Assembly (NCBI RefSeq): GCF_007994075.1
Contig: NZ_VIWU01000001.1
Span: forward strand, 2,790,001 to 2,854,000
Length of the DNA: 64,000 nucleotides
Reading direction: 5' to 3'
Origin: Pseudonocardia hierapolitana
GTDB lineage: Bacteria; Actinomycetota; Actinomycetes; Mycobacteriales; Pseudonocardiaceae
Shown: positions 1 through 64,000 of the stretch, piece after piece
Layout of the letters: every line of letters begins with the position of its first letter
How positions within the stretch are numbered: the stretch's first letter is position 1
The notes under the pieces: generated by a model
Told to the model about the DNA's origin: nothing
Databases searched by the model: none
What the model saw: the letters and a program-made list of their open reading frames with translations, nothing else
Position numbers and translations under genes: made by a program

Positions 1-506
1 ACCAGACCACCACGGCCGAGATCGCCGCTCGGGCCGGCGTCAACGAGCGCACGTTCTTCCGGCACTTCCCGGACAAGCGGGAGGTGCTCTTCGACGGTGA
101 GGCCGACCTGCGCGGCGCGCTGATGCAGGCGGTGGCCGAAGCGCCCGGCGGCCCGCAGCCGCTCGAGATCCTGCTCTGGGCCTTCCGGAGAGCCGGGCGG
201 ATCCTCGAGGACAACCGGCCGTTCTCCGAACCACGCCTCGAGGTCATCGCCGCGACACCAGCGCTGCGCGAACGCGAGTTGGCCAAGCACGCCTCGCTCA
301 TCGACGCCGTCGCCGGGGCGCTGCGGCAGCGCGATGTCCCCGAGCGGCTGGCCGGCCTGGCCGCTCGAACCGGGTGGGCCGCCTTCCACCACGCCGCCGA
401 AGCGTGGATCGACGACCCCTCACAGAGCTTGGACGCGCACCTCCTCCACGCCTTCGACGATCTGCGCGCCCTCTCCGCGACCGCCCCGCCGGCCCCCGAA
501 AGCTGA
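1..506 (+). CDS. TetR-family transcriptional regulator (5' end cut by window)
   Basis: The frame is open from base 3 to the TGA at 504-506. Its first residues are the recognition part of a TetR helix-turn-helix (AEIAARAGVNERTFFRHFPDKREVLFD, residues about 5-31 of the visible part), including the conserved FFRHFPDK turn. The remaining ~135 residues are an Ala/Leu-rich helical ligand domain without a recognisable ligand family. The start and the first HTH helix lie outside the window. No target can be assigned, because the upstream neighbour is not visible and the downstream gene is convergent. Confidence 0.85.
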   Translation, partial: QTTTAEIAARAGVNERTFFRHFPDKREVLFDGEADLRGALMQAVAEAPGGPQPLEILLWAFRRAGRILEDNRPFSEPRLEVIAATPALRERELAKHASLIDAVAGALRQRDVPERLAGLAARTGWAAFHHAAEAWIDDPSQSLDAHLLHAFDDLRALSATAPPAPES

Positions 507-585
507 CCACGCCACTGGCGCCATGACCGCGCCGACCGGGTCGTCGCAGAGCCCACCGACCCCTGCGAGGACGGCGCGCGCGTTC

Positions 586-1137
586 CTACCGGCCGAGGCC
601 CTCGATGACCTCGGCGCCGGGCAGCCGGGCCGCCAGCTCGCCGGGCAGGGCGAGCTTGGAGCCCCGGACGCCGCTGCCGATCACGACGGCGGGGGCGGCC
701 GCGACCGCGGAGTCGACGAGGAGCGGCCAGCCCTCGGGCAGGCCGATCGCCGTGATCCCGCCGTATTCCATGCCGGTGAGCTCCACGGCGTCGTCCATCG
801 GGGCGAACGAGGCCTTGCGGGCGTTCAGCCGCTTGCGGACCAGCCCGTTGACGTCGGCGCGCGTGGTGGCGAGCACCAGGCAGGCCGCGTAGCGGGTGTC
901 CTCGCCGCGGCGGCCCGCCACGACGACGCAGTTGGCCGATCGGTCGAGCGGCGAGGAGTACGCGGCGCAGAACTGCGCGGTGTCGGCGAGGCCGGGGTCG
1001 ATCTCCGCGACGCCGACGAGCGCGGCGTCGGGCGGGTCGAGCGCCTTCAGCGCATGGGCGACCGGGTCACCGAGGAGGTCGGGCCGATCGAGTGCGGGGA
1101 CTGCCTGCAGCGTGCCGAGGACGGACCAGTCGGTCAC
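586..1137 (-). CDS. YbaK/prolyl-tRNA deacylase-like editing domain protein
   Basis: A 183-residue protein read from GTG at 1137. The GTGA overlap with the stop of the upstream DUF2516 gene decides this start and implies translational coupling; the open frame further upstream is shadow. The sequence has the single-domain YbaK/EbsC/ProX pattern: an N-terminal segment about VPAL and HALKALDPPD, a central AQFCAAYSSPLDRSANCVVV stretch, a KASFAPMDDAVELTGMEYGGITAIGLP core and a terminal VIGSG/LPG segment. Family members hydrolyse mischarged aminoacyl-tRNA in trans. Substrate is not predictable here. Confidence 0.82.
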   Translation of the reverse strand: MTDWSVLGTLQAVPALDRPDLLGDPVAHALKALDPPDAALVGVAEIDPGLADTAQFCAAYSSPLDRSANCVVVAGRRGEDTRYAACLVLATTRADVNGLVRKRLNARKASFAPMDDAVELTGMEYGGITAIGLPEGWPLLVDSAVAAAPAVVIGSGVRGSKLALPGELAARLPGAEVIEGLGR

Positions 1138-1445
1138 CAGCGCTGCCCACCACCTTGCACGCCGACCACGGCCGGCTTGACGTCGACGATGTAGACCAGC
1201 ACCGCGACGAGCGCAGCCAGCCAGAACAGGGCTCCGCTTCCGAGCGGACCACGCTGGAAGACGATGAGCACCAGCGCGCTGGCTCCGGTGATGCCGAGCC
1301 ACGCGGGCTTGGTGAGCTTGTCGGCCGCGGTGAACGCGTCGGCACGCTGCATCAGAGCATGGACGAAGGCGTATCCGCCGACCGGGATGGCGAGTAGCCA
1401 GATGGCCCACAGCACCCAGTTGTCGAGGTTATACAGCAGGCTCAC
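1134..1445 (-). CDS. DUF2516 small membrane protein (Rv0476-like)
   Basis: A 103-residue protein with an N-terminal membrane helix (WVLWAIWLLAIPVGGYAFVHAL), a short polar stretch (ADKLTKPAWLG) and two further hydrophobic segments. This is the DUF2516 layout. It sits downstream of the XRE regulator and HBHA-like gene, the same order as Rv0474-hbhA-Rv0476 in Mycobacterium tuberculosis, which supports the assignment. The GTG start at 1445 is preceded by TAGTCT six bases upstream and no Shine-Dalgarno, so the mRNA may be leaderless. The stop overlaps the YbaK start by GTGA. Function unknown. Confidence 0.85.
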   Translation of the reverse strand: MSLLYNLDNWVLWAIWLLAIPVGGYAFVHALMQRADAFTAADKLTKPAWLGITGASALVLIVFQRGPLGSGALFWLAALVAVLVYIVDVKPAVVGVQGGGQRW

Positions 1446-1451
1446 ACGACC

Positions 1452-1457
1452 AGACTA
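1452..1457 (-). promoter_or_regulatory. Putative -10 hexamer for a leaderless transcript
   Basis: TAGTCT on the minus strand fits TANNNT and lies six bases before the GTG start of the DUF2516 gene, with no ribosome binding site between. Confidence 0.45.
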
Positions 1458-1590
1458 CGTGTGATCACGGCCGAGGCACATCCCCGGGACGGTTCAGCGG
1501 TCGCTGACACCCGGCCACTGACAAGCGCAGATGAGCACACCGGCGCCCCCGAGGCACGGGAGTCCTCGGGGGCGCGGGCGGTACGCAGCG

Positions 1591-2331
1591 TCAGCTGCTG
1601 GACTTCGAACCGTTCGCCGAGTTGGTCCGGCGGGCGGCCGGCTTGCTCACACCCGACGCGGTCTCCGGCTTCGGGGCCGTCCGGTTGGCGGCCCGACGGG
1701 TGGTGCTGCGCGTCTCGCGCGCGGCCTCGGTGCCTGCCTCCGAGATCGTCTCGGCGGCCTCGGCGCCGGCCTGGGCGACGGTCTTCGAGGCGTCCTTGCT
1801 CGTCTCGGTGACCGTCGAGGCGGTGCGACCGCTGAAGCGCTGCGTGGCCTTGGCGATCCGCTCCCCGGTGGACCGGGTCTGCGTGCTGACGGCGGCGAGG
1901 GCCTTCTCGGTGGCGTCGCGCGCGTCGTCGACGATGTCGTCGACCCGGGAGTCGAGCTTGCCGGTGTAGGCCTCGAGGCGCGCGAGGGCCTCCTTGACCT
2001 GCGGCTGCTTGCGGATGCGGCCCCACGTCTGCTCGCCCTGCTCGGCGAACCCGGCGTACGCCTTGCCGGCCTGCTCACGCAGCTCGGCGACGGTCTTGCG
2101 CAGCTCCTCGCCGTTCAGGTGCTGCGGCAGCTCGGCGACCCGGTGCTGCACGCCCTCGGCCTGGGTGCGGGCGGCGACGACGGCCTTGGAGACGGCGCTG
2201 ACGGCCCGCTCCCCTGCGCCCAGGACGGCGAACAGCGGCGTGCGCGCGGCCTCGGCGCGCTCCGCGGCGGCCTTGGCCGCGTCGTGGCGGGCCTTGCGAA
2301 CGTCGGCGGTGGTCGGAAGGTCCACGGCCAT
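1591..2331 (-). CDS. Heparin-binding hemagglutinin (HBHA)-like coiled-coil protein
   Basis: A 246-residue protein starting MAVDLPTTADVRKARHDAAKAA, ATG at 2331. Almost the whole chain is Ala/Glu/Lys/Arg-rich amphipathic helix without cysteine. The C-terminal ~45 residues are a basic Ser/Thr/Pro/Arg tail (TRRAANRTAPKPETAS, then KPAARRTNSANGSKSSS). In mycobacterial HBHA the Lys/Ala/Pro-rich tail binds sulfated sugars and is methylated; here the tail is basic but contains fewer lysines, so heparin binding is uncertain. It begins six bases after the upstream XRE gene ends, consistent with an operon. In environmental actinobacteria such proteins are linked to lipid bodies or the envelope rather than virulence. 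Confidence 0.8.
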   Translation of the reverse strand: MAVDLPTTADVRKARHDAAKAAAERAEAARTPLFAVLGAGERAVSAVSKAVVAARTQAEGVQHRVAELPQHLNGEELRKTVAELREQAGKAYAGFAEQGEQTWGRIRKQPQVKEALARLEAYTGKLDSRVDDIVDDARDATEKALAAVSTQTRSTGERIAKATQRFSGRTASTVTETSKDASKTVAQAGAEAAETISEAGTEAARETRSTTRRAANRTAPKPETASGVSKPAARRTNSANGSKSSS

Positions 2332-2336
2332 GGTGA

Positions 2337-2795
2337 TCACTCCTCTGGTGGCGACGAGTCGTGCTCCCGCCTGAATGACTGGTAGATGTCCAGGAGCACC
2401 TGCTTCTGGCGCTCCGTCAGGCCCGGATCGGCGAGCACGGCGTCGGTGACGGCGCTCGCGGGCTTCTCTTCGAGGATCCCGGCCTTCACGTACAGGGCCT
2501 CCGCGGAGATCCGCAGACCCTTCGCGATCTGCTGGAGGATCTCGGCGGACGGCTTGCGCAGCCCCCGCTCGACCTGGCTGAGGTAGGGGTTGCTGACGCC
2601 GGCGGCGCGTGCGAGCTGACGCAGCGACACCTGCGCGCCCTCCCGCTGGCTGCGGATGTAGGCGCCGATGTCGTCGACGGCCTGGCCGACGGCGTGCCCC
2701 GCTTGCTCGACCACGTGGCCCACCTGCTCGACCGCGTGCCCGACGCGTTCTCCGGGGCCGTCGCCCGGCCGGGAGGGCTGCTCCGTCGCTGCCAC
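2337..2795 (-). CDS. XRE-family helix-turn-helix regulator (Rv0474-like)
   Basis: A 152-residue protein with a GTG start at 2795, nine bases after a GGAGGTGAG-type site. Residues ~15-40 form a heptad-like HAVEQVGHVVEQAGHAV repeat. A HTH_3 domain follows (GAQVSLRQLARAAGVSNPYLSQVERGLRKPSAEILQQIAKGL), then a conserved tail (LTERQKQVLLDIYQSFRRE) also typical of the mycobacterial gene upstream of hbhA. It probably regulates the cluster that follows. The N-terminal repeat is an extension compared with minimal XRE proteins. Confidence 0.85.
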   Translation of the reverse strand: MAATEQPSRPGDGPGERVGHAVEQVGHVVEQAGHAVGQAVDDIGAYIRSQREGAQVSLRQLARAAGVSNPYLSQVERGLRKPSAEILQQIAKGLRISAEALYVKAGILEEKPASAVTDAVLADPGLTERQKQVLLDIYQSFRREHDSSPPEE

Positions 2796-2901
2796 TCGCG
2801 CTCACCTCCGTGCGTCCCCACCGAAGCTACGCCGCAGTGCTAGCTCTTGCAAGCACCCTGCTTGCGCAGGTGAATGACGCTGCCCACACCCATTCGGGGT
2901 T

Positions 2902-4152
2902 TCAGCCGCCGAACGCCAGCTGCCCCACCGTGTAGATGACGAGCCCGGCCAGCGAGCCGACGACCGTGCCGTTGATGCGGATGAACTGCAGGTCGCGCCC
3001 CACCTGCAGCTCGACCTTCCGAGAGGTCTCCTCCGCGTCCCAGCGCTCGACGGTGTCGGTGATCAGCGTGGTGATCTCGCCGCGGTAGTGCCGCACCACG
3101 TAGCCGGCGGCCTCGGCGAGCCAACCGTCGACCTTCGCCCGCATCTCGGCGTCGGTGGTGAGCCGGGTGCCGAGCGCCACGAGTCCGTCGCGCACGCGGG
3201 TGCGCAGGGCACTGGACGGGTCGGCGGCCGCGTCGAGGATGAGCCCCTTCACGGTGCCCCATGCCTGGCCGATGAAGTGCTGGACGTCTGGATGGCCGAC
3301 GATCTGGTGCTTGATCCGCTCGGCACGCTCGATGGTCTCCGCGTCGTTCTGCAGGTCAGCGGCGAACTCGACGAGGAACGTGTCGACGGCCTTGCGCAGC
3401 GGGTGCTCCGGGTCGGTCTTCACCGCCCACGCGAAGTTCTGCACCTCGAGGAAGACCCGATCGGCGATCAGGTCGTCGACGAACCGCGGCGACCACGCGG
3501 GGGCCCGGTCGTGCACGATCCGCAGCACCGTGTCGTGGTTGGCCGTGACCCAGTCGTAGGCCCGATCGCACACCAGGTCGACCATGCGGTGGTGGGCGCC
3601 GTCGGCGAGCACGCCCTGCAGCACCTTGCCCAGGGGCGGCCCGACCGGGCGTTCCATCAGCTTGCGGACCAGGACCTGCTCGATGACCTCCTGCACGGCG
3701 TCGTCGCGCAGGACGGTGACGACGCCGCGGGCCGCGGTGGCGAGCTCGGCGGTGACGCGGTCGGCGTTGGCCTCCTGGCCGATCCACGCGCCGACCCGGG
3801 AGGAGACCTCGACGCGCGCCAGCTTGTCGCGCACCACGTCCTCACTGAGGAAGTTCTCCCCGACGAAGTCGCCGAGGTTCTCACCGAGCGCGTCCTTCTT
3901 CGTGGGGATGATCGCCGTGTGCGGGATGGGCAGCCCCAGCGGGCGCCGGAACAGGGCGGTGACGGCGAACCAGTCGGCGAGTGCACCGACCATGCCGGCC
4001 TCGGCCATCGCACGGACGTAGCCCACCCAGGTCGGGCCGTCGTTCACCTCCCACCAGCGCGCCAGCAGGAAGATCACCGTTGCGACGAGGAGCAGGCCGG
4101 TGGCCAGCGCCTTCATCTTGCGCAGGTCCTGAGCTCGCGCTGCGGCGTCCAT
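2902..4152 (-). CDS. DUF445 family membrane protein
   Basis: A 416-residue protein from ATG at 4152; an in-frame GTG at 4230 would add 26 residues. An N-terminal helix (ALATGLLLVATVIFLLARWW) is followed by the DUF445 hallmark AEAGMVGALADWFAVTALFRRPLGLPIPHTAIIPTKKDALGENLGDFV. The long helical middle ends in a C-terminal hydrophobic segment (VVGSLAGLVIYTVGQLAFGG). The family is widespread and uncharacterised, predicted to span the membrane at both ends with a large soluble helical domain. It appears monocistronic, separated from the upstream gene by a strong hairpin. Confidence 0.85.
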   Translation of the reverse strand: MDAAARAQDLRKMKALATGLLLVATVIFLLARWWEVNDGPTWVGYVRAMAEAGMVGALADWFAVTALFRRPLGLPIPHTAIIPTKKDALGENLGDFVGENFLSEDVVRDKLARVEVSSRVGAWIGQEANADRVTAELATAARGVVTVLRDDAVQEVIEQVLVRKLMERPVGPPLGKVLQGVLADGAHHRMVDLVCDRAYDWVTANHDTVLRIVHDRAPAWSPRFVDDLIADRVFLEVQNFAWAVKTDPEHPLRKAVDTFLVEFAADLQNDAETIERAERIKHQIVGHPDVQHFIGQAWGTVKGLILDAAADPSSALRTRVRDGLVALGTRLTTDAEMRAKVDGWLAEAAGYVVRHYRGEITTLITDTVERWDAEETSRKVELQVGRDLQFIRINGTVVGSLAGLVIYTVGQLAFGG

Positions 4153-4255
4153 CCGCCCGAAGCCGAGCCCGACCTCGACGACCGCTCGCTTGGGCGCCGC
4201 GTCCGCGCGGGAGGACTGCGAGGTGTGCACCAACCCATAGTGCCCGGGATGGCTC

Positions 4256-4291
4256 TGGCCGGGGTCGGTGGTACTCCACCGACCCCGGCCA
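4256..4291 (-). terminator. Perfect 16-bp hairpin terminator
   Basis: TGGCCGGGGTCGGTGG is followed by a TACT loop and its exact reverse complement. It lies downstream of the primase-polymerase-like gene and upstream of the DUF445 gene, so it probably ends transcription of the former. There is no U-tract, as is common in actinobacteria. Confidence 0.75.
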
Positions 4292-4421
4292 CGTTCGTGG
4301 TGCGGCCGCGCTTCGTGGGAGGAGTGCCCCCTCGGGCGCCGCACCACCGGCGGCCCCGGTGTCCCCGGCGCGGCGCGACGAGCCGCGTCAACAGGGGCGA
4401 ACCGGTCGCCGGCTGGCGGTC

Positions 4422-4955
4422 CTACATCACATCGAGTGAGGACCGCATCCCGACCGCCAATGCTCCGGCGGGCCGCTGGGCGCCCGGGTGCGCAGTCCGG
4501 TCGGCACGCCACCGCAGCGCATCCGCGGCGGCGTAGAGGATCGTCTCGGCTTCCGGGACCCGGTAGCCGGTGAGCGAGGGGGCGACGCGCCAGTGCACCC
4601 AGCCGTCCTGGACCTCGGACGGTGGCGCCAGCACGGCTGCCCCCGCGGTGTGCAGGACGACGCCGTCGACGCCACGGAGCTCCGCGGGGAGCACCGCGCC
4701 GGGAGTGACGGGGAACCACCACGCGCCCGTGGGCGTTGCGGCGATCGGCACCACGGAGCCGGTGCCGCGCATGTGGGCGCAGACCTGACGGCCGACGGCG
4801 GCCGGAACCTCGAAGACGTCCAGCGCGGTGCCGGTGACGAGCAGCAGCGCGGTGGGCGATGCCGCCACCACCGGCCAGCCGTGGTCATCGAATTCGTGCG
4901 CTGCCGCGCGGAGCTCCGCGCCGTACACCGCGCGGTAGCTGTCCCAGCCCGACAT
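4422..4955 (-). CDS. Bifunctional primase/polymerase N-terminal domain-like protein
   Basis: A 177-residue protein from ATG at 4955, preceded by GGAGGTCATCAG, which overrides the longer open frame to 5117. The motifs HEFDDHGWPVVA, LLVTGTALDVFEVPAAVGRQV, PTGAWWFPVTPGAVLP, VLHTAGAAVLAPPS, GWVHWRVAP and LPxA-type VPEAETILYAA match the short actinobacterial proteins annotated as primase-polymerase N-terminal domain. I see no clear DxD metal-binding pair, so polymerase activity is doubtful and the chromosomal role is unknown. It is monocistronic and ends in the hairpin at 4256-4291. Confidence 0.7.
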   Translation of the reverse strand: MSGWDSYRAVYGAELRAAAHEFDDHGWPVVAASPTALLLVTGTALDVFEVPAAVGRQVCAHMRGTGSVVPIAATPTGAWWFPVTPGAVLPAELRGVDGVVLHTAGAAVLAPPSEVQDGWVHWRVAPSLTGYRVPEAETILYAAADALRWRADRTAHPGAQRPAGALAVGMRSSLDVM

Positions 4956-5276
4956 CTGATGACCTCCGTGCCACTCGTCTCGCTGTGCTTCGTGCCGCAT
5001 TCCTGTGAGGCACAACACCGAGCATGACGCGCCGGGAACGGGTAGTGGAGCGGAGAGCGACGATCGCACCGAGTGCCGAGACGAGCGGGGATCACCGCTG
5101 AGGATGCACTCACTCACCGCCGGTGAACGGCAGGCGACCGGTTGGCGACCGAGGACCGACGGCCGGTGTCGACACCGTCAGACGGACGAAAACCGGTCGT
5201 CGACGCCCAGCGGCAGGGGCGGCAACACCCTGGCAACCACAGCAGTGCCGGAACAGGGGTGCCGGAAACACAGCGA
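4956..5276. other. Intergenic region without a supported gene
   Basis: Between the primase-polymerase-like start and the cspA terminator I see the upstream region of the former, with its Shine-Dalgarno at about 4962-4967. No open frame here has convincing protein character. Confidence 0.5.
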
Positions 5277-5303
5277 TGCCGGCGCCCCTGGGGGACGCCG
5301 GCA
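5277..5303 (-). terminator. cspA terminator hairpin
   Basis: TGCCGGCGCCCC pairs with GGGGACGCCGGCA, one bulged A, loop of about two bases. It begins 25 bases after the cspA stop in the direction of transcription. Confidence 0.65.
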
Positions 5304-5327
5304 CCGGTCGTGCAGGTCTGGGCTAGC

Positions 5328-5531
5328 TCAGATCGGGCGGACCGTGTCGGCCTGCGGACCCTTCGCGCCCTGGCTCGCTTCGAAGGAGACGCGCTGGTTC
5401 TCCTCGAGCGTGCGGAAGCCGTCCGACTGGATGGCCGAGTAGTGGACGAAGACGTCCGGACCGTTGTCGTCCGTGGCGATGAAGCCGAAGCCCTTTTCGG
5501 CGTTGAACCACTTGACGGTGCCCTGGGGCAT
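5328..5531 (-). CDS. cspA: Cold-shock protein, CspA family
   Basis: A 67-residue single OB-fold protein starting [21 protein letters not shown] at 5531 with GGAGAACAGGT upstream. Both nucleic-acid-binding motifs are present: RNP1-like KGFGFI and RNP2-like VFVHYSAI. The remainder ([29 protein letters not shown]) matches actinobacterial CspA length and ending. It acts as an RNA chaperone that melts structured mRNA. It is divergent from the desaturase gene, and the 288-bp spacer leaves room for a long 5' untranslated leader of the kind cold-shock genes often have. Confidence 0.93.
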
Positions 5532-5819
5532 ACCTGTTCTCCATACGTGTAGCGGACCCTGCCGACTGTGTGCCGGCCGGGGGCTGCACGGGACCATCGC
5601 CGGACGAAGAGGATGCCCTCGAACGCCTGCGAAGCCCACCGTCACTCTCCACGGACGCTTCACAACGATCGAGGAAGACACGACTGCAACCGCCGGAGAA
5701 CCTACCACGGCGGCGTGCTCCGAATGCAGGATTCGAGGTCGGAGTGGCAGGTCGAGCCCTCCGCGGGAGCCCGTCGTTGCCGTACCGTGATCTATCCACT
5801 CGGAGACAGAGGGAGTCCC

Positions 5820-6749
5820 ATGACCGCTGCCGCGCAGCACCGGCCCGCCGTCGCCCCGCTCGTCGAGGGCCGCAAGACCGTCACCGAGCAGGCTCTCGTC
5901 GTCGCGTTCATGGTCGTGCCACTGCTCGCGCTGGCCGCGGCGGTCCCGCTGGCCTGGGGATGGGGTCTGAGCTGGCTGGACGTCGTGCTCGCCGTGTTCT
6001 TCTACTACCTCACCGGGCTCGGCGTCACGGTCGGGTTCCACCGGCACTTCACGCACAGCTCGTTCAAGGCGAAGCGGCCGCTGCGCATCGCGCTCGCGGT
6101 GATCGGCAGTACCGCCTTCCAGGGCGGTGTGATCGGCTGGGTCGCCGACCACCGCCGCCACCACGCCTTCTCCGACAAGGAAGGCGACCCGCACTCGCCG
6201 TGGCTGTTCGGCACCGGGCCGGCCGCGATGATCCGCGGGTTCTGGCACTCGCACATGGGCTGGATCCTTGGCCGCGATCGCACCAACGCCCGCCGCTTCG
6301 CCCCCGACCTGCTCGCCGACCGCGACATCGTGGCCGTCGACCGGCTCTTCCTCCCGCTGACGCTCGCCAGCCTCCTGGTCCCGGCGCTGATCGGCGGTCT
6401 CGTCTCGCTCTCCTGGTGGGGCGCGCTCACCGCCCTGTTCTGGGCCGGCCTGGTGCGGGTGGCCGTGCTGCACCACGTGACGTGGTCGATCAACTCGATC
6501 TGCCACATGTTCGGTGACCGGCCGTTCGCCGCGCGCGACCGCTCCGCGAACGTCTGGTGGCTCGCGGTGCTCTCGTTCGGCGAGTCGTGGCACAACCTCC
6601 ACCACGCCGATCCCACATGCGCCCGCCACGGCGTCAAGCGCGGTCAGGTGGACATCTCGGCCCGGATCATCTGGTTCTTCGAGCGGCTCGGCTGGGCGCA
6701 CTCCGTGCGATGGCCGACGACGCGTCGGCTGGCGCGACTGACCCGCTGA
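5820..6749 (+). CDS. Membrane acyl-CoA/fatty-acid delta-9 desaturase
   Basis: A 309-residue protein from ATG at 5820 with GAGGGAGTCCC upstream. It has the three histidine clusters of di-iron membrane desaturases: HRHFTH (residues 74-79), HRRHH (111-115) and HNLHH (258-262), and hydrophobic pairs at about 22-48 and 52-72, then ~176-215. Members insert a cis double bond into acyl chains using oxygen, ferredoxin or cytochrome b5-type electrons. The missing C-terminal cytochrome b5 domain implies a separate donor. Its position divergent from a cold-shock gene fits a role in membrane-fluidity adjustment, but that link is inference. Confidence 0.92.
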
Positions 6750-7055
6750 CCCTGCGTCACCGAGCCGGCCGATTCCTGCACACGGTGTGACACCCGACCG
6801 GCCGGTGCGCCCCCGGCACGTATCCCAGGCGAACGAGCGATGAAACCGCTCGGCGTGTCGATCTTGCAATGCGCGTTCCGTGAGATGTCCACGCCGGTCG
6901 GCGACCGGCCAACCCCCACCGGGGACACCTGATCCGGCATCCGTGATCACCGATCGTTCCGGTACCCCGCCACGTCCAGGATCTTCCTCTGGTGTCACAC
7001 CAGCCCCAGACGCATCATTCCGGGCGTTCTGTCCGTCCGATCTGGGGAGGCTCCG
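6750..7055. other. Intergenic region without a supported gene
   Basis: Between the desaturase stop and the secreted proline-rich protein. GCCGGCCG/ACCGGCCGG complementary stretches near 6763-6803 could form the desaturase terminator. I see no open frame with protein character and no recognisable RNA. Confidence 0.4.
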
Positions 7056-7730
7056 ATGCGGAGTCGGAACGCAAGGACCCTGTCGATCACCGCCATGACC
7101 GCCGGGGTGCTCGTCGCCGGGCTCGGGACCTCTACGGCCCATGCCGCCGAGCCGCTGCCACCCGACGCCGTCGGGATGGGCACCGCCGCAACGCAGCCCG
7201 TACCCGCTGTCCCGACGGTGCCGCAGGCACCGCTCGACAACGTCCTGTCCGCCGTCGGCGACCTGCTCGGCGGGCTCCTGCAGGCACCTCCGCCGGCACC
7301 CGCGCTTCCCGCCGCCGCGCCGGGGGGAACGGTTGCACCGGCGTTGTCCGCCACGCTCTCCGTCCCGAGCGTGCCCGCCGCCGTGCTCGCCGGACCGGAG
7401 GCTCCGGCGCAGCTCCCGCAGCCGCCGTTGCCGGTGCCGACGCCGTCGCTGCCCGCCCCGCCGCCCCTTCCGGGCGTCCCAGCGCTCCCCGGCGCCGCGG
7501 GGCCGGGCGACCCCGCCGTGCCGGGCGTCCCCCAGCTACCCGATCCGCTGCCCACGCCCTCACTGCCCCCGCTCCCGGGTGCCGGCGCGCTTCCAGGTGC
7601 GGGCGCGCTTCCGCTGCCGCTCGGCGCGCCGGCCGCGGCCGTCCCCCAGAGCGAGCCGACCGAGTCCACCACCGTCGAGCCGACGGAGGAGCCCGAGGAG
7701 AGCGGCACGGCCGTGCCCAGCGACGGCTGA
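7056..7730 (+). CDS. Secreted Pro/Ala-rich low-complexity protein
   Basis: A 224-residue protein. A Sec signal peptide occupies residues 1 to about 30 ([20 protein letters not shown], cleavage after STAHA-A). The mature part is dominated by Pro, Ala, Leu and Gly in short repeats ([44 protein letters not shown]) and ends in an acidic Ser/Thr/Glu tail. There are no cysteines and no enzymatic motif. Such proteins are usually extracellular or wall-associated spacers. The start is supported by the signal peptide. It converges on the diguanylate cyclase with a shared terminator. Confidence 0.8.
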
Positions 7731-7748
7731 GCCATCTGCAGGTCGTGA

Positions 7749-7780
7749 GCGAATACGGGTGCCGGAGCACCCGTATCCGC
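7749..7780. terminator. Bidirectional terminator between convergent genes
   Basis: TACGGGTGC pairs exactly with GCACCCGTA around a CGGA loop, and the stem continues with one mismatch. It lies between the proline-rich gene (ends 7730) and the diguanylate cyclase gene (ends 7787). Confidence 0.75.
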
Positions 7781-7786
7781 TCCGCC

Positions 7787-9109
7787 TCAGGAGTGGTGGG
7801 GCGGGACGGGCCGCACGGCGCCGCTCGGGACGGCGTGCAGGCCCATGCGCACCGTGTTGCGTCCCGCTCGCTTCGCCGCGTACATGGCCGCGTCGGCCAC
7901 CTCGAGCAGCTGGGCGAGGTCGGCGCCGTCGGCGGGGAACGAGGCGCCGCCGATCGAGACCGTGAGGTTGTCGACCACCACCCCGCCGCGCGCGTCGGGC
8001 ACGTCGACCTGGATGTCGGCCACCCGCCTGCGGATGCGCTCGGCGACGGCGACGGCGGCGACCCGCCCGTCCTCGGCGTCGGTGCTCGGGAGGAGCACCA
8101 CGAACTCCTCGCCGCCGAACCGCCCGACGAGGTCCTCGTCGCGCACTTCGGCGCGGACGGCGGCGGCGACCGCCGCGAGGACGTGGTCGCCCACGAGGTG
8201 GCCGTACTGGTCGTTGACCATCTTGAAGTGGTCGAGGTCGAGGACGAGCAGGCCGGCGCGGCCACCGGTGCGCTCGGCCCTGCGCAGCACGCGGACGGCC
8301 CGCACGTGCCACGCCGCTGCGTTCAGCAGGCCGGTCTTGCCGTCGACGCTCGCGGCCTCCTCGAGCTGCCGCACCAGGACGGTGCGATGCAGGACGATCA
8401 GCGGGGGCAGCACCAGCACCGCGTAGGCCGGGCCGAGCGCGCCCATGGCCCCGGCGGCGAGCGCCCCCATGGACAGCGTGGCGAACTCCAGCACGGCCTC
8501 GTCGCCGCGGGTGAGGACGTGGAGGAAGGTGGCGAGGTCGCGGTTCGGGCCGCTCAACACGATGACGGCGACGACCAGCACCATGTTGACGGCCGCGTAG
8601 GCGAGCAGCGCGAGCACCACCGCCGCCAGGCCCGGCAGGCTCTGGAACAGGGACGTGCGCTCCACCAACCCGGTGACGGCCGAGGCGGCCTGCACGGCGA
8701 GCACCACGGTGGCGGTGCTGTAGATGGCGCGGTGCGGAGGTATCCCGCCCCGCCACACCCGCGTGTAGAGGTGCCCGTAGATCCCGAGCACGACGAGGCT
8801 GGCGGCGGCCCCCGGCAACAGCGCGGCGGCCGCGAACGTCCAGACGGAGCTGAGGTCGATGTGCGGCGTCTCGTCCGAGCGGTGCCGCATGCGTTCGACG
8901 CCCAGCGAGGCCTCGGTGCTGAGCACCCCGGCCGCGACGAGGACAGCCACGACGAGTGCCCAGTTGTGCGGGAGCAGGGCGATGTCACGTGGGACGGAGG
9001 TGGCGAGGGTGCCGACCGCCAGCAGCTCGACGGCGAGGATCACGGCGAGGACCGGGACCGGCAGGGTCCAGACGGCCCACCGGGCCACCCCGCGTCGCGG
9101 CACTCGCAT
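7787..9109 (-). CDS. Membrane-bound diguanylate cyclase (GGDEF)
   Basis: A protein of about 440 residues from ATG at 9109 (start approximate; GTG at 9127 is possible). The N-terminal ~270 residues hold six or more hydrophobic segments (VWTLPVPVLAVILAVELLAV, WALVVAVLVAAGVL, and others) and act as a membrane sensor of unknown input. A GGDEF domain follows: DGKTGLLNAAAW, LVLDLDHFKMVNDQYGHLVGD, then GGEEF. The active-site variant GGEEF is catalytically competent. RDED lies exactly five residues before it, matching the RxxD inhibitory site, so product feedback is expected. There is no EAL domain. It makes cyclic di-GMP from two GTP. Confidence 0.9.
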   Translation of the reverse strand: MRVPRRGVARWAVWTLPVPVLAVILAVELLAVGTLATSVPRDIALLPHNWALVVAVLVAAGVLSTEASLGVERMRHRSDETPHIDLSSVWTFAAAALLPGAAASLVVLGIYGHLYTRVWRGGIPPHRAIYSTATVVLAVQAASAVTGLVERTSLFQSLPGLAAVVLALLAYAAVNMVLVVAVIVLSGPNRDLATFLHVLTRGDEAVLEFATLSMGALAAGAMGALGPAYAVLVLPPLIVLHRTVLVRQLEEAASVDGKTGLLNAAAWHVRAVRVLRRAERTGGRAGLLVLDLDHFKMVNDQYGHLVGDHVLAAVAAAVRAEVRDEDLVGRFGGEEFVVLLPSTDAEDGRVAAVAVAERIRRRVADIQVDVPDARGGVVVDNLTVSIGGASFPADGADLAQLLEVADAAMYAAKRAGRNTVRMGLHAVPSGAVRPVPPHHS

Positions 9110-9527
9110 CCCCCTGAAACCTTTCACCGGGCGGTCATCGCATTCGATTGTCCCCCATCCGGGCGGATGGTAGCCGGATGGCGACCCTACGTCATCGGGC
9201 ACTCGCCATGCACCGCCCCTTCGGGCGGCGCAACCGCCCATAACGGGTATGCGGTGTGTTCCCGCGGCGGGGACCCGAGGGCGACACCCAGCACTGAGGC
9301 GAGACTAACCGAGGCGTCTGAGCCCACCCCGGCGCTGTGACGCCGGTCATAACATGGCCGCGACGAGCGCTCAAATGTGTGTCGGACATGCCCGAGCAGG
9401 TCGGCGGTCGGTGGCGCGGCACAGGTCGGCGGCGGGCCTCGCCTCCGGTGCGCCGCGCAGGTCGACGGGTCGCGTGGCGGCGCGCATGTCGGCGGGCCGG
9501 GTGGCGGGGGACCGGGTCGCGGCGCGC
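9110..9527. other. Upstream region of the diguanylate cyclase, leading into repeats
   Basis: It contains a GC-rich hairpin (CGCCCC-TTC-GGGCGG near 9216-9231) and degenerate AGGTCGGCGGG units that grade into the 27-bp repeats. Open frames on the minus strand here translate only into repeated GGPPTCAGA-type peptides and were not accepted as genes. Confidence 0.4.
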
Positions 9528-9622
9528 AGGTCGGCGGGCCTCCAGCGCCCGCGCTCGGTAGGCCTCCAGCGCCCGCGCAGGTCGGTGGGCCTCCAGCGCC
9601 CGCGCAGGTCGGTGGGCCTCCG
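9528..9622. repeat. 27-bp tandem repeat block
   Basis: About three copies of a 27-bp unit around GCAGGTCGGTGGGCCTCCAG, preceded by degenerate copies from about 9400. The period is nine codons, so it creates spurious open frames rich in PPTCA. Confidence 0.7.
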
Positions 9623-9655
9623 GTGGCGCCGCGCATCGTGCGGGGCCGCCCCTCA

Positions 9656-9709
9656 CCTGTCAAGGGCGCCTCCGGCGTCGCTTCGCGATCGCTGCGCGAC
9701 CCTTGACAG
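9656..9709. repeat. Inverted repeat with 11-bp perfect arms
   Basis: CCTGTCAAGGG at 9656-9666 is exactly complementary to CCCTTGACAGG at 9699-9709. The 32-base interior is itself rich in short GCG/CGC complements, giving a cruciform-like structure between two repeat blocks. Confidence 0.7.
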
Positions 9710-9802
9710 GCGAGCCTCTGCGACCCCTCGGGCAGGCTGCGCGGGCAGGCCAGGGGCCTGCCCTCTGGGCGCGCGGCGCCACCGGAGGCGGCTTCCCGGG
9801 CA

Positions 9803-10357
9803 TGATCAGCGCTTCGGTGCGAGGACGGCGATATTCGGCCGCAAGCGTGCCGAGCTGCTGATCAAGCCACTGCACGCGTCCCTTCCGGGAGGCGGCTACA
9901 CGGCCATGATCACCGGGTTGGCGCGACGACGGCGGTATCCGGCCGCCAACGCGCCGAGCTGCTGATCAAGGCTCTGCACGCGCCCCTCCCCGGAGGCGGC
10001 TGCACGACCATGATCACCGGCAGGGTGCGAGCACGGCCACATTTGGCCGGCAACGCGCCGAACTGCTGATCAAGCCCCCGCACGCGCCCCTCCCCGGAGG
10101 CGGTTGCGCGGCCATGATCACCGGCTGGGTGCGCGCCGAGCTGCTGATCAAGCCGCTCTACGCACCCTCCCCCGGAGGCGGCTGCACGGCATGATCACCG
10201 GGTTGGTGCGAGCACGGCCGCATTCGGCCGGGAACGCGCCGAACTGCTGATCAAGCCCCTGCACGCGCCCTTCCTCGGAGGCGGCTGCACGGCCATGATC
10301 ACCGGCTGGGTGCGAGCACGGCCGCATTCGGCCGGGAACGCGCCGAACTGCTGATCA
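9803..10357. repeat. Array of six 62-nt TGATCA-bounded palindromes, 104-bp period
   Basis: Units lie at 9803-9864, 9907-9968, 10011-10072, 10115-10150 (36 nt, centre deleted), 10192-10253 and 10296-10357. Full units are exactly 62 nt and begin and end with TGATCA. The centre is a near-palindrome (CGGCCGcATtCGGCCG), and the outer arms are also partly complementary, so each unit can fold into one long hairpin. Spacers of about 42 bp are conserved too (GCACGCGCCCCTCCCCGGAG core), so the whole is a tandem 104-bp repeat. Single relatives occur at 25405, 25486, 25577, 48869 and 54230. No open frame with protein character is present. Confidence 0.85.
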
Positions 10358-10467
10358 AGCCGCCGCGGAGTGCTCGGGCGGGCGCGCCCGCGGAACTCGC
10401 GCACCCCTTCTCCGCCCTCGCTCCCCTCGTCGGCCCACGCACCCCGTCGACGGGGTGCGTCAGAGCA

Positions 10468-10580
10468 CACGGGGTGCGCGAGCCGACGCGGGGTGCGCCA
10501 GAGGCCACGGGGTGCGCGAGCCGACACGGGTGCGCCAAAGGTCACGGGATGCCGGAGCCGACACGGGTGCGCGAGCCAGT
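10468..10580. repeat. 37-38-bp tandem repeat, three copies
   Basis: Units start at 10468, 10506 and 10543. The shared core is CACGGGGTGCGCGAGCCGAC followed by a GGGTGCGCCA-type half, so each unit also contains two related GGTGCGC half-repeats. Confidence 0.65.
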
Positions 10581-10675
10581 CTCGGGGTGGTCCGGGACGG
10601 CACCCACCGGCGGCCGAGGTATCGACGCGCCCAGCGGCGGGGCGTCCCAGGGGCGGAGCCCACCCGGGGTGGGGG

Positions 10676-10696
10676 TCTGGGGGTTTGACCCCCAGA
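10676..10696 (-). terminator. Terminator of the tRNA operon
   Basis: TCTGGGGGT and ACCCCCAGA form a perfect 9-bp stem with a 3-base loop, about 65 bases beyond the 3' end of tRNA-Phe in the direction of transcription. Confidence 0.65.
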
Positions 10697-10762
10697 AGAC
10701 GGCCCACCAGCCCGATGGGGAAGCTGCGGCGAAGCGCAGCGAACATGCGAAGCCAGGGATGG

Positions 10763-10836
10763 TGGCCAGGGGCGGGGTCGAACCGCCGACCTACCGCTTT
10801 TCAGGCGGTCGCTCGTACCAACTGAGCTACCTGGCC
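10763..10836 (-). tRNA. tRNA-Phe (GAA)
   Basis: A cloverleaf with acceptor arms GGCCAGG/CCTGGCC, D-arm GCTCAGTTGGTACGAGC, anticodon loop TGAAAAG (anticodon GAA) and T-arm GGCGGTTCGACCCCGCC. CCA appears to be encoded directly after the discriminator A, at 10762-10760. It is the last member of a three-tRNA operon. Confidence 0.95.
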
Positions 10837-10868
10837 GAGACCCGGTGTTTGCACACCGGGAAGTAAAG

Positions 10869-10942
10869 CGACCCAGACGGGACTCGAACCCGCGACCTTC
10901 GCCGTGACAGGGCGACGCGCTAACCAACTGCGCCACTGGGCC
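10869..10942 (-). tRNA. tRNA-Asp (GTC)
   Basis: A cloverleaf with acceptor GGCCCAG/CTGGGTC, D-loop CAGTTGGTTAG, anticodon loop CTGTCAC (anticodon GTC) and T-arm CGGGTTCGAGTCCCG. The CCA end is not encoded. It sits 32 bases from tRNA-Phe and 31 from tRNA-Glu, indicating co-transcription. Confidence 0.95.
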
Positions 10943-10973
10943 TTGCTTGTTCAGTTGTACCGCTGTCGAACAG

Positions 10974-11046
10974 TACCCCCAACGGGATTCGAACCCGCGC
11001 TGCCGCCTTGAAAGGGCGGAGTCCTAGGCCGCTAGACGATGGGGGC
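10974..11046 (-). tRNA. tRNA-Glu (TTC)
   Basis: A cloverleaf with acceptor GCCCCCA/TGGGGGT (G-U at the first pair, usual for this tRNA in actinobacteria), anticodon loop CTTTCAA (anticodon TTC) and T-arm CGGGTTCGAATCCCG. It is first in the transcribed order Glu-Asp-Phe. Confidence 0.95.
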
Positions 11047-11141
11047 TTGGACCGAGGTCCCCGCCCGCAACGGCTGTCCGTTGGGAGCGGAACAAGCATA
11101 GGACAAGCCGGTCGCCTCCCAGAACCCGGGGGGTGCACCAT

Positions 11142-11184
11142 CCGCCCGGAGCGGCTCCCGTGCAGGTGGGAGCGCTCCGGGCGG
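11142..11184 (-). terminator. Long bulged hairpin downstream of the 77-residue gene
   Basis: CCGCCCGGAGC-GGCTCCC pairs with GGGAGC-GCTCCGGGCGG around GTGCAGGT with one bulge. It starts eight bases past the gene ending at 11192 and separates it from the tRNA operon. Confidence 0.75.
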
Positions 11185-11191
11185 CCGGCGC

Positions 11192-11425
11192 TCAGCGCGT
11201 GACGGGCGGCGGGAGGTCCGGGTTGGCCGAGATCAGCCCGAGCATGTCGAGGAGCTGGCGGAGGTCCTCGGAGTCGGCCGAGTTGCGAGCCACCACCATC
11301 CGCGCCCGGTGCAGCTGCTCCTCGGACACGCGGTACGCGTCGGCCGCAGTGCGCTGGTTGGGGATCGACCCGCTCGATGTGAGCCGGTCCCCCCCGAGTT
11401 CCGTACGTGCGCTACCGATGGTCAT
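11192..11425 (-). CDS. Small conserved-looking hypothetical protein
   Basis: A 77-residue protein from ATG at 11425, chosen because GGGGAGG lies six bases upstream; the open frame continues to 11500. The sequence begins MTIGSARTELGGDRLTSSGS and contains two probable helices (AADAYRVSEEQLHRARMVVARN and SEDLRQLLDMLGLISAN) followed by a short Pro tail. No signal peptide, cysteine or known motif is seen. The strong ribosome binding site and the terminator directly downstream support a real gene. Confidence 0.65.
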   Translation of the reverse strand: MTIGSARTELGGDRLTSSGSIPNQRTAADAYRVSEEQLHRARMVVARNSADSEDLRQLLDMLGLISANPDLPPPVTR

Positions 11426-11590
11426 CGACGCCTCCCCGTGCGGTCGCCAGCTCTCGTCGGCCATGCCGGGGGCGCCCATCCCGCGGACCGCGCCGTCCAC
11501 CGGAAACCGGTTGCCATCACCCGTCCCGGGTACCCCACCCCGGATCGGAACGCCCCGCAGCCACCCCCGTGGCCGTGACCGGCACGTTAC

Positions 11591-11622
11591 CTAAGACGGG
11601 GCGTCCGGTGCACCCCTCTTAG
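11591..11622. promoter_or_regulatory. Stem-loop between divergent genes
   Basis: CTAAGA-c-GGGG is complementary to CCCC-TCTTAG across an 11-base loop. It lies in the 258-bp region between the divergent 77-residue gene and the RHH-like gene, where it could act as an operator or a terminator of an upstream transcript. Confidence 0.4.
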
Positions 11623-11670
11623 CGGGTGAGGGTCCGGACAGAGGATCACGCTGGGCACATCTGCCGCGCG

Positions 11671-11676
11671 TAGGCT
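11671..11676 (+). promoter_or_regulatory. Putative -10 hexamer for a leaderless transcript
   Basis: TAGGCT followed by seven bases and the ATG at 11684, with no ribosome binding site. Confidence 0.45.
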
Positions 11677-11683
11677 GCCTGCC

Positions 11684-12064
11684 ATGCCGCCCTCCGAACG
11701 GCCTCGCTCCCGCCATCGCGCGCCCGCGCCGGAACGTCGGGGCCCCGAGCCCGAGTCACCGGAGCCGGACCGCGAGCTCGACTCCTACCTCGCCGCGCTG
11801 AGCGGTGCGAGCGAGGAGCACCCCACGGAACTCACCGGCCGGTTCGGGTCTGCGCAGGTGTTCCAGCTCCGGCTGCCGGCGCTGCGCATCGAGCAGCTGC
11901 GCCGGATCGCCGCCGACCGGGGTGTCTCGCCCGGTGCGCTCGCCGTGGAATGGGTGATCGATCGGCTCAACCGCGAGGACACTCCCACCGGACCGCTCCC
12001 CCTCGTCGAGGACGACGACGAGCAGCCGAAGCGCCGTTTCCTCCCGAGGCTGGGCCGCCGCTGA
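11684..12064 (+). CDS. Ribbon-helix-helix-like DNA-binding protein
   Basis: A 126-residue protein. A disordered Arg/Pro/Glu-rich N-terminus (to ~35) is followed by VFQLRLPALRIEQLRRIAADRGVSPGALAVEWVIDRLNRED. This has the strand-helix-helix pattern of Arc/CopG-type proteins, like antitoxin-style domains that dimerise through an N-terminal strand (VFQLRLP). An acidic linker and basic tail (KRRFLPRLGRR) end the chain. No toxin gene is adjacent, so it may be a stand-alone regulator. The start looks leaderless. Confidence 0.65.
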   Translation: MPPSERPRSRHRAPAPERRGPEPESPEPDRELDSYLAALSGASEEHPTELTGRFGSAQVFQLRLPALRIEQLRRIAADRGVSPGALAVEWVIDRLNREDTPTGPLPLVEDDDEQPKRRFLPRLGRR

Positions 12065-12094
12065 GCCGATGTACCCGGGCGCTCCCCGCCCGTG

Positions 12095-13195
12095 TCAGGG
12101 GCCTGTGAGTGCGTGCAGCTCGCCGCCTGCGAGGAGGTAGACGTCGCGTCCACGTGCTGCGACCGGGGTGCCGGCGTCGTGACGCCAGAGCAGTTCGCCG
12201 GTGGCCGCGCCGTACGCGGACGTGGCCCCGTCGCGGACCGACAGGTACACGAACCCGTCCGTGCTGACGGCGGGCGAGGCGGGCTCGCCGGACGGGAGCA
12301 CCGTCCAGACCAGCGTCCCGGACGCCGGATCGACGCCGTGGACGGCGGAAAGCCTGGCCCTGCTGGTACCCACCATCGTCTGGGCCACGAGCAACCCGCC
12401 GGCGAAGGCCACCGACGACACCTGCCAGTTCGCCCCCCAGCACCGACGGCCGGTGGCGGCGTCGATCACGACCAGACCGTTGTCCCGCACGACGACGAAG
12501 TCCTCGGTGGCTCCGAGCACCTCGGCGTTGATTCCGATGACGGGCGCGGTCCAGCGCACCGCTCCGGTTCGTATCTCGCGCGCGACGAGCCGCTCGTCCT
12601 GGCAGTAGTACGCGGCACCGGCTCCCGCCCCGACGCGCAGGGTCCCCACGAACTCGTACTGCTCGCTCGTCCAGAGCCGCGCACCCGTCGCGGCGTCGAG
12701 CGCGACGACCTTCATCGGGAACCCGAGCGGGTCGGTGGGAACACCTTCCTGCGCCACAGCCACGACCGTCCCGTGGCTGACGTCGATCGCATGGTTCACC
12801 GAGCTCGCGCGACGCATCTCCCAGACAGGGCGCCCGGTGGCCGCATCGAGCGCGCCGACGGCCTCGGCGTGGGCGAAGACCAGAACGCCGTCGCTGGGGA
12901 CCACGTACCAGGCGTGGGTGGCGGCGGTCCACCGGACAGCACCCGTGGCGCCGTCCAGCGCGCGCACCACATCCTGATCACGGCACGCGTAGAGCGTCGT
13001 GTCGTCAGCCGCCCACGCCCCCACCGGCTCGTCGGCTTCTCCGAACGGCGCGCTCCAGCGCAGGTGCGGGACCCGCGGCGCGGACGGCGGTCGTGACGCG
13101 GAGAGCGCGGCCAGCCCGATCGCACCCGCGACCGCGGCAACGCCTCCGCCGAGAGCCGTGACCAGCACCGTCCGGCGGCTCGCACCGCGCCCCAT
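12095..13195 (-). CDS. Exported PQQ-like beta-propeller protein
   Basis: A 366-residue protein from ATG at 13195, with GGGGAGGTGTG upstream; the open frame to 13594 is not used. The N-terminus GASRRTVLVTALGGGVAAVAGAIGLAAL looks like a twin-arginine or Sec signal/anchor. The rest consists of repeated blades of the form VVRALDGATGAVRWT, VGALDAATGRPVWE, VVALDAATGARLWT, LVVIDAATGRRCWG and VHGVDPASGTLVWT, the PQQ_2/quinoprotein-alcohol-dehydrogenase-like propeller. Dehydrogenase calcium and PQQ ligands are not evident, so it is more likely a structural or binding propeller at the cell surface. Confidence 0.85.
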   Translation of the reverse strand: MGRGASRRTVLVTALGGGVAAVAGAIGLAALSASRPPSAPRVPHLRWSAPFGEADEPVGAWAADDTTLYACRDQDVVRALDGATGAVRWTAATHAWYVVPSDGVLVFAHAEAVGALDAATGRPVWEMRRASSVNHAIDVSHGTVVAVAQEGVPTDPLGFPMKVVALDAATGARLWTSEQYEFVGTLRVGAGAGAAYYCQDERLVAREIRTGAVRWTAPVIGINAEVLGATEDFVVVRDNGLVVIDAATGRRCWGANWQVSSVAFAGGLLVAQTMVGTSRARLSAVHGVDPASGTLVWTVLPSGEPASPAVSTDGFVYLSVRDGATSAYGAATGELLWRHDAGTPVAARGRDVYLLAGGELHALTGP

Positions 13196-13359
13196 CACAC
13201 CTCCCCGAACCCGGTCGCCCAGCAGCGCGTGGAGCCGGGACGGCCCGGTCGCGGCCGGGCCCCGCATCCCGAGCGGTTGCACCACGGCGCCCGCGTCGGC
13301 AGCGGTGTCGACCTGATCATGATCACCGCGCGACGCGCAAGCGTACGACGGGGCCGTCG

Positions 13360-14661
13360 TCAGCGGTTCGAAACGAGCACCCGAGCAGGCGGGTTGCCCG
13401 CCAGGCACGGGCTGCCGGTGAACAGCGCGGGATCGACGGCGGCGGCCAGCGCGCGGTAGCCCGCGGCGGACAGGTGCAGGCCGTCGCCCGCGTCGAACGG
13501 CTGCGCGAGCCGGTCGGGGTCCGCGGGATCGGCCACCGCGGCGGCGAAGTCGAAGACGCCGTCGGCGTACGCGGGCCCGTGCTCGCGCACCCACGCGTTC
13601 AGCTCTCGACGCGCGGCCACGGCGGCCGGAGTGCCGTGCGCTCCGGCTGCGGAGGGCGTCACCGTGGTGAGGAACACCCGCTTCCCCGCGGCCCTGGCGC
13701 GCTCCGCGAAACGCTGCAGCCCGGCGGCGATGTCGGCGGCACTGCGGCCCGCCGCGATGTCGTTCGTGCCGATGCTCAGCACGACGTCGGTGGCGCCGCC
13801 GGCCGCGGCCACGTCGCGGTCGAACCGGGCGAGCGGGACATCGCCCTGTTGCGGCCCGGTGTCGGCGAGGAGGCGGTTCCCGGAGATGCCGGCGCCCAGA
13901 ACGGCCATCGTGGTCGCCCCGCCTGCGTCGACGAGCTGCGTGCCGAGAACGTCCGGCCAGCTCTCCCCGGGCGCGGCGCCCATGCCATCGGTGATCGAGT
14001 CGCCGACCGCGACCACGGAGTTCTGCGGGCGCGGCGCGTACACGTCGATTCCGGTGAGCACCACCGAGGACGGCATCTGCGCCCCGAACGCGCCTGCGTC
14101 GCCGAACGTGACGTCACCGGGACCGGACAGGTACGCGGCCTGCATCACCGGGTGTTGGGTGAGCACCTGCGGCACCACCGGCAGGAACACGCTCACCGCG
14201 AGCGGGCTGCCCGCCTCCGCCACCAGCGGGACGGCGTCGCTCACGACCTCGGCACCCGGTGGGATCACGACGGCCTGCCGACCGCCGAACGGGACCGGCC
14301 GCGCCGTCCCGAGGATCAGGCCGGCCGCCCCGTCGGACCGGGCGGCGGTGACGGCTCCGACGGCGAGCGGGGTGGCGCCGTAGACGTTCGACAGCCGCAG
14401 CCGCACCTTCGAGCCGGTCACCTGCGGGTGCACGACCATCCGCACCGTGGCACCGCCCAGACCGGGCCGGGACGGACCCGGCTGGGCTGCGGCCTGCCAG
14501 CCGGTGACCCAGGTGGGCCGGCAGGCGCCGGCCTTGGCGGAGACGGGCAGGTACGACTCGTCGGTGGCGACCGCGAGGCCGATCGAGCCGGTGAGCGCCA
14601 CCAGCACGGCGAGCGCGGAAGGCAGCCAGCCGCCGCCCCACCTGCGTCCGAACCCGATCAC
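13360..14661 (-). CDS. Secreted SGNH/GDSL hydrolase
   Basis: A 433-residue protein with an N-terminal signal/anchor (WLPSALAVLVALTGSIGLAVA). A beta-rich region of ~160 residues precedes the SGNH domain, with all four blocks: VVAVGDSITDG (nucleophile Ser), GAGISGNRLL (Gly), VLSIGTNDI (Asn) and DGLHLSAAGY (Asp-His). This two-part layout is typical of actinobacterial secreted esterases of the GDSL group that act on acylated polymers or lipids. Exact substrate is unknown. It is divergent from prpE. Confidence 0.9.
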   Translation of the reverse strand: MIGFGRRWGGGWLPSALAVLVALTGSIGLAVATDESYLPVSAKAGACRPTWVTGWQAAAQPGPSRPGLGGATVRMVVHPQVTGSKVRLRLSNVYGATPLAVGAVTAARSDGAAGLILGTARPVPFGGRQAVVIPPGAEVVSDAVPLVAEAGSPLAVSVFLPVVPQVLTQHPVMQAAYLSGPGDVTFGDAGAFGAQMPSSVVLTGIDVYAPRPQNSVVAVGDSITDGMGAAPGESWPDVLGTQLVDAGGATTMAVLGAGISGNRLLADTGPQQGDVPLARFDRDVAAAGGATDVVLSIGTNDIAAGRSAADIAAGLQRFAERARAAGKRVFLTTVTPSAAGAHGTPAAVAARRELNAWVREHGPAYADGVFDFAAAVADPADPDRLAQPFDAGDGLHLSAAGYRALAAAVDPALFTGSPCLAGNPPARVLVSNR

Positions 14662-14905
14662 CGCGTCCCTCCATCCGTCGCCTGCCGTGATTGCTCAGCT
14701 ACGCAACGTGGAACGAGCGCGACACCCCGCAGGTAGTCGGCCGAACGGGTGGTCACGCTACGTTGCGCTCATCCCGCAGCACTCCGCGTACCCGATGGAG
14801 GGGGATCTCACCACCCGGCCAGGTGGCCTTCGCGCAGGCCTGCGATCCGCTCCGGACACGGCCTAGTGTCACGGCCAGGGACCCCGAGGGCGAGGAGGCC
14901 GGCGG

Positions 14906-16783
14906 ATGGGTGGATACGAGGACGTCTTCCGCGCCAGCACGGAAGATCCGGAGGGATTCTGGCTCGGTGCGGCGCAGGCGATCGACTGGCACGTGGCGCC
15001 CACCCGCGCGCTGGACGCATCCCGCCCGCCGTTCTACCGCTGGTTCCCCGACGGCGAGCTGAACGTCTGCCACAACGCCCTCGACCGGCACGTCGACGCG
15101 GGCCGCGGCGAGCAGGCGGCGTTGATCTACGACTCCCCCGTCACGGGCACCCGGCGCACCTACACCTACGCCCGGCTGCGCGACGAGGTGGCGCGCTTCG
15201 CGGGTGTGCTCGCCGGCCTCGGCGTCGGCCGCGGCGACCGCGTGGTGATCTACATGCCGATGGTGCCCGAGGCCGCGATCGCCATGCTCGCCTGCGCGCG
15301 GATCGGCGCCGTGCACTCGGTGGTCTTCGGCGGGTTCGCGCCGAAGGAGCTGGCCGTGCGCATCGACGACGCGGCGCCGTCGGTGATCGTCTCGGCGTCC
15401 TGCGGGATCGAGGGCAAGCGCGTGATCGAGTACAAGCCGCTGCTCGACGACGCGATCGAGCTCGCGGAGCGCAAGCCTGCGAAGCGCGTGATCCTGCAGC
15501 GCCCGCAGGCCGAGGCCGCCATGGGCCCCGACGACGTCGACTGGGCCGAGGCGATGGCGTCGGCCACGCCCGCCGACTGCGTGCCCGTCAAGTCCACCGA
15601 CCCGCTCTACATCCTCTACACGTCCGGCACCACGGGGAAGCCGAAGGGCGTGGTGCGCGACGGCGGCGGTCACGCGGTGGCGCTGCGCTGGTCGATGCCC
15701 AACGTGTACGCCGTCGACGCGGGCGAGACGATCTTCACGGCGTCCGACGTCGGCTGGGTCGTCGGGCACTCCTACATCGTCTACGCGCCCCTGCTCACCG
15801 GGGCCACCACCGTGCTCTACGAGGGCAAGCCGGTGGGCACGCCCGACGCGGGCCAGTTCTGGCGGGTGGTCGCCGAGTACGGCGTGAAGAGCCTCTTCAC
15901 CGCGCCCACCGCGTTCCGGGCGATCAAGAAGGAGGACCCGGACGGCGAGTTCACGCGCAAGCACGACATCTCGTCGCTGCAGTACCTCTTCCTCGCCGGC
16001 GAGCGCCTCGATCCGGAGACCCAGCGCTGGGCGTCGCAGCTGCTCCGCATCCCGGTGATCGACCACTGGTGGCAGACCGAGACCGGCTGGCCGATCGTCG
16101 CGAACCCCGCGGGCATCGAGCTCCTGCCGATCAAGCCCGGCTCACCGACCAAGCCGCTGCCGGGATGGGACGTGCAGGTCCTCGACCCTTCCGGCGCCCC
16201 GATGCCACCGGGTGCCGATGGCGCCATCGTCGTGAGGCTGCCGATGCCGCCCGGCTCGCTGCCCACGTTGTGGAACGACGACGACCGCTTCGTGGCGTCC
16301 TACATGTCCGCCTTCGACGGCTTCTACCTCACCGGCGACGGCGGGCACCTCGACGAGGACGGCTACCTCTACGTCATGGGCCGCACCGACGACGTGATCA
16401 ACGTGGCCGGGCACCGCCTGTCCACCGGCGGGATGGAAGAGGTCCTCGCCTCGCACCCCGACGTCGCCGAATGCGCCGTGATCGGGGTGGCCGACCCGCT
16501 GAAGGGACAGGTCCCACGGGGGTTCGTGGTGCTCAAGGCCGGTGTCGAGCGTGACGAGGACGAGGTTGCGGCCGAGCTCGTGCAGCTGGTGCGCGACCAG
16601 GTCGGGGCCGTGGCGAGCCTCAAGGACGTCGCGGTCGTGGCCGCCCTGCCCAAGACCCGCTCCGGCAAGATCCTCCGCAAGACGATGCGCGGTATCGCGG
16701 ACGGCGTCGACGAGCCGGTGCCGTCCACGATCGAGAGCGCCGAGGTGCTCGACGCGCTCCGCCCGGTGCTGCGTCGCGAGTAG
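14906..16783 (+). CDS. prpE: Propionyl-CoA synthetase
   Basis: A 625-residue ANL-superfamily enzyme whose length matches PrpE. N-terminal ACS-type segment (EDPEGFWLGAAQAIDWHVAP...FYRWFPDGELNVCHNALDRHV), AMP-binding motif YTSGTTGKPKGVVRDGGGHAVAL at about residue 238 (the VVRDGGG ending is typical of PrpE), DHWWQTETGWPI, YLTGDGGHLDEDGYLYVMGRTDD, and C-terminal PKTRSGKILRKTMR with the catalytic lysine that acetyltransferases can modify. It activates propionate, and probably acetate or 3-hydroxypropionate less well, to CoA thioesters. The start has an AGGAGG-like site in GGCGAGGAGGCCGGCGG. Confidence 0.88.
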   Translation: MGGYEDVFRASTEDPEGFWLGAAQAIDWHVAPTRALDASRPPFYRWFPDGELNVCHNALDRHVDAGRGEQAALIYDSPVTGTRRTYTYARLRDEVARFAGVLAGLGVGRGDRVVIYMPMVPEAAIAMLACARIGAVHSVVFGGFAPKELAVRIDDAAPSVIVSASCGIEGKRVIEYKPLLDDAIELAERKPAKRVILQRPQAEAAMGPDDVDWAEAMASATPADCVPVKSTDPLYILYTSGTTGKPKGVVRDGGGHAVALRWSMPNVYAVDAGETIFTASDVGWVVGHSYIVYAPLLTGATTVLYEGKPVGTPDAGQFWRVVAEYGVKSLFTAPTAFRAIKKEDPDGEFTRKHDISSLQYLFLAGERLDPETQRWASQLLRIPVIDHWWQTETGWPIVANPAGIELLPIKPGSPTKPLPGWDVQVLDPSGAPMPPGADGAIVVRLPMPPGSLPTLWNDDDRFVASYMSAFDGFYLTGDGGHLDEDGYLYVMGRTDDVINVAGHRLSTGGMEEVLASHPDVAECAVIGVADPLKGQVPRGFVVLKAGVERDEDEVAAELVQLVRDQVGAVASLKDVAVVAALPKTRSGKILRKTMRGIADGVDEPVPSTIESAEVLDALRPVLRRE

Positions 16784-16933
16784 CGGGGGGCGCTGTTCGC
16801 CGGACAGGACGGGGCGGGATGGAGCAATTCGTAGTCGGCCAGTAACGGATAGTGCTGCTGCGGAGCTAAACGTGCAGGCCGACGCTCCCCAACGGCGGCC
16901 GCTCCCCGCAGTACAGCGAGAGGACCCGCTCTC

Positions 16934-17464
16934 ATGTCCGTTACCCGACGCACCCGGCTGTCCCTGATCGCCGCCGCAGCCAGCGGCGCACTAGTCGTGA
17001 CGATGGCCGGCACCGCGCTGGCCTCCGAGGGTCTCGACCGCCCGAGCTGCGCCGACCTGGGCCTCCAGGACGCCGAGGCCGCCCTGGACGCGGTCGCCGC
17101 GCCCGAGCGGCTCCGGGTCGAGGACCTGTGCGAGTCGATCCCGGCCCTCCGGTCCAGCGGCGCCGCTGACGACGACCCCACGCCCGAAACCACTCCGGCG
17201 GCCGCCCCCGAGGAGGACGACGCCGACGGGGACGACGACGAGAAGGGCGACGCGGTCGGCGGCAGCGGCGACCGGGACTGCGCCGACTTCGACTCCCAGG
17301 CCGACGCGCAGGCCGCGTTCGAGGAGAGCGCGGGGGACGGCCCCGAGCGGCTCGACGCGGATGACGACGACATCGCCTGCGAGGACCACTTCGACACCGA
17401 GGACCAGCAGGTCGCGGTGTACCCGGAGGGCGGAGTGGCCACCGGCGGGCCTGCCCTGTCGTGA
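16934..17464 (+). CDS. Secreted protein with Excalibur calcium-binding domain
   Basis: A 176-residue protein. Signal peptide MSVTRRTRLSLIAAAASGAL to about residue 31 (TALA-SE). A first cysteine-containing segment (SCADLGLQDAEAALDAV...LCESIPALRSSG) is followed by an acidic disordered linker (EEDDADGDDDEKGDAVGG). Then comes an Excalibur domain, DRDCADFDSQADAQAAFEES...RLDADDDDIACE, with the paired cysteines and the D-x-D-x-D loop. Excalibur domains are extracellular calcium-binding modules. The stop overlaps the GTG of the decayed sortase gene, so the two were once a translation-coupled pair. Confidence 0.88.
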   Translation: MSVTRRTRLSLIAAAASGALVVTMAGTALASEGLDRPSCADLGLQDAEAALDAVAAPERLRVEDLCESIPALRSSGAADDDPTPETTPAAAPEEDDADGDDDEKGDAVGGSGDRDCADFDSQADAQAAFEESAGDGPERLDADDDDIACEDHFDTEDQQVAVYPEGGVATGGPALS

Positions 17465-17899
17465 CCGGCGCCCGTCTGCGAGCCGTGCTCGTGGGGGCCG
17501 CCGTCGCCCTGCTCGCGGCGTGCGGCCGGTGCCCTCGAGGTGCCCCCGGACGCCCTCACGGCCGGCTGGTTCACCCTCGCCCCCACTCCGGGGTCCCCCG
17601 GACCGGCCGTCATCGCGGGGCACGTCGACTACGAGGGCGTGCCCGGGGTCTTCCAGCGCCTGGGCGAGCTGGAGCCGGGAGACGAGGTGACCGTCGTCCG
17701 CGCCGACGGCTCGACGGCGGTGTTCTCGACCTACCTCGTGGAGCGCTTCGCGAAGGCGCGGTTCCCGACCGAACGCGTCTACGGCAACACCGCAGGCCCC
17801 GAGCTGCGGCTCATCACCTGCGGCGGCGCGTTCGACACCGGGACGGGCCACTACCACGACAACGTCGTGGCGTACGCGCGGCTGGTGAGGGTCGCCTGA
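17461..17899 (+). pseudogene. Class F sortase, internally deleted and frameshifted
   Basis: The gene starts at GTG 17461, overlapping the Excalibur stop. It encodes a lipoprotein-like N-terminus (RAVLVGAAVALLAACG) and then changes frame near 17525-17530. The downstream frame resumes at ALEVPPDALTAGWFTLAP and continues through AGHVD (catalytic His), FSTYLVERF and LITCGG (catalytic Cys) to GHYHDNVVAYARL. The ~60 residues normally between the anchor and LEVPP are missing. In family members the HY-R-DN arginine is catalytic; here it reads HYHDN. Deletion, frameshift and the lost arginine together argue for an inactive remnant. Confidence 0.75.
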
Positions 17900-17935
17900 G
17901 TATCCGCCCCTGCGGCGGCGGTGGACGATGGAGCG

Positions 17936-18136
17936 ATGAAGGTCGCCGTCGACTTCGATCTCTGCGAGTCCAACGCCGTCTGCATGGGCATCGTCCCCGA
18001 GGTGTTCGAGGTGCGGGAGGACGACTTCCTCTACATCCTCGACGAGAACCCTCCGGAGGAGCTCCGGCCGCGGCTCGAGCAGGCCGTTGCCGCGTGTCCG
18101 CGCGCGGCCATCAGCCTCGTCGAGGACGAGGGTTAG
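17936..18136 (+). CDS. Small ferredoxin, probably [3Fe-4S]
   Basis: A 66-residue protein from ATG at 17936. Cysteines are at LCESNAVC (C-x5-C) and in AACPRAA near the C-terminus. This is the three-cysteine pattern of actinobacterial ferredoxins that serve cytochrome P450s and Rieske oxygenases, with the conserved PEVFEV stretch between. The second cysteine of a four-cysteine set is absent, which favours a 3Fe-4S cluster. No P450 is adjacent; the next gene is an acyl-CoA ligase 200 bp downstream. Confidence 0.85.
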   Translation: MKVAVDFDLCESNAVCMGIVPEVFEVREDDFLYILDENPPEELRPRLEQAVAACPRAAISLVEDEG

Positions 18137-18336
18137 CCGGGGCAGCGGGACGCCCGGTGGCGGTCGCCACGAGCAGCACGCCAGCGCGACCGCCGCCGTG
18201 ATGGCGTACGGCTGATCACTGCCACGGCACGATCGACGTCACGGGGATCGGTATCGCCGGGGCCGGAACCGGGTTCGGTGGTTGTCGAGCCGCCCGGGAG
18301 CACCGAGGATCGGGGCACCCCGCGCAAGGAGGCGAG

Positions 18337-19944
18337 ATGACCGCCGTCTGGCACACCCCACTCACCCCGCTGGCGTTCCTGCAGCGCTCGGCAGAGGTCT
18401 TCCCCGACAAGACCGCGATCGTCTACGGCGACCGCAGGCAGACCTACGCGCAGTTCGCCGCTGAGGTCACGCGGGTGGCCCACGCGCTGCGCGGTTCCGG
18501 GATCGGCCCGGGCGACCGGGTGGCCTACCTGCTCCCCAACGTCCCCGAGATGCTGGTGGCCCACTTCGCCGTGCCGCTCGCGGGCGCCGTGCTCGTCGCG
18601 ATCAACACGCGGCTCGCCACCGAGGAGGTGCGCTACATCCTCGACCACTCCGGGGCGAAGCTCCTGGTCGTCGACGCGGCGCTCTACCCGACGGTGGCGT
18701 CGCTCTCACGCCGGCTCGAGACGGTCGAGGAGATCGTCACGATCGTCGACCCGGCCAACCCGGGCGACGGCACCGGCAGCGGTGTCACCTACGACGACCT
18801 GCTCGCCCGGGGCAACGACGAGCCGCTGGCCTGGGAGGTCGCGGACGAGAACGCCTGCATCTCGATCAACTACACGTCGGGGACGACGGGGCGGCCGAAG
18901 GGCGTGCAGTACTCGCACCGCGGCGCGTACCTGAACTCCTTCGGCGAGGTCGTGCACTCGGGGCACACGTTCGACAGCGTCTACCTCTGGACGCTGCCGA
19001 TGTTCCACTGCAACGGCTGGTGCACCCCGTGGGCGCTCACCGCCATGGGCGGCACGCACGTGTGCCTGCGCGAGGTGCGCGGCGACGTCGTCTGGCGGCT
19101 CATCCGGGAGCACGGCGTGACGCACCTCAACGGCGCGCCCACCGTCGTCACCACGATCCTGCGTGCTCCGGAGGCGGGCGATCTGGAGCACCCGATCACG
19201 ATCACGACGGCGGGCGCCCCGCCCAGCCCCACGACCATCGGCCACGCCGAGCGGATGGGCTTCCGGATCGTGCACGTCTACGGGCTCACCGAGACCTACG
19301 GGCCGTACTCGGTGAACCAGTACCAGCGCTCGTGGGACGACCTCCCACCCGAGGAGCGGGCGAGGATGCAGGCCCGCCAGGGCGTCGGGATGGTCTGCGC
19401 CGACAAGGTGCGCGTGGTGGACGAGCGGATGAACGACGTCCCCGCCGACGGCACCACGATGGGCGAGGTCGTGATGCGCGGCAACAACGTGATGCTCGGC
19501 TACTTCGACGACCCGGCCGCCACCGAGAAGGCGTTCGCAGGCGGCTGGTTCCACTCGGGCGACCTCGGCGTCCTGCACCCGGACGGCTACGTGGAGCTGC
19601 GCGACCGCGCCAAGGACGTGATCATCTCCGGCGGCGAGAACATCTCGACGATCGAGGTCGAGCAGGCCGTGGTGTCCCACCCGGCGGTGCTGGAGGCGGC
19701 CGTCATCGGCGTGCCGGACGAGCAGTGGGGCGAGCGCCCCAAGGCGTTCGTGGTGCTCGCCGAGGGCCAGACCGCCACCCCGGACGAGCTGATCGAGCAC
19801 GTGAAGAGCCGCATCGCGCGGTTCAAGGCGCCGAAGACCGTCGAGCTGGTGGAGCAGCTGCCGAAGACGTCCACGGGCAAGGTGCAGAAGTTCGAGCTGC
19901 GCGAGAAGGAGTGGGCGGGGCACACGGCCCGCATCCGCGGCTGA
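18337..19944 (+). CDS. Acyl-CoA synthetase (medium/long-chain, FadD-like)
   Basis: A 535-residue ANL enzyme from ATG at 18337 with AAGGAGGCGAG upstream. Motifs: SINYTSGTTGRPKGVQYSHRG (AMP/ATP binding), LPMFHCNGWCTPW (acyl-pocket motif typical of AlkK-like medium-chain ligases), HVYGLTETYGPYSVNQ, GWFHSGDLGVLHPDGYVELRDRAKDVIISGGENIS, and PKTSTGKVQKFELRE with the catalytic lysine. It activates a carboxylic acid to its CoA thioester for beta-oxidation or lipid synthesis. The substrate cannot be read from the sequence. Confidence 0.9.
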   Translation: MTAVWHTPLTPLAFLQRSAEVFPDKTAIVYGDRRQTYAQFAAEVTRVAHALRGSGIGPGDRVAYLLPNVPEMLVAHFAVPLAGAVLVAINTRLATEEVRYILDHSGAKLLVVDAALYPTVASLSRRLETVEEIVTIVDPANPGDGTGSGVTYDDLLARGNDEPLAWEVADENACISINYTSGTTGRPKGVQYSHRGAYLNSFGEVVHSGHTFDSVYLWTLPMFHCNGWCTPWALTAMGGTHVCLREVRGDVVWRLIREHGVTHLNGAPTVVTTILRAPEAGDLEHPITITTAGAPPSPTTIGHAERMGFRIVHVYGLTETYGPYSVNQYQRSWDDLPPEERARMQARQGVGMVCADKVRVVDERMNDVPADGTTMGEVVMRGNNVMLGYFDDPAATEKAFAGGWFHSGDLGVLHPDGYVELRDRAKDVIISGGENISTIEVEQAVVSHPAVLEAAVIGVPDEQWGERPKAFVVLAEGQTATPDELIEHVKSRIARFKAPKTVELVEQLPKTSTGKVQKFELREKEWAGHTARIRG

Positions 19945-20024
19945 GCGCCCCCCGAGTCGCGGTCTCGGTGCACGCGAGTCGCGGGGTCGCCTTGCTCACA
20001 CCGGCCGGGACCCCGGACACCGCT

Positions 20025-20030
20025 TAGCAT
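20025..20030 (+). promoter_or_regulatory. Putative -10 hexamer for a leaderless transcript
   Basis: TAGCAT, seven bases, then the ATG at 20038, with no ribosome binding site. Confidence 0.5.
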
Positions 20031-20037
20031 TGCTCAT

Positions 20038-21207
20038 ATGGCTCGTCCCGTACGAGCGGCCGTCGGCGCCGTCACGACGACGACGGCGTCCGTGCTGCCG
20101 GTGTTCCTGACCGGCGCGCTGACCGTGCAGATCTCCGCCGAACTGGGGTTCGACCCGGCGGGCCTCGGGCTCGTCGTCGCGCTGTACTTCGGGATCAGCG
20201 CGCTGGCCTCGCTGCCGTGCGGATGGCTGGTCGAGCGGTACGGCTCCGGCCCGACGAGCCGGATCGCGGTAATCGGTGTCGCGTGCGCGATGTCGGCGAT
20301 CGCGGCGTTCGCCCGCTCCTACCCGACGCTGGTGGCCCTGCTGCTGTGCTGCGCGTGGTGCAACGTGCTCGGCCAGCTCTCGTCGAACCTGACGCTCGCC
20401 CGGCACGTGCCGGCCACGCGGCTCGGGCTCTCCTTCGGCATCAAGCAGGCCGCGATCCCGATCGCGACGCTGCTGTCGGGCGCGGCCGTGCCGGCGATCG
20501 CGCTGACGATCGGCTGGCGGTGGGCGTACGTGATCGGGACGGGGCTCGCCCTGGGCGCGCTCCTGCTGACGCCGCGCGGTTCGGACGGCCGGGAGCGGGC
20601 CTCCGCGGCGCGGGGCGACCGGGCGACCGGAGCGCTGAGCGTCATCGGGGTGGCAGCCGGGTTCGGCGCGGGCGCCGCGACGGCGCTCGGGATCTTCCTG
20701 GTGGCGGCGGCCGTCGACCGCGGCATCGACGCCGGCCTCGCCGGGCTCACGCTGACGATGGGCAGCATCGTCGGCCTGACGTTGCGGCTGGTCAACGGAT
20801 GGCTCGCCGACCGGAGGCCGGGCGGGCACATCGCGGTCGTCGCCGGGAGCCTCATGCTCGGCGCCGGCGGGGTCGTCCTGCTGGCGGTGCCGGGCTCGCT
20901 CGCGCTCGTGACCGGCACCGTGCTCGCCTTCGGGCTCGGCTGGTCGTGGCCGGGCCTGCTGCAGTTCGCGGTCGTGCGGCTGCACCCGGAGGCGCCCGCG
21001 GCGGCCACGTCGATCGTGCAGGTCGGGGTGTACGGCGGCGGGTTCGTCGGGCCGATCGCGTTCGGGTTCATCGCCGCGCACGCGTCGTTCCCGGTGGCGT
21101 GGCTGGCCAGCGCGGCCGCGATGCTGCTCGCCGGCGTCCTCATGGTGGTCGGCAGGCGGATGCTGATCGCCCACCGCGCCACCGTTGCACCCCTCGCGAC
21201 TTCCTAG
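20038..21207 (+). CDS. MFS transporter
   Basis: A 389-residue protein with about 12 hydrophobic segments and the MFS motif-A-like loops LPCGWLVERYGSG and VNGWLADRRPGGH after helices 2 and 8. This resembles the CynX/NimT-like and general DHA-type actinobacterial carriers of ~390 residues. No substrate can be assigned: the nearest upstream gene is the acyl-CoA ligase, but separate leaderless transcription is likely. Confidence 0.85.
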   Translation: MARPVRAAVGAVTTTTASVLPVFLTGALTVQISAELGFDPAGLGLVVALYFGISALASLPCGWLVERYGSGPTSRIAVIGVACAMSAIAAFARSYPTLVALLLCCAWCNVLGQLSSNLTLARHVPATRLGLSFGIKQAAIPIATLLSGAAVPAIALTIGWRWAYVIGTGLALGALLLTPRGSDGRERASAARGDRATGALSVIGVAAGFGAGAATALGIFLVAAAVDRGIDAGLAGLTLTMGSIVGLTLRLVNGWLADRRPGGHIAVVAGSLMLGAGGVVLLAVPGSLALVTGTVLAFGLGWSWPGLLQFAVVRLHPEAPAAATSIVQVGVYGGGFVGPIAFGFIAAHASFPVAWLASAAAMLLAGVLMVVGRRMLIAHRATVAPLATS

Positions 21208-21259
21208 CACCAGTGCCGGATTCCGTGACCATGGTGGACGGCACCGCCGGGCCCGTTCG

Positions 21260-21282
21260 GCCCTGGCCGCGCGCGCCAGGGC
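21260..21282. terminator. Hairpin terminator between convergent genes
   Basis: GCCCTGGC and GCCAGGGC form a perfect 8-bp stem with a 7-base CG loop, between the MFS gene (ends 21207) and the lipoprotein gene (ends 21361). Confidence 0.6.
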
Positions 21283-21360
21283 GCCGCAAGCTCGGTCAGC
21301 GCGGGCACAGATGGGTGGTCGCCGCGAACACGACCTTTTGTGCTGACTCGAGGCCGATCC

Positions 21361-21531
21361 CTACTCGGACGGCGCGGCGGTGGTGGCGGGTGCCGCGGTC
21401 GTCGCCGGTGCAGGGGTGGACGTGACGACCGGTTCCGCCGGTGCGGGTCGACCCGCGATCGTCGTGGTCCCACACCCCACCAATGCGGCGAGGATGAGAA
21501 CTGCGAGGACGGCGTGCGCTTCGGCGTTCAC
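21361..21531 (-). CDS. Short lipoprotein-like peptide
   Basis: A 56-residue product read from GTG at 21531 to TAG at 21361-21363. The N-terminus VNAEAHAVLAVLILAALVGCG has a hydrophobic core ending in a lipobox-like LVGC. The mature part is a Thr/Ala/Pro-rich tail (VVTSTPAPATTAAPATTAAP). The start overlaps the upstream gene stop by GTGA, as in several real pairs in this window, which supports translation. No function can be proposed beyond a small surface-anchored peptide. Confidence 0.55.
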   Translation of the reverse strand: MNAEAHAVLAVLILAALVGCGTTTIAGRPAPAEPVVTSTPAPATTAAPATTAAPSE

Positions 21532-21830
21532 GACCGGCCTTCCCGTTCCCGCGCTTCCCGCATCAGCTCGCGCACGGCCGGAGCGAACAGGGCGGCAATC
21601 TTGCTGCGCTGCGCCCCGCCCGACGGTGGCGCGTCGTCCACTACGCGGCGGACGTATTCGGCCGACCGTCGTTCCGCCTCGGTCTCGGCGCTCTCGCTCT
21701 GCGCCGCGTCGTCGCGGTTCATCGGTCGGCCTTCACCCAGTCGGCGCATCCCTGCGGGTAGTGCGGCTGGCCGTGCCCCTGCTGCGGGGTGCTGGCCGTG
21801 CGGGGGGCCGCCGTGCTGTGGGTAGTTCAT
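21528..21830 (-). CDS. Small hypothetical protein
   Basis: A 100-residue protein from ATG at 21830 with AGGAG five bases upstream. The N-terminal third is His/Gly/Pro-rich (MNYPQHGGPPHGQHPAAGAR). The C-terminal two thirds are charged helix (SESAETEAERRSAEYVRRVV, then AALFAPAVRELMREAREREG). No cysteine, membrane segment or known motif. It precedes and overlaps the lipoprotein-like gene and follows another small hypothetical gene, forming a compact minus-strand group with the look of accessory DNA. Confidence 0.6.
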   Translation of the reverse strand: MNYPQHGGPPHGQHPAAGARPAALPAGMRRLGEGRPMNRDDAAQSESAETEAERRSAEYVRRVVDDAPPSGGAQRSKIAALFAPAVRELMREAREREGRS

Positions 21831-21879
21831 CGCACTCCTGTCGGGGGACGCTGATGAGGGGGGAGCCGCCGGTGGGCGT

Positions 21880-22233
21880 TCATCGCTTGTCCCCGTCGGT
21901 GCCGGTGGCGGCGCCGTTAACGGCCATGAGCCGCCGTGCGGTGACCCGCGCCCGGATGTTGTCGCGGGCCGGCAACGCCAACGCGCCGTCAGGGCACGGC
22001 CGCGGGGTATGCCGGTAGCCGGTGCCGGGCCGGGTGTACGCGGCGCACATGCCGTGGGAGTCGGCCACGTGCAGAGCTAGCAGGGTGGTGAGAGCGAACG
22101 GGTTGTTCCCCAACTCCCGCGCGAGTCGCCCGTCATCCGCGTTGTGCGCGACCGGAGGCCGGGGGGAAGCCCTCCATGCACGTAGGCGACGTCCTAACCG
22201 CGCATGCCGTCCAGCAGCAGGCGCAGGGTGCAC
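21880..22233 (-). CDS. Small hypothetical protein with HGMC / RPGTGY motif
   Basis: The stop is at 21880. The convincing part starts around DDGRLARELGNNPFALTTLLALHVADSHGMCAAYTRPGTGYRHTPRPCPDGALALPARDNIRARV. The pattern HVxDxHGMCxxxxRPGTG...PCP recurs in actinobacterial proteins of unknown role. The 5' end is uncertain: the ATG at 22233 overlaps the CinA-like gene by 40 bases and its first ~30 residues look like shadow, while a TTG near 22112 would give a protein beginning LGNNPF. Function unknown. Confidence 0.5.
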   Translation of the reverse strand: MHPAPAAGRHARLGRRLRAWRASPRPPVAHNADDGRLARELGNNPFALTTLLALHVADSHGMCAAYTRPGTGYRHTPRPCPDGALALPARDNIRARVTARRLMAVNGAATGTDGDKR

Positions 22234-22697
22234 TCCGCGGAGCGGGCGCAGATCTCGCTCGGTTCACCGTCGAGGTCGAGGCGTTGCACGCGGATGCCGG
22301 ACCCGTCGTCGACGGCCACGTAGACGGTGCCCGGCTCCTGCCCGTCCTGCGCCGACGGTCCGCCCGAGCCGGTCACGGCCACGGCGACGTCCGCAGCGAG
22401 CAGCCGGCGGACCCCGGACGCCATCGCCTGGGCGGCTTCGGCGCTCACGACCGGCCCGTCGGGGACGTCCAGCACGGCGTGCTTGACCTCGCTGGAGTAG
22501 GCCACGAGCGATCCGCGGAACCACGCGCTGGCCGCGTAGGCCGCGGCGAGCGCGGTGGCCACCATGCCGCCGGTCAGCGACTCGGCCACGGCGACGGTGA
22601 GGCCACGGCGACGAGCCTCCTCCGAGATCTCGTCCGCAACCTGATCCCGGCCCTCGCTCTGCATCCGCCCCCAATACCCGCGCGCGCCGCCGGTCAT
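22194..22697 (-). CDS. CinA C-terminal domain (nicotinamide-nucleotide amidase-like) protein
   Basis: A 167-residue protein from ATG at 22697, which overlaps the DUF72 stop by ATGA. The CinA C-terminal motifs are present: LTVAVAESLTGGMVATALAA, WFRGSLVAYSSEVKHAVLDV, VVSAEAAQAMASGVRRLLAADVAVAVTGSGGPSAQDGQEPGTVYVAV, and CARSAECTLRLLLDGM. This PncC-type domain deamidates NMN to nicotinate mononucleotide. The N-terminal molybdopterin-binding-like domain of full CinA is absent, as in many actinobacteria. Translation is coupled to DUF72. Confidence 0.88.
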   Translation of the reverse strand: MTGGARGYWGRMQSEGRDQVADEISEEARRRGLTVAVAESLTGGMVATALAAAYAASAWFRGSLVAYSSEVKHAVLDVPDGPVVSAEAAQAMASGVRRLLAADVAVAVTGSGGPSAQDGQEPGTVYVAVDDGSGIRVQRLDLDGEPSEICARSAECTLRLLLDGMRG

Positions 22698-23575
22698 GCG
22701 GCGAGGCGCCGCTCCAGTGCGATGGCGTCGAACGGCGCGTGCACCTTGGCGTCGTTGTCGAAGTACACGAAGACGTCCCGGCCGGTCGGCTCGACGGGCC
22801 CGGCGGGAGCCACCGTGAACTCACCGGTCGGTGCGTCCCCCGCACGCCAGGCCCGCACCTTCGCCGCCCAGGCGTCGAGGGCCTCGGCGGTGTAGCCGCT
22901 GGTGTAGAGCTCGGTGTCGCCGTGCAGCCGGACGTAGACGAAGTCGGCGGTCACGTCCTCCAGGTGCGGCCACGTGCCCGCCGTGTCGGCCACCACGAGC
23001 GCCACGTCCTGCTCCCGCAGCAGCTCCACGAACCCGGTCCGGCAGAACGTCGGGTGTCGCACCTCGAGCGCGTGCCGCAGCGGCCGGTCGGCGTCGGTCT
23101 CGGTGTGCGCGCGGCCCTCGAGCCGCTCGTCGTGCCGTTTCGCGAGCTCGGCGGCGGCCCCGGTGCTGCGCGGCAGCATCGCGAGGAAGGGCTCGATGCG
23201 CGCGGGGTCGAACGGCATGCGCGGCGGCAGCTGCCACAGCACCGGTCCGAGCTTCGGGCCGAGCGCCAGGACGCCGGAGGCGAAGAAGTTGGCCAGCGGC
23301 GTCTCGATGTCGCGCAGCTGCTTGAGGTGGGTGATGAACCGCCCACCCTTCACCGAGAAGAGGAACCCGTCGGGTGTCTCGGCGACCCAGGCGCGGTAGG
23401 ACTCGGGGCGCTGCAGCGAGTAGAACGAGCCGTTGATCTCGATGCTGCTCACCTGCCGCGACAGGTACTCCAGCTCGCGGCGCTGGGCCAGGCCCTGCGG
23501 GTAGAACGTGCCCCGCCACGGTGGGTAGCGCCACCCCGACGTCCCGATCCAGACCCGTGCCACCCGCGCGAGCAT
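22694..23575 (-). CDS. DUF72 (YecE-like TIM-barrel) protein
   Basis: A 293-residue protein from ATG at 23575. Family marks: VWIGTSGWRYPPWRGTFYPQGL at the N-terminus, EINGSFYSLQRPESYRAWVAETPDGFLFSVKGGRFITHLKQLRD, LGPVLWQLPPRMPFD, ALEVRHPTF and FVYVRLHGD, with YFDNDAKVHAPFDA near the end. DUF72 proteins adopt a TIM barrel of unknown catalytic role, and some have been proposed to act in nucleic-acid metabolism. It is first in a two-gene unit with the CinA-like gene. Confidence 0.88.
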   Translation of the reverse strand: MLARVARVWIGTSGWRYPPWRGTFYPQGLAQRRELEYLSRQVSSIEINGSFYSLQRPESYRAWVAETPDGFLFSVKGGRFITHLKQLRDIETPLANFFASGVLALGPKLGPVLWQLPPRMPFDPARIEPFLAMLPRSTGAAAELAKRHDERLEGRAHTETDADRPLRHALEVRHPTFCRTGFVELLREQDVALVVADTAGTWPHLEDVTADFVYVRLHGDTELYTSGYTAEALDAWAAKVRAWRAGDAPTGEFTVAPAGPVEPTGRDVFVYFDNDAKVHAPFDAIALERRLAA

Positions 23576-23600
23576 TCCAGGGCAGGGGCAGGATGGCCGG

Positions 23601-24314
23601 GTGGACACCGGGGGACGGCAGCCGGCGGGGCGGGTAAACGCAGTGATCGTGACGGGTGCGGCAGGCGCCCTCGGGCACGCCGTGGTGGCGGAGTTCCGCG
23701 CCGCAGGCCGTCCGGTGGTGGCACTGGATCGGCCCGGCGAACGGCTCGATGCGCTGGGGGCGCAGGACGGTGTGCACGCCGTCGCGGTCGACCTCGCCGT
23801 CCGCCCCGCCGTGCACGCCGCCTTCGCCGAGGTGGACGCGCTGCCCGTCACCCCGGACGCGCTCGTCGCGCTCGCAGGCGGTTTCGTGCCGGGCAACCTC
23901 GCCGAGGTCGACGAGGAGCAGCTCGACGGGCTGTGGCGCTCCAACTTCGGCTCCGCCCTGTGGGCGGCGCAGGCGGTGGCGCCGCGGCTCGCCGCGCGGG
24001 GCGGGGGCGCGATCGTCACGGTCGGCTCGCGCACGGCGGTGACCGGCGCGGCCACGGTGGCCCACGCCACGAGCAAGGCCGCGGTCGTCCGGCTCACCAC
24101 GCTGCTGGCCGAGGAGCTGCGGGCCGACCACATCCGGGTCAACGCGGTGCTCCCCTCCACGATCGACACGCCGGCCAACCGCGCCTGGATGACCCCGAAG
24201 CAGGTCGAGCGGGCGGTCGCACCGGAGGCGATCGCGAAGGTGATCGCGTTCCTCTGCGGCCCCGACGCCGCCCCGATCAGCGGTGCCGCCATCCCGGTGT
24301 ACGGCGATGCCTGA
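23601..24314 (+). CDS. Short-chain dehydrogenase/reductase with altered catalytic Tyr
   Basis: About 237 residues from GTG 23601 (GTG 23643 is an alternative that would begin just before VTGAAG). The Rossmann motif VTGAAGALG and the NAG-equivalent ALAGG are present. The catalytic Ser lies in TVGSRTAV, and the lysine in HATSKAAV. The position four residues before that lysine, normally Tyr in YxxxK, is His. The C-terminal INxLPS-type segment (VNAVLPSTIDTPANR) and ISGAAIPVYG are conserved. It may be a non-classical or inactive SDR. The stop overlaps the start of the next gene. Confidence 0.82.
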   Translation: MDTGGRQPAGRVNAVIVTGAAGALGHAVVAEFRAAGRPVVALDRPGERLDALGAQDGVHAVAVDLAVRPAVHAAFAEVDALPVTPDALVALAGGFVPGNLAEVDEEQLDGLWRSNFGSALWAAQAVAPRLAARGGGAIVTVGSRTAVTGAATVAHATSKAAVVRLTTLLAEELRADHIRVNAVLPSTIDTPANRAWMTPKQVERAVAPEAIAKVIAFLCGPDAAPISGAAIPVYGDA

Positions 24315-25125
24315 GCTGCGGACGGCCGTCGGCGCCGTGCTCGACTGGCCGGTGGACCACGTCGCCGCTGCGGTGGTCGGGCCGTCCGGGGTGCGCGCCA
24401 CCGCGGGCGACACCGATCGGGAGTTCAAGCTCGCGTCCGTGACCAAGCCCCTCGCCGCGTACGCGGTGCTCGTCGCGGTCGAGGAGGGCGCCGTGGAATG
24501 GGACACGCCGGCCGGCCCCGAGGGCTCGACCGTCCGCCACCTCGCCGCCCACACCTCCGGCCTGTCGTTCTCCGACGGCGTGCAGCAGGCGAAGCCGGGC
24601 ACGAAGCGGATCTACTCCAACGTCGGGTTCGAGGTGCTGGGCGAGACCATCGCCGAGGCAGCCGGGATGCCGTTCGACCGCTACCTGCACGAAGCGGTTC
24701 TCGCCCCGCTCGGCATGGCGCACACGCGGCTGGAGGGTTCGCCCGCGGCAGGAGCGGTGTCGACGGCCGCCGACCTCACCCGGTTCGCCACCGAGCTGCT
24801 CTCCCCCACCCTCGTGCACCGCGACACCCTCGACGAAGCCACCACCGTCGCATTCCCGGGCGTCGACGGCATCCTGCCCGGCTACGGCCGGCAGAAGCCC
24901 AACGACTGGGGGCTGGGCTTCGAGATCCGCGACGGGAAGTCGCCCCACTGGACCGGCGCCAACAGCTCGCCGCGCACCTTCGGGCACTTCGGCCAGTCCG
25001 GCACGTTCCTGTGGGTCGACCCCGACGCCCGGGCGGCATGCGTGGTCCTGACCGACCGGGACTTCGGCCGGTGGTCGTTCGACGCGTGGCCCCCGTACAC
25101 GGACGGGGTCCTCGCGGCCTTGTGA
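24307..25125 (+). CDS. Serine beta-lactamase-like hydrolase
   Basis: A 272-residue protein from ATG at 24307, overlapping the SDR stop by eight bases. Class C/DD-peptidase fold marks: ASVTK (SxxK nucleophile motif, about residue 43), YSNVGFEVLGETI (YxN) and HFGQSG (replacing KTG). It has no signal peptide, so it is probably cytosolic, like other EstB/DUF-type beta-lactamase family esterases of actinobacteria, rather than a true beta-lactamase. The stop codon lies at the very edge of a 61-nt palindrome. Confidence 0.85.
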   Translation: MPELRTAVGAVLDWPVDHVAAAVVGPSGVRATAGDTDREFKLASVTKPLAAYAVLVAVEEGAVEWDTPAGPEGSTVRHLAAHTSGLSFSDGVQQAKPGTKRIYSNVGFEVLGETIAEAAGMPFDRYLHEAVLAPLGMAHTRLEGSPAAGAVSTAADLTRFATELLSPTLVHRDTLDEATTVAFPGVDGILPGYGRQKPNDWGLGFEIRDGKSPHWTGANSSPRTFGHFGQSGTFLWVDPDARAACVVLTDRDFGRWSFDAWPPYTDGVLAAL

Positions 25126-25184
25126 TTCCGACGAACGGCGCGTTCGTCGGTACCTATCCGACGAACGCGCCGTTCGTCGGAATC
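25124..25184. repeat. 61-nt perfect palindrome with nested repeats (terminator-like)
   Basis: A 27-bp arm (25124-25150) is followed by the loop TACCTAT and its exact reverse complement (25158-25184). Each arm is itself palindromic, CCGACGAAC-5 nt-GTTCGTCGG. The left end overlaps the TGA stop of the hydrolase gene, and the right end overlaps the stop of the opposite-strand HTH gene. It would terminate transcription from both sides. Confidence 0.85.
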
Positions 25185-25397
25185 AGTTCTTGGTGCGCCC
25201 CTGGCGCGGTGAGCGCTCCTCGCCGGGATCGGGCGGCAGGTAGGGGCGTGCCCAGCTGTAGACCGTGGTCATCGAGAGGCCGACGAGCTCGGCGATGCGA
25301 TGCCAGGAGAGCGGTCCCGGCCGTACAGCTCGGCGAGCAGGCGCCCGGTCCGCTCGGGGCCCAGCTTCGCGGCAGCTCTACCCGACGGACGGCCCAC
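25183..25397 (-). pseudogene. Short helix-turn-helix gene with a frameshift
   Basis: GTG at 25397 opens VGRPSGRAAAKLGPERTGRLLAELYG. The frame then shifts by one base near 25315-25322 and continues as PLSWHRIAELVGLSMTTVYSWARPYLPPDPGEERSPRQGRTKN, ending TGA at 25183-25185. Joined, this is a ~72-residue protein with a Hin/Sin-like HTH (WHRIAELVGLSMTTVYSW). One missing base explains both halves. It lies between the 61-nt palindrome and a TGATCA element, consistent with degenerating accessory DNA; a sequencing error is the alternative. Confidence 0.6.
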
Positions 25398-25404
25398 CCG
25401 GACG

Positions 25405-25637
25405 TGATCATCGGCCTGGCGCGGATTCGGCCGTATCCGGCCGGCCTCGCACCGAACCGGTGATCAAGGCCGGGACGGCGTGGGCTGATCGCCAGCCTGG
25501 TGCATCGACGGCCTGATACGGCCGCTGCTGCACCCAACGGGCGATCACATCCGGAGGTCCCAGGCCGTCGCGGGCATGATCACCGGACGGGCGGTTCGCG
25601 GCCGGATACCGCCGGCGATGCACCCAACTGATGATCA
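25405..25637. repeat. Three diverged copies of the 62-nt TGATCA palindrome
   Basis: Copies at 25405-25466 (62 nt), 25486-25547 (62 nt, ends degraded to TGATCG/CGATCA) and 25577-25637 (61 nt). Each retains a central CGGCC...GGCCG palindrome around TAT or GAT and a CACCxAAC segment before the right TGATCA. The spacers (19 and 29 nt) are not those of the 9.8-10.4 kb array. Confidence 0.7.
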
Positions 25638-25798
25638 TGGGCGATCGCCCCACCCACCGAGGCCCAACAGGCTGGGTGCGTGGGCAGCCGTGGCCCTCCG
25701 GCCGTCTCCGCCACGCGGACGTGACCACCGTCATGCCGGGATCCGGCCGCCCGATCGGGAATCATCCACCGGGGTCGCCCGTTGTACAGCCTGTCCGG

Positions 25799-26056
25799 GC
25801 CGGGCGACCTGTGTCCCCGGGTCTCACATATCAGAGCCTTCACGGAATACCGTTCGGCTGGAGCCGTGTCGTGCCACTCGCCGCGAGGCGACCAGCGCCC
25901 GGTCCGGACACCCCTCGCGGGGCGGGAACAGATCCCGGCCCGAGAGGGTTGGAAGAACTGTCCGATGCCGGGCGACCCGTGTCCCCGGGTCCCACCCTTC
26001 TGCCGCCCTACGAGGCGTGCCACGCGCCGTGAGGCGACCGGCGCCCGGCTCGGACA
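25799..26056. repeat. Two-module imperfect direct repeat
   Basis: Module 1, GCCGGGCGACCTGTGTCCCC plus GGGTCTCAC, is at 25799-25827 and again at 25967-25995. Module 2, starting GTGCCACTCGCCGCGAGGCG, is at 25871-25910 and again at 26017-26056. Order and orientation are the same, with the spacing reduced from 72 to 50 bases. No coding potential is apparent; it fills the region before the ABC operon promoter. Confidence 0.65.
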
Positions 26057-26157
26057 GCTCCTCCCCCATCGACTTGCCGCGTCCGGCGTATCCCGCCGCC
26101 GTCGACGCGGCTGCCAGGGCGGCGCTGCCCCCGACAGCGCCGCCCACCAACCTCTCT

Positions 26158-26172
26158 TGACAATCATTGTCG
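26158..26172 (+). promoter_or_regulatory. Zur/FurB-like operator in the ABC operon promoter
   Basis: TGACAATCATTGTCG contains the perfect 13-bp palindrome GACAAT-C-ATTGTC. The layout matches Fur-family zinc boxes of actinobacteria (TGAnAATnATTnTCA). It overlaps a TTGACA -35-like hexamer at 26157-26162, 17 bases before a weak TGCAGT. Binding of a repressor here would block the promoter of the importer. Confidence 0.6.
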
Positions 26173-26178
26173 ACTGTA

Positions 26179-27690
26179 GTGCAGTCCCAGTCCGTGCCCC
26201 GCCGCTGGCTGTCCCTGCTCGCCGTTCCCCTGTTCCTCGCCGCCTGCGGAACGCCGGAGAGCCCGCCGCCGGAGGACGCGGTCGTCCGGGTCGTCACGCC
26301 CTACACCGTCCGCAGTCTCGATCCGATCAAGCAGGGCCTCTGGTCCCCGGAGTGGGGCTACGGCGAGCTGCTCATGCGGGCCACCGACGACGGACGGGTG
26401 GAGCCGTGGCTCCTGGAGTCCCTCGAGCCCGAATCGCCCACGTCGTGGCAGCTGCGCCTGCGGCCGAACATCCGGTTCGCCAACGGGAACCCGCTCACGG
26501 CGGCCGGGCTCGCTGCGGTCGTCGACCGTCATCTCGCGGAGAACGCCCGCGTCGGGGAGTCGCTCCCCGGCGCCGACGTGCAGGTGCTCGACGACCGGAC
26601 GCTGCGCCTGACCACCGCCAGACCGGTGGCGAACCTCCCCCACCTGCTCGCCGACGAGCAGGGCATCTCGGTCTTCGACGCAGCCGCCACCGAACCTTCC
26701 GGCGACATCTACACCGGGCCGTTCCGCGTGCGGAGCCTCTCCGCGGAGGAGCTGGTGCTCGAACGCAACCCGAACTACTGGGGCGGCGAGGTCCGGCTGG
26801 ACGAAGCCCGCATCCGGTTCGTGCCGGATCCGCAGGCGCGCGTGCTCGCCGTGCGCAGCGGCGAGGCCGACATCGCCCTCTACCCGCCGACGGAGGCGCT
26901 GGCCCAGTTCACGAACGGCAGCGGCCCGTCGGTCGCCGTGGCGGCCCAGCCCCTGCAGCACCTGCGTGCCATCCCGAACCTGCGCAAGGCCCCGATGAAC
27001 GATCTGGCCGCCCGGCAGGCGTTCGCGCTCGGCGTCGACTACCGCCAGCTCGCCGAGGACGTCCTCGGCGTCCCGTACCGCGCGCCGGACGGCCTCTTCC
27101 CCGACGTCGTCGACTACGCGCTCCCGACGCAGCGCACCGACGCCGCCGAGGCCGCCCGCGTGCTCGACGCCGCAGGCTGGGCGCCCGGCCCGGACGGCAT
27201 CCGGCAGCGGGACGGGGTCCGGCTCGCCGTCACGGTGCTGACCTACGGTTCCCAGCCCGACACCCGCACCGTCGCCGTCGCGATCCAGTCGCAGCTGCGC
27301 CCGCTGGGGATGGAGGTCACGATCGCGAGCGTGGACGACAACTACGCGGCCATGCGCGACCCGGCCGGCTGGGACGTCGGGCTGAGCTTCGACGGCACCC
27401 TCGGCTACACCTACGACCCGATCGGCCCGCTGCGGTCGTTCCTGACCTCCGGCGCGCAGCGCAACTTCGGCGGCGTGGCCGACCCGGAGCTGGACACGCT
27501 GGTCGCAGAGATGGAGGCCACGCCGGACGAGGCGGCGCGCCGTCCGCTGCTCGAACGCGCTCAGCAGATCATCGCGGCCAACCGGTACGTCGTGATCGTC
27601 GCGCAGCGCTCGTCACCGGCGATCGTCGCCGAGACCTTCGCGGGCTACCTGCCGTCGTCGGTGCTCCACCACATCAGTGCGCAGACCTAG
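26179..27690 (+). CDS. Class 5 (peptide/nickel/opine-type) ABC substrate-binding lipoprotein
   Basis: About 503 residues from GTG 26179; GTG 26194 is equally plausible and would be nearly leaderless, while a TTG at 26167 lies inside the operator and is unlikely. Signal peptide PRRWLSLLAVPLFLAAC with the lipobox LAAC. The SBP_bac_5 fold is visible: VVTPYTVRSLDPIKQGLWSPEWGYGELL, SWQLRLRPNIRFANGNPLTA, DIYTGPFRVRSLSAEELVLERNPNYWGG, PMNDLAARQAFALGVDYRQLA, and ARVLDAAGWAPGPDGIRQRDG. It captures a peptide, nickel chelate or metallophore outside the membrane. The zinc-type operator favours a metal-linked ligand. First gene of a four-gene operon. Confidence 0.88.
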   Translation: MQSQSVPRRWLSLLAVPLFLAACGTPESPPPEDAVVRVVTPYTVRSLDPIKQGLWSPEWGYGELLMRATDDGRVEPWLLESLEPESPTSWQLRLRPNIRFANGNPLTAAGLAAVVDRHLAENARVGESLPGADVQVLDDRTLRLTTARPVANLPHLLADEQGISVFDAAATEPSGDIYTGPFRVRSLSAEELVLERNPNYWGGEVRLDEARIRFVPDPQARVLAVRSGEADIALYPPTEALAQFTNGSGPSVAVAAQPLQHLRAIPNLRKAPMNDLAARQAFALGVDYRQLAEDVLGVPYRAPDGLFPDVVDYALPTQRTDAAEAARVLDAAGWAPGPDGIRQRDGVRLAVTVLTYGSQPDTRTVAVAIQSQLRPLGMEVTIASVDDNYAAMRDPAGWDVGLSFDGTLGYTYDPIGPLRSFLTSGAQRNFGGVADPELDTLVAEMEATPDEAARRPLLERAQQIIAANRYVVIVAQRSSPAIVAETFAGYLPSSVLHHISAQT

Positions 27691-28600
27691 CCTCCGCATC
27701 GCGCAGGCGGCGCTCACGCTCGTCGCGGCAGCGGCGCTCGTGTGGTCGCTGCAGCTGCTGGCTCCCGGGGACCCGGCCCGCCGCGTGCTCGTCGCCAACG
27801 GGGTGAGCAGCCCGACGCCCGCCCAGGTGGCCGCCCTGCACACCGAGCTCGGCCTGGACGAGCCCACACCGGCGCGCCTGGCGCGCTGGCTGGTGTCGGC
27901 GGCTCGGGGTGACCTCGGCACGTCCTGGCGCACCGGCGCCCCGGTCACCGCCGAGCTCGCCGAGCGACTCCCGGCCACGCTGCGGCTCGCCGCCGTCGCG
28001 CTGGGGCTGGCACTCCTGCTCGCGATCCCGCTGGCGCTCACGGCGGTGGCCGGGCGGAACCGCCTCCCGGATCTCGGCGGGCGCGGCCTGATGTTCCTCG
28101 GCGCGTCGGCCCCGAGCTTCGTGGTCGGCACCCTGCTGCTGGAGGTCGTGGTGCTGCGTCTCGGCATCGGGCGGGTGCTCGCCGACGGGTCGTGGGGCGG
28201 GGCCGTGCTGCCCGCGATCCCGCTCGCGCTCGCCGCGGCCGCGGTGTGGGCGCGGGTGCTGCGCGGCGCGATGCTCGACGTCGGCACGCGGCGGCACGTC
28301 CACGTGGCCCGGGCGCGCGGGGCCGGCCGGCTGCGTGTGCTGCTCGTGCACGTCCTGCCCGGGGCGAGCCCGCCCCTGCTCGCCGCGATCGGGATGACCA
28401 TCGGCTCGCTGCTCGCAGGCGCCGCGGTGGTGGAGACCGTCTTCACGTGGCCGGGCATCGGGCCGTACCTGATCGACGCGATCGTCGCGCGCGACGTCCC
28501 GGTGGTGCAGGGCACGGTGCTGCTCGGCGTGCTGGCCTACGTCGTCGCGAGCATGGTCGCCGACCTCGCGGCCGCCGCGATCGAACCGGGCCGCCGATGA
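27677..28600 (+). CDS. DppB/NikB-like ABC permease
   Basis: A 307-residue protein from GTG 27677, overlapping the binding-protein gene by 14 bases. A periplasmic loop with PGDPARRVL and TPAQVAALHTELGLDEP, then GDLGTSWRTGAPV, is typical of DppB-like subunits. About six membrane segments and the cytoplasmic EAA-like loop (HVARARGAGRLRVLLVHVLPG) that contacts the ATPase follow. It partners with the next permease to form the translocation pore. The stop overlaps the next ATG by ATGA. Confidence 0.9.
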   Translation: MRRPSLRIAQAALTLVAAAALVWSLQLLAPGDPARRVLVANGVSSPTPAQVAALHTELGLDEPTPARLARWLVSAARGDLGTSWRTGAPVTAELAERLPATLRLAAVALGLALLLAIPLALTAVAGRNRLPDLGGRGLMFLGASAPSFVVGTLLLEVVVLRLGIGRVLADGSWGGAVLPAIPLALAAAAVWARVLRGAMLDVGTRRHVHVARARGAGRLRVLLVHVLPGASPPLLAAIGMTIGSLLAGAAVVETVFTWPGIGPYLIDAIVARDVPVVQGTVLLGVLAYVVASMVADLAAAAIEPGRR

Positions 28601-29388
28601 CCGAGCGCGCCGAATTCTGCACGGGAGCCGTGCTGCTCGCCGGTCTCGCCGTGCTGGCGATCGTCGTGCCGTGGCTGGGCCCCGACCCGGACGCCACCGA
28701 CTACGCGAACCGGCTGGCCGCCCCGAGCGGGTCCCACCTGCTCGGCACCGACCAGGCCGGGCGGGACGTGCTGGCCAGGGCCGCGGCCGGGGTGCACACC
28801 TCGCTCGGCGCCGCCCTGCTCGTCACGGTCGTCTCCGCAGCGGTGGGGCTCGTGGTGGGGGTGACCGCCGCGCTGGCCTGGGGCGTTGTCGACGCCGTGC
28901 TCTCCCGAATCGTCGATGTGGTGCTGGCGATCCCCCAGCTGGTGCTCGCCCTCGCCGTGGTGGGCGTGCTCGGTCCGGGACTGGCGAACCTCGTGGTCGC
29001 GATGGCGCTCGCCGGCTGGGCCCCGCAGGCCCGCTACGCCCGCACGTTCGCCGCGGGCCTGATGCACCGGCCGTACGTCGTTGCGGCCGAGCTCGCCGGG
29101 GTGCCGCGTCCGCTGGCCGCGCTGCGCCACGTCGTGCCGGCGACGACGTCCGGTGTCGCCGCGGTGGCCACGCTCGGCCTCGGCGAGGTCGTGCTCGGGC
29201 TGGCGGGGCTGTCGTTCCTCGGGCTCGGGGTGGCGCCGCCCACCGCCGAGTGGGGACAGATGGTGGCCGAGAGCACGACGGTCGCCGGGACGGCGCCGTG
29301 GCTCGTGATCGTGCCGGGCACGCTGATCGTGCTCAGCGTGGCGTGTGCGTCCCTGCTCGGCGACGCGATCGGCCGGGAGGCGCCCTGA
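28597..29388 (+). CDS. DppC/NikC-like ABC permease
   Basis: A 263-residue protein from ATG 28597 (ATGA overlap), not the longer open frame. The motif HLLGTDQAGRDVLARAAAGVHTSLGAAL is the DppC/NikC signature after the first membrane helix. IPQLVLALAVVGVLGPGL and the EAA-type loop (VAAELAGVPRPLAALRHVVPATTSG) follow, ending SFLGLGVAPPTAEWGQM. About six membrane helices. Its stop overlaps the ATPase start by TGATG. Confidence 0.9.
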   Translation: MTERAEFCTGAVLLAGLAVLAIVVPWLGPDPDATDYANRLAAPSGSHLLGTDQAGRDVLARAAAGVHTSLGAALLVTVVSAAVGLVVGVTAALAWGVVDAVLSRIVDVVLAIPQLVLALAVVGVLGPGLANLVVAMALAGWAPQARYARTFAAGLMHRPYVVAAELAGVPRPLAALRHVVPATTSGVAAVATLGLGEVVLGLAGLSFLGLGVAPPTAEWGQMVAESTTVAGTAPWLVIVPGTLIVLSVACASLLGDAIGREAP

Positions 29389-30860
29389 TGCTCGCCATCG
29401 AGGGCCTCTCGGTGCGCTACGGGGACGTCGTGGCCTTGCACGACGTCGACCTCACGGTCGCCGACGGTGCGGTCGTCGCGCTGATCGGCGAGTCGGGCTC
29501 GGGCAAGAGCACCCTGCTCGACGCGGTGCTCGGCGTCCTGCCGCCGTCGGCCACGGTGTCCGGCACGATCCGGCCCGGCGGCCTGCGGCGGGGCGTCGAG
29601 ATCGGCTACGTGGCGCAGGACCCGTTCGGCTCCTGCGACCCGGTCTGGACGGTCGGGCACCACGTCGCGGAGGCCTGGCGGGTGCACGGGCTGCGTCCGC
29701 CGCGGGGCCGCATCGCCCGGCGGCTGGCCGGGTTGGGCGTCGCTCCTGACGGGCTGCGCCGCCGCCCGCACACCTGGTCGGGCGGGATGCTGCAGCGGGC
29801 CGACCTCGTGGCCGCCACGGCGCACGAACCCGCGCTCGTGCTCGCCGACGAACCGACCTCGGCGCTCGACGCCGAGCACGCCGAGGCCGCGATGGCCGCC
29901 CTGGTCGGCACCGCCCGCTCTGCGCTGGTCGCGGGCCACGACCTCGCCCTGCTGACCCGCCACGCCGACGAGGTCCACGTCCTGCTGCGCGGCCGCGTGG
30001 TGGAGCGCATCCGCATCGATCGCGGCGGCGTCCAGACGCTGGCCGCCCACGCCCACCACGAGCACACGCGAGCATTGCTGGCCGCGCTCCCCGACCGGTT
30101 GCAGCAAGGCCACCTGCACGCAGCGTCGTTGCAAGAAGCGTCGTTGCAAGAAGCGTCGTTGCAAGAAGCGTCGTTGCAGGTAGGTGGCCTTGCTGCAACG
30201 AGGGCCCCGGCGGCACGCCTCGAGCGCGTGACGCTGGGCCATCCGGGCCGCCCACCCGTGCTGGTCGACGTGGATCTCGACGTCCGGCCCGGCGAGGTGG
30301 TCGGGATCTGCGGGCCGTCCGGGCAGGGGAAGACGACCTTGTTGCGGGCGCTGGCCGGACTGCACCGGCCGGCGTCGGGCACCGTCCGGCTCGGCGGCGT
30401 CGACGTCTGGCAGGGGCGGCGGCCACGCCGGCCCCGGCCGGGGTACGTGATGCCGATCTTCCAGGACGTGTCGGCGAGCCTGGACCCGCGCTGGCCGGTG
30501 TGGCGGTCGGTCGCCGAGGCGGGCGTGACCAGGGCGGACGTCGAGCGGCTGTTCGCCGCCGTCGGCCTGGACGAGCGCCACGTCGACGCGCGGCCCGCGC
30601 AGCTGTCGGGCGGCCAGCGGCAGCGGGTCGCGATCGCCAGGGCGCTGGCCGGGAAGGCCGCGCTGATCGTCGCCGACGAACCGACGGCTGCGCTCGATCC
30701 CACGGTCGCGGCGGGCGTGGTCCGGCTGCTGCGCGAGGTGGCCGACGGCGGGTGCGCCGTGGTGGTCGCAAGCCACGACCATGCGCGAACCAACTCGTAC
30801 GCGGATCGCGTGCTTCGGGTCGCTGAACTGGGAATTCATGACGGGAGCGCCTCGTTGTAG
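29388..30860 (+). CDS. Fused two-domain ABC ATPase (DppD-DppF / CntD-CntF type)
   Basis: A 490-residue protein from ATG 29388. Domain 1 (1 to ~220): Walker A GESGSGKST, Q-loop VAQDPFG, signature WSGGMLQRADL, Walker B LVLADEP, switch His AGHDL. Domain 2 (~280-485): Walker A GPSGQGKTT, Q-loop IFQDVSAS, signature LSGGQRQR, Walker B LIVADEP, switch VASHDH. In most members the two are separate proteins. The linker (~240-275) contains four copies of SLQEA/SLQV encoded by 15-bp repeats between the arms of an 18-bp inverted repeat. It powers import for the operon; domain 1 signature deviates from LSGGQ. Confidence 0.9.
   Translation: MLAIEGLSVRYGDVVALHDVDLTVADGAVVALIGESGSGKSTLLDAVLGVLPPSATVSGTIRPGGLRRGVEIGYVAQDPFGSCDPVWTVGHHVAEAWRVHGLRPPRGRIARRLAGLGVAPDGLRRRPHTWSGGMLQRADLVAATAHEPALVLADEPTSALDAEHAEAAMAALVGTARSALVAGHDLALLTRHADEVHVLLRGRVVERIRIDRGGVQTLAAHAHHEHTRALLAALPDRLQQGHLHAASLQEASLQEASLQEASLQVGGLAATRAPAARLERVTLGHPGRPPVLVDVDLDVRPGEVVGICGPSGQGKTTLLRALAGLHRPASGTVRLGGVDVWQGRRPRRPRPGYVMPIFQDVSASLDPRWPVWRSVAEAGVTRADVERLFAAVGLDERHVDARPAQLSGGQRQRVAIARALAGKAALIVADEPTAALDPTVAAGVVRLLREVADGGCAVVVASHDHARTNSYADRVLRVAELGIHDGSASL
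30098..30199. repeat. Inverted repeat with internal 15-bp repeats inside the ATPase gene
   Basis: GTTGCAGCAAGGCCACCT at 30098-30115 is the exact reverse complement of 30182-30199. The 66 bases between carry four near-identical 15-bp units (CGTTGCAAGAAGCGT type). The total length keeps the frame, and the insert codes only for the interdomain linker. Confidence 0.85.
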
Positions 30861-30897
30861 AAGGCGGACACCTCCGATTGCAAGGGCGGCGATCGCC

Positions 30898-31158
30898 ATG
30901 AAGGGCGACCGAGTAGAGATCGTCATCGACGCCGGGAGCGGCACCACACGCACGTACGAGATCGAGGCCACGCGCGCAGGCCGGAAGGTCGCCATCACGC
31001 AGGCCCGTGGGGTGATCGAGGTCAGCGAGATCACGCGGGGCGGCACCACCACGCGCACGGCCCGCTTCCTCGCCAACCGCGTGCTGGCGCTCGTCGAGCA
31101 CCCCGCGGCCGACAACCCGGTCGCGGACGAGCTCGTGCCCGCCCTACGCTCGGTCTGA
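30898..31158 (+). CDS. Small hypothetical protein
   Basis: An 86-residue protein from ATG 30898, no strong ribosome binding site. The sequence MKGDRVEIVIDAGSGTTRTY opens alternating beta-like hydrophobic strands (VEIVIDA, YEIEATR, KVAITQARGVIEVSEI) and ends with a helix (TARFLANRVLALVEHP). No cysteines or membrane segment. It is 37 bases after the ABC ATPase and 28 before hrpA. Other frames in this stretch are less protein-like. Function not recognised. Confidence 0.55.
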   Translation: MKGDRVEIVIDAGSGTTRTYEIEATRAGRKVAITQARGVIEVSEITRGGTTTRTARFLANRVLALVEHPAADNPVADELVPALRSV

Positions 31159-31186
31159 ACCCCTACCTAGGCAGACTTTCGCACCG

Positions 31187-34100
31187 ATGTCCTCTCCCGC
31201 GGCCCGAGCCGCTGACGCGCGCCCCGAGCCGGCCGACCAGCCGTCGGACCAACAGTCGGATCATACGTCCGCGCCCGCCGTCTCCTCCCGCGACGGCGGG
31301 CGCCCGCCTCGTACCCGCCGTCCGCGCAGGCGCAGGCCGCGCTCCCGCGAGGGTGTGGCCGTACCCGCAGCCGACGTCCGGCCGGTCGACGACGCGGAGC
31401 TGGACGCGCTCGCCGAACGCATCCCCGCCCTCTCGCTCCAGGACGAGCACCGCATCGGCCGCCGCCTCGAGACGGTGCGCCGCACCCGCGACACCGCCGC
31501 GCGCGCCCGCGCCGCGGCCGGGATCGTCGAGGCGGTGGAGGCGGCCGAGCGGCGGATGGTCGCTCGGCGGGGTGCCGAGTTCACCATCCGCTACCCGGAG
31601 GCGCTGCCGGTCAGCACCCGCCGCGAGGACATCGCCGCCGCGATCCGCGACCACCAGGTCGTGATCGTCGCCGGCGAGACCGGCTCCGGGAAGACCACGC
31701 AGCTGCCGAAGATCTGCCTCGAGCTGGGCCGCGGGGTGCGCGGGCTGATCGGGCACACCCAGCCGCGCAGGCTCGCCGCACGCACGGTGGCGGCCCGCAT
31801 CGCCGAGGAGCTGGGCACCGAGCTGGGTGACACCGTCGGCTGGAAGGTGCGCTTCACCGACCACGTCGGCGAGAAAACACTGGTCAAGCTCATGACCGAC
31901 GGCATCCTGCTCGCCGAGCTCGCGGGCGACAAGATGCTCCGGCAGTACGACACCCTGATCATCGACGAGGCCCACGAGCGCAGCCTCAACATCGACTTCA
32001 TCCTGGGCTACCTCACCCAGCTGCTCCCCCGCCGGCCGGATCTCAAGGTGATCATCACCTCGGCCACGATCGACGTGGACCGGTTCGCGAAGCACTTCGA
32101 CGCGCCGGTCGTCGAGGTCTCAGGGCGCAGCTACCCGGTCGAGGTCCGGTACCGCCCCATCGTCGACCTGGACGATCCCGACCACGACCCCGACCGCGAC
32201 CAGCTCGACGCCATCGGCGACGCCGTGGCCGAGCTCCAGCGCGAGGGCGACGGCGACATCCTCGTGTTCCTGCCCGGCGAGCGCGAGATCCGCGACACCG
32301 CCGAGGCGCTGACCAAGCGGGACTTCCGCAACACCGAGATCCTCCCGCTCTACGCGCGGCTGTCGACGGCCGAGCAGCACCGCGTGTTCGCGCCCCATCC
32401 GGGGCGCCGGGTGGTGCTCGCGACGAACGTCGCCGAGACCTCGCTGACGGTCCCCGGCATCCACTACGTGATCGACACGGGCACCGCCCGCATCTCCCGC
32501 TACTCGCGGCGGTTGAAGGTGCAGCGGCTGCCGATCGAGAAGATCTCCCAGGCCAGCGCCAACCAGCGCGCCGGACGCTGCGGCCGTGTGGCCGACGGCA
32601 TCTGCATCCGCCTCTACAGCGAGGACGACTTCGACGCGCGCCCGGAGTTCACCGACCCGGAGATCCTGCGCACCAACCTCGCGTCCGTCGTGCTGCAGAT
32701 GATCTCGCTCGACCTCGGCGAGCTCACCGACTTCCCCTTCGTCGAGCGGCCGGATCCGCGCGCCGTCGCCGACGGCATCGCGCTGCTGCAGGAGCTGGGC
32801 GCGCTCGACGGCCGCGAGCTCACTCCGGTGGGTCGCGCGCTCTCCGCCCTGCCGGTTGACCCGCGGCTGGGCCGGATGCTCGTCGAGGCCGACCGCAACG
32901 GCTGCCTGCGCGAGGTGCTCGTCATCACCGCCGCGCTGTCGGTGCAGGACCCGCGCGAGCGGCCGGCCGAGCAGCGCCAGGCCGCCGACGCGAAGCACGC
33001 CCGGTTCAGCGGGGAATGGACCGCGGGCGGCTCGACCCTCGACGCCGCCGGCTCGGACTTCCTGGCGTTCGTCAACCTCTGGCGCTACGTCGCCGAGAAG
33101 CGCGAGGAGCTGTCCGGGAACAGGTTCCGGCGGTTGCTGCGCGACGAGTTCCTGCACTACCTGCGCATCCGCGAGTGGCAGGACCTGCACGCCCAGCTGC
33201 GGCAGGCGGCGCGCAACGCGGGCCTCACCCCGGGCGACGTCGACGCTGTATCTACCCGCCCCGCCGACTCCGCAAGCTCTGCCGGCTTCCATCCCCTACA
33301 AGCCGACCGGATCCACATGTCGGTGCTGTCCGGGCTGCTCTCGCAGGTCGGGCTGCGCGACGACGGTCCCGAGCGAGGCGACCGCAACAAGGATCGGCGG
33401 AGCACCGGTCGCGAGTTCCTCGGTGCCCGCGGCGCCCGTTTCATGATCTTCCCCGGCTCACCGCTGGCCAAGAAGCCCCCGCGCTGGGTGATGGCGGCCG
33501 AGCTCGTGGAGACGTCGCGGCTGTTCGCGCGCACCGCAGCCCGGATCCAGCCGGAGTGGCTCGAGCCGCTGGCCGAGCACCTGGTCAAGCGCACGTACTC
33601 CGAGCCGCACTGGTCGCGCAAACGGGCCGCCGTCGTCGCCACCGAGCGCGTCACGCTGTACGGGATCCCGATCGTCGTCGGCCGGAAGGTCGACTTCGGC
33701 CGGATCGACCCGGAGACCTCGCGCGAGCTGTTCATCCGGCACGCCCTCGTCGAGGGCGACTGGGACACCCGCCACCGCTTCTTCCACGCCAACCGCGAGC
33801 TCCTGGAGGACGTCGAGGAGCTGGAGCACCGCGCGCGGCGGCGCGACCTCGTGGTCGACGAGGAGACGCTCGTCGCGTTCTACGAGGAGCGCATCCCGGC
33901 ACACGTCGTCTCCGGCCGGCACTTCGACTCGTGGTGGAAGAAGGAGTCGCGGCGCACGCCCGACCTGCTCGACTTCACCGAGGAGATGCTGCGCACGGCG
34001 CAGGCGGCGGGGGTCGACCGCTCGGCATACCCCGACCACGTCGAGGCGGGCGGGCTCACGCTGCCGCTGTCCTACGCGTTCGAGCCCGGCGCCCGCAGCG

Positions 34101-35383
34101 ACGGTGTCACCGTCGACGTACCGGTGGCCGCGCTGCACCAGATCGATCCCACCCCGTTCACCTGGCAGGTGCCCGGGCTGCGCGAGGAGCTGGTCACCGC
34201 GCTGATCCGCACACTGCCCAAGCAGCTGCGCCGGCTGTACTCGCCCGCTCCCGATCACGCGAGGGCGGTGCTCGCGCGCCTGCAGGCCGGGCGGGAGCCG
34301 CTGCTCGACGGGCTGGAGCGCGAGCTCGGCCGGATGCGCGGCGTCGAGATCCCGCGCGAGGCGTGGGAGCTGGAGCGGCTCCCCCAGCACCTCACGGTGA
34401 CGTTCCGGGTGGTGGACGAGGCAGGCCACGAGGTCGCGCGGGGCGCCGACCTGGAGGCGTTGCGGCGCGAGCTCGCGCCGAAGGTGCGCGAGGAACTCGC
34501 CGCGGCGGGCGTCGACATCGAGACGACGGGCGCCAGAACCTGGTCGTTCGGCACGCTGCCGCGCGAGCACCCGATCCGGCGGGGCGCCCACACCGTCACC
34601 GGCTACCCGGGGGTGATCGACCGCGGCACGAGCGTGGACGTCCGGGTGTTCCCCACCGCGGCCGAGCGCGACGCGGCCCACCACCGGGGCGTCCGGCGCC
34701 TCCTGCTGCTGGAGACACCGTCACCGGTGCGGCAGGTGCAGCGCGACCTGGACAACGCCGCGAAGCTCGCGCTCTCCCGCAACCCGCACGGCTCGGTGGC
34801 CGCGCTGCTCGACGACTGCGTCACGGCGGCCGCCGACCACCTGATCGCGGCGGCCGGTGGCCCGGCATGGGACGAGCGGTCCTACGTCCGGCTGCGCAAG
34901 CTCTTCGCCGATCGCCTCGCCGCCACCACCCTGCAGGTGCTGCACGCCGTGCGCGGGGTGCTGGTGGTCTGGCACCGGGTGCAGGCGCAGCTGTCCGACC
35001 TGCGTGCCCCCGTGCTGGCCGCCGGCGTCGCCGACATCACCGCCCAGGTGAACGCCCTCGTCGGTCCCGGCTTCGCGACGGCGGCAGGCGCCACCCGGCT
35101 CGCCGACGTCGCGCGCTACGTGGAGGCCGTGGAGCGGCGGATCGAGAAGCTGCGCGCCGACCCGGCCCGCGACGCCGAGTGGACCGCGCAGGTCCGCGCG
35201 GTGGCCGACGAGTACGCCGCCGAGCTGGCCGCGCTCCCCCCGGGCGTCGATCCGGGGCCGGAGCTGCGCGAGATCCGCTGGATGATCGAGGAGCTGCGGG
35301 TGGGCCTCTACGCCCACCCGATGCGCACCCGCTACCCGGTTTCGATCAAGCGGATCCAGCGGGCGATCGACGACCTGGCCTGA
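31187..35383 (+). CDS. hrpA: ATP-dependent RNA helicase HrpA
   Basis: A 1398-residue DEAH-box helicase, slightly longer than the ~1300 of E. coli HrpA because of an Arg/Pro-rich N-terminus of ~60 residues. Helicase motifs: GETGSGKTTQ (I, ~162), TQPRRLAAR (Ia), DEAHERS (II, ~260), SATID (III), LVFLPGEREI, LATNVAETSLTVPG (V) and QRAGRCGR (VI). The winged-helix/OB region and the long DUF3418 C-terminus follow. An STRPADSASSAGFHPL segment near residue 690 looks like a short insertion next to the conserved ADRIHxSxLSGLL. HrpA unwinds structured mRNA and rescues collided ribosomes in E. coli. Confidence 0.95.
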   Translation: MSSPAARAADARPEPADQPSDQQSDHTSAPAVSSRDGGRPPRTRRPRRRRPRSREGVAVPAADVRPVDDAELDALAERIPALSLQDEHRIGRRLETVRRTRDTAARARAAAGIVEAVEAAERRMVARRGAEFTIRYPEALPVSTRREDIAAAIRDHQVVIVAGETGSGKTTQLPKICLELGRGVRGLIGHTQPRRLAARTVAARIAEELGTELGDTVGWKVRFTDHVGEKTLVKLMTDGILLAELAGDKMLRQYDTLIIDEAHERSLNIDFILGYLTQLLPRRPDLKVIITSATIDVDRFAKHFDAPVVEVSGRSYPVEVRYRPIVDLDDPDHDPDRDQLDAIGDAVAELQREGDGDILVFLPGEREIRDTAEALTKRDFRNTEILPLYARLSTAEQHRVFAPHPGRRVVLATNVAETSLTVPGIHYVIDTGTARISRYSRRLKVQRLPIEKISQASANQRAGRCGRVADGICIRLYSEDDFDARPEFTDPEILRTNLASVVLQMISLDLGELTDFPFVERPDPRAVADGIALLQELGALDGRELTPVGRALSALPVDPRLGRMLVEADRNGCLREVLVITAALSVQDPRERPAEQRQAADAKHARFSGEWTAGGSTLDAAGSDFLAFVNLWRYVAEKREELSGNRFRRLLRDEFLHYLRIREWQDLHAQLRQAARNAGLTPGDVDAVSTRPADSASSAGFHPLQADRIHMSVLSGLLSQVGLRDDGPERGDRNKDRRSTGREFLGARGARFMIFPGSPLAKKPPRWVMAAELVETSRLFARTAARIQPEWLEPLAEHLVKRTYSEPHWSRKRAAVVATERVTLYGIPIVVGRKVDFGRIDPETSRELFIRHALVEGDWDTRHRFFHANRELLEDVEELEHRARRRDLVVDEETLVAFYEERIPAHVVSGRHFDSWWKKESRRTPDLLDFTEEMLRTAQAAGVDRSAYPDHVEAGGLTLPLSYAFEPGARSDGVTVDVPVAALHQIDPTPFTWQVPGLREELVTALIRTLPKQLRRLYSPAPDHARAVLARLQAGREPLLDGLERELGRMRGVEIPREAWELERLPQHLTVTFRVVDEAGHEVARGADLEALRRELAPKVREELAAAGVDIETTGARTWSFGTLPREHPIRRGAHTVTGYPGVIDRGTSVDVRVFPTAAERDAAHHRGVRRLLLLETPSPVRQVQRDLDNAAKLALSRNPHGSVAALLDDCVTAAADHLIAAAGGPAWDERSYVRLRKLFADRLAATTLQVLHAVRGVLVVWHRVQAQLSDLRAPVLAAGVADITAQVNALVGPGFATAAGATRLADVARYVEAVERRIEKLRADPARDAEWTAQVRAVADEYAAELAALPPGVDPGPELREIRWMIEELRVGLYAHPMRTRYPVSIKRIQRAIDDLA

Positions 35384-35858
35384 CGGCGAGGAGGTTCATC
35401 GCGCGGAAGGCGATGGGCACACCACCGTCCTGGTTCAGCAGCTCGACCTGCGTGACGACCATGCCCCGGTCCGGCTTCGAACGGGACAGGCGCGTGTCGA
35501 GCACCGTCGCGCGCAGGTGAACGCGGTCGCCGGGCCGCAGCGGCACCTGCCAGCGCAGCTCGTCGACACCGGGTGAGGCGAGACTGGCTGCGCGCGAGAG
35601 GTAGTGGTCGGCGAGCAGCCGCATCGCGAGCCCGGCCGTGTGCCAGCCGCTGGCGATGATCCCGCCGAACGGGCCGTGCAGCGCGAACCCGGGGTCGGTG
35701 TGGATGGGCTGCGGGTCGAACTCCTTCGCGAAGCGGAGGATCTCCTCCTCATCGACGTCGAGGTGGCCGTACTCGTACTGCGCACCGGTCACGTAGTCGG
35801 CGAACCAGCGGTCGTGGATGGGCGCAGCGAAGTCGGTGGGGCCGAGCGAGCGTGTCAT
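35346..35858 (-). CDS. MaoC-like hotdog dehydratase
   Basis: A 170-residue protein. Hydratase-2/MaoC motif region: FAKEFDPQPIHTDPGFALHGPFGGIIASGWHTAGLAMRLLAD, with the Asp and His of the catalytic FDPQPIH segment and the downstream SGWH. The rest (LRPGDRVHLRATVLDTRLSRSKPDRGMV) follows the standard hotdog fold. It hydrates enoyl-CoA or related thioesters. Its 3' end overlaps hrpA convergently by 38 bases. A few bases past its start is an AACGTTCGTTGAAC palindrome-like site (about 35885-35898). Confidence 0.88.
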   Translation of the reverse strand: MTRSLGPTDFAAPIHDRWFADYVTGAQYEYGHLDVDEEEILRFAKEFDPQPIHTDPGFALHGPFGGIIASGWHTAGLAMRLLADHYLSRAASLASPGVDELRWQVPLRPGDRVHLRATVLDTRLSRSKPDRGMVVTQVELLNQDGGVPIAFRAMNLLAVRPGRRSPAGSA

Positions 35859-35919
35859 ACCCGCATGATCGGGCAGGGAAGGTTCAACGTTCGTTGAACC
35901 GTCTGAGTGGCTCTGGCCG

Positions 35920-36276
35920 TCAGAACGCGACCATCTCGCGCAGCCATCCGCTGAGCGCCGCGATCTCCCCGGCAGATGCCGTTCCGATCGGGGCAGGCCG
36001 GGTGAATCGCTTCGTGGACACGGCCCGGACGTCCTCGGTGCGTGCCCAGCTCGGGCTGCGCAGCCCGGACTCCGGAGAAGCGATGCGCACGTGGTGTTCG
36101 AGACCGCGGTCTCTGGTGGTCAGGGGGACGACGAGCGCCATGTCGATCGGGAAGCGGCAGTGCGTGGTCGAGCTGACCACGATCGCCGGCCGGAGGCCAC
36201 CTTGCTCGTGTCCGATCGGGTTGCCGAAATCCACCCACCACACCTGCCAGGGAGCCAGCCGCGGAGACCGACTCAC
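35920..36276 (-). CDS. MazF/PemK-type endoribonuclease toxin
   Basis: A 118-residue protein, GTG start at 36276 overlapping the antitoxin stop by GTGA. PemK/MazF core: PWQVWWVDFGNPIGHEQGGLRPAIVVSS (the beta1-beta2 loop and RPAIVV strand), MALVVPLTTRDRGLEHHVRI, and WARTEDVRAVSTKRF. The Arg of RPAIVV and the Thr of PLTTR belong to the catalytic groove. Toxins of this family cut mRNA at short sequences. Second gene in a coupled toxin-antitoxin operon. Confidence 0.9.
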   Translation of the reverse strand: MSRSPRLAPWQVWWVDFGNPIGHEQGGLRPAIVVSSTTHCRFPIDMALVVPLTTRDRGLEHHVRIASPESGLRSPSWARTEDVRAVSTKRFTRPAPIGTASAGEIAALSGWLREMVAF

Positions 36277-36542
36277 CGGTCGGGTTCCGAGTACTCGCCC
36301 GCAGCGTCGGGGAGGCCGTCACCCACGGTTCCATCGGCCTCGTCGAGCTCGGCCTGATAGCTCGCCCATTCGTCGGGGTCGGCACGGAGCTCTTCGTATC
36401 GGCGAACGATCTGATTGATCTTGTGTTCCCGAACGAGCTGGCGGACGACCTCACCCAGCGGCACTCCCTGGAAGTCCCGGGCGGCAAGCTCCGCGAGCTC
36501 GTCGCGGACTCCGCTATCGATCTGCATGGACGTCGTCGCCAT
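36273..36542 (-). CDS. Antitoxin of the MazF-type pair
   Basis: An 89-residue protein from ATG 36542, MATTSMQIDSGVRDELAELA. The N-terminal strand MQIDSGVRDELAELAARDF has ribbon-helix-helix character like many MazE/VapB-type antitoxins. EVVRQLVREHKINQIVRRYEELRADPDEWASYQAELDEAD is the helical toxin-binding tail. The start follows TATAGT by seven bases, suggesting a leaderless mRNA. An alternative ATG at 36566 would add eight residues. Confidence 0.85.
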   Translation of the reverse strand: MATTSMQIDSGVRDELAELAARDFQGVPLGEVVRQLVREHKINQIVRRYEELRADPDEWASYQAELDEADGTVGDGLPDAAGEYSEPDR

Positions 36543-36549
36543 ACCCTTC

Positions 36550-36555
36550 ACTATA
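36550..36555 (-). promoter_or_regulatory. Putative -10 hexamer of the toxin-antitoxin promoter
   Basis: TATAGT on the minus strand, then GAAGGGT and the antitoxin ATG, so transcription would begin at or near the start codon. Confidence 0.55.
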
Positions 36556-36611
36556 GAATCTGCCATAGACGACCGCGATCTCCGCAGGGCGCCGATCCGC
36601 CACTCACGCGT

Positions 36612-36617
36612 TAGGGT
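36612..36617 (+). promoter_or_regulatory. Putative -10 hexamer for a leaderless transcript
   Basis: TAGGGT, seven bases, then the ATG at 36625 of the M20 peptidase gene; no ribosome binding site. Confidence 0.5.
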
Positions 36618-36624
36618 GCCGATC

Positions 36625-37953
36625 ATGCGCGAGCCCGACCCCGCCAGGCCGTCGCCACCGGACGACAGCTACCTGCGCTCGCTCAACGCGGCCACCGAGC
36701 TGGCCGTCCGCGAGGCCGAGCCGATCATGTCCGAACACGCCGGGGCGCCGGGGGAGGTCCGGTCCGCCGTGCTCGCCGCGGCGCGGGAGTACGGCGACGA
36801 CCTCGTCGCACTCAGCCACGATCTGCACGCCCACCCCGAGGAGGCCTACGCCGAGCACCGGTCGGCACGGGCGGTGGCCGCCCTGCTGGAGCGGCACGGC
36901 CACACCGCCGAGATCGGGGTCGGCGGCCTGGACACCGCGCTCATCGCCACCCGCGGCACCGACGGCCCGCACATCGGCGTGCTCGCCGAGTACGACGCGC
37001 TGCCCGGGATCGGCCACGCGTGCGGCCACAACATCATCTGCGCCACCGCGGTCGGCGGGTTCCTCGCCGCGGCCCGGGTGCAGGAGCAGGTCGGCGGGCG
37101 CCTGTCGCTGATCGGCACGCCGGCCGAGGAGGGCGGCGGCGGCAAGGAGAAGATGGCCCGCGCCGGCGTCTTCGACGACGTCGACGCCGTGATCATGCTC
37201 CACCCGTTCACGCACGACCTCGCGCTGCACCCGTTCCTCGGCCGCCGCCAGGTCGAGATGGTCTTCCACGGGGTCGCGTCGCACGCCGCCGCGCAGCCGT
37301 TCATGGGCCGCAACGCGCTCGACGCGGCGGTGGCGGCCTACCAGGGCATCGCGGCGCTGCGCCAGCACCTGCCCAGCAGCGACCGGCTGCACGGGATCTT
37401 CACCGACGGCGGCGCACGACCCAACGTGGTTCCCGAACGCGCGGCGCTGCTGTACTACGTCCGCTCGGCGGCGCCCGAGACGCTGCGGGACCTGGCCGTC
37501 CGGATGACGGAGATCGCGCACGGCGCGGCGGCGATGACCGGCTGCGGCGTCGAGTTGCATTGGGACCCGCTGCCGCCGTACCTGCCGATCCGCTTCAACC
37601 ACGCGCTGGCCGCGCGGTGGGCGGTGAACCAGGAGCCGGTGGGACGCAGGTCCCTGCCGCCCGGTGTGGTGCCCGACTTCCTCACCGGCTCCACCGACCT
37701 GGGCAACCTCAGCTACCGGATGCCCGCCATCCACCCGATGATCGCCGTGTCCGACCCGACCGTCGCCCTGCACACCACGGCCTTCGCGGAGGCCGCAGGC
37801 GGGCCCGCGGGTGACCTCGCCGTACGCGACGGCGCCGTCGGCCTCGCGCTCACGGCCGTCGACTACCTGGCCGACCCCTCCCTGCGCGAGGCCGTCCACG
37901 CCGAGTTCGCCGCGGCAGGCGGCCCACTGGACGTACCGACGTTCTTCGACTGA
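36625..37953 (+). CDS. M20-family amidohydrolase (AbgB/IAA-hydrolase-like)
   Basis: A 442-residue protein from ATG 36625. M20D motifs: LSHDLHAHPEEAYAEHRSA, VLAEYDALPGIGHACGHNIICATAVG (metal-binding His/Asp/His), GTPAEEGGGGKEKM (catalytic Glu pair) and MLHPFTHDLALHPFL. A dimerisation-domain segment (VEMVFHGVASHAAAQPFMGRNALDAAV) is the aminobenzoyl-glutamate hydrolase type. The next gene is an AbgT-like transporter, so the pair probably takes up and cleaves an N-acyl amino acid such as p-aminobenzoyl-glutamate or a dipeptide. Confidence 0.88.
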   Translation: MREPDPARPSPPDDSYLRSLNAATELAVREAEPIMSEHAGAPGEVRSAVLAAAREYGDDLVALSHDLHAHPEEAYAEHRSARAVAALLERHGHTAEIGVGGLDTALIATRGTDGPHIGVLAEYDALPGIGHACGHNIICATAVGGFLAAARVQEQVGGRLSLIGTPAEEGGGGKEKMARAGVFDDVDAVIMLHPFTHDLALHPFLGRRQVEMVFHGVASHAAAQPFMGRNALDAAVAAYQGIAALRQHLPSSDRLHGIFTDGGARPNVVPERAALLYYVRSAAPETLRDLAVRMTEIAHGAAAMTGCGVELHWDPLPPYLPIRFNHALAARWAVNQEPVGRRSLPPGVVPDFLTGSTDLGNLSYRMPAIHPMIAVSDPTVALHTTAFAEAAGGPAGDLAVRDGAVGLALTAVDYLADPSLREAVHAEFAAAGGPLDVPTFFD

Positions 37954-37973
37954 GCCAGCTTCGAGGAGGCCGC

Positions 37974-39566
37974 GTGACCACCGCCAGCCAGTCCGCCCCA
38001 CCCGGCCGCCTCGACCGCTTCCTGGACCGGATCGAACGCGCCGGCAACCGGCTGCCCGAGCCGTTCATGCTGTTCGTGCTGCTCACGCTCGTGGTCGCGG
38101 TGCTGTCCTCGGTGATGGCGGCGTTCGGGGTGGCCGTCACGATCCCCGGCGAGGACGAGGTCACGCCGGTGCGCGGCGCGTTCAGCGGCGCAGGGCTGGA
38201 GTTCTTCTTCACTGGCCTGGCGGAGAACTTCATCGGTTTCCCACCGCTGCGCACGGTCGTGACGATCATGCTGGCGGTCGGGCTCGCGGAGCGGTGCGGG
38301 ATGCTCGCGGCGCTCATCCGGCTCGCGTTCTCGCGCGCACCGCATTGGCTGCTGCCCTACGCGCTCGGGTTCATCGGCGTCAGCGGCAGCGTCATGGCCG
38401 ACTCGGCGTTCATCATCATCCCGCCGCTCGCCGCGATCGTGTTCAAGGCGGCCGGCCGGCACCCGGTGGCCGGGCTGATCGGCGGCTTCGCCGCCGTCGG
38501 CGCGGGCTACTCGACATCGCTGCTGGTGACCAGCCTGGACGCGCTGCTCGCCGGGATCACCAACGGGGTGGCCGCGACCCTGCCCGTCACCGGCACGCCC
38601 GTCACCCCGATCTCGAACTACTTCTACAACGCGGTCTCCTCGATCGTCCTGAGCCTGCTGGCGGGCCTGATCATCGACCGGGTGGTGGAGCCGGGGCTGG
38701 TGCGCTCCGGCTTCCCGGACAGGGAGGTGGAGCGCGACGACGCTCCGGCCAGGGGCGACGAGAACGACCCGACCGCCGAGCCGACGAGTGCCACCGTCAC
38801 CACCGCCGAGCGCCGCGGGCTGCGCGCCGCGGGCGTCGCGCTGCTCGTGCTCGTGGTGGCGGTGCTCGCGCTGGTGCTCGTACCGGACTCCCCGCTGCGG
38901 AACGAGACCGGCGGCTACCTGCCGAAGTCGCCGCTGCTGGACTCGGTGGTCACGCTGGTGTTCCTGGCGTTCTTCGTGCCCGCGCTCTTCTACGGCATGT
39001 TCGCCGGCACGATCCGGCGCGGGGCGGACGTGCCGCTGCTGATGGCCCGCGCGCTGAGGGACCTCTCCGGGTTCATCGTCCTGGCGTTCGTCCTCGGCCA
39101 GTTCATCGCGCTCTTCGCCTGGACCAACATCGGCGCCTGGCTGGCCATCTCCGGCGCGCAGCTGCTGGAGGCGATCGGGCTCACCGGCTACCCGGCGATC
39201 CTCGGGTTCGTGGTGCTCGCGTCGCTGCTGAACCTGTTCATCGTGTCCGGATCCAGCCTCTGGACGCTGATGGCGAGCGTGTTCGTACCGATGTTCCTGC
39301 TGCTGGGCTACGAGCCCGCCTTCGTGCAGGGTGCCTTCCGGGTGGGCGACGCGGCCACGCAGGTCATGACGCCCCTCAACCCGTACATGATCGTGCTGCT
39401 GACGTTCGTGCGGCGCTACGAGCCTGCCGCGGGACTGGGCACGGTGATCGCGAAGATGGTGCCGTTCGTCGTGCCGTTCTGGGTGGCGTGGGTGCTGGTG
39501 CTCACTATCTTCTACGCGTTCGGCATCCCGCTCGGGCCGGGGGTCGACGTGCGGGTGGGCGAGTAG
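37974..39566 (+). CDS. AbgT-family transporter
   Basis: A 530-residue membrane protein from GTG 37974 with GAGGAGGC upstream, 20 bases after the M20 gene. Family marks: LPEPFMLFVLLTLVVAVLSS, NFIGFPPLRTVVTIMLAVGLAERCGMLAALIR, FIGVSGSVMADSAFIIIPPLAAIVF, GFAAVGAGYSTSLLVTSLDALLAGIT and SGSSLWTLMASVFVPMFLLLGYEPAFVQGAFRVGD. AbgT members import p-aminobenzoyl-glutamate or export sulfonamide-like compounds. Co-location with the M20 gene supports uptake-and-cleave use. Confidence 0.9.
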   Translation: MTTASQSAPPGRLDRFLDRIERAGNRLPEPFMLFVLLTLVVAVLSSVMAAFGVAVTIPGEDEVTPVRGAFSGAGLEFFFTGLAENFIGFPPLRTVVTIMLAVGLAERCGMLAALIRLAFSRAPHWLLPYALGFIGVSGSVMADSAFIIIPPLAAIVFKAAGRHPVAGLIGGFAAVGAGYSTSLLVTSLDALLAGITNGVAATLPVTGTPVTPISNYFYNAVSSIVLSLLAGLIIDRVVEPGLVRSGFPDREVERDDAPARGDENDPTAEPTSATVTTAERRGLRAAGVALLVLVVAVLALVLVPDSPLRNETGGYLPKSPLLDSVVTLVFLAFFVPALFYGMFAGTIRRGADVPLLMARALRDLSGFIVLAFVLGQFIALFAWTNIGAWLAISGAQLLEAIGLTGYPAILGFVVLASLLNLFIVSGSSLWTLMASVFVPMFLLLGYEPAFVQGAFRVGDAATQVMTPLNPYMIVLLTFVRRYEPAAGLGTVIAKMVPFVVPFWVAWVLVLTIFYAFGIPLGPGVDVRVGE

Positions 39567-39573
39567 CGCGCAC

Positions 39574-40221
39574 TCAGCGGAGCGCCGAGCGCGCCGTGGG
39601 CTCCAGCTCGAGCACCTGCACCGACTTCGCGGCCGCCTGCCAGGACGGGTCGGTGTCGAGCCGCTCCCGCGCAGCCCCGAGCGCATCGGCGGCGGGGAAC
39701 GACGCGAACCAGACCACCGCCTGCTCGTCGCGGACCGGCAGCGCCGGGAAGTCGTTGGCGTACGGGGCGGTGCGCGCGACCACGGGCCGCACACCGAGCA
39801 GCGACTCGGCGTCGTCGGCGGCCGCTTCCACGCCGTCGCCCGTGCGGACCACGACGAGGACGCGCGAGGGGCCGGCCCGGCCCGCTCCGACGGCCACCCG
39901 CGGGGCATCCGGGAACCCCGAACCCACCGGCTCCAGCAGCAACACGTCGTCGAAGTCGACCATCGTGGCGTTCGCCGCGTCGCGGTGCCGCTTCCACACC
40001 GGCCCGCCGTAGAACCCGGCGAGCGCCGCCCTGCGGGCCGGCATGTCGGAGAACCCGCGGACCCACACGAACCGGTCCGGGTCGCGCACGTCGCGGAACG
40101 TGCCGACGATCTGGGCGCCCAGCTCTTCCTGGGACTCGACGAACTCCCGCTCGAACAGCTCGATCAGCTCGTCACGGCGGCCGGGGTGCAGGGTGTACTG
40201 CCGCAGTTCCAGGATCGTCAC
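39574..40221 (-). CDS. NIPSNAP-family protein
   Basis: A 215-residue protein from GTG 40221. The N-terminal half is a classical NIPSNAP/ferredoxin-like fold: ILELRQYTLHPGRRDELIELFEREFVESQEELGAQIVGTFRDVRDPDRFVWVRGFSDMPARRAALAGFYGGPVWKRHRD. The C-terminal half (VEAAADDAESLLGVRP...VLELEPT) looks like a second, diverged copy of the same domain. NIPSNAP proteins are dimeric alpha-beta barrels of poorly defined function. It converges on the AbgT gene with only seven bases between. Confidence 0.85.
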   Translation of the reverse strand: MTILELRQYTLHPGRRDELIELFEREFVESQEELGAQIVGTFRDVRDPDRFVWVRGFSDMPARRAALAGFYGGPVWKRHRDAANATMVDFDDVLLLEPVGSGFPDAPRVAVGAGRAGPSRVLVVVRTGDGVEAAADDAESLLGVRPVVARTAPYANDFPALPVRDEQAVVWFASFPAADALGAARERLDTDPSWQAAAKSVQVLELEPTARSALR

Positions 40222-40438
40222 GAGCGGAGGCTAGTGCTTCCGCGATCGGAGGCCGGCCGGCCGCACTGTCGGTCCGAGGCATGCGGTGGCCGCGCACGCC
40301 TGGTCGCCTCGGGCGGCCGCTGCGACGACCTCGGCAACGGCGCGCCCGCGCAACCGGGCCCTGCGATCTGCGTCACACCCCGGTGAATCCGCCCGTGGTC
40401 GCGGCGCCCCACCTCTCGCATCAAGAGAAGGAGGCCAC

Positions 40439-41062
40439 ATGACCGACGTCTGGTCGACCGTCCACGCTGAACGCGCCGCACTCGCCGACGACCTCGCGCG
40501 GCTCACGCCTGCGCAGTGGGCCACCCGGTCGCTGTGCTCGGAGTGGAGCGTTCACGACGTGCTGGCCCACCTGGTCGCGACCGCGAAGACGACGAGGTGG
40601 CGGTTCCTGCGCAAGTTCGTGGCGGCCCGGTTCGACTTCCACGCGTTCACCGCCAACGGCGTTCGGGAGAAACGGGCCGAGGACCCCGCCGATACCCTCA
40701 CCTCGTTCCGCGCGGTGATCGGCCGCACGTCCACCCCGCCCGCACCCCTCGAGTCCCGGCTGGTGGAGGCGTTCGTCCACGGCGAGGACATCCGCCGCCC
40801 GCTGGGGTTGCGTCGCGAGTACCCGGTCGCCGAGGTCGTTCGCGCGATCACCCTGCAGGCGCGCACCGACGCGGCCTTCGGCGGCGGCAAGGCGCGGGTG
40901 GCCGGGGTCGAGATCCGCGCCACCGACGCCGACTTCACCCTCGGCGCCGGTCCGGTGGTGGAAGGTCCCGCGATCTCGTTGCTGCTCGCGGTCTGCGGCC
41001 GGCGGGACGCCTTCGCCGAGCTCTCCGGCCCGGGCCTCCCGCTGGTCACCGCACGGGGTTGA
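40439..41062 (+). CDS. Maleylpyruvate isomerase/DinB-like mycothiol-dependent protein
   Basis: A 207-residue protein from ATG 40439 with AAGGAGGCCAC upstream. N-terminal mycothiol-binding domain pattern: VHAERAALADDLARLTPAQWATRSLCSEWSVHDVLAHLVATAKTT, with the conserved CxxWSVHDVxAHL where the His binds metal. The second metal His is at LVEAFVHGEDIRRPLG. A small sterol-carrier-like C-terminal domain follows (GVEIRATDADFTLGAGPVVEGPAISLLLAVCGR). Members use mycothiol or a metal for isomerase or detoxification reactions; the substrate is unknown. Confidence 0.88.
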   Translation: MTDVWSTVHAERAALADDLARLTPAQWATRSLCSEWSVHDVLAHLVATAKTTRWRFLRKFVAARFDFHAFTANGVREKRAEDPADTLTSFRAVIGRTSTPPAPLESRLVEAFVHGEDIRRPLGLRREYPVAEVVRAITLQARTDAAFGGGKARVAGVEIRATDADFTLGAGPVVEGPAISLLLAVCGRRDAFAELSGPGLPLVTARG

Positions 41063-41079
41063 GCCTGGAGCCGACCGGG

Positions 41080-41676
41080 TCAGGGGTCCGCCAGCACCTG
41101 GCGGGCGAGGCGGCCGAGGGCGTCCGCGACCTGCGCGGGCGTCACCCCGCTCGCGCGCTGGTAGCGGAACACCTCGGCCGCGAGCGGCGCGAGGAGCACG
41201 TCCACCAGCGCATCCGGGTCCGGGGTGCACGCCTCCACGAGCAGCGACCGCACGTGTGCCCGCCAGAACCCGTAGGAACCCACCGCGAACCGCGCCGCCC
41301 CCGCGTCGATCGCGAGCAGCAGCGGGAGGTGCCGGTCGAGGTGCTCGACCATCGCGGCGTAGAACGCCGCCAGCCGCTCGGCGGGCGGGGCGCCGGGACC
41401 GAGCGGAGGGACGCCGCGCAGCAGCTGCTCCTGCAACTCCCGCTCGTGCTCGCCGAGCAACGCCTCCGCGATCGAGCCGACGTCCGGATAGCGGCGGTAG
41501 AGCGTGGCTCGCCCGACCCCGGCGGCGCGGGCGACGTCGTCCATCGTGACGGCGCGCGGATCCTCCCGGCTGCGGAAGAGCTCCGCGGCTGCGGCGAGCA
41601 CCCGGGCCCGGTTGCGGGCGGCGTCGGCGCGCTCAGCGGGCGGGGCGCCCACACGCGGCGGGTCGACGGCTGCCAT
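41080..41676 (-). CDS. TetR/AcrR-family regulator
   Basis: A 198-residue protein. The HTH is ARVLAAAAELFRSREDPRAVTMDDVARAAGVGRATLYRRYPDVGSIAEALL (residues ~22-73). The C-terminal helical ligand domain contains GAPPAERLAAFYAAMVEHLDRHLPLLLAIDAG. It follows the SMR pump gene by 9 bases on the same strand, suggesting it controls that efflux gene and possibly the flavin reductase upstream, a frequent arrangement. Confidence 0.88.
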   Translation of the reverse strand: MAAVDPPRVGAPPAERADAARNRARVLAAAAELFRSREDPRAVTMDDVARAAGVGRATLYRRYPDVGSIAEALLGEHERELQEQLLRGVPPLGPGAPPAERLAAFYAAMVEHLDRHLPLLLAIDAGAARFAVGSYGFWRAHVRSLLVEACTPDPDALVDVLLAPLAAEVFRYQRASGVTPAQVADALGRLARQVLADP

Positions 41677-41685
41677 CGGCCAAGG

Positions 41686-42006
41686 TTAGTGAGCCGCATG
41701 GGCCAGCAGCACGCCGCCCGTGATCAGTACGAGGGCGCCGAGGCGCACCGGCGTGACGGGGTCGTGGTGCACGGCGAGACCGAGCAGCACCGCGCCGGCC
41801 GCCCCCATCCCGGTGAACACGATGTACGCCGTGCTGACCGGCACGCCGGCGAGCGTGGCACGCGCGAGCAGCCAGATGATCGCGACGCACAACGCGATGC
41901 ACACCACGCTCGGCCAGAACCGGGTGAGCCCCTTCGTGGGCGGGATGCTCTGCGCCCACGCGATCTCGACGACCCCGGCGGCGAGCAGCCACAGCCAGCC
42001 GTTCAC
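41686..42006 (-). CDS. Small multidrug resistance (SMR) transporter, Gdx/SugE-like
   Basis: A 106-residue protein from GTG 42006, which has GGAAGGACGG upstream and gives the normal SMR length; the ATG at 42045 would add an unusual charged N-terminus. Four membrane helices. The essential Glu is in WLLAAGVVEIAWAQSIPPTKGLTRFWPSVV, whose GxxE-x2-W and TRxWPS pattern is closer to the guanidinium exporters (Gdx/SugE) than to QacE. AYIVFTGMGAAGAVLLG and GALVLITGGVLLA complete the fold. Operon with the TetR gene. Confidence 0.85.
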   Translation of the reverse strand: MNGWLWLLAAGVVEIAWAQSIPPTKGLTRFWPSVVCIALCVAIIWLLARATLAGVPVSTAYIVFTGMGAAGAVLLGLAVHHDPVTPVRLGALVLITGGVLLAHAAH

Positions 42007-42052
42007 GCGTTTCCGTCCTTCCGCGGTGCGTTCCAGGGTGGCCATGCCCGCC

Positions 42053-42715
42053 TCACGCCGCCGCCGCGGCGAACGCCGCGACGAGCCGGTCGACCTCGGC
42101 CTCCGCTGACGCCACCGACGCCTCGTGCTCGGACCTGCGGTCCGCGAGCACCGGGTCGACGAGGGAGTTGACCAGTTCGGCGGCCACGACGTCCACGTCG
42201 GTGACGGCGAAGTGGCCGTCGAAGAAGTCGCGCAGGTAGCTGGTGGCGTGCTCGACGGCCGCGCGCGGCGTGCCGGGCAGGTAGGTGCCGCCGCGCGCGC
42301 AGACCACGACGAACCGCGTGCCGGCCAGCGACATCCGCGGGAACGTCACCTGGTCGATCCATGCCTTGAGCGCCGCGGGGACCGAGAAGTTGTACATCGG
42401 CGTCGCGACGAGGACGACGTCCGCGGCGAGCAGCTCGTCGAGCAGCGGCGCCAGCACCGCCCAGGCCGCCTTCTGCGCCGGGGTCTCGACGACCTCGTGG
42501 TAGCGGTGCGGGTCGGTGATCCGCCGTCGCATCAGCTCGTCGCACAGCTCGGTCCACGCCTCGTCGATGAACGGGACGGGGTCGGCCGCGAGGTCGCGGT
42601 GGACGTAGGGCGCGCCGGGGTGGGCAGCGCGCCAGCCGTCGGCGAAGCGGGCGCCGAGCCGGCGGGAGAACGAGGTGGAGCGGGCGCTGGCGTCGAGGTG
42701 CAGCAGGCCGGGCAC
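42053..42715 (-). CDS. FMN-dependent NADH-azoreductase/quinone reductase (AzoR-like)
   Basis: A 220-residue flavodoxin-fold protein from GTG 42715. LLHLDASARSTSFSRRLGARFADGW carries the FMN phosphate-binding loop (SxRxxxSxSR-like), and MYNFSVPAALKAWIDQVTFPRMS is the AzoR isoalloxazine-contact motif. VVVCARGGTYLPGTPR follows the family. It reduces quinones, azo bonds or electrophiles with NAD(P)H. Two inverted-repeat operators lie upstream of the start, and an SMR pump and TetR gene follow, a setting typical of electrophile or xenobiotic defence. Confidence 0.88.
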   Translation of the reverse strand: MPGLLHLDASARSTSFSRRLGARFADGWRAAHPGAPYVHRDLAADPVPFIDEAWTELCDELMRRRITDPHRYHEVVETPAQKAAWAVLAPLLDELLAADVVLVATPMYNFSVPAALKAWIDQVTFPRMSLAGTRFVVVCARGGTYLPGTPRAAVEHATSYLRDFFDGHFAVTDVDVVAAELVNSLVDPVLADRRSEHEASVASAEAEVDRLVAAFAAAAA

Positions 42716-42736
42716 GGCAGCCTCCAGAAGTAGAAG

Positions 42737-42781
42737 TGGACGATGTGTCCAGTTCTACCCTTATCTGGACGTCGTGTCCAG
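42737..42781 (-). promoter_or_regulatory. Paired inverted-repeat operators upstream of azoR-like gene
   Basis: Two copies of TGGAC-5 nt-GTCCA: TGGACGATGTGTCCA at 42737-42751 and CTGGACGTCGTGTCCAG at 42765-42781, centres 29 bp apart. They lie 22-66 bases before the azoR-like GTG in the divergent region shared with the small XRE gene. Confidence 0.7.
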
Positions 42782-42865
42782 TTAGAGCGATCACATCGCA
42801 GCCCTCTAGCGAGATGTAATAGATCTGCTATTTTCAATCGCAGAGGTACCGCAGAGGGGAGCAGG

Positions 42866-43108
42866 GTGACGACCGAGAAGGAGTTCGTCCACAACCGCAT
42901 CGCCGTGCTTCGGGCCGAGCGGGGGGTGTCGCGGCGCGAGCTGGCCGAGGCGCTCGGCGTCCACTACCAGACCGTCGGCTACCTGGAGCGCGGTGAGTAC
43001 CGACCCAGCCTGCACCTGGCGCTGCGCATCGCCGCCTACTTCGAGGTGCCGGTCGAGGTCGTGTTCTCGCTGGCGCCGTTCCCCCGCCTGGGCAGCACGA
43101 ACAGCTAG
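42866..43108 (+). CDS. Small XRE-family (YozG-like) regulator
   Basis: An 80-residue protein from GTG 42866 with AGAGGGGAGCAGG upstream. It is almost entirely a HTH_3 domain: FVHNRIAVLRAERGVSRRELAEALGVHYQTVGYLERGEYRPSLHLALRIAAYFEVPVEVVFSLAPFPRL. Such minimal XRE proteins commonly precede a 4-helix membrane protein, as here (12-base gap), and regulate their own two-gene unit. Confidence 0.9.
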   Translation: MTTEKEFVHNRIAVLRAERGVSRRELAEALGVHYQTVGYLERGEYRPSLHLALRIAAYFEVPVEVVFSLAPFPRLGSTNS

Positions 43109-43120
43109 GAGGAGCACGCC

Positions 43121-43642
43121 ATGGAGCCTCGCAACCAGCGAGACGTGAAGATGCTGGCCAGGGTCCACGGAGAGGTCCCGGCCAAGTACGCCGACCAGCG
43201 CGGCAGGCGGCGGCTGGTCGTCGCAGGCGCCTGCGCGCTGGGGCTGCTGTGGGTGAACACGGCGGTGTCCTGGCTGCTGGCGCCCAGCACCACCGCGATG
43301 GTCACGTGCTTCGTGATCCTCGCCGTCGTCGGCCTCGCCGGCGCGTGGATCTGGGGCACGCTGTCGGTGAGCACGCGCGGCACCGTCGGGCTGCCCGAAC
43401 ACCTGCTGGACGAGCGGCAGGCGAAGGAACGGCTCCACGCCCACGCCAGGGCGCACCGGCTGACGCTGATGCTGCTCTTCGCCGTCTACTTCGCCGTCGT
43501 GTCGGCCCTGCCGGAGCAGCACGCCGGGATCCCGAGCGCCGCCCTGACGCTGCTGACCGCCGCGCTCATGACCACGGTGGCGGCGCTCCCGTCGCTGGTG
43601 GTGGCCTGGCGGATGCCCGACCCCCCTGCCGACGACGAGTGA
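43121..43642 (+). CDS. Four-helix membrane protein of unknown function
   Basis: A 173-residue protein with AGGAGGAGCACGCC upstream. Two pairs of membrane helices (LVVAGACALGLLWVNTAVSWLL, MVTCFVILAVVGLAGAWIWG, LMLLFAVYFAVVSAL, AALTLLTAALMTTVAALPSLVV) are separated by a cytoplasmic loop with VGLPEHLLDERQAKERLHAHA. The pair order with an XRE regulator (42866-43108) is a recurrent bacterial module. No catalytic motif is visible. Confidence 0.75.
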   Translation: MEPRNQRDVKMLARVHGEVPAKYADQRGRRRLVVAGACALGLLWVNTAVSWLLAPSTTAMVTCFVILAVVGLAGAWIWGTLSVSTRGTVGLPEHLLDERQAKERLHAHARAHRLTLMLLFAVYFAVVSALPEQHAGIPSAALTLLTAALMTTVAALPSLVVAWRMPDPPADDE

Positions 43643-43722
43643 GCCCGGCGCACGGCGGCGTGACCGCGCGGATCGCGCCGGGCCCGTCACCCCCCGACGG
43701 ACCCGGCACGATCACCGCACTC

Positions 43723-44604
43723 TCACTTGATGGCCCCCAGCGAGAGCCCTTGCACGAGCTTGTCCTGCGCCGCGAACCCGGCGATCAGCACCGGGAGCGA
43801 CACCACCACCGATGCCGCGCACACCGTGGCCAGGAACAGGCCCTGACTGGTGACGAATCCGGTGAGGAACACGGGCGCGGTCTGCGCGACGGTCGCGGTG
43901 AGCACGCGCGCGAACAGCAGCTCGTTCCAGCTGAAGATGAAGCAGATCAGCGACGTGGCCGCGATGCCGGGCAGCACCATCGGCGCGACCACCGTGCGCA
44001 GGGTGCGGGTGAGGTTGCAGCCGTCGATCGACGCCGCCTCGAGCACCTCCACCGGCACCTCGGCGAGGAACGAGCGCATCATCCACACCGCGATCGGCAG
44101 GTTCATCGACGTGTACAGGATGATCAGCAACCAGATGTTGTCGAGCATCCCGATGCCCTGCGCGATCAGGTAGACGGGCAGCAGGCCCGCCACCACCGGC
44201 AGCATCTTCGTGGACAGGAAGAAGAACAGCACGTCGGTCCACTTGCGCACCGGCCGGATCGACAGCGCGTACGCCGCGGGGATCGAGAGCAGCAGCACCA
44301 GTGCCGTGGACAGCACGCTCGCGGTCAGCGAGTTGAGCAACGGCGGCCACGGGCTCGCGCCGGTCTGCGCGCCGAAGAAGTTCGCGTAGCCCTCCAGCGT
44401 GAGCGGCGCGAACAACGACGGCGGGTTCGTGGCGGCGTCGGCCTCGCTGTGGAACGACGTGAGCAGCATCCACAGCACCGGGATGATGAACAGGATGCCG
44501 ACGAGCCAGGCCAGGACGCTGAGCAGCGTTCCCGTCCGGTTGGGTCGCGGTGCCGACGCCGCCGGCGGCGCGGTACGCGGCGGCGCCTCGAGTGTGGTGG
44601 TCAT
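43723..44604 (-). CDS. Carbohydrate ABC permease (MalG-like)
   Basis: A 293-residue permease from ATG 44604, overlapping the upstream permease stop by ATGA. Six membrane segments, first at LLSVLAWLVGILFIIPVLWMLLTSF. The EAA loop EVPVEVLEAASIDGCNLTRTLRTVVAPMVLPG has the conserved EAA-x3-G spacing of MalG-type subunits. Together with the other permease it forms the sugar pore. No ATPase gene is present, so a shared MsiK-type ATPase encoded elsewhere is expected, as usual in actinobacteria. Confidence 0.92.
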   Translation of the reverse strand: MTTTLEAPPRTAPPAASAPRPNRTGTLLSVLAWLVGILFIIPVLWMLLTSFHSEADAATNPPSLFAPLTLEGYANFFGAQTGASPWPPLLNSLTASVLSTALVLLLSIPAAYALSIRPVRKWTDVLFFFLSTKMLPVVAGLLPVYLIAQGIGMLDNIWLLIILYTSMNLPIAVWMMRSFLAEVPVEVLEAASIDGCNLTRTLRTVVAPMVLPGIAATSLICFIFSWNELLFARVLTATVAQTAPVFLTGFVTSQGLFLATVCAASVVVSLPVLIAGFAAQDKLVQGLSLGAIK

Positions 44605-45551
44605 CGGGCCCCCTCCTCACGGAACAGCGACGACACGGTGCGCAGCGCGAACGTGGCGATGATGATCGTGCCGATCACGACGACCACGCCCGCCGCGGAG
44701 GCCCGGCCGTAGTCCTGCGCGTTGTAGAAGATCTGGTAGATCGTGTACGGCAGGTTCGCCGTACCCAGACCACCCGAGGTGATCGTGAACACGGCGTCGA
44801 AGTTCTGCACGATGTAGATCGATCCGAGGAGCGCTCCGAGCTCCAGGTACTGGCGCAGGTGCGGCAGGGTCATGTACCGGAAGATCTGCCAGCTGGAACA
44901 GCCGTCGATCCTGGCTGCCTCGATCACGTCCAGCGGCTTGCTCTGCAGCCCGGCGAGGATGATCAGCATCATGAACGGCGTCCACTGCCAGACCAGTGAG
45001 ACGACGATCGCGGTGAGCGGCATCGTCGAGATCCAGTCCGGCTGCGGGGCGTTCTCCCCGAAGATCCACGTGAGCACGCCGTTGAACAGGCCGTACTCCG
45101 GGTTGTAGAGCGCGTGCTTCCACACCAGCGCCGCGGCCACCGGCACCACGAGGAACGGGGTGATCATCATCGTGCGGACGACCCCGCGGCCGCGGAACGC
45201 GCGGTCCAGCAGCAGGGCGATGAGCAGGCCGAGCACGAGGCTGACCAGCACCACCGACACGGTGAGCTGGATCGTCGTGATGATCGAGTCCCGGGTGTTG
45301 ACGTCGGTGAGCACGCGCCGGTAGTTGTCGAACCCGGTGAAACCGCGCTCGTCGGGGTAGTAGGCGTTCCAGTTCATGAACGAGATGACCAACGTGATCA
45401 CGAACGGCAGCTGGGTCACGATGATCAGGAAGATCAGCGCGGGCAGCAGCGGGGCGCGGCGGGCCCAGTCGCCCGCGCGGCGCAACGCCGCCTTCTCCTC
45501 CGCCGAGCGATCCCACGCGGGGCCCGTGCGCGGCTGCACTTCGGTGCTCAT
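44601..45551 (-). CDS. Carbohydrate ABC permease (MalF/UgpA-like)
   Basis: A 316-residue permease from ATG 45551 (ATGA overlap with the binding-protein stop), MSTEVQPRTGPAWDRSAEEK. First membrane segment LLPALIFLIIVTQLPFVITLVISFMNW, then an NYRRVLTD periplasmic region. The EAA loop is DVIEAARIDGCSSWQIFRYMTLPHLRQYLELG. YIVQNFDAVFTITSGGL is typical of MalF/UgpA subunits of polyol or sugar importers. Confidence 0.92.
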   Translation of the reverse strand: MSTEVQPRTGPAWDRSAEEKAALRRAGDWARRAPLLPALIFLIIVTQLPFVITLVISFMNWNAYYPDERGFTGFDNYRRVLTDVNTRDSIITTIQLTVSVVLVSLVLGLLIALLLDRAFRGRGVVRTMMITPFLVVPVAAALVWKHALYNPEYGLFNGVLTWIFGENAPQPDWISTMPLTAIVVSLVWQWTPFMMLIILAGLQSKPLDVIEAARIDGCSSWQIFRYMTLPHLRQYLELGALLGSIYIVQNFDAVFTITSGGLGTANLPYTIYQIFYNAQDYGRASAAGVVVVIGTIIIATFALRTVSSLFREEGAR

Positions 45552-46915
45552 GAGTTGCCCTCCGCCCGAGACCGGTACCGCTCCGCCACGTCGTCGGCCA
45601 GCTGCTGGCCCCGCTCCAGCGCCTGATCGACCGTCACCAGCCCGGCGATCGCCGAGCTCACTTCCTGCGACACCTGCGTCCCGAGGTCGGGGAACTCCGG
45701 GATCCCGACGAACTGGATGCCGATCGCGGGCCTCGGCTGCACGCCGGGGTTGCGCGGGTCGGCGGTCTCGATGGCGTGCTTCGTCTGCTCGGCGAAGGCA
45801 CCCGCCTCGGCGACGTACTGCGGGTTCTCGTAGGTGGACGCCCGCTTGCCCGCCGGCACGTCCGACCAGCCGACCTGCTCGCCGACCAGCTGCTCGTACT
45901 CCTTGCTCGACGCCCACGAGACGAACTTCCACGCGGCGTCCTTCTTCTCGCTGGCCGCCTGGATCCCCCAGGACCAGGCGTACAGCCACCCCGAGCTGTC
46001 GGTCTCGACCACCGGCGCGGGCGCGTAGCCGATCTTGCCGCGGACCGGCGAGTCGGCGGCCTCCAGCGAGCCCGCCGCGGACGTGGCGTCGTACCACATG
46101 GCGGCGTTGCCCTGGACCATGTTGTTCAGGCACTCCGTGAAGCCGGCCTGCGGTGCGCCCGCCTCGCCGTGCTCGCGCACCAGGTCGACGTAGAACTGCA
46201 CCGCCTTCGTGAACTCGGGCGAGTTCACGCCCGCCTGCCAGTCGATGGTGAACCAGGTGCCGCCGAACGTGTTGACCACCGTCGTCAGCGGTGCGAAGAC
46301 CTGGCCCCAGCCGGGCTGGCCGCGCAGGCAGATCCCGGCCATGCCGGGCTGGACGCCGTCGAGGCGGGCGGCGATGTCGGCCACCTGCTGCCACGTGGGC
46401 TGCTCCGGCATCGGGATCCCAGCGGCCTGCAGCACGTCGGCGCGGTACATGAGGAACGAGGACTCGCCGTAGAAGGGCTGGCCGTAGATCTGGCCGTCCG
46501 GGCCCTTCAGGGACTCGGTCATCGGCGGGAGGATGTCCGCCTGGTCGAAGGCCGGGTCGGCCGCGATGTAGGAGTCCATCGGCGCGATCCAGCCGCTGCG
46601 GGCGTAGATCGGGATCTCGAAGTTGGACAGCGACGCGACGTCGTACTGACCGGCCTGGCTGGAGAACTCCTGGCTGATCTTGTCGCGCACGTCGTTCTCG
46701 GGCAGCACCGTGAAGTTGACGGCGATGCCGGTCGCTCTCGTGAAGTGCTCGGCCGTCAACCGCTGCAGGTCCACCATCTGCGGGTTGTTGACCATGAGCA
46801 CGTTGATGCTGTTCGCCCCACCGCCCCCGACGCTGCCGCCCCACCCCGCGCAGGCGGTGCTCGTCAGCAGCACGACGAGGGAGAGCAGCACGGTCCGCAT
46901 GCTCTTTCGCCTCAT
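45548..46915 (-). CDS. Extracellular sugar-binding lipoprotein (family 1 SBP)
   Basis: A 455-residue protein from ATG 46915 with GGAGGGACGCA upstream. Signal peptide MRRKSMRTVLLSLVVLLTST with AC-A at the lipobox. SBP_bac_1 features: NVLMVNNPQMVDLQRLTAEHFTRATGIAVNFTVLPENDVRDKISQEFSSQAGQYDVASLSNFEIPIYARSGWIAPMD and AWKFVSWASSKEYEQLV. It supplies the two permeases that follow. The overall resemblance is to polyol (sorbitol/mannitol) binding proteins, but the substrate is inferred only weakly. A TGCTCA-GA-TGAGCA operator lies just upstream. Confidence 0.9.
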   Translation of the reverse strand: MRRKSMRTVLLSLVVLLTSTACAGWGGSVGGGGANSINVLMVNNPQMVDLQRLTAEHFTRATGIAVNFTVLPENDVRDKISQEFSSQAGQYDVASLSNFEIPIYARSGWIAPMDSYIAADPAFDQADILPPMTESLKGPDGQIYGQPFYGESSFLMYRADVLQAAGIPMPEQPTWQQVADIAARLDGVQPGMAGICLRGQPGWGQVFAPLTTVVNTFGGTWFTIDWQAGVNSPEFTKAVQFYVDLVREHGEAGAPQAGFTECLNNMVQGNAAMWYDATSAAGSLEAADSPVRGKIGYAPAPVVETDSSGWLYAWSWGIQAASEKKDAAWKFVSWASSKEYEQLVGEQVGWSDVPAGKRASTYENPQYVAEAGAFAEQTKHAIETADPRNPGVQPRPAIGIQFVGIPEFPDLGTQVSQEVSSAIAGLVTVDQALERGQQLADDVAERYRSRAEGNS

Positions 46916-46934
46916 TGCGTCCCTCCGGCATCGG

Positions 46935-46948
46935 TGCTCAGATGAGCA
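46935..46948 (-). promoter_or_regulatory. Operator-like palindrome upstream of the sugar-binding protein gene
   Basis: TGCTCAGATGAGCA: GCTCA and TGAGC half-sites, the same as in the palindrome next to the regulator gene at 47028. Confidence 0.65.
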
Positions 46949-47027
46949 CAACCGCGATCACACGATCAGAAGTGTGGCAACGACCCAACCTCAACTCAAT
47001 GGCCTGTGGAAGAATGGGCGAAGTTCC

Positions 47028-47039
47028 GCTCATATGAGC
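47028..47039 (+). promoter_or_regulatory. Operator-like palindrome upstream of the SorC-type regulator
   Basis: GCTCATATGAGC, perfect 12-bp palindrome sharing half-sites with 46935-46948. It contains an ATG that could be mistaken for the start of the regulator. Confidence 0.65.
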
Positions 47040-47051
47040 GAGGAGGCGGCA

Positions 47052-48014
47052 GTGGCGATCGACGGCAGCCCGCGCGGGCCGGCCCAGCTCGTGCTGACGG
47101 CGTCGGTCGCGCGCCGGTACTACCTCGACGGCCGGTCCAAGGTCGAGATCGCCCAGGAGTTCGCGCTCAGCCGGTTCAAGGTCGCCCGGCTGCTGGACGA
47201 CGCGCGCAACAGCGGGCTCGTCCGCATCGAGATCGGTCACCCGGGCTCGGTCGACGTGGAGCTGTCCGACCGGCTCATGTCGGCGCTCGGCCTGCAGCAC
47301 TGCGTCGTCACCGACACCCCCGACGACGTGCCGGCCACCATGCGCGCCCACCTGGGGGCCGCCGCAGCCGAGCTGCTCACCGAGATCGTCACACCGGACG
47401 ACGTGCTCGGCCTGTCGTGGGCCCGTTCGGTGAGCGCCATGGCCAACGCGTTGCAGCGGCTCGCCCCCGTGCCCGTCGTGCAGCTCACCGGGGCGCTCGC
47501 CCGGCCGGGCGTCGACGACAGCTCGATCGAGGTGGTCCGCGACGTCGCCCGCGTGGCCGGCGGCCCTGCCTACTTCTTCTACGCCCCGATGGCGGTGCCC
47601 GACGCCGCCACCGCCCAGGCCCTGCGCCGCCAGCCCGAGGTCGCACAGGCGTTCTCCCGCATCGGGTCGGTCACCTGCGCCGTCGCGGGGGTCGGGGCGT
47701 GGGAGCCGGAACAGTCCACGCTCTACGACGCCACCGGCGAGACCGAACGGCAGGAGCTCGCCCGCCGCGGGGTGTGCGCCGAGATCTCCGGCGTGCTCGT
47801 CGACGCCGATGGCAACCCCGTGCGCTCCGAGCTCACCGAGCGGATGATCGGCATCACGGCCGACCAGATGCAGGCCGTGCCCGAGGTGATCGCGATCGTG
47901 TATGGAGGGGCCAAGGTGCGAGCCGTGCTCGCCGCGGTGCGGGGTGGGATGGTGAACAGCCTGGTGACGCACTCGACGCTGGCCGAGTCGCTGATCGCCG
48001 CGGCTGCGACATGA
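47052..48014 (+). CDS. SorC/DeoR-type sugar-binding transcriptional regulator
   Basis: A 320-residue protein. GTG 47052 is preferred because AGGAGG lies six bases upstream and the ATG at 47034 falls inside an operator palindrome. N-terminal HTH: LVLTASVARRYYLDGRSKVEIAQEFALSRFKVARLLDDARNSGLVRIEIGHP. The SorC sugar-binding domain follows: TMRAHLGAAAAELLTEIVTPDDVLGLSWARSVSAMANAL...VVQLTGAL...ERMIGITADQMQAVPEVIAIVYGGAKVRAVLAAVRGGMVNSLVTHSTLAESLI. Divergent from the sugar ABC operon, with matching operators on both sides, so it almost certainly controls it. Confidence 0.92.
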   Translation: MAIDGSPRGPAQLVLTASVARRYYLDGRSKVEIAQEFALSRFKVARLLDDARNSGLVRIEIGHPGSVDVELSDRLMSALGLQHCVVTDTPDDVPATMRAHLGAAAAELLTEIVTPDDVLGLSWARSVSAMANALQRLAPVPVVQLTGALARPGVDDSSIEVVRDVARVAGGPAYFFYAPMAVPDAATAQALRRQPEVAQAFSRIGSVTCAVAGVGAWEPEQSTLYDATGETERQELARRGVCAEISGVLVDADGNPVRSELTERMIGITADQMQAVPEVIAIVYGGAKVRAVLAAVRGGMVNSLVTHSTLAESLIAAAAT

Positions 48015-48030
48015 GAGCGGGGTCCTGACG

Positions 48031-48807
48031 GTGGAGGTGCCGCTGCTGGGCGGCACGGCCAACCGCGGTCAGGTGCACCGGGTCGGCGACACCGTCCGGC
48101 GGCCGCTGCGCCCCACGAGCAGCGCCACCCACGCGCTGCTGCGCCATCTCGAGGACGTCGGGTTCGACGGCGCCCCGCGCGTGCTCGGCATCGACGACTC
48201 CGGCCGGGAGGTGCTCAGCTACGTGCCCGGCCGGGCCGTCACCGCACCGGCCCCGGCCTGGGGGCTCACCGATGACGCCCTGCGCAGCGTCGGCCGGCTG
48301 CTGCGCCGCTTCCACGACGCGACGGCTGCCTTCGACCCGGCGCCGTACCGCTGGTCGCACCCGGCACCGGCCCCGTTCGACGGCCGCGGCATCGCCCACA
48401 ACGACCCGAACCTCGACAACGTGGTCTTCCGGGACGGCCGAGCCGTCGCGCTCATCGACTTCGACCTGGCGGGGCCGGGCTCCCCCGTCTGGGACGTCGC
48501 GGCCGCGGCCCGGCTCTGGGCGCCGCTGCGCGACCCGGTCGACACCACCGACACCCGCCGCGGCCGCGAGCTGGAGCGCACCCGGATCCTCCTGGACGCG
48601 TACGGCCTGGACGACGCCGGCCGGGCGGCGTTCCTCCCCGCGCTGCGCGACTCGCACGCGTGGATGCGCGAGATCGTGCGGGACGGCGCCGAACGGGGCG
48701 TCCCCGGCTTCGCGGAGTACTGGACGCCCGAGGCGCAGGAGCGCCAGGAACGGGCCATCGCGTGGTACGACCGGAACGCCGACGCGATCGCTTCTGCCGT
48801 GCAGTAG
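48031..48807 (+). CDS. APH-fold phosphotransferase
   Basis: A 258-residue protein from GTG 48031, 16 bases after the regulator. Aminoglycoside-phosphotransferase-like kinase motifs: GRGIAHNDPNLDNVVFRDGRAVALIDFDLAGPGSPVWDVAAAARLWAPL, giving the catalytic HxDxxxxN (HNDPNLDN) and the DFD metal-binding motif. It is shorter than antibiotic kinases and lacks the usual N-lobe ATP loop, so it is probably a small-molecule kinase of unknown substrate. Co-transcription with the sugar regulator is likely, yet a sugar substrate is only a guess. Confidence 0.85.
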   Translation: MEVPLLGGTANRGQVHRVGDTVRRPLRPTSSATHALLRHLEDVGFDGAPRVLGIDDSGREVLSYVPGRAVTAPAPAWGLTDDALRSVGRLLRRFHDATAAFDPAPYRWSHPAPAPFDGRGIAHNDPNLDNVVFRDGRAVALIDFDLAGPGSPVWDVAAAARLWAPLRDPVDTTDTRRGRELERTRILLDAYGLDDAGRAAFLPALRDSHAWMREIVRDGAERGVPGFAEYWTPEAQERQERAIAWYDRNADAIASAVQ

Positions 48808-49384
48808 CCGCGCCGGGCACCCCGAGCTGTGGATCCTTGGCCTCCCGCCCCGGCCTCTGGTGGTCTCGTGATCGGCAGGTCGGGTGGGCAGCGGCGGAAT
48901 CCGGCCGCATTCGCGCCGAACCCTGATCACGGCCGGCTCGGGTGCGTTCAGCGGAACGCGACGGCGTGCCGCTCGGGACGAACCCTTTCGTGGGCGCGCC
49001 GTTCCCGACTCGGGCCGCCCAGCCTCACGCCGGCCTGGGGCTGTCGTGCCGATCCGGTTCGCCCCGCACCTCAGGTGTGCGGGGTGGCGGGGTCGGGTTC
49101 ACCACCGACCTCCCACCCACGTGTCGGGGCCGAGGAGAACAGGCCCGAACACGACAGAAGCCTGGACGGCGAGCGAGCACCAGGTGGCCAGAGCCGGGAA
49201 CGGCGCGTCCCACCGCAGCCCCACCCCACCAGACCGACCCGGCGCCAGCGGCATGATCCGAACCAGCGGGCGTCCATTGCTGTGGCCACAACCACGGACA
49301 ACCGATACCGCGGATCATGCGCGCAGCCCCCGCCCAGCGGGCCGCGCGCCATGATCACGAAGCGCGGCAGTGGTGCACGGGCAT
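48808..49384. repeat. Repeat-rich intergenic region with a TGATCA element and inverted repeat
   Basis: 48869-48929 is a 61-nt relative of the TGATCA palindrome. CGTGGGCGCGCCGTTCCCG at about 48990 recurs in inverted orientation near 49190-49215 (GCCGGGAACGGCGCGTCCCA), enclosing ~175 bp with a CCCCGCACCT...AGGTGTGCGGGG hairpin near 49064-49085. Related arms appear at 54.3 and 55.2 kb. No protein-like frame is present. Confidence 0.65.
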
Positions 49385-49390
49385 TAGATT
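49385..49390 (+). promoter_or_regulatory. Putative -10 hexamer for a leaderless transcript
   Basis: TAGATT, six bases, then the ATG at 49397 of the aminotransferase gene. Confidence 0.5.
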
Positions 49391-49396
49391 GGCGTC

Positions 49397-50570
49397 ATGC
49401 TCGACCCGCTGTTCGACGAGCTGAGCATCGAGGAACTGCGGCAGCGGCCGGGGGCGAAGTGGCGCGTGGACCCCGACGTCCTCCCGGCGTGGGGTGGCCG
49501 ACATGGACTACCCGGTCGCGCCGGTGATCGCAGACGCCATCGAGCGCACGGTGCGCCGCGGAGACCTCGGCTACCCGCAGTGGGAGGACGTGCACCCGCT
49601 GCGCGTCGCGTTCGCCGACCGGATGCGCGAGCGCTACGGATGGCGGGTCGACGTCGCCGACCTGCGCGAGCACACCGACGTCGTGCAGGCCGTGCAGGTG
49701 CTGCTGCACCTCGCCACGGCGCCCGGCGACGCGGTCGCCGTGCACACCCCGACCTACCCGCCGTTCCACCACAGCGTGGGTGCGATGGGCCGCAAGCGGG
49801 TGGACGTGCCGCTCCTGCGCAGGCCTGCGGGCTGGGCGGTGAACACCGCGGGCCTGGCCGACGCCGTCGCCGCGCACGACTGCCGGGCGCTGCTGCTGGT
49901 CAACCCGCACAACCCGACCGGCAGGGTGCTCACCCGCGACGAGCTCGGCGAGATCGCCGCGATCGCCCGCCGCCACGACCTGCTCGTCGTCAGCGACGAG
50001 ATCCACGCCGAGCTCGCCTTCCCGCGGCACGAGCACGTACCGTTCGCCTCGCTCGACGCCGACGCGGCGGCCCGCACGGTGACGCTCACCTCGGCGAGCA
50101 AGGCCTTCAACCTGGCCGGCCTGCGCTGCTCGGTGGCCCACTTCGGGCCGCGCCGGCTGCTCGCCCTGCGCGACGCGGAGCCGACCGAGCTGTACGGCGC
50201 GGTCTCGACCCTCGCCGTGGTGGCCGCCGTCGCCGCGTGGCGGCACGGCAGGGACTGGCAGGAGCGCCTCCGGCGCGTGCTCGACCGCAACCGGCGGACG
50301 GTGGCCGGGGCTATCGCGTCGTGGACGTCGGACCCGGATCCGATGCCGGAGGCCACCTACCTGTACTGGTTCGCCGCCGACGCGCTCGGGCTGGGCGACG
50401 ACCCGGTCGACGAGGTGCTCACCCGCGCCCGCGTGCTGCTCGCCGGAGGACCGCGGTTCGGCGAGGAGGGCCGCCGCTACCTGCGGTTGAACTTCGCCAC
50501 CGGCGCGGCCGTCCTGCAGGACGTGCTCGACCGGCTCGGCTCGCTCGCCCCGGCGCGCACCCCTCGGTGA
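49397..50570 (+). pseudogene. MalY/PatB-type PLP aminotransferase (C-S lyase) with an N-terminal frameshift
   Basis: The first frame from ATG 49397 gives MLDPLFDELSIEELRQRPGAKWRVDPDVLPAW, the normal MalY/PatB N-terminus. At GGGG (49491-49494) it must shift by one base to continue VADMDYPVAPVIADAIERTV and the rest of the enzyme to 50570. The remainder is intact: HTPTYPPFHH, LVNPHNPTGRVLTRDELGEI, VVSDEIHAELAFP, and PLP-lysine motif TLTSASKAFNLAGLRCS. One extra G explains it, either a real mutation, programmed slippage or a sequencing error. The enzyme class cleaves cystathionine or cysteine-S-conjugates. GTG 49494 could start a shortened protein lacking ~33 residues. Confidence 0.75.
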
Positions 50571-50580
50571 GCGCTGCAGA

Positions 50581-50982
50581 ATGGCCGCGATGACTGCCGT
50601 GGAACGGCTCCTCACGACCGCGTACGTCGACGACCGGGCTCCGGACGAACACGTGTCGGTGCGGGCGCGTCATGAAGCCGTCCTCACGGACGGCCGCCGG
50701 CTCCTGCTGCTGGACGACCGGGGCTGGGGCTCGACCCAACGGTGGAGCGCCGCATCGGCCGAGGACGTCGAGGAGACGGCGCGCGTCGTCGTCGGACCGG
50801 ACGAGCCCCCCGAGGGCCGCACCTGGGAGCAGGAGCAGACCGGGCACTGGGCCCACCTCGCCCGGATCCTCGAGGAGCACGGTGTCGCGGTCGACGCCCG
50901 GGACCTGAGGCGCCTGCCGCACGACGTCGTGCTGACCGAACGGCTGCTGGCGCTCCTCGGCGGCGAGCCGGCGTCCTCCTAG
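50581..50982 (+). CDS. Hypothetical protein
   Basis: A 133-residue protein from ATG 50581 (ATG 50590 alternative). Soluble alpha/beta sequence: RLLLLDDRGWGSTQRWSAASAEDVEETARVVVGPDEPPEGRTWEQEQTGHWAHLARILEEHGVAVDARDLRRLPHDVVLTERLLALLG. No cysteines or membrane segments, composition typical of a cytosolic protein. It follows the aminotransferase by 10 bases and its stop codon overlaps the stop of the convergent cysteine-repeat gene at CTAG. Confidence 0.65.
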   Translation: MAAMTAVERLLTTAYVDDRAPDEHVSVRARHEAVLTDGRRLLLLDDRGWGSTQRWSAASAEDVEETARVVVGPDEPPEGRTWEQEQTGHWAHLARILEEHGVAVDARDLRRLPHDVVLTERLLALLGGEPASS

Positions 50983-51362
50983 GCGCGCACGCCTACCTGC
51001 CCCACCGCGCCGCGGAGCCCGACGCACCCGACGCAGCCGATACAGCCGACGCAGTCGACGCACCCGATGCACGCCACACAGCGACGGCATCCGACGCAGC
51101 CCAGGCACGCGATGCACGCCACGAGCGCCACGCTCAGCAGCGTCAGCACGGAGCCCATGATCCCGACGCTGCCCGCCGTGGCCACGCTCCCCGCCACGGC
51201 GGCGCTCCCGGACGTCGCCACGCTTCCGGCGACCGCGACGCTCCCCGCCGTGGCGACGCTCCCGGCCACGGCCACACTGCCCGCGGTGGCCACGCTCCCC
51301 GCCACCGCGAGGCTGCTGTCCGTCGCGATGCTGCCGGCGACCGACACATCCTGATCACCCAT
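50979..51362 (-). CDS. Two-part repetitive protein: VAGSVATAGS repeats and a Cys-every-third-residue tail
   Basis: A 127-residue protein from ATG 51362, with GGGGAGGACGCAG upstream. Residues ~6-70 are five near-identical 12-residue units (VAVAGSVATAGS). A hydrophobic stretch GIMGSVLTLLSVALVA leads into eleven cysteines at strict period three (CIACLGCVGCRRCVACIGC, then CVDCVGCIGCVGC) and a tail VGLRGAVGQVGVRA. The period is visible at DNA level too. No signal peptide is seen. It is the third gene of a probable MFS-PRISE operon. The function is unknown: metal binding, a membrane-edge structure or a peptide-like product are all possible. Confidence 0.6.
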   Translation of the reverse strand: MGDQDVSVAGSIATDSSLAVAGSVATAGSVAVAGSVATAGSVAVAGSVATSGSAAVAGSVATAGSVGIMGSVLTLLSVALVACIACLGCVGCRRCVACIGCVDCVGCIGCVGCVGLRGAVGQVGVRA

Positions 51363-51396
51363 CTGCGTCCTCCCCTGGTCGTCCCGGGGGCGCACG

Positions 51397-52449
51397 CTAC
51401 CCCGGGATGATCCGCCGCTTCCGCAGATCGTCGAAGAGGCCGAGCAGCATGGCCTCGGTGTCGACGTAGCGGTGGAAGCCGAACCGGCGGGATTTCGACG
51501 TGTCGGCGAACATGTCGTAGTCCCAGGACAGGACGAAGTCGCCGAACGCCCACGACGACACGTCCGCGTATGGGGTGGGGGCGAGCCCGTGACGCGCGAC
51601 CATCGCGTCCCACACCGGCTCCTTGTCCGCCATCACGTCCTGCAGGGACATCGGCAGCGGCGGGGCCACCTCCAGCCCGAACGCGTCCGCGACCACCGGC
51701 CACATCCGGTTCCAGCGGAAGAGGTCCCCGTTGGCGATGTTGAACGCCTCGTTCGCGCAGCGCGGGTCGGTGGCCGCCCACACCGTGGCCTCGGCGAGCA
51801 GCCCGGCGTCGGTCAGCTCCAGCAGCGCGTCGTACGCGCCCGGCTTGCCGGGGAACCGCAGCGGCACGCCCAGCTCCTTGCTGATCGACGCGTACACCGC
51901 GAGGACGACGCCGAGGTTCATCGGGTTGCCGAGCCCGAACCCCACCACCACGGATGGCCGGATCGCCGACCACGTCCAGCCACCGGCGGCCGCGCGCTCC
52001 TCCACGAGGTGCTGCTGGTCGACGTTGAACTCCGGCGGCATGTGCGGCGGGTCGCTCTCCTTGGCCGGGGTGGAGAACGGTCCCAGGTGGGCGCCGTAGA
52101 CCTTGTAGCCCTGCATCAGGCTGACGTGCTGCAGGTCGGGGGCCATGTCGGCGGCGACGTCCAGCACGGTGCGCAGCATCGCGACGTTGGGTTCCACGAG
52201 TTCCGACCACGTCGGCCGGTCCTGGTAGGCGGCGTAGAAGACGTGGGTGATGCCGGGATGGGCCCGCAGGGCGTCCCGGACTGAGGCCGGGTCGAACAGG
52301 TCGGCGGCCACGTGGCGCACCGGACCGTCCGCGGGTCCGCCGCGCCGGGACAGGCCGACGACGTTCCAGTCGGGCAGGCCTGCGAGGTGCTCGGCGAGCG
52401 TGCCGCCGATGACGCCGCGGGCGCCGACCACGAGTGCGGTTCTGGACAT
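51397..52449 (-). CDS. PRISE-family SDR reductase (progesterone 5-beta-reductase/iridoid synthase-like)
   Basis: A 350-residue extended SDR from ATG 52449. NAD(P) loop TALVVGARGVIGGTLAEHLAG, then NVVGLSRRGGPA. The family-specific FYAAYQD (about residue 72) and SLMQGYKVYGAHLGPF (containing the unusual catalytic Tyr) are typical of PRISE enzymes, which lack the normal YxxxK. ASISKELGVPLRFPGKPGAYDALLELTDAGLLAEATVWAATDPRCANEAFNIANGDLFRWNRMWPVVADAFGL completes the pattern. These enzymes reduce activated C=C bonds of enones. Preceded by the MFS pump (10-base gap). Confidence 0.9.
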   Translation of the reverse strand: MSRTALVVGARGVIGGTLAEHLAGLPDWNVVGLSRRGGPADGPVRHVAADLFDPASVRDALRAHPGITHVFYAAYQDRPTWSELVEPNVAMLRTVLDVAADMAPDLQHVSLMQGYKVYGAHLGPFSTPAKESDPPHMPPEFNVDQQHLVEERAAAGGWTWSAIRPSVVVGFGLGNPMNLGVVLAVYASISKELGVPLRFPGKPGAYDALLELTDAGLLAEATVWAATDPRCANEAFNIANGDLFRWNRMWPVVADAFGLEVAPPLPMSLQDVMADKEPVWDAMVARHGLAPTPYADVSSWAFGDFVLSWDYDMFADTSKSRRFGFHRYVDTEAMLLGLFDDLRKRRIIPG

Positions 52450-52459
52450 GGGAGTCCTC

Positions 52460-53620
52460 CTAGACGGTGACGGGGGTGCGGCGACGGTCGAGCGTCACGG
52501 CGGCGATGGCGACGGCGAGGCCTGCGGCGGCCATCGCAGCGCCGACGGCGTTGGCGGCGGGGAACCCGAACCCGGCGTCGATGACCACGCCGCCGAGCCA
52601 GGCCCCGACGGCGTTTCCGAGGTTGAAGGCGCCGATGTTGGCGGCGGACGCCATGGTGCCCGCGGTGCCGGCGGCGTCGAGCACCCTCGCCTGCAGCCCC
52701 GGCACCGTCGCGAACGCGCTGGCGCCCACGAGGAACAGGGTGATCGCGGCGGGGATCGGCGAGTGCACGGTCACGGTGAACAGCGCGAGGACGACGGCGA
52801 GCGCCCCGATCGTCCCGATGATCGACGGCATCAGGGCACGGTCGGCGATCCGGGCGCCGACGATGTTGCCGACAACGAGCCCGGCCCCGAACAGGAGCAC
52901 GAGCCAGGTGAGCGCGCTCGACGGGAAGCCCGCGACGTCGACCATCAGCGGCGCGACGTAGGTGAACGAGGCGAACACGCCGCCGAAACCGAGCGCGGTC
53001 ATCCCCAGGGCCAACCACACCTGGGGCCGGCGGAACGCCGAGAGCTCGGCCCGCAGGTTCGCGGCCGGGTCGGCGGGGTTGTCGGGCACGAGGGCGAGCA
53101 CGCCGAGCGCCCCGACCACGCCGAGCGCTGCCACGACCCAGAACGTGCTGCGCCAGCCGAACGACTGGCCCAGCAGCGTGCCGAGCGGCACGCCGAGCAC
53201 GTTCGACACGGTCAGGCCGGTGAACATGGCCGCGATCGCGGCCGCGCGGCGGTTCGGGGCGACGAGCCCGGCGGCCACCACGGACCCGACGCCGAAGAAC
53301 GCGCCGTGGCACAGCGAGGCGACGATCCGGCTGACCATCATCAGCCCGTAGTCGGGGGCGAGCGCGGAACCGATGTTGCCGATGACGAACAACGCGAGCA
53401 GGGCGAGCAGGACGGGCTTGCGCCGCAGCGGGGTCGCCGCAGCGGTGAGCAGCGGCGCCCCCACGAAGACCCCGAGCGCGTAGCCGGAGATCAGCAGGCC
53501 CGCGGCGGGGATGTCGACACCGAACTCGGCGGCGATCTCGGGGAGCAGGCCGGTCGGGACGAACTCCGTGGTCCCGATGGCGAAGGCGCTGATGGCGAGT
53601 GCCAGCAGAGCGAGGGGCAT
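52460..53620 (-). CDS. MFS drug/metabolite exporter (DHA1)
   Basis: A 386-residue protein from ATG 53620, twelve hydrophobic segments. It starts MPLALLALAISAFAIGTTEFVPTGLLPEIAAEFGV; the AIGTTEFV motif marks the AraJ/YdhP/Pbu-like DHA1 carriers. Further marks are LISGYALGVFVGAPLLTA, LCHGAFFGVGSVVAAGLVAP and NVLGVPLGTLLGQSFGWRSTFW. It probably exports small molecules. Divergent from a MarR gene, which probably represses it together with the PRISE reductase downstream. Confidence 0.9.
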   Translation of the reverse strand: MPLALLALAISAFAIGTTEFVPTGLLPEIAAEFGVDIPAAGLLISGYALGVFVGAPLLTAAATPLRRKPVLLALLALFVIGNIGSALAPDYGLMMVSRIVASLCHGAFFGVGSVVAAGLVAPNRRAAAIAAMFTGLTVSNVLGVPLGTLLGQSFGWRSTFWVVAALGVVGALGVLALVPDNPADPAANLRAELSAFRRPQVWLALGMTALGFGGVFASFTYVAPLMVDVAGFPSSALTWLVLLFGAGLVVGNIVGARIADRALMPSIIGTIGALAVVLALFTVTVHSPIPAAITLFLVGASAFATVPGLQARVLDAAGTAGTMASAANIGAFNLGNAVGAWLGGVVIDAGFGFPAANAVGAAMAAAGLAVAIAAVTLDRRRTPVTV

Positions 53621-53664
53621 GGACGGTCCTCCTGATTTGAGCGCACGCCGATAGAGCGCGTCTA

Positions 53665-53673
53665 CAACAGTTG
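53665..53673. promoter_or_regulatory. Possible MarR-type operator in the divergent region
   Basis: CAAC-A-GTTG palindrome, with a TTGC-GG-CAA palindrome 20 bases away, in the 111-bp region between the MFS and MarR genes. Confidence 0.4.
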
Positions 53674-53731
53674 CACACGCCGCCTATTGCGGCAAGCAGG
53701 TATGCTGGGCCGCGCATGAGGAGGTGCCGGG

Positions 53732-54166
53732 ATGCCGATCGCCGACGACGCCGTCGAGGTGCGTGCGCAGGGCTGGCGCACGCTCGCCGCGCTGCACGGC
53801 CGGCTGGAGGAGGCGCTCGAGAAGGCGCTGCAGGCCGAGTTCGGCCTCTCCGTGGTCGAGTACACGGTGCTCGACACGCTCGCCCGCCAGGACGGGTGGC
53901 ACATGAGGATGCAGCAGCTCGCGCGCGCCGCCGCGCTCTCCCACAGCGCCACCACGCGGCTGGTCAACCGCCTGGAGAACCGCGGCCTGCTCAGCCGCTA
54001 CCTGTGCGCGGACGACCGGCGCGGGATCTACAGCCAGATCACCGAGCAGGGCCGGGAGCTGCTCGAACGTGCCCGCCCGGTGCACGACGCCACCCTCAAG
54101 GAGGCGCTCGACGCCGCCGGGAGCGTCCCCGAGCTCGGCCGGCTCGTCGAGCTGTTCCGGGCCTGA
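53732..54166 (+). CDS. MarR-family transcriptional regulator
   Basis: A 144-residue protein from ATG 53732 with GAGGAGGTGCCGGG upstream. Winged helix: LSVVEYTVLDTLARQDGWHMRMQQLARAAALSHSATTRLVNRLENRGLLSRYLCADDRRGIYSQITEQGRELLERARPVHDATL, including the conserved DDRRG of the wing. Divergent from the MFS/PRISE operon. A ligand such as an exported aromatic compound would be expected to relieve repression, but it cannot be named. Confidence 0.92.
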   Translation: MPIADDAVEVRAQGWRTLAALHGRLEEALEKALQAEFGLSVVEYTVLDTLARQDGWHMRMQQLARAAALSHSATTRLVNRLENRGLLSRYLCADDRRGIYSQITEQGRELLERARPVHDATLKEALDAAGSVPELGRLVELFRA

Positions 54167-55605
54167 GCGGTGCTCCGGCTGTCGATCGTTGTGCGCGTGG
54201 AGGGCTTCCCGCCTCGGCGGGCATCGTCGTGATCGGCCGATCGGTGCGCGGTCGCCGGATCTGACCCCGGTTGCGCGCCGAACCGCTGATCACGGCCGGG
54301 TGCGGGTGCGTTCCGCTCCCGCGGTGTGACTGATCCGTCTCGTGGGCGCGCCGTTCCCGGCTCGGGCCAGATGGCCCTCACGTACCCGGCCCGGGGCTGC
54401 TGTCGTGTCGATCCGGTTCGCCTCGAGCCCTCACCTGTGCGGGTGGTCGGGTTGGATTCACTACTGACCCCGGGGTTGCGCGGGCGGCCGTTCCCGACCC
54501 GGGGGCACGCCCGATCGGGGACGAGACCGCTGCGGTCGAGTGCCACGCGACTGGCGGTGGTCCCGTTCCCACCACCGGGATTCCCAGGACGACGGGGGCA
54601 AGACCGGCCGGATCGGGACGTGAGCTGCGCCTTGAGGTGTTGCGATATCGAACTGCGCTCGACCCCGGGCACCTGGTCGCGATGGTCCGCCTCACCGGTT
54701 CCCCTGGCTGCACTGACGACCATAGCAACCGAAACCAGGGGTCAGCCGGGTCGGAGAGTGGGGATCAAGGGCAAATGGTCGCTCCCGAAGATCAACTAGC
54801 CACCATCTCGCCTTGATCGCTGAAGGCTCCTCGCGCCGATCAGGCAACAGCCTCCCGGTGCAGCCGATGTCCCGTTTCCGCTGCTCACGAGGGCTGGGCC
54901 GCGGCCCGGATCCGGCGGTGACCTCACCGTGCCGCTGCAGGGGAGGGCTGGACGGGAGGGATCGGGACCACCGCCGGTTGCGTGACACCCGGCAGTGACG
55001 ATCTCGTCGTGAACGGGCGTGCCCCCAGGCCGGGGACGGCAGCCCACGCAACCCCGGAGGTCGGTGGTGAACCCAACCCGGCCACCCCGCACAGGTGAGG
55101 GGTGCGACGCGAACCGCGGGACCACGCGAGAGACCCAGATGGTGGGCGAGCGCCGCGTGGCCCGGGCCGGGGACGGCGCGCCCACCGGAACCTTTGCCTG
55201 ACGGGGCCGACTCGATGGGACCGATGGGATGACCGCGCTCAGGCCCGGCGAAGCGGCCGGGCTGGGCCACGGCCTCGTTGGCCGGGGGTGCCCATGATCC
55301 GAACTGTCGGTTGCCCATGGCTGCTCCCACCACAATGAGCACCCGCCACCGCAGATCATCAGCGCCAAGATCGCACGTGTCGGTTGCCCACGGCTGTCAC
55401 CACAGCCATAGCCAACCGATACAGCGGACCACCGGAGTCCAGCCGGTGGCTGGCGACGAGGCGTCCCGGAGCGAACCCGATGCACGCATGGGGTCGACCT
55501 GATCATGCAGAACCCGGTTCGCTCTCGGGCAGGCCCCGCTCATGTCCGCCTCGAGCTCGTGGTCGGGTACGGAACGCAAGGATCCTCCAGGCCGGTTCGG
55601 ACCTG
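54167..55605. repeat. Repeat island: TGATCA element, large imperfect inverted repeat, palindromes
   Basis: 54230-54292 is a 63-nt TGATCA element. From 54337 (GTGGGCGCGCCGTTCCCGG) and 54489 (GGCCGTTCCCGACCCGGGGG) the same units return inverted at 55016 (GGGCGTGCCCCCAGG) and 55160 (GGCCGGGGACGGCGCGCCCAC). GGCGGTGGTCCCG near 54560 matches GGGACCACCGCC near 54967. So two arms of ~260 bp flank ~350 bp. At 55380-55419, TCGGTTGCCCACGGCTGT and ACAGCCATAGCCAACCGA form a hairpin whose relatives occur near 49260-49310 and 54700-54730. I found no transposase or protein-like frame. Confidence 0.6.
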
Positions 55606-55974
55606 CTACCGGCCGAAGGACGCCTTCCAGGCGCGGAACCCGCCGTCGAGGTCCGTGGCGTTGCGCAGCCCGAGATCCTGGAGGGAGGCGGCGGCGAGGC
55701 TGGAGCTGTAGCCCTCGGAGCACACGACGATCCACGTGACGTCGTGGTCCACCGCCTCCGGGATGCGGGCGTCGGAGGCCGGGTCGAGCCGCCACTCGAG
55801 GTGGTTGCGCTCGATCACCAACGCCCCCGGCAGCTCGCCCTCCTGCTCGCGCTGCCAGCCGGGCCGCGTGTCGACGAGGATCGCACCGTCCCGCACCATC
55901 TCCGCCGCGCGTTGCGGGTCCGGCCGGTCGAGCCGGGCTCGCGCCGCCGCGAGCAGGTCGTTCACGGTGGTCAT
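55606..55974 (-). CDS. Rhodanese-like sulfurtransferase
   Basis: A 122-residue single-domain rhodanese from ATG 55974, overlapping the cysteine dioxygenase stop by ATGA. VDTRPGWQREQEGELPGALVIERNHLEWRLDP is the N-terminal substrate-binding part. The catalytic Cys is in TWIVVCSEGYSSSLAAASLQDLGL, and NATDLDGGFRAWKASF follows the family ending. It moves sulfane sulfur between thiols. Pairing with cysteine dioxygenase is common in actinobacteria and points to cysteine or hydrosulfide clearance. Confidence 0.92.
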   Translation of the reverse strand: MTTVNDLLAAARARLDRPDPQRAAEMVRDGAILVDTRPGWQREQEGELPGALVIERNHLEWRLDPASDARIPEAVDHDVTWIVVCSEGYSSSLAAASLQDLGLRNATDLDGGFRAWKASFGR

Positions 55975-56459
55975 CCCACTCCCTCCGACGAACCGGGCTC
56001 CACGAGCACGCTGCGCGTCCGGCGCAACCGCGCACCCGGCTCGACGGTGTAGTACGACATCGCGGTCAGCGGAGGAGAGTACGCGTGCACCGACACCGCG
56101 GGTGTCGGCTCGGTGTTGCCGACGTCGTGCACGTGCCCGAGCGGGAATCCGAGGCTGCGCCCGGCGCTCACCCGCCGTTCACGCAGGCCGTGCCCCACCC
56201 ACCGCTGCTCGACGAGGCTGCCGGACACGACCGTGAGTGCCCCGAGCGAGCCTGCGTGGTCGTGGAGCTCGGCGGTCTGCTCGGTGGCCCAGCTGATCAG
56301 CCACACGTCCACGTAGTCGTCGGTGCGCAGCAGGCGGTACCAGCGGCGCTCCGGGTCGACCTGGACGGGATGGCGCCCTGCGCGCACCTCGGCGGCGACG
56401 TCGCGGGTCAGGGCGGTGAGATCACCGAGGGCGAGCGGGGTGGGGGCGTGCAGCAGCAC
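55971..56459 (-). CDS. Cysteine dioxygenase (cupin)
   Basis: A 162-residue cupin from GTG 56459, with TGGAG eight bases upstream. Iron-site pattern: ELHDHAGSLGALTVVSGSLVEQRW supplies two His, and the third is in FPLGHVHDVGNTEPTPAVSVHAYSPPLTAMSYYT. RWYRLLRTDDYVDVWLISWATEQTAELHDH is the bacterial CDO N-terminal block. It oxidises L-cysteine to cysteine sulfinate with O2. First protein gene of the CDO-rhodanese operon and preceded by a polycysteine small ORF, so translation may respond to cysteine. Confidence 0.9.
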   Translation of the reverse strand: MLLHAPTPLALGDLTALTRDVAAEVRAGRHPVQVDPERRWYRLLRTDDYVDVWLISWATEQTAELHDHAGSLGALTVVSGSLVEQRWVGHGLRERRVSAGRSLGFPLGHVHDVGNTEPTPAVSVHAYSPPLTAMSYYTVEPGARLRRTRSVLVEPGSSEGVG

Positions 56460-56501
56460 GGGAGTACTCCAGTGATGGCGGCTTCGAGCGGACGGGGAAG
56501 G

Positions 56502-56600
56502 TCAGCTCGCGCAACAGCACTGGTCGAAGGCGTCCGCGCGACGTGAACCCCAGATCTCTCCGAGGACTGCGGCGGGCGGCATGCGCGTATATGAACACAT
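56502..56600 (-). CDS. Polycysteine upstream ORF (candidate cysteine-responsive attenuator)
   Basis: A 32-codon ORF, ATG 56600 to TGA 56502-56504, 42 bases before the cysteine dioxygenase GTG. It begins MCSYTRMPPAAVLGEIW and ends SRRADAFDQCCCAS, so three consecutive Cys codons (TGC TGT TGC) stand two codons before the stop. Leaderless polycysteine small ORFs attenuate downstream cysteine genes in mycobacteria; this has the same design and position. Codon 7 (ATG 56582) is an alternative start with TCATAT at the right distance for leaderless initiation. CCAGTG, spanning the Gln and first Cys codons, is complementary to CACTGG overlapping the CDO ribosome binding site. Confidence 0.65.
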   Translation of the reverse strand: MCSYTRMPPAAVLGEIWGSRRADAFDQCCCAS

Positions 56601-56687
56601 CGCGCGCGGGGACTTCCAGTGCGCTCCCAGCGCGCGGGATCGGCTCCGTAATGTCCGGGCAAGCCGGCACGTGATCATTCTCGTTCG

Positions 56688-57518
56688 TCAGATGTGCGCG
56701 GCCAGCCAGTCCCGCAGGTCGCCGAGCGGGCCGTCGCGCTCGGGTTCGTTGTAGATCTCGTGCCAGAGCCCCTCGTACCAGCGGACGGTGAGGTCGGGGG
56801 ACCCGCAGGCGGCCTCCAGTCGACGGAACCCGGACGGGTCGACGATCGCGTCCAGCACGCCGTGCTGCATGAGCACGGGCAGCCGCAGGTCGCGCGCCCG
56901 CTCGGGCAGCACCTCGAACTGCCCGACGATCGCCGCGGAGAGGCCGAGGGTCGGGCGGCCGTGGTGCACCAGCGGATCGGTCCGGTACGCCGCGTACACG
57001 GCAGGGTCCTTGCTGATCTTCGAGGCGTCGATGCCGGCCGGACGGAGCATCGGCGCGACCTTCGCGACGGCCCGCAGCACGCCGACCGCAGCCCGCGGCA
57101 CCGTGCTGTTGGCGAGCGCGGGCGCGGACAGGACGAGCCCGGCGAGGTCGCCCTGGTGGTCGAGCGCGTAGGCCAGCGCGATCTGCCCGCCCATGCTGTG
57201 GCCGAGCAGGAACACGGGCAGGCCGGCGTGACGGGCGACGACCGTGCGGCGGAAGGCGTCGAGGTCGGCCAGCCAGTCGGCGTAGCGGCGCAGGTGGGCG
57301 CGCCGGCCGCCGGAGCGTCCGTGACCCCGGTGGTCCACGCCGTACACCGCCCAGCCCGCTGGGACGAGCGCATCGACCACGTTGCCGTAACGCCCCGTGT
57401 GCTCGCCGAGACCGTGGCAGAGCAGCACCACGCCGCGCGGATCGCCCGCGGGGAGCCAGCCCTGCCAGAACAGCTCCACACCACCGACGCCGGGCAGCCG
57501 GCCCTCGACGTGCACCAC
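56688..57518 (-). CDS. Monoacylglycerol lipase-like alpha/beta hydrolase
   Basis: A 276-residue protein from GTG 57518. VVLLCHGLGEHTGRYGNVVDALVPAGWAVYGVDHRGHGRSGGRRAHLRRYADWLADLDAF is the MGL-type oxyanion and lid region. Nucleophile motif FLLGHSMGGQIALAYAL, then Asp in LMQHGVLDAIVDPSG and His in YEGLWHEIYNEPER. It lacks a signal peptide. Hydrolysis of monoacylglycerols or related esters is expected. It is separated from the CDO operon and from the next upstream gene by short gaps. Confidence 0.92.
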   Translation of the reverse strand: MVHVEGRLPGVGGVELFWQGWLPAGDPRGVVLLCHGLGEHTGRYGNVVDALVPAGWAVYGVDHRGHGRSGGRRAHLRRYADWLADLDAFRRTVVARHAGLPVFLLGHSMGGQIALAYALDHQGDLAGLVLSAPALANSTVPRAAVGVLRAVAKVAPMLRPAGIDASKISKDPAVYAAYRTDPLVHHGRPTLGLSAAIVGQFEVLPERARDLRLPVLMQHGVLDAIVDPSGFRRLEAACGSPDLTVRWYEGLWHEIYNEPERDGPLGDLRDWLAAHI

Positions 57519-57547
57519 CGCGCGCCCCGCTCCCGCCGGGTGGCCCG

Positions 57548-59536
57548 TCAGCGCAGGCCGCTCATGGCGTCGTCCTCGACCAGGTTGCTGTCGGCCACCG
57601 GGCTCGCCGGCTCGAGCACGACGTCGTGCCGCACGTCGGCCTCATCCGCCACGTCGAGCAGCGTTGCCACCGGCTCGCACCCGGCTGCCGCCACCGACAG
57701 TCCGTACTCGCCCGCACCGATGTCGCTGATCCGGTACGTGCCGTCGGCACCGGTGTCGACCGCGTCGACAGCCTCCCCGTCCTGCACGAGCGTGACCCGA
57801 GCGCCGACGATCGGGCCGTCCTCGCCGACGACGGACCCCGACACGGAGGACGAGCGCGCGACGAGGATGTCGGTCTCGGTCACCGAGCCGTTCACCGTGA
57901 TCGCCACGGCGCCCGGCTGGTGCCCCGCCGCGGTCGAGACCAGCACGTAACCGCCCGGCGACGGAGCCACCAGCTCGCCCCGCCCCTCGGCGTCGGCCGC
58001 ACCGGCGGCCACATCGCCGCCACGGTCGTCGAGCAGCGTGACCGTGGCGCCGCCGACCACCGAGCCGTCGCGGCGGACCACCCGGTAGCGCACGGGCTGC
58101 GCGTCACCTGCCGCGACCCGCGGCTCCTCCTCGTCGGGACGTTCCATCTCGACCACGGGGGCGCTGTCCGGGCGCAGGCCCGGATCGGCGAACCCGAAGG
58201 TCCGCAACAGGGCGAGATCGGCGGCGGCCTGCTCGGCGGCCCGTTCGTCGGGCGTCTGCCTGCTGCGGCGGCGCTCCACCTGCGCCTCCGGAGCGGAGGT
58301 TCGCTCCTCGGCGAACCGGTCCGGCACGGCGCCTGCCGGCAGATCCTCGCCTTCCACGTCGTCCCATCCGTCCGGGAGCGGGATCTCCCCCTCGGTGGGC
58401 GCCGACTCGGCGGGCTCGGCGGTCTCACGCTCGGAGGCACCGGTCGCTCCCGGCTCGATCCAGACGGCCTGCGGCTGCGCGACCGGCTCCGGTGCCACCG
58501 GCTGTTCCCCGGGGCTCACCTCCGCCGGCACGGATTCGACGGGCGTCTCCTCGCCCGACGTACCGATCTCGGCAGCTTCCCCGGAACGGGGCGTGCCCGC
58601 TCCCGGCTCGATCCAGACGGCCTCCGGCCGAGGGGCAGGCTCGGGCGACACCGGCACGGACTGGGCGCGCACTTCCTCGGCCGACGCCGCCCCGGTCTCG
58701 GCAGCTTCCCCGGAACGGGGCGTGCCCGCGGCGTCGTCCACTCCCGGCTCGATCCGACCGGCATGCGGCTGCGCAACCGGCTCGCTGGGCTCGTGCGGAG
58801 CCTCCTGTTCCACCGAACCGGCCTCCCTCGGCACGAGCCGGACCGGCGCGTCGTCGGCCGAGGTGTCCTCGGCAGGCGCCTCGCTCGGCTCCTCCGGGAC
58901 GTCCACCTGCGATTCGGCCTCGGCCGGGACGATCTGCACCGGTGTGGCCGACTCCGGCTCGGCGGGCGGCTCCGGCGCAGGCGGCTCCGCGGCCGGGACG
59001 ATCCGCAGCGGCGCAGGCGGCGCAGGTGGCTCCCGCCAGGGCTGGCCGCCTCCGAGCCCGACGGCCATGCGGGCGCCGCGCTGCCACGGCGTGTTGTCGC
59101 CGTCGAGAGAGGGCGCGGGCGGCTCAGCCGACTCCCGCCGGACCCTGCCCGCAACGGGTGTGGGCCTCGGTGGCGGCGGCACGAACGCGGGGGCCTGCGG
59201 CTCCGGCGCACGCGGCTCCGGCGAACGCGGGGCAGGCGCACGCGGGGCCGGTGCTGCCGCAGCAACCGGCGCGACCCGAGGCGCAGGGGCAACGGGCCGG
59301 GCCTCCTGCGGGGGCGTGACCGGGGCAGCGGCCGCTCGCGGTGACGCTGTGGCACGTGGAGTGGGCCGCGCGGGCCGGACGGTCGCCTGCTCCCGGAGCC
59401 GGACGAGATCGGCCACCGTGCGTGGCTGCGCGGCCGACGCGGCGATCTGCCTGCGCACCCTCGGCGCGAACCGCACGGCGAGCAGGGCGAACCCTGCGAC
59501 GACCAGCGCCAGCCCGATCAGAACGAGCGTGTTCAT
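57548..59536 (-). CDS. Membrane-anchored Pro/Ala/Glu-rich protein with C-terminal carboxypeptidase-regulatory-like domains
   Basis: A 662-residue protein from ATG 59536. One N-terminal membrane helix (LVLIGLALVVAGFALLAVRFAP) is followed by ~380 residues rich in Pro, Ala and Glu. This part holds repeated AVWIEPGAGTPRSGEAAE-type units (about residues 275-375) and repeated APRSPEPRAPEPQAP. A helical segment (RTFGFADPGLRP) leads to two beta-rich units, PVRYRVVRRDGSVVGGATVTLLDDRG and SSVSGSVVGEDGPIVGARVTLVQDG...DTGADGTYRISDIGAGEYGLSVAAAGCEP, the CarboxypepD_reg fold. Its topology (short N-terminus) suggests that most of the chain is cytoplasmic or extracellular depending on orientation. No enzyme activity is evident. 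Confidence 0.75.
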   Translation of the reverse strand: MNTLVLIGLALVVAGFALLAVRFAPRVRRQIAASAAQPRTVADLVRLREQATVRPARPTPRATASPRAAAAPVTPPQEARPVAPAPRVAPVAAAAPAPRAPAPRSPEPRAPEPQAPAFVPPPPRPTPVAGRVRRESAEPPAPSLDGDNTPWQRGARMAVGLGGGQPWREPPAPPAPLRIVPAAEPPAPEPPAEPESATPVQIVPAEAESQVDVPEEPSEAPAEDTSADDAPVRLVPREAGSVEQEAPHEPSEPVAQPHAGRIEPGVDDAAGTPRSGEAAETGAASAEEVRAQSVPVSPEPAPRPEAVWIEPGAGTPRSGEAAEIGTSGEETPVESVPAEVSPGEQPVAPEPVAQPQAVWIEPGATGASERETAEPAESAPTEGEIPLPDGWDDVEGEDLPAGAVPDRFAEERTSAPEAQVERRRSRQTPDERAAEQAAADLALLRTFGFADPGLRPDSAPVVEMERPDEEEPRVAAGDAQPVRYRVVRRDGSVVGGATVTLLDDRGGDVAAGAADAEGRGELVAPSPGGYVLVSTAAGHQPGAVAITVNGSVTETDILVARSSSVSGSVVGEDGPIVGARVTLVQDGEAVDAVDTGADGTYRISDIGAGEYGLSVAAAGCEPVATLLDVADEADVRHDVVLEPASPVADSNLVEDDAMSGLR

Positions 59537-59819
59537 CGGACTCCCCCGCCCGCGGGATGCCGCGTGGTTGATCCGCCCGCACGCTCTGTCATGTCCCGGC
59601 GCTCTCCGCTCCGCATCCGCCTTCGCCCGGTTGCGGGTGTCCAGCAGCTGGGACGGCGGTGAACCGCCCTGCTCTGCGGGAGCCCGCCGCAGGGAACCTA
59701 GCACCTGTTCCTGATCTGGGTAGTGAGCGTAAGGGAGCGTGTTGCCGCAGGTCACGGGCCACAGCGTGATCGTCGGCAGATCCCGGCATGCTTGGCGGTA
59801 CCCGGGGAAGGGAAGCGAT

Positions 59820-61778
59820 GTGGACAGCGAGCTGATGGAACTGGCGGCCGCGCACGGTGTCGCCACGAGCTATCGGGACGGCGACCGCCGCCCGGTCCGG
59901 GTGGATCCGGAGGTCGTGGTCCGGGTGCTGGGCCTGCTCGACGTCGACGCCGGCAGCCCGGAAGCGCGACGCGGCGCGCTGGCCGCCGTGCGGGAACGGG
60001 CGGCGGGCGGGCGCCTGCCCGGCACCATCGCGGCCCGCACGGACCGGTCCCGCCCCCTTCCCGAGCCCGGTGTGCTGGTCGACACCGGCGGCGGGCGGCG
60101 CGAGGTCACCGAGATCCCGGCGGGGCTCGAGCCGGGCTGGTACCGCCTCGAGCTGGGCGAGCAGGAGGTGACCGTCGTCGTGGCGCCGCCTGCGCTCCCG
60201 GAACCGTCGCGCGGCTGGGGCTGGATGCTGCAGCTCTACGCGTTGCGGTCGGCGGGTTCGTGGGGCATCGGGGACCTCCGCGACCTGCGCGAGTTCACGG
60301 CCTGGACCGGCGCCGAGCACGGTGCCGGAGCGGTGCTGCTCAACCCGCTGCACGCGATCACCCCCGTGCCTCCGGTGCAGCCGTCGCCCTACACCCCGTC
60401 GAGCAGGCGGTTCGGCACACCGCTCGCGCTGCGGATCACCGACCTCACGGCATACGCCCGCGCCGACGCGGTGACCCGCGCGGAGGTCGACGCGCTCCGG
60501 CCGGAGCTCGCGGGCGGGCTGATCGAGCACGACCGCGTGTGGGCCGCGAAGCGCGCGGCACTCGAGCTGCTGTGGCGCTCCGAGGGCAGGCCGGAGCCTC
60601 GCGGCATCGGAGCCGATCTGGAGGAGTTCGCGACCTACTGCGCCCTCGCCGAGCGGTACGGCGCGCGCTGGAGCCGGTGGCCCCATGGCCTGCGCAGGCC
60701 CGACGGCCCGGACGTCGCGGCCGCGAAGGCGGAGCTGGCCCCGCGGGTCGCGTTCCACGCGTGGGTGCAGCTGCAGGTGCAGGACCAGCTCGCGGCAGCC
60801 CGCGACGCGGCAAGGGCCGTCGGCGTGCGGGTGGTGCACGACCTCGCCGTCGGGTGCGATCCGGAGGGCGCCGACGGCTGGGCGCTGCAGGACGTGCTCG
60901 CACAGGGGGTGCGGGTGGGCGCCCCACCGGACGCGTTCAGCCAGCAGGGCCAGGACTGGGGTCTGCCGCCGTGGCGCCCCGACCGGCTCGACGCAACCGG
61001 CTACGCCGCCTACCGCGACCTCCTGCGCGCCCTGCTCCGCCAGGCCGACGGGCTGCGCATCGACCACGTCGCGGGGCTGTGGCGGCTGTGGTGGGTACCG
61101 CCGGGCGAAGGGCCGGACCGGGGCACCTACGTGCACTACGACGCCGACGTCATGCTCGCCGTGCTGACCCTCGAAGCCCATCTCGCCGGGGCACTCGTGA
61201 TCGGCGAGGACCTCGGCACCGTCGAGCCGGAGGTCACCGAGGGCCTCGCGGAGCGGAACATGCTGGGCTCGTCGGTGCTGTGGTTCACCCGGGACCTGGA
61301 CGCGCCCGGCCGGCCGCTGCTTGCCCCGCAGGAGTGGCCGGAGGAGTCGGTGGCGACCGTCTCGACCCACGACCTCCCCACCGCCACCGGATTCCTGCGC
61401 GGCGAGCACGTCAGGGCGCGCGCCGAGCTGGGACTGCTCGACGACGTGCCGGCAGAGGAGGCGAAGGCGACCGTCGACCGCCTGGAGCTGATCGAGCTGC
61501 TCCGCGAGCAGGGCCTGGTCGACGGGCCGGATCCCGGCGAGGACCAGCTCGTCGTCGCCCTGCACGCGCTGCTGGCGCGCAGCCGTTCGCGGCTCGTGCT
61601 CGTCTCCCCCTACGACGTGGTCGGCGAGGTGCGCCAGCCGAACCTGCCGGGCACGATCGACGAGTACCCGAACTGGCGGCTCCCCCTGCCCGTCACGCTC
61701 GAGGAGCTGCGCGACGACCCGCGGGTGCGCGTCGTGGTGGACCAGCTACGCCTCCGGCGGGGCGGGCAGGATGACTGA
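59820..61778 (+). CDS. malQ: 4-alpha-glucanotransferase (amylomaltase)
   Basis: A 652-residue GH77 enzyme from GTG 59820 with GGGGAAGGGAAGC upstream. N-terminal actinobacterial extension (ELMELAAAHGVATSYRDGDRRPVRVDPEVVVRVLGLLDVD), then the barrel: GWGWMLQLYALRSAGSWGIGDLRDLREF, SPYTPSSRRFGTPLALRI, GLRIDHVAGLWRLWWVP (nucleophile Asp), VIGEDLGTVEPEV (acid/base Glu), and VSTHDLPTATGF. Ends QPNLPGTIDEYPNWRLPLP. It transfers alpha-1,4-glucan segments in maltodextrin and glycogen metabolism. Its stop overlaps the next start. Confidence 0.93.
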   Translation: MDSELMELAAAHGVATSYRDGDRRPVRVDPEVVVRVLGLLDVDAGSPEARRGALAAVRERAAGGRLPGTIAARTDRSRPLPEPGVLVDTGGGRREVTEIPAGLEPGWYRLELGEQEVTVVVAPPALPEPSRGWGWMLQLYALRSAGSWGIGDLRDLREFTAWTGAEHGAGAVLLNPLHAITPVPPVQPSPYTPSSRRFGTPLALRITDLTAYARADAVTRAEVDALRPELAGGLIEHDRVWAAKRAALELLWRSEGRPEPRGIGADLEEFATYCALAERYGARWSRWPHGLRRPDGPDVAAAKAELAPRVAFHAWVQLQVQDQLAAARDAARAVGVRVVHDLAVGCDPEGADGWALQDVLAQGVRVGAPPDAFSQQGQDWGLPPWRPDRLDATGYAAYRDLLRALLRQADGLRIDHVAGLWRLWWVPPGEGPDRGTYVHYDADVMLAVLTLEAHLAGALVIGEDLGTVEPEVTEGLAERNMLGSSVLWFTRDLDAPGRPLLAPQEWPEESVATVSTHDLPTATGFLRGEHVRARAELGLLDDVPAEEAKATVDRLELIELLREQGLVDGPDPGEDQLVVALHALLARSRSRLVLVSPYDVVGEVRQPNLPGTIDEYPNWRLPLPVTLEELRDDPRVRVVVDQLRLRRGGQDD

Positions 61779-62556
61779 CATGTCCGATGAGAACCGCGCC
61801 GGTCGCGCAGCCGACGTCCTGTGGAGGGCCTGGACCTCAGGCGTGCGGATCGCCGCGCTCCCCGACGAGATCCGGCCACGGGACGACGCGGAGGGGTTCG
61901 CCACGCAGCTCGCGATCGGCGGGCGCGCCGGGCGGTCCTACGGCTGGAAGATCGCGGCGACCACCGCTGCGGGACAGGCCCACATCGGCGTGAGCGGCCC
62001 GTTGCCCGGCCCGCTGTTCGAGCGGTTCCGCCACGACCCCGGCGACCTGCTGTCCAGCGACGACATGCACATGCGTGTGGTCGAGGCCGAGTTCGCCTAC
62101 CTCATGGGCGCCGACGTCGCGCCCGGCGCCGGGCGCGACGAGGTCCTCGCCGCGGTCGACGGCCTGCACCTGGCCGTCGAGATACCCGACTCGCGGTTCG
62201 AGCGCTACGAGACGGTCGGCGCCCCGCAGCTGCTGGCCGACTGCGCCTGCGCGGGCCGGTTCGTGCTCGGCCCCGAGGTGCCCGGGTGGGCCGAGCACGA
62301 CCTGTCCAGATGGGGAACGGCCGTGTGGATCAACGGCGAGCGGGCCGCGACGGGCAGCGGCGGCAACGTGCTGGGCGATCCGCGCAACGCGCTCGTCTGG
62401 ATCGCCGAGGACCTGCGCCGGCACGGCCGCGGGTTGCGCGCGGGCGAGCTCGTGACCACCGGCACGACCACGGCCCCCGTGCCCGTCGGGCCGGGGGACG
62501 AGGTGCGCGCCGACTTCGGGGAGCTCGGCGAGGTGGCGTTCAGCTTCGCGGGATAG
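61771..62556 (+). CDS. 2-keto-4-pentenoate hydratase / fumarylacetoacetate hydrolase-family protein
   Basis: A 261-residue protein from ATG 61771, overlapping malQ by eight bases. Family marks: SYGWKIAATTAAGQAHIGVSGPLPGPLFE, VEAEFAYLMGADVAPGA (metal-binding Glu pair region), LAVEIPDSRFERYETVGAPQLLADCACAGRFVLGPEV, GSGGNVLGDPRNALVWIAEDLR and ELVTTGTTTAPVPVGPGDEVRADFGELGEVAFSF. MhpD-like enzymes hydrate 2-hydroxypentadienoate in aromatic meta-cleavage; no other pathway gene is adjacent, so the substrate may differ. Confidence 0.9.
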   Translation: MTDMSDENRAGRAADVLWRAWTSGVRIAALPDEIRPRDDAEGFATQLAIGGRAGRSYGWKIAATTAAGQAHIGVSGPLPGPLFERFRHDPGDLLSSDDMHMRVVEAEFAYLMGADVAPGAGRDEVLAAVDGLHLAVEIPDSRFERYETVGAPQLLADCACAGRFVLGPEVPGWAEHDLSRWGTAVWINGERAATGSGGNVLGDPRNALVWIAEDLRRHGRGLRAGELVTTGTTTAPVPVGPGDEVRADFGELGEVAFSFAG

Positions 62557-62649
62557 GCCGGGCGGCCACCCTGCGCGAGGCGGTCGACCACGGTTGCGTT
62601 TCCCCGAGCCGGCCCCGGCCGGTCCGAGCGACGCCGACGTGCTGCAGAC

Positions 62650-62828
62650 GTTCGACGTGCAGAGGGCTGCTGCTGGCGGCGTGGGACGAGCGGCACGGCG
62701 ACCGGCCGGTCGCCGTGGGCGTCGATCCGGTGTGCGGCACGGTGCTCGCCGACATCGGAGTGGTGGAGATCGCCGTGCACGGCTGGGACGCGGCGCAGGC
62801 CTTCGTTTCTGATCGACTGGAAGTATGA
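62650..62828 (+). pseudogene. C-terminal remnant of a TIGR03086-type mycothiol-domain protein
   Basis: The frame LLLAAWDERHGDRPVAVGVDPVCGTVLADIGVVEIAVHGWDAAQAFVSDRLEV ends TGA at 62826-62828. VVEIAVHGWDxAxA is the conserved second metal-His motif of maleylpyruvate isomerase-like proteins. The N-terminal four-helix part is missing, and no start codon precedes it in a sensible place. The stop overlaps the FAD gene ATG (ATGA), so an ancestral intact gene was coupled to it. Confidence 0.55.
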
Positions 62829-64000
62829 GAAGTCGTTCCGACGAGGTGATCGTTGTCGGTGCGGGTATCGCCGGCCTGACCGCAGCGCACCGGCTGGCCG
62901 CCGCCGGGGTCCAGGTGAGGGTGCTCGAGGCCGCGAGCGAACCGGGTGGGCGGATGCTCACCCGACCGGTGGGCGGGGGCCTGATGGAGCAGGGAGCGCA
63001 GTTCCTGTCCACCGGCTACGAGATCATTCCCGAGCTGGTGGAAGCAGCCGGGCTGTCCCGGCAGGTCGTCAAGGTCTCCGGGCGGTCCATGGTGGTGGCT
63101 GACGGTCGGTCGTGGCTGTTCGACACCGACCGTCCGTGGTCCTTCCTGACGGGAGGCGTGGTGCGCGTCCGGGATATCGCCCCGGTGGCGCGGGGGCTGT
63201 GGTCCACCCGCGAGCTGGCCGCCCGCCCCAAGAACGACCTCGTCCGGTGGAGCGATCTGGACGCCCTCAGCGGGCTGCACTGGGCGCGGGCGCGTTTCGG
63301 CTCCGGCCTGACCCGTCGGCTGCTGCTCCCAGCGGTCAACGGCCTCTTCTTCCAGGATCTGGCCGACAACAGCGCCGTTCTGCTCGGGAGCTTTCTGGCG
63401 TACTCAGCCCTCGGCCCCAAGGCCTTCACCCTGCGCGGCGGGTTGGGTTCTCTGACCACGGCCCTGGCGGCGACGCTGGACGTCGAGTACGACATCCGCG
63501 TCGAGCGCGTCGAGCGTTCGGGTTCCCCCGGCAGCAACGTCGCCCTCGCCACCTCCCGCGGTCCCCGGGAGGCGGCCGCAGCCGTGATCGCAACCCCGGC
63601 GCGCCCGGCCACCAGCATGCTGGTCGACCCGACGCCGGACGAGACCGCGGTCCTGCGCACCCCCTACAGCTGCGAGTTGCTGGTCGGGCTGGCCTTGGAA
63701 GAACCGCTGGCGGACGACGAACTGGGCGGAGCCTACGGTGCCCTGGTCACGCCGAACTCGTCGTCCCCGCTGGCGGCGATCGCCGTCTACTCGCGGGCTG
63801 ACGCCACGGCCGCCGGCGAGGTGCTCACCGTCATGTTCGGGCAGGACGCCGCGCGGCGGCTGATGGCGGCCGACGACGCGGCGATCCGCACCGCGGCCGT
63901 TGACGCCGCGACACCCTTGCTGCCCGGGTTGGCCGGCCGCGTCACCGAAAGCCACGTGTCCCGCTGGCAGGAGGCCCTGCCCTACATCGAAGTCGGGCAC
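62825..64000 (+). CDS. FAD-dependent oxidoreductase (protoporphyrinogen oxidase/amine oxidase-like), truncated by window
   Basis: The frame stays open from ATG 62825 to the window end, 392 codons. DEVIVVGAGIAGLTAAHRLAAAGVQVRVLEAASEPGGRMLTRP is the FAD-binding Rossmann fold with the GGR motif. GGGLMEQGAQFLSTGY, a middle LRGGLGSLTTALAATLDVEYDIRVERVE segment and AAAAVIATPARPATSML fit the protoporphyrinogen/coproporphyrinogen oxidase and carotenoid-desaturase superfamily. Lack of other heme genes nearby leaves the substrate open. Translation may be coupled to the upstream remnant. Confidence 0.82.
   Translation, partial: MRSRSDEVIVVGAGIAGLTAAHRLAAAGVQVRVLEAASEPGGRMLTRPVGGGLMEQGAQFLSTGYEIIPELVEAAGLSRQVVKVSGRSMVVADGRSWLFDTDRPWSFLTGGVVRVRDIAPVARGLWSTRELAARPKNDLVRWSDLDALSGLHWARARFGSGLTRRLLLPAVNGLFFQDLADNSAVLLGSFLAYSALGPKAFTLRGGLGSLTTALAATLDVEYDIRVERVERSGSPGSNVALATSRGPREAAAAVIATPARPATSMLVDPTPDETAVLRTPYSCELLVGLALEEPLADDELGGAYGALVTPNSSSPLAAIAVYSRADATAAGEVLTVMFGQDAARRLMAADDAAIRTAAVDAATPLLPGLAGRVTESHVSRWQEALPYIEVGH

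Follow-up and report, generated by a model that had tools for sequence, protein, structure and literature searches.

The window analysed here is a 64,000-nt stretch of the Pseudonocardia hierapolitana genome (assembly GCF_007994075.1, contig NZ_VIWU01000001.1, positions 2,790,001 to 2,854,000). On its minus strand it carries a cysteine dioxygenase (CDO) family gene that is followed by a rhodanese-like gene and preceded by a short leader ORF (Table 1). The leader ends in FDQCCCAS, with its Cys codons reading TGC-TGT-TGC, and 42 nt separate its stop at 56502 from the CDO GTG at 56459. The original prediction described a 32-codon ORF ending in DQCCCAS at this distance from CDO. The ORF, its ending and the spacing were confirmed, but its length was not: the conserved start is the ATG at 56580–56582, which gives 26 codons. 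In 16 of the 22 distinct leaders found in the genus, the nearest in-frame start was 18 nt upstream of the conserved LG codons, and 3 further leaders had a GTG at the same spot; thus, we placed the start of the window leader at ATG 56582. The upstream ATG 56600 is not the conserved start.

A scan of 56400–56700 detected no terminator-like sites, and the hairpin plus U-tract of a classical transcription attenuator was absent. At the Rfam gathering score no cis-regulatory family was found in the window, the sole matches being three tRNAs; three consecutive tRNA genes occupy 10763–11046 on the minus strand.

Table 1. Features of the CDO leader region, in window coordinates.
Feature	Position	Strand	Basis
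Candidate -35, TGGAAG, 18 nt before the -10	56613..56618	-	Read from sequence; several relatives have TTGAxx here
Candidate -10, TCATAT, ending 6 nt before the leader ATG	56589..56594	-	Spacing versus relatives
Leader ORF, 26 codons + TGA, MPPAAVLGEIWGSRRADAFDQCCCAS	56502..56582	-	ORF listing, relatives' starts, pN/pS
CCAGTG, 5' strand of SD-sequestering helix P1 (codons Asp-Gln-Cys)	56518..56523	-	Covariation
Invariant Cys codon TGT (codon 23)	56514..56516	-	22/22 genus CDO leaders, 179/179 actinobacterial leaders
CGAGC, leader end, 5' strand of inner helix P2	56505..56509	-	Alignment, fold
GCTCG, 3' strand of P2	56485..56489	-	Alignment, fold
CACTGG, 3' strand of P1, overlapping the SD	56469..56474	-	Covariation, window fold
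Shine-Dalgarno (SD) GGAG of the CDO gene	56467..56470	-	Read from sequence; GGAG columns invariant in alignment
CDO family gene, GTG start	55971..56459	-	Pfam CDO_I, 4.8e-13
Rhodanese-like gene, 4-nt overlap with CDO stop	55606..55974	-	Pfam Rhodanese, 1.5e-13

Conservation of the leader upstream of CDO

We searched the CDO protein against 297 genomes of the host's family, of which 25 sampled genomes belong to the window's genus. A CDO match was present in 24 of these 25, and the 23 strong matches gave loci L001–L023, which were picked by CDO homology without use of any leader motif. In all 23 loci, an ORF upstream of CDO contained the core LG-x-[IL]-W-x2-RR-x3-FD-[QE]-x-C. The 24th genome (G281), whose CDO match was weak, also had the leader, with Arg replacing Trp; hence, the leader preceded CDO in every sampled genome of the genus that had a CDO match (24/24). 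A leader profile search gave no match in G181, the genus member that has no CDO match, and no such leader was found upstream of the second CDO copy of G276. Because two of the 23 loci share an identical leader, 22 distinct leaders were compared. Their pN/pS ratio was 0.38 in frame, versus 1.63 and 2.48 in the other two frames (kinship ignored), and the leader profile, which includes the window sequence itself, matched its own genome with an E-value of 1.1e-16. From this comparative evidence we concluded that the leader ORF is real and coding-like, and that it is conserved across the genus.

The Cys tract itself was variable. The longest Cys run was 1 in 10 of the 22 distinct leaders, 2 in 8, and 3 in 4; a run of Cys codons near the stop, the trait of mycobacterial attenuators, is therefore present in the window while 10 relatives have isolated Cys only. 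This rules out polycysteine as the conserved signal. The suggestion that the ORF is a polycysteine attenuator of the mycobacterial kind thus held as far as a conserved, coding-like Cys leader is concerned, but failed for the tract; likewise, of the expectation that an ORF ending in CC(C) would recur upstream of CDO in relatives, the frame was kept and the Cys run was not. What is conserved instead is W-x2-RR-x3-FD-[QE]-x-C, with one UGU Cys codon at a fixed distance.

The arrangement was also found at a greater evolutionary distance. In another family, locus L140 had CDO and rhodanese genes after such a leader, their proteins being 51% and 56% identical to those of the window. In genus g42 a leader was present in 7 of 7 loci examined, and both the LG..W and the FW..SRR types occurred among them. 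There the leader stop was 166–228 nt from the CDO match, farther than in the window, so an SD arrangement like that of the window is not apparent. Other genera have CDO genes (L084, L085, L087, L093, L096, L100) preceded by a different Cys leader, mostly LV.[FY]..CC(C), from which that of L100 diverges; in LV.[FY]..CC(C) leaders before CDO, the first Cys codon was again TGT and the last TGC.

An invariant UGU codon in a class-wide leader family

Of 394 genomes of the class, 65 were matched at E ≤ 0.01 by a profile built from 41 leaders. A DNA pattern that allowed TGC or TGT at the Cys gave at least 122 matches in at least 120 stretches. Among the matches listed, a stop followed within 12 codons in 113, of which 112 had TGT and one, in a Riflebacteria MAG and taken for chance, had TGC; 9 more had tails over 12 codons (6 TGT, 3 TGC), and the only ones of these from actinobacterial records, L208 and L219, both had TGT. 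Hosts among the matches listed included Pseudonocardia, Actinomycetospora, Mycolicibacterium, Rhodococcus, Frankia, Streptomyces, Embleya, Kitasatospora, Actinopolymorpha and Kutzneria. We refer to these leaders as family A.

We then counted codons in 180 distinct leaders gathered by peptide pattern, with a stop no more than 14 codons after the Cys; longer-tailed leaders were dropped, and the residues fixed in the pattern are conserved in this set by construction. The Cys after FD[EQ]x was encoded by TGT in 179 of the 180, the exception being the TGC of the Riflebacteria record. TGT was thus found in all 179 actinobacterial leaders collected (named records plus members of the window's class; kinship ignored), and in all 22 distinct CDO leaders of the genus, although the searches had accepted TGC as well. 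Elsewhere TGC prevailed: the window's genes had 75 TGC and 1 TGT (32 script-predicted ORFs), and the other Cys codons of the 179–180 leader peptides were TGC 70 times and TGT 25 times. Cys codons directly before the invariant Cys were TGC 22 and TGT 1, and those directly after it TGC 27 and TGT 19. Both Arg codons of the RR core varied, the first being CGC in 75 leaders, CGT in 53, CGG in 43 and CGA in 9. The rule is notable in a GC-rich group in which UGC is the normal codon.

The same codon appeared in leaders with different cores. In RRHVD[FL]-type leaders (family B), the Cys at RR+12 was TGT in 50 of the 50 that have Cys there; the counts cover these leaders only, and one leader of the set, L306, carries Cys just at +8 and +10. 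In Ms5788A-type leaders, the Cys at RR+12 was TGT in 13 of 13 and the Cys at +5 was TGC in 13 of 13.

Downstream genes were picked by script from ORFs and could be assigned for 106 of 112 leaders among the matches listed. The largest clusters among them were TauE/SafE-like (28), CDO (22), carbonic anhydrase (12), a mixed cluster (10), SsuA-like (5) and a solute-binding protein (3), followed by smaller ones. The tested member of the mixed cluster was a Cys/Met PLP enzyme and others in it resembled Fe2OG enzymes by eye; in a further cluster, of 6 among the matches listed, the tested member had no Pfam match. Family A also precedes CysC and Cons_hypoth698 genes.

The leader start has a recurrent relation to a promoter-like element. 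A -10-like hexamer ends 6–7 nt upstream of the conserved start, and in 21 of the 22 genus loci, for some of which the start was chosen by hand, the first T of a T....T hexamer lies 12 or 13 nt upstream of the leader start. Across the 179 leaders, with 422 in-frame starts, the offsets of -10-like hexamers peaked at 12 (54 cases) and 13 (25 cases), whereas the remaining offsets between 7 and 29 had 1–7 cases each; the pattern was found in 75 leaders, and 104 lack it as defined. A strict sigma-70 consensus scan of 56400–56700 gave no promoter, so that the -10 assignment is a statistical one, drawn from this spacing. Because of the spacing, the transcript is probably leaderless and starts at or very near ATG 56582.

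Proposed pairing between the leader and the Shine-Dalgarno region

The original prediction proposed that CCAGTG, in the leader's Gln/Cys codons, pairs with CACTGG over the SD, and covariation gave this proposal moderate support. In the window, helices P1 and P2 together folded into a single long hairpin that takes in the SD, and 5 of 200 shuffled sequences folded as well (z = −2.39). P1 was complete, with 6 pairs, in 15 of 22 loci and incomplete in 7; the shuffle test gave p = 0.00035 for the count of complete helices, and p = 0.010 for total pairs when partners were shuffled among the 22 loci (kinship ignored in both). Where the variable codon of P1 was Gly (GG), the partner bases were CC, CT or AC (8/8), and where it was Cys (TG), the partner was CA in 8 of 12. 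A second proposed pairing, CTTCGA with TCGAAG, was present in just 2 of the 22 distinct loci, and we dropped it as a switch.

Support from other tests was uneven. In a shuffle control of the hairpin, 88.8% of cells were paired versus 86.1% in shuffles (8 of 500 as high, kinship ignored) and the covariation was matched by 12 of 500; two of the five measures gave no support, namely pairs changed on both sides (168 of 500) and further pair types (134 of 500). RNAalifold, run on a MAFFT alignment, returned neither P1 nor P2 and gave a 4-bp local hairpin instead. We retained P1 because of its register-fixed pairing, the single-sequence folds and the covariation. The covariation gives moderate support to pairing of the SD site with leader codons next to the UGU. 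An SD-hiding structure that a stalled ribosome could open is indicated, at moderate strength, by the window fold and covariation; the alignment fold disagrees.

Similar pairing was sought before other genes. In the mostly mycobacterial TauE leaders, the third base of a Glu codon was compared with the base before the SD: GAA occurred with T in 6 of 6 cases, and GAG with C in 12 and T in 3 (Fisher p = 0.0015, for a test devised after viewing the loci; 2 of 23 loci lacked the motif). Duplexes between leader and SD region were on average stronger than shuffled ones for TauE (mean z = −1.03, n = 22, the loci with a usable start among the 28 of the cluster) and CDO (−0.86, n = 16), and weaker than in both of these for carbonic anhydrase (−0.45, n = 11). 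In a generic best-stretch test of 31 TauE-type loci, 3 reached p < 0.05 and the mean z was 0.23, hardly more than shuffles gave.

A proposed cysteine gauge and its alternatives

Besides that of CDO, five other Cys leaders were found in this genome, all before genes of sulfur acquisition or transfer. One, of family A, stands before an SsuA family protein. The RR+12 kind accounts for three, ahead of an OAH/OAS sulfhydrylase, a sulfite/nitrite reductase family protein and an alkanesulfonate-monooxygenase-like enzyme; the SsuA family protein and the sulfhydrylase score over their NCBIfam cut-offs. An Ms5788A-like leader, below the model cut-off, precedes a 3-mercaptopyruvate-sulfurtransferase-like protein. 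The products of these five genes are expected to be needed at sulfur shortage. Because the sister leaders precede such genes, the CDO-rhodanese genes may be switched on along with them, and the simplest reading of the sequence data is induction at low cysteine. It had been suggested that the logic may be inverted here, since the operon degrades cysteine; given the company of the five other leaders, inversion is unnecessary. Against low-cysteine induction, it would be odd for shortage to turn on a cysteine-consuming enzyme. The CDO-rhodanese pair would then redistribute sulfur, perhaps from a thiol as its putative substrate, and would not serve to remove a cysteine surplus.

We judged that the leader is probably a ribosome-based gauge of cysteine, in which a stall at UGU would free the SD and turn CDO-rhodanese on at low cysteine. 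RNA polymerase would start at or very near ATG 56582, and the ribosome would make the 26-residue peptide, so that on reaching the rare UGU it would hold the core W-x2-RR-x3-FD-Q in its exit tunnel. With ample Cys-tRNA it would pass UGU, terminate and leave; the mRNA would then fold P2 and P1, P1 would hide the SD, and CDO-rhodanese would be weakly translated. With scarce Cys-tRNA the ribosome would wait at UGU, covering the Asp-Gln-Cys codons, P1 would be blocked, and CDO-rhodanese would be translated. Both the stalling and its sign are inferred, and the conserved peptide core may slow the ribosome. A broader proposal, which we hold tentatively and with somewhat less than even confidence, is that a codon-specific ribosomal sensor controls actinobacterial sulfur genes, that the nascent RR-core peptide primes the ribosome, that one slow, wobble-read UGU (at RR+8 in the uncatalogued family A, at RR+12 in the catalogued family) reports on Cys-tRNA, that Cys runs are optional amplification, and that CDO-rhodanese belongs to a low-sulfur regulon.

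The core conservation invites another explanation, in which the W..RR...FD.C peptide would arrest the ribosome when cysteine or another sulfur metabolite is abundant, as TnaC does, so that the SD would open at high cysteine and the excess would be degraded. Such a sensor would suit the catabolic role of CDO and account for a core that is kept while its Arg codons change synonymously; plain attenuators usually keep less peptide conservation than the W..RR...FD core. In TnaC a Trp stands 12 residues ahead of the final one, and the window family likewise joins a conserved core to a Trp about 12 residues before its critical position. The window family differs from TnaC-type arrest peptides in its invariance at the codon level: constancy of UGU, beyond that of Cys, points to decoding, and the same core stands before SsuA family and CysC genes, which are expected to be needed at low cysteine. 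We consider this explanation unlikely.

The UGU might alternatively be kept for RNA pairing and not for decoding, in an antisequestor hairpin, CGAC/GUCG, between the Phe-Asp and the Cys-Arg codons. This hairpin was the only structure that RNAalifold returned, and 158 of 179 leaders have all 4 of its pairs, 20 have 3, and 1 has 2. TGT nevertheless persists in the 23 leaders in which something other than CGN or TGY follows it, with the inner pairs remaining, and the TGT rule of family B and of the Ms5788A-type leaders, whose sequence differs, disfavours the family-A hairpin as the sole cause. Because two sequence contexts obey the same rule, decoding is the likelier cause of UGU constancy, and pairing as its reason appears quite improbable. 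Translational coupling, by which the leader would merely feed ribosomes to CDO and sense nothing, fits the short distance from the leader stop to the SD and the CDO start; it leaves unexplained the UGU codon, the peptide core and the covariation of the SD-sequestering pairs, and we regard it as very improbable. Least credible to us is that the 26-residue peptide works in trans as a small protein: its amino acids are conserved, but its relatives lie upstream of mostly sulfur-related genes and are constrained at the level of codons and RNA.

Relation to known cysteine leaders

A cysteine gauge would be a mechanism of known kind, given earlier work on actinobacterial and mycobacterial leaders. 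In 2005, Cys leaders were predicted to precede cys operons in actinobacteria (in the available text of PMC1262725), and those upstream of cysA2, Rv0485 and nirA were described in 2015 (in that of PMC4633059). In M. smegmatis, Cys leaders act by cysteine-dependent elongation (Canestrari 2020, as cited in the available parts of PMC9031893 and PMC13236596). In the open-licence literature searched, we found neither this leader family nor the W-RR-FD core, the CDO-rhodanese target or the invariant UGU.

Three NCBIfam models of Cys leaders turned up: Ms5788A (NF042933), Ms4527A (NF042936) and the general cis_reg_atten (NF042934). The window ORF matched no family at E ≤ 10 and did not reach the 45-bit cut-off of NF042933; none of the three models matched the window leader or five relatives, for which the sole NCBIfam match was a weak one to YrbN. 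The library itself works, as two mycobacterial nirA leaders exceeded the Ms4527A cut-off; the RR+12 leaders of this genome matched that model below its cut-off.

Ms5788A-type leaderless sORFs resemble the window family in being short Cys leaders with RR ahead of the Cys codons, and the speed of the ribosome on them depends on cysteine (available text of PMC9031893). We compared 13 of them, 11 over the NCBIfam cut-off and 2 below. In most of these the core is (K/R)RRAVDLCRV, with UGU at RR+12, and the 12 mycobacterial ones have several adjacent Cys, whereas in the window family the core is W-x2-RR-x3-FD, the UGU stands at RR+8, and a leader may contain a single Cys. Leaders of the Ms4527A/cis_reg_atten kind are likewise spread through the class, where a nirA-leader profile matched 107 of 246 genomes (E ≤ 0.01), but their RRHVD[FL]-type core and spacing, with TGT at RR+12, differ from those of the window family. 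In our sample these family-B leaders had no -10 peak at 12–13 nt, and we rejected them as leaderless. The Cys leaders in acnes and of cbs in B. longum share Cys codons near the stop and the absence of a terminator; they differ in preceding biosynthetic operons, for which Rho-dependent termination was suggested, and the available text of the report does not mention CDO for them (PMC1262725).

In place of loosely defined 'polycysteine' leaders we obtain a precise rule: a conserved RR core is followed, always at the same spacing, by an invariant UGU. It picks out a leader family that has no NCBIfam model and that lies before genes of sulfur uptake, export and oxidation in many actinobacteria. The rule gives annotators a usable motif, and it makes two old questions testable: the choice of synonymous codons in attenuators, and the joint action of nascent peptide and tRNA supply.

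Several family-A loci had further features. At L062:232–428 and L063:201–394, two different family-A leaders, with the cores LEVFWVTRRQN.FD.LCP and LEPFWTGRR...FD.WCR, stand in tandem before the same ORF. In the streptomycete-like genus g71 (L144–L150, L154) the leaders are of the form LEPFWPSRQ...FDR.CC, and several precede a conserved protein of unknown function (GATWLPAPQHTLPALPGRPPM...). The region L237:7059–7835 encodes, downstream of a family-A leader, a protein that by eye resembles PIG-L/mycothiol-type deacetylases. L229 and L272 each have a family-A leader on either strand; those of L272 stand before an SsuA-like gene in one case and an adenylylsulfate kinase in the other.
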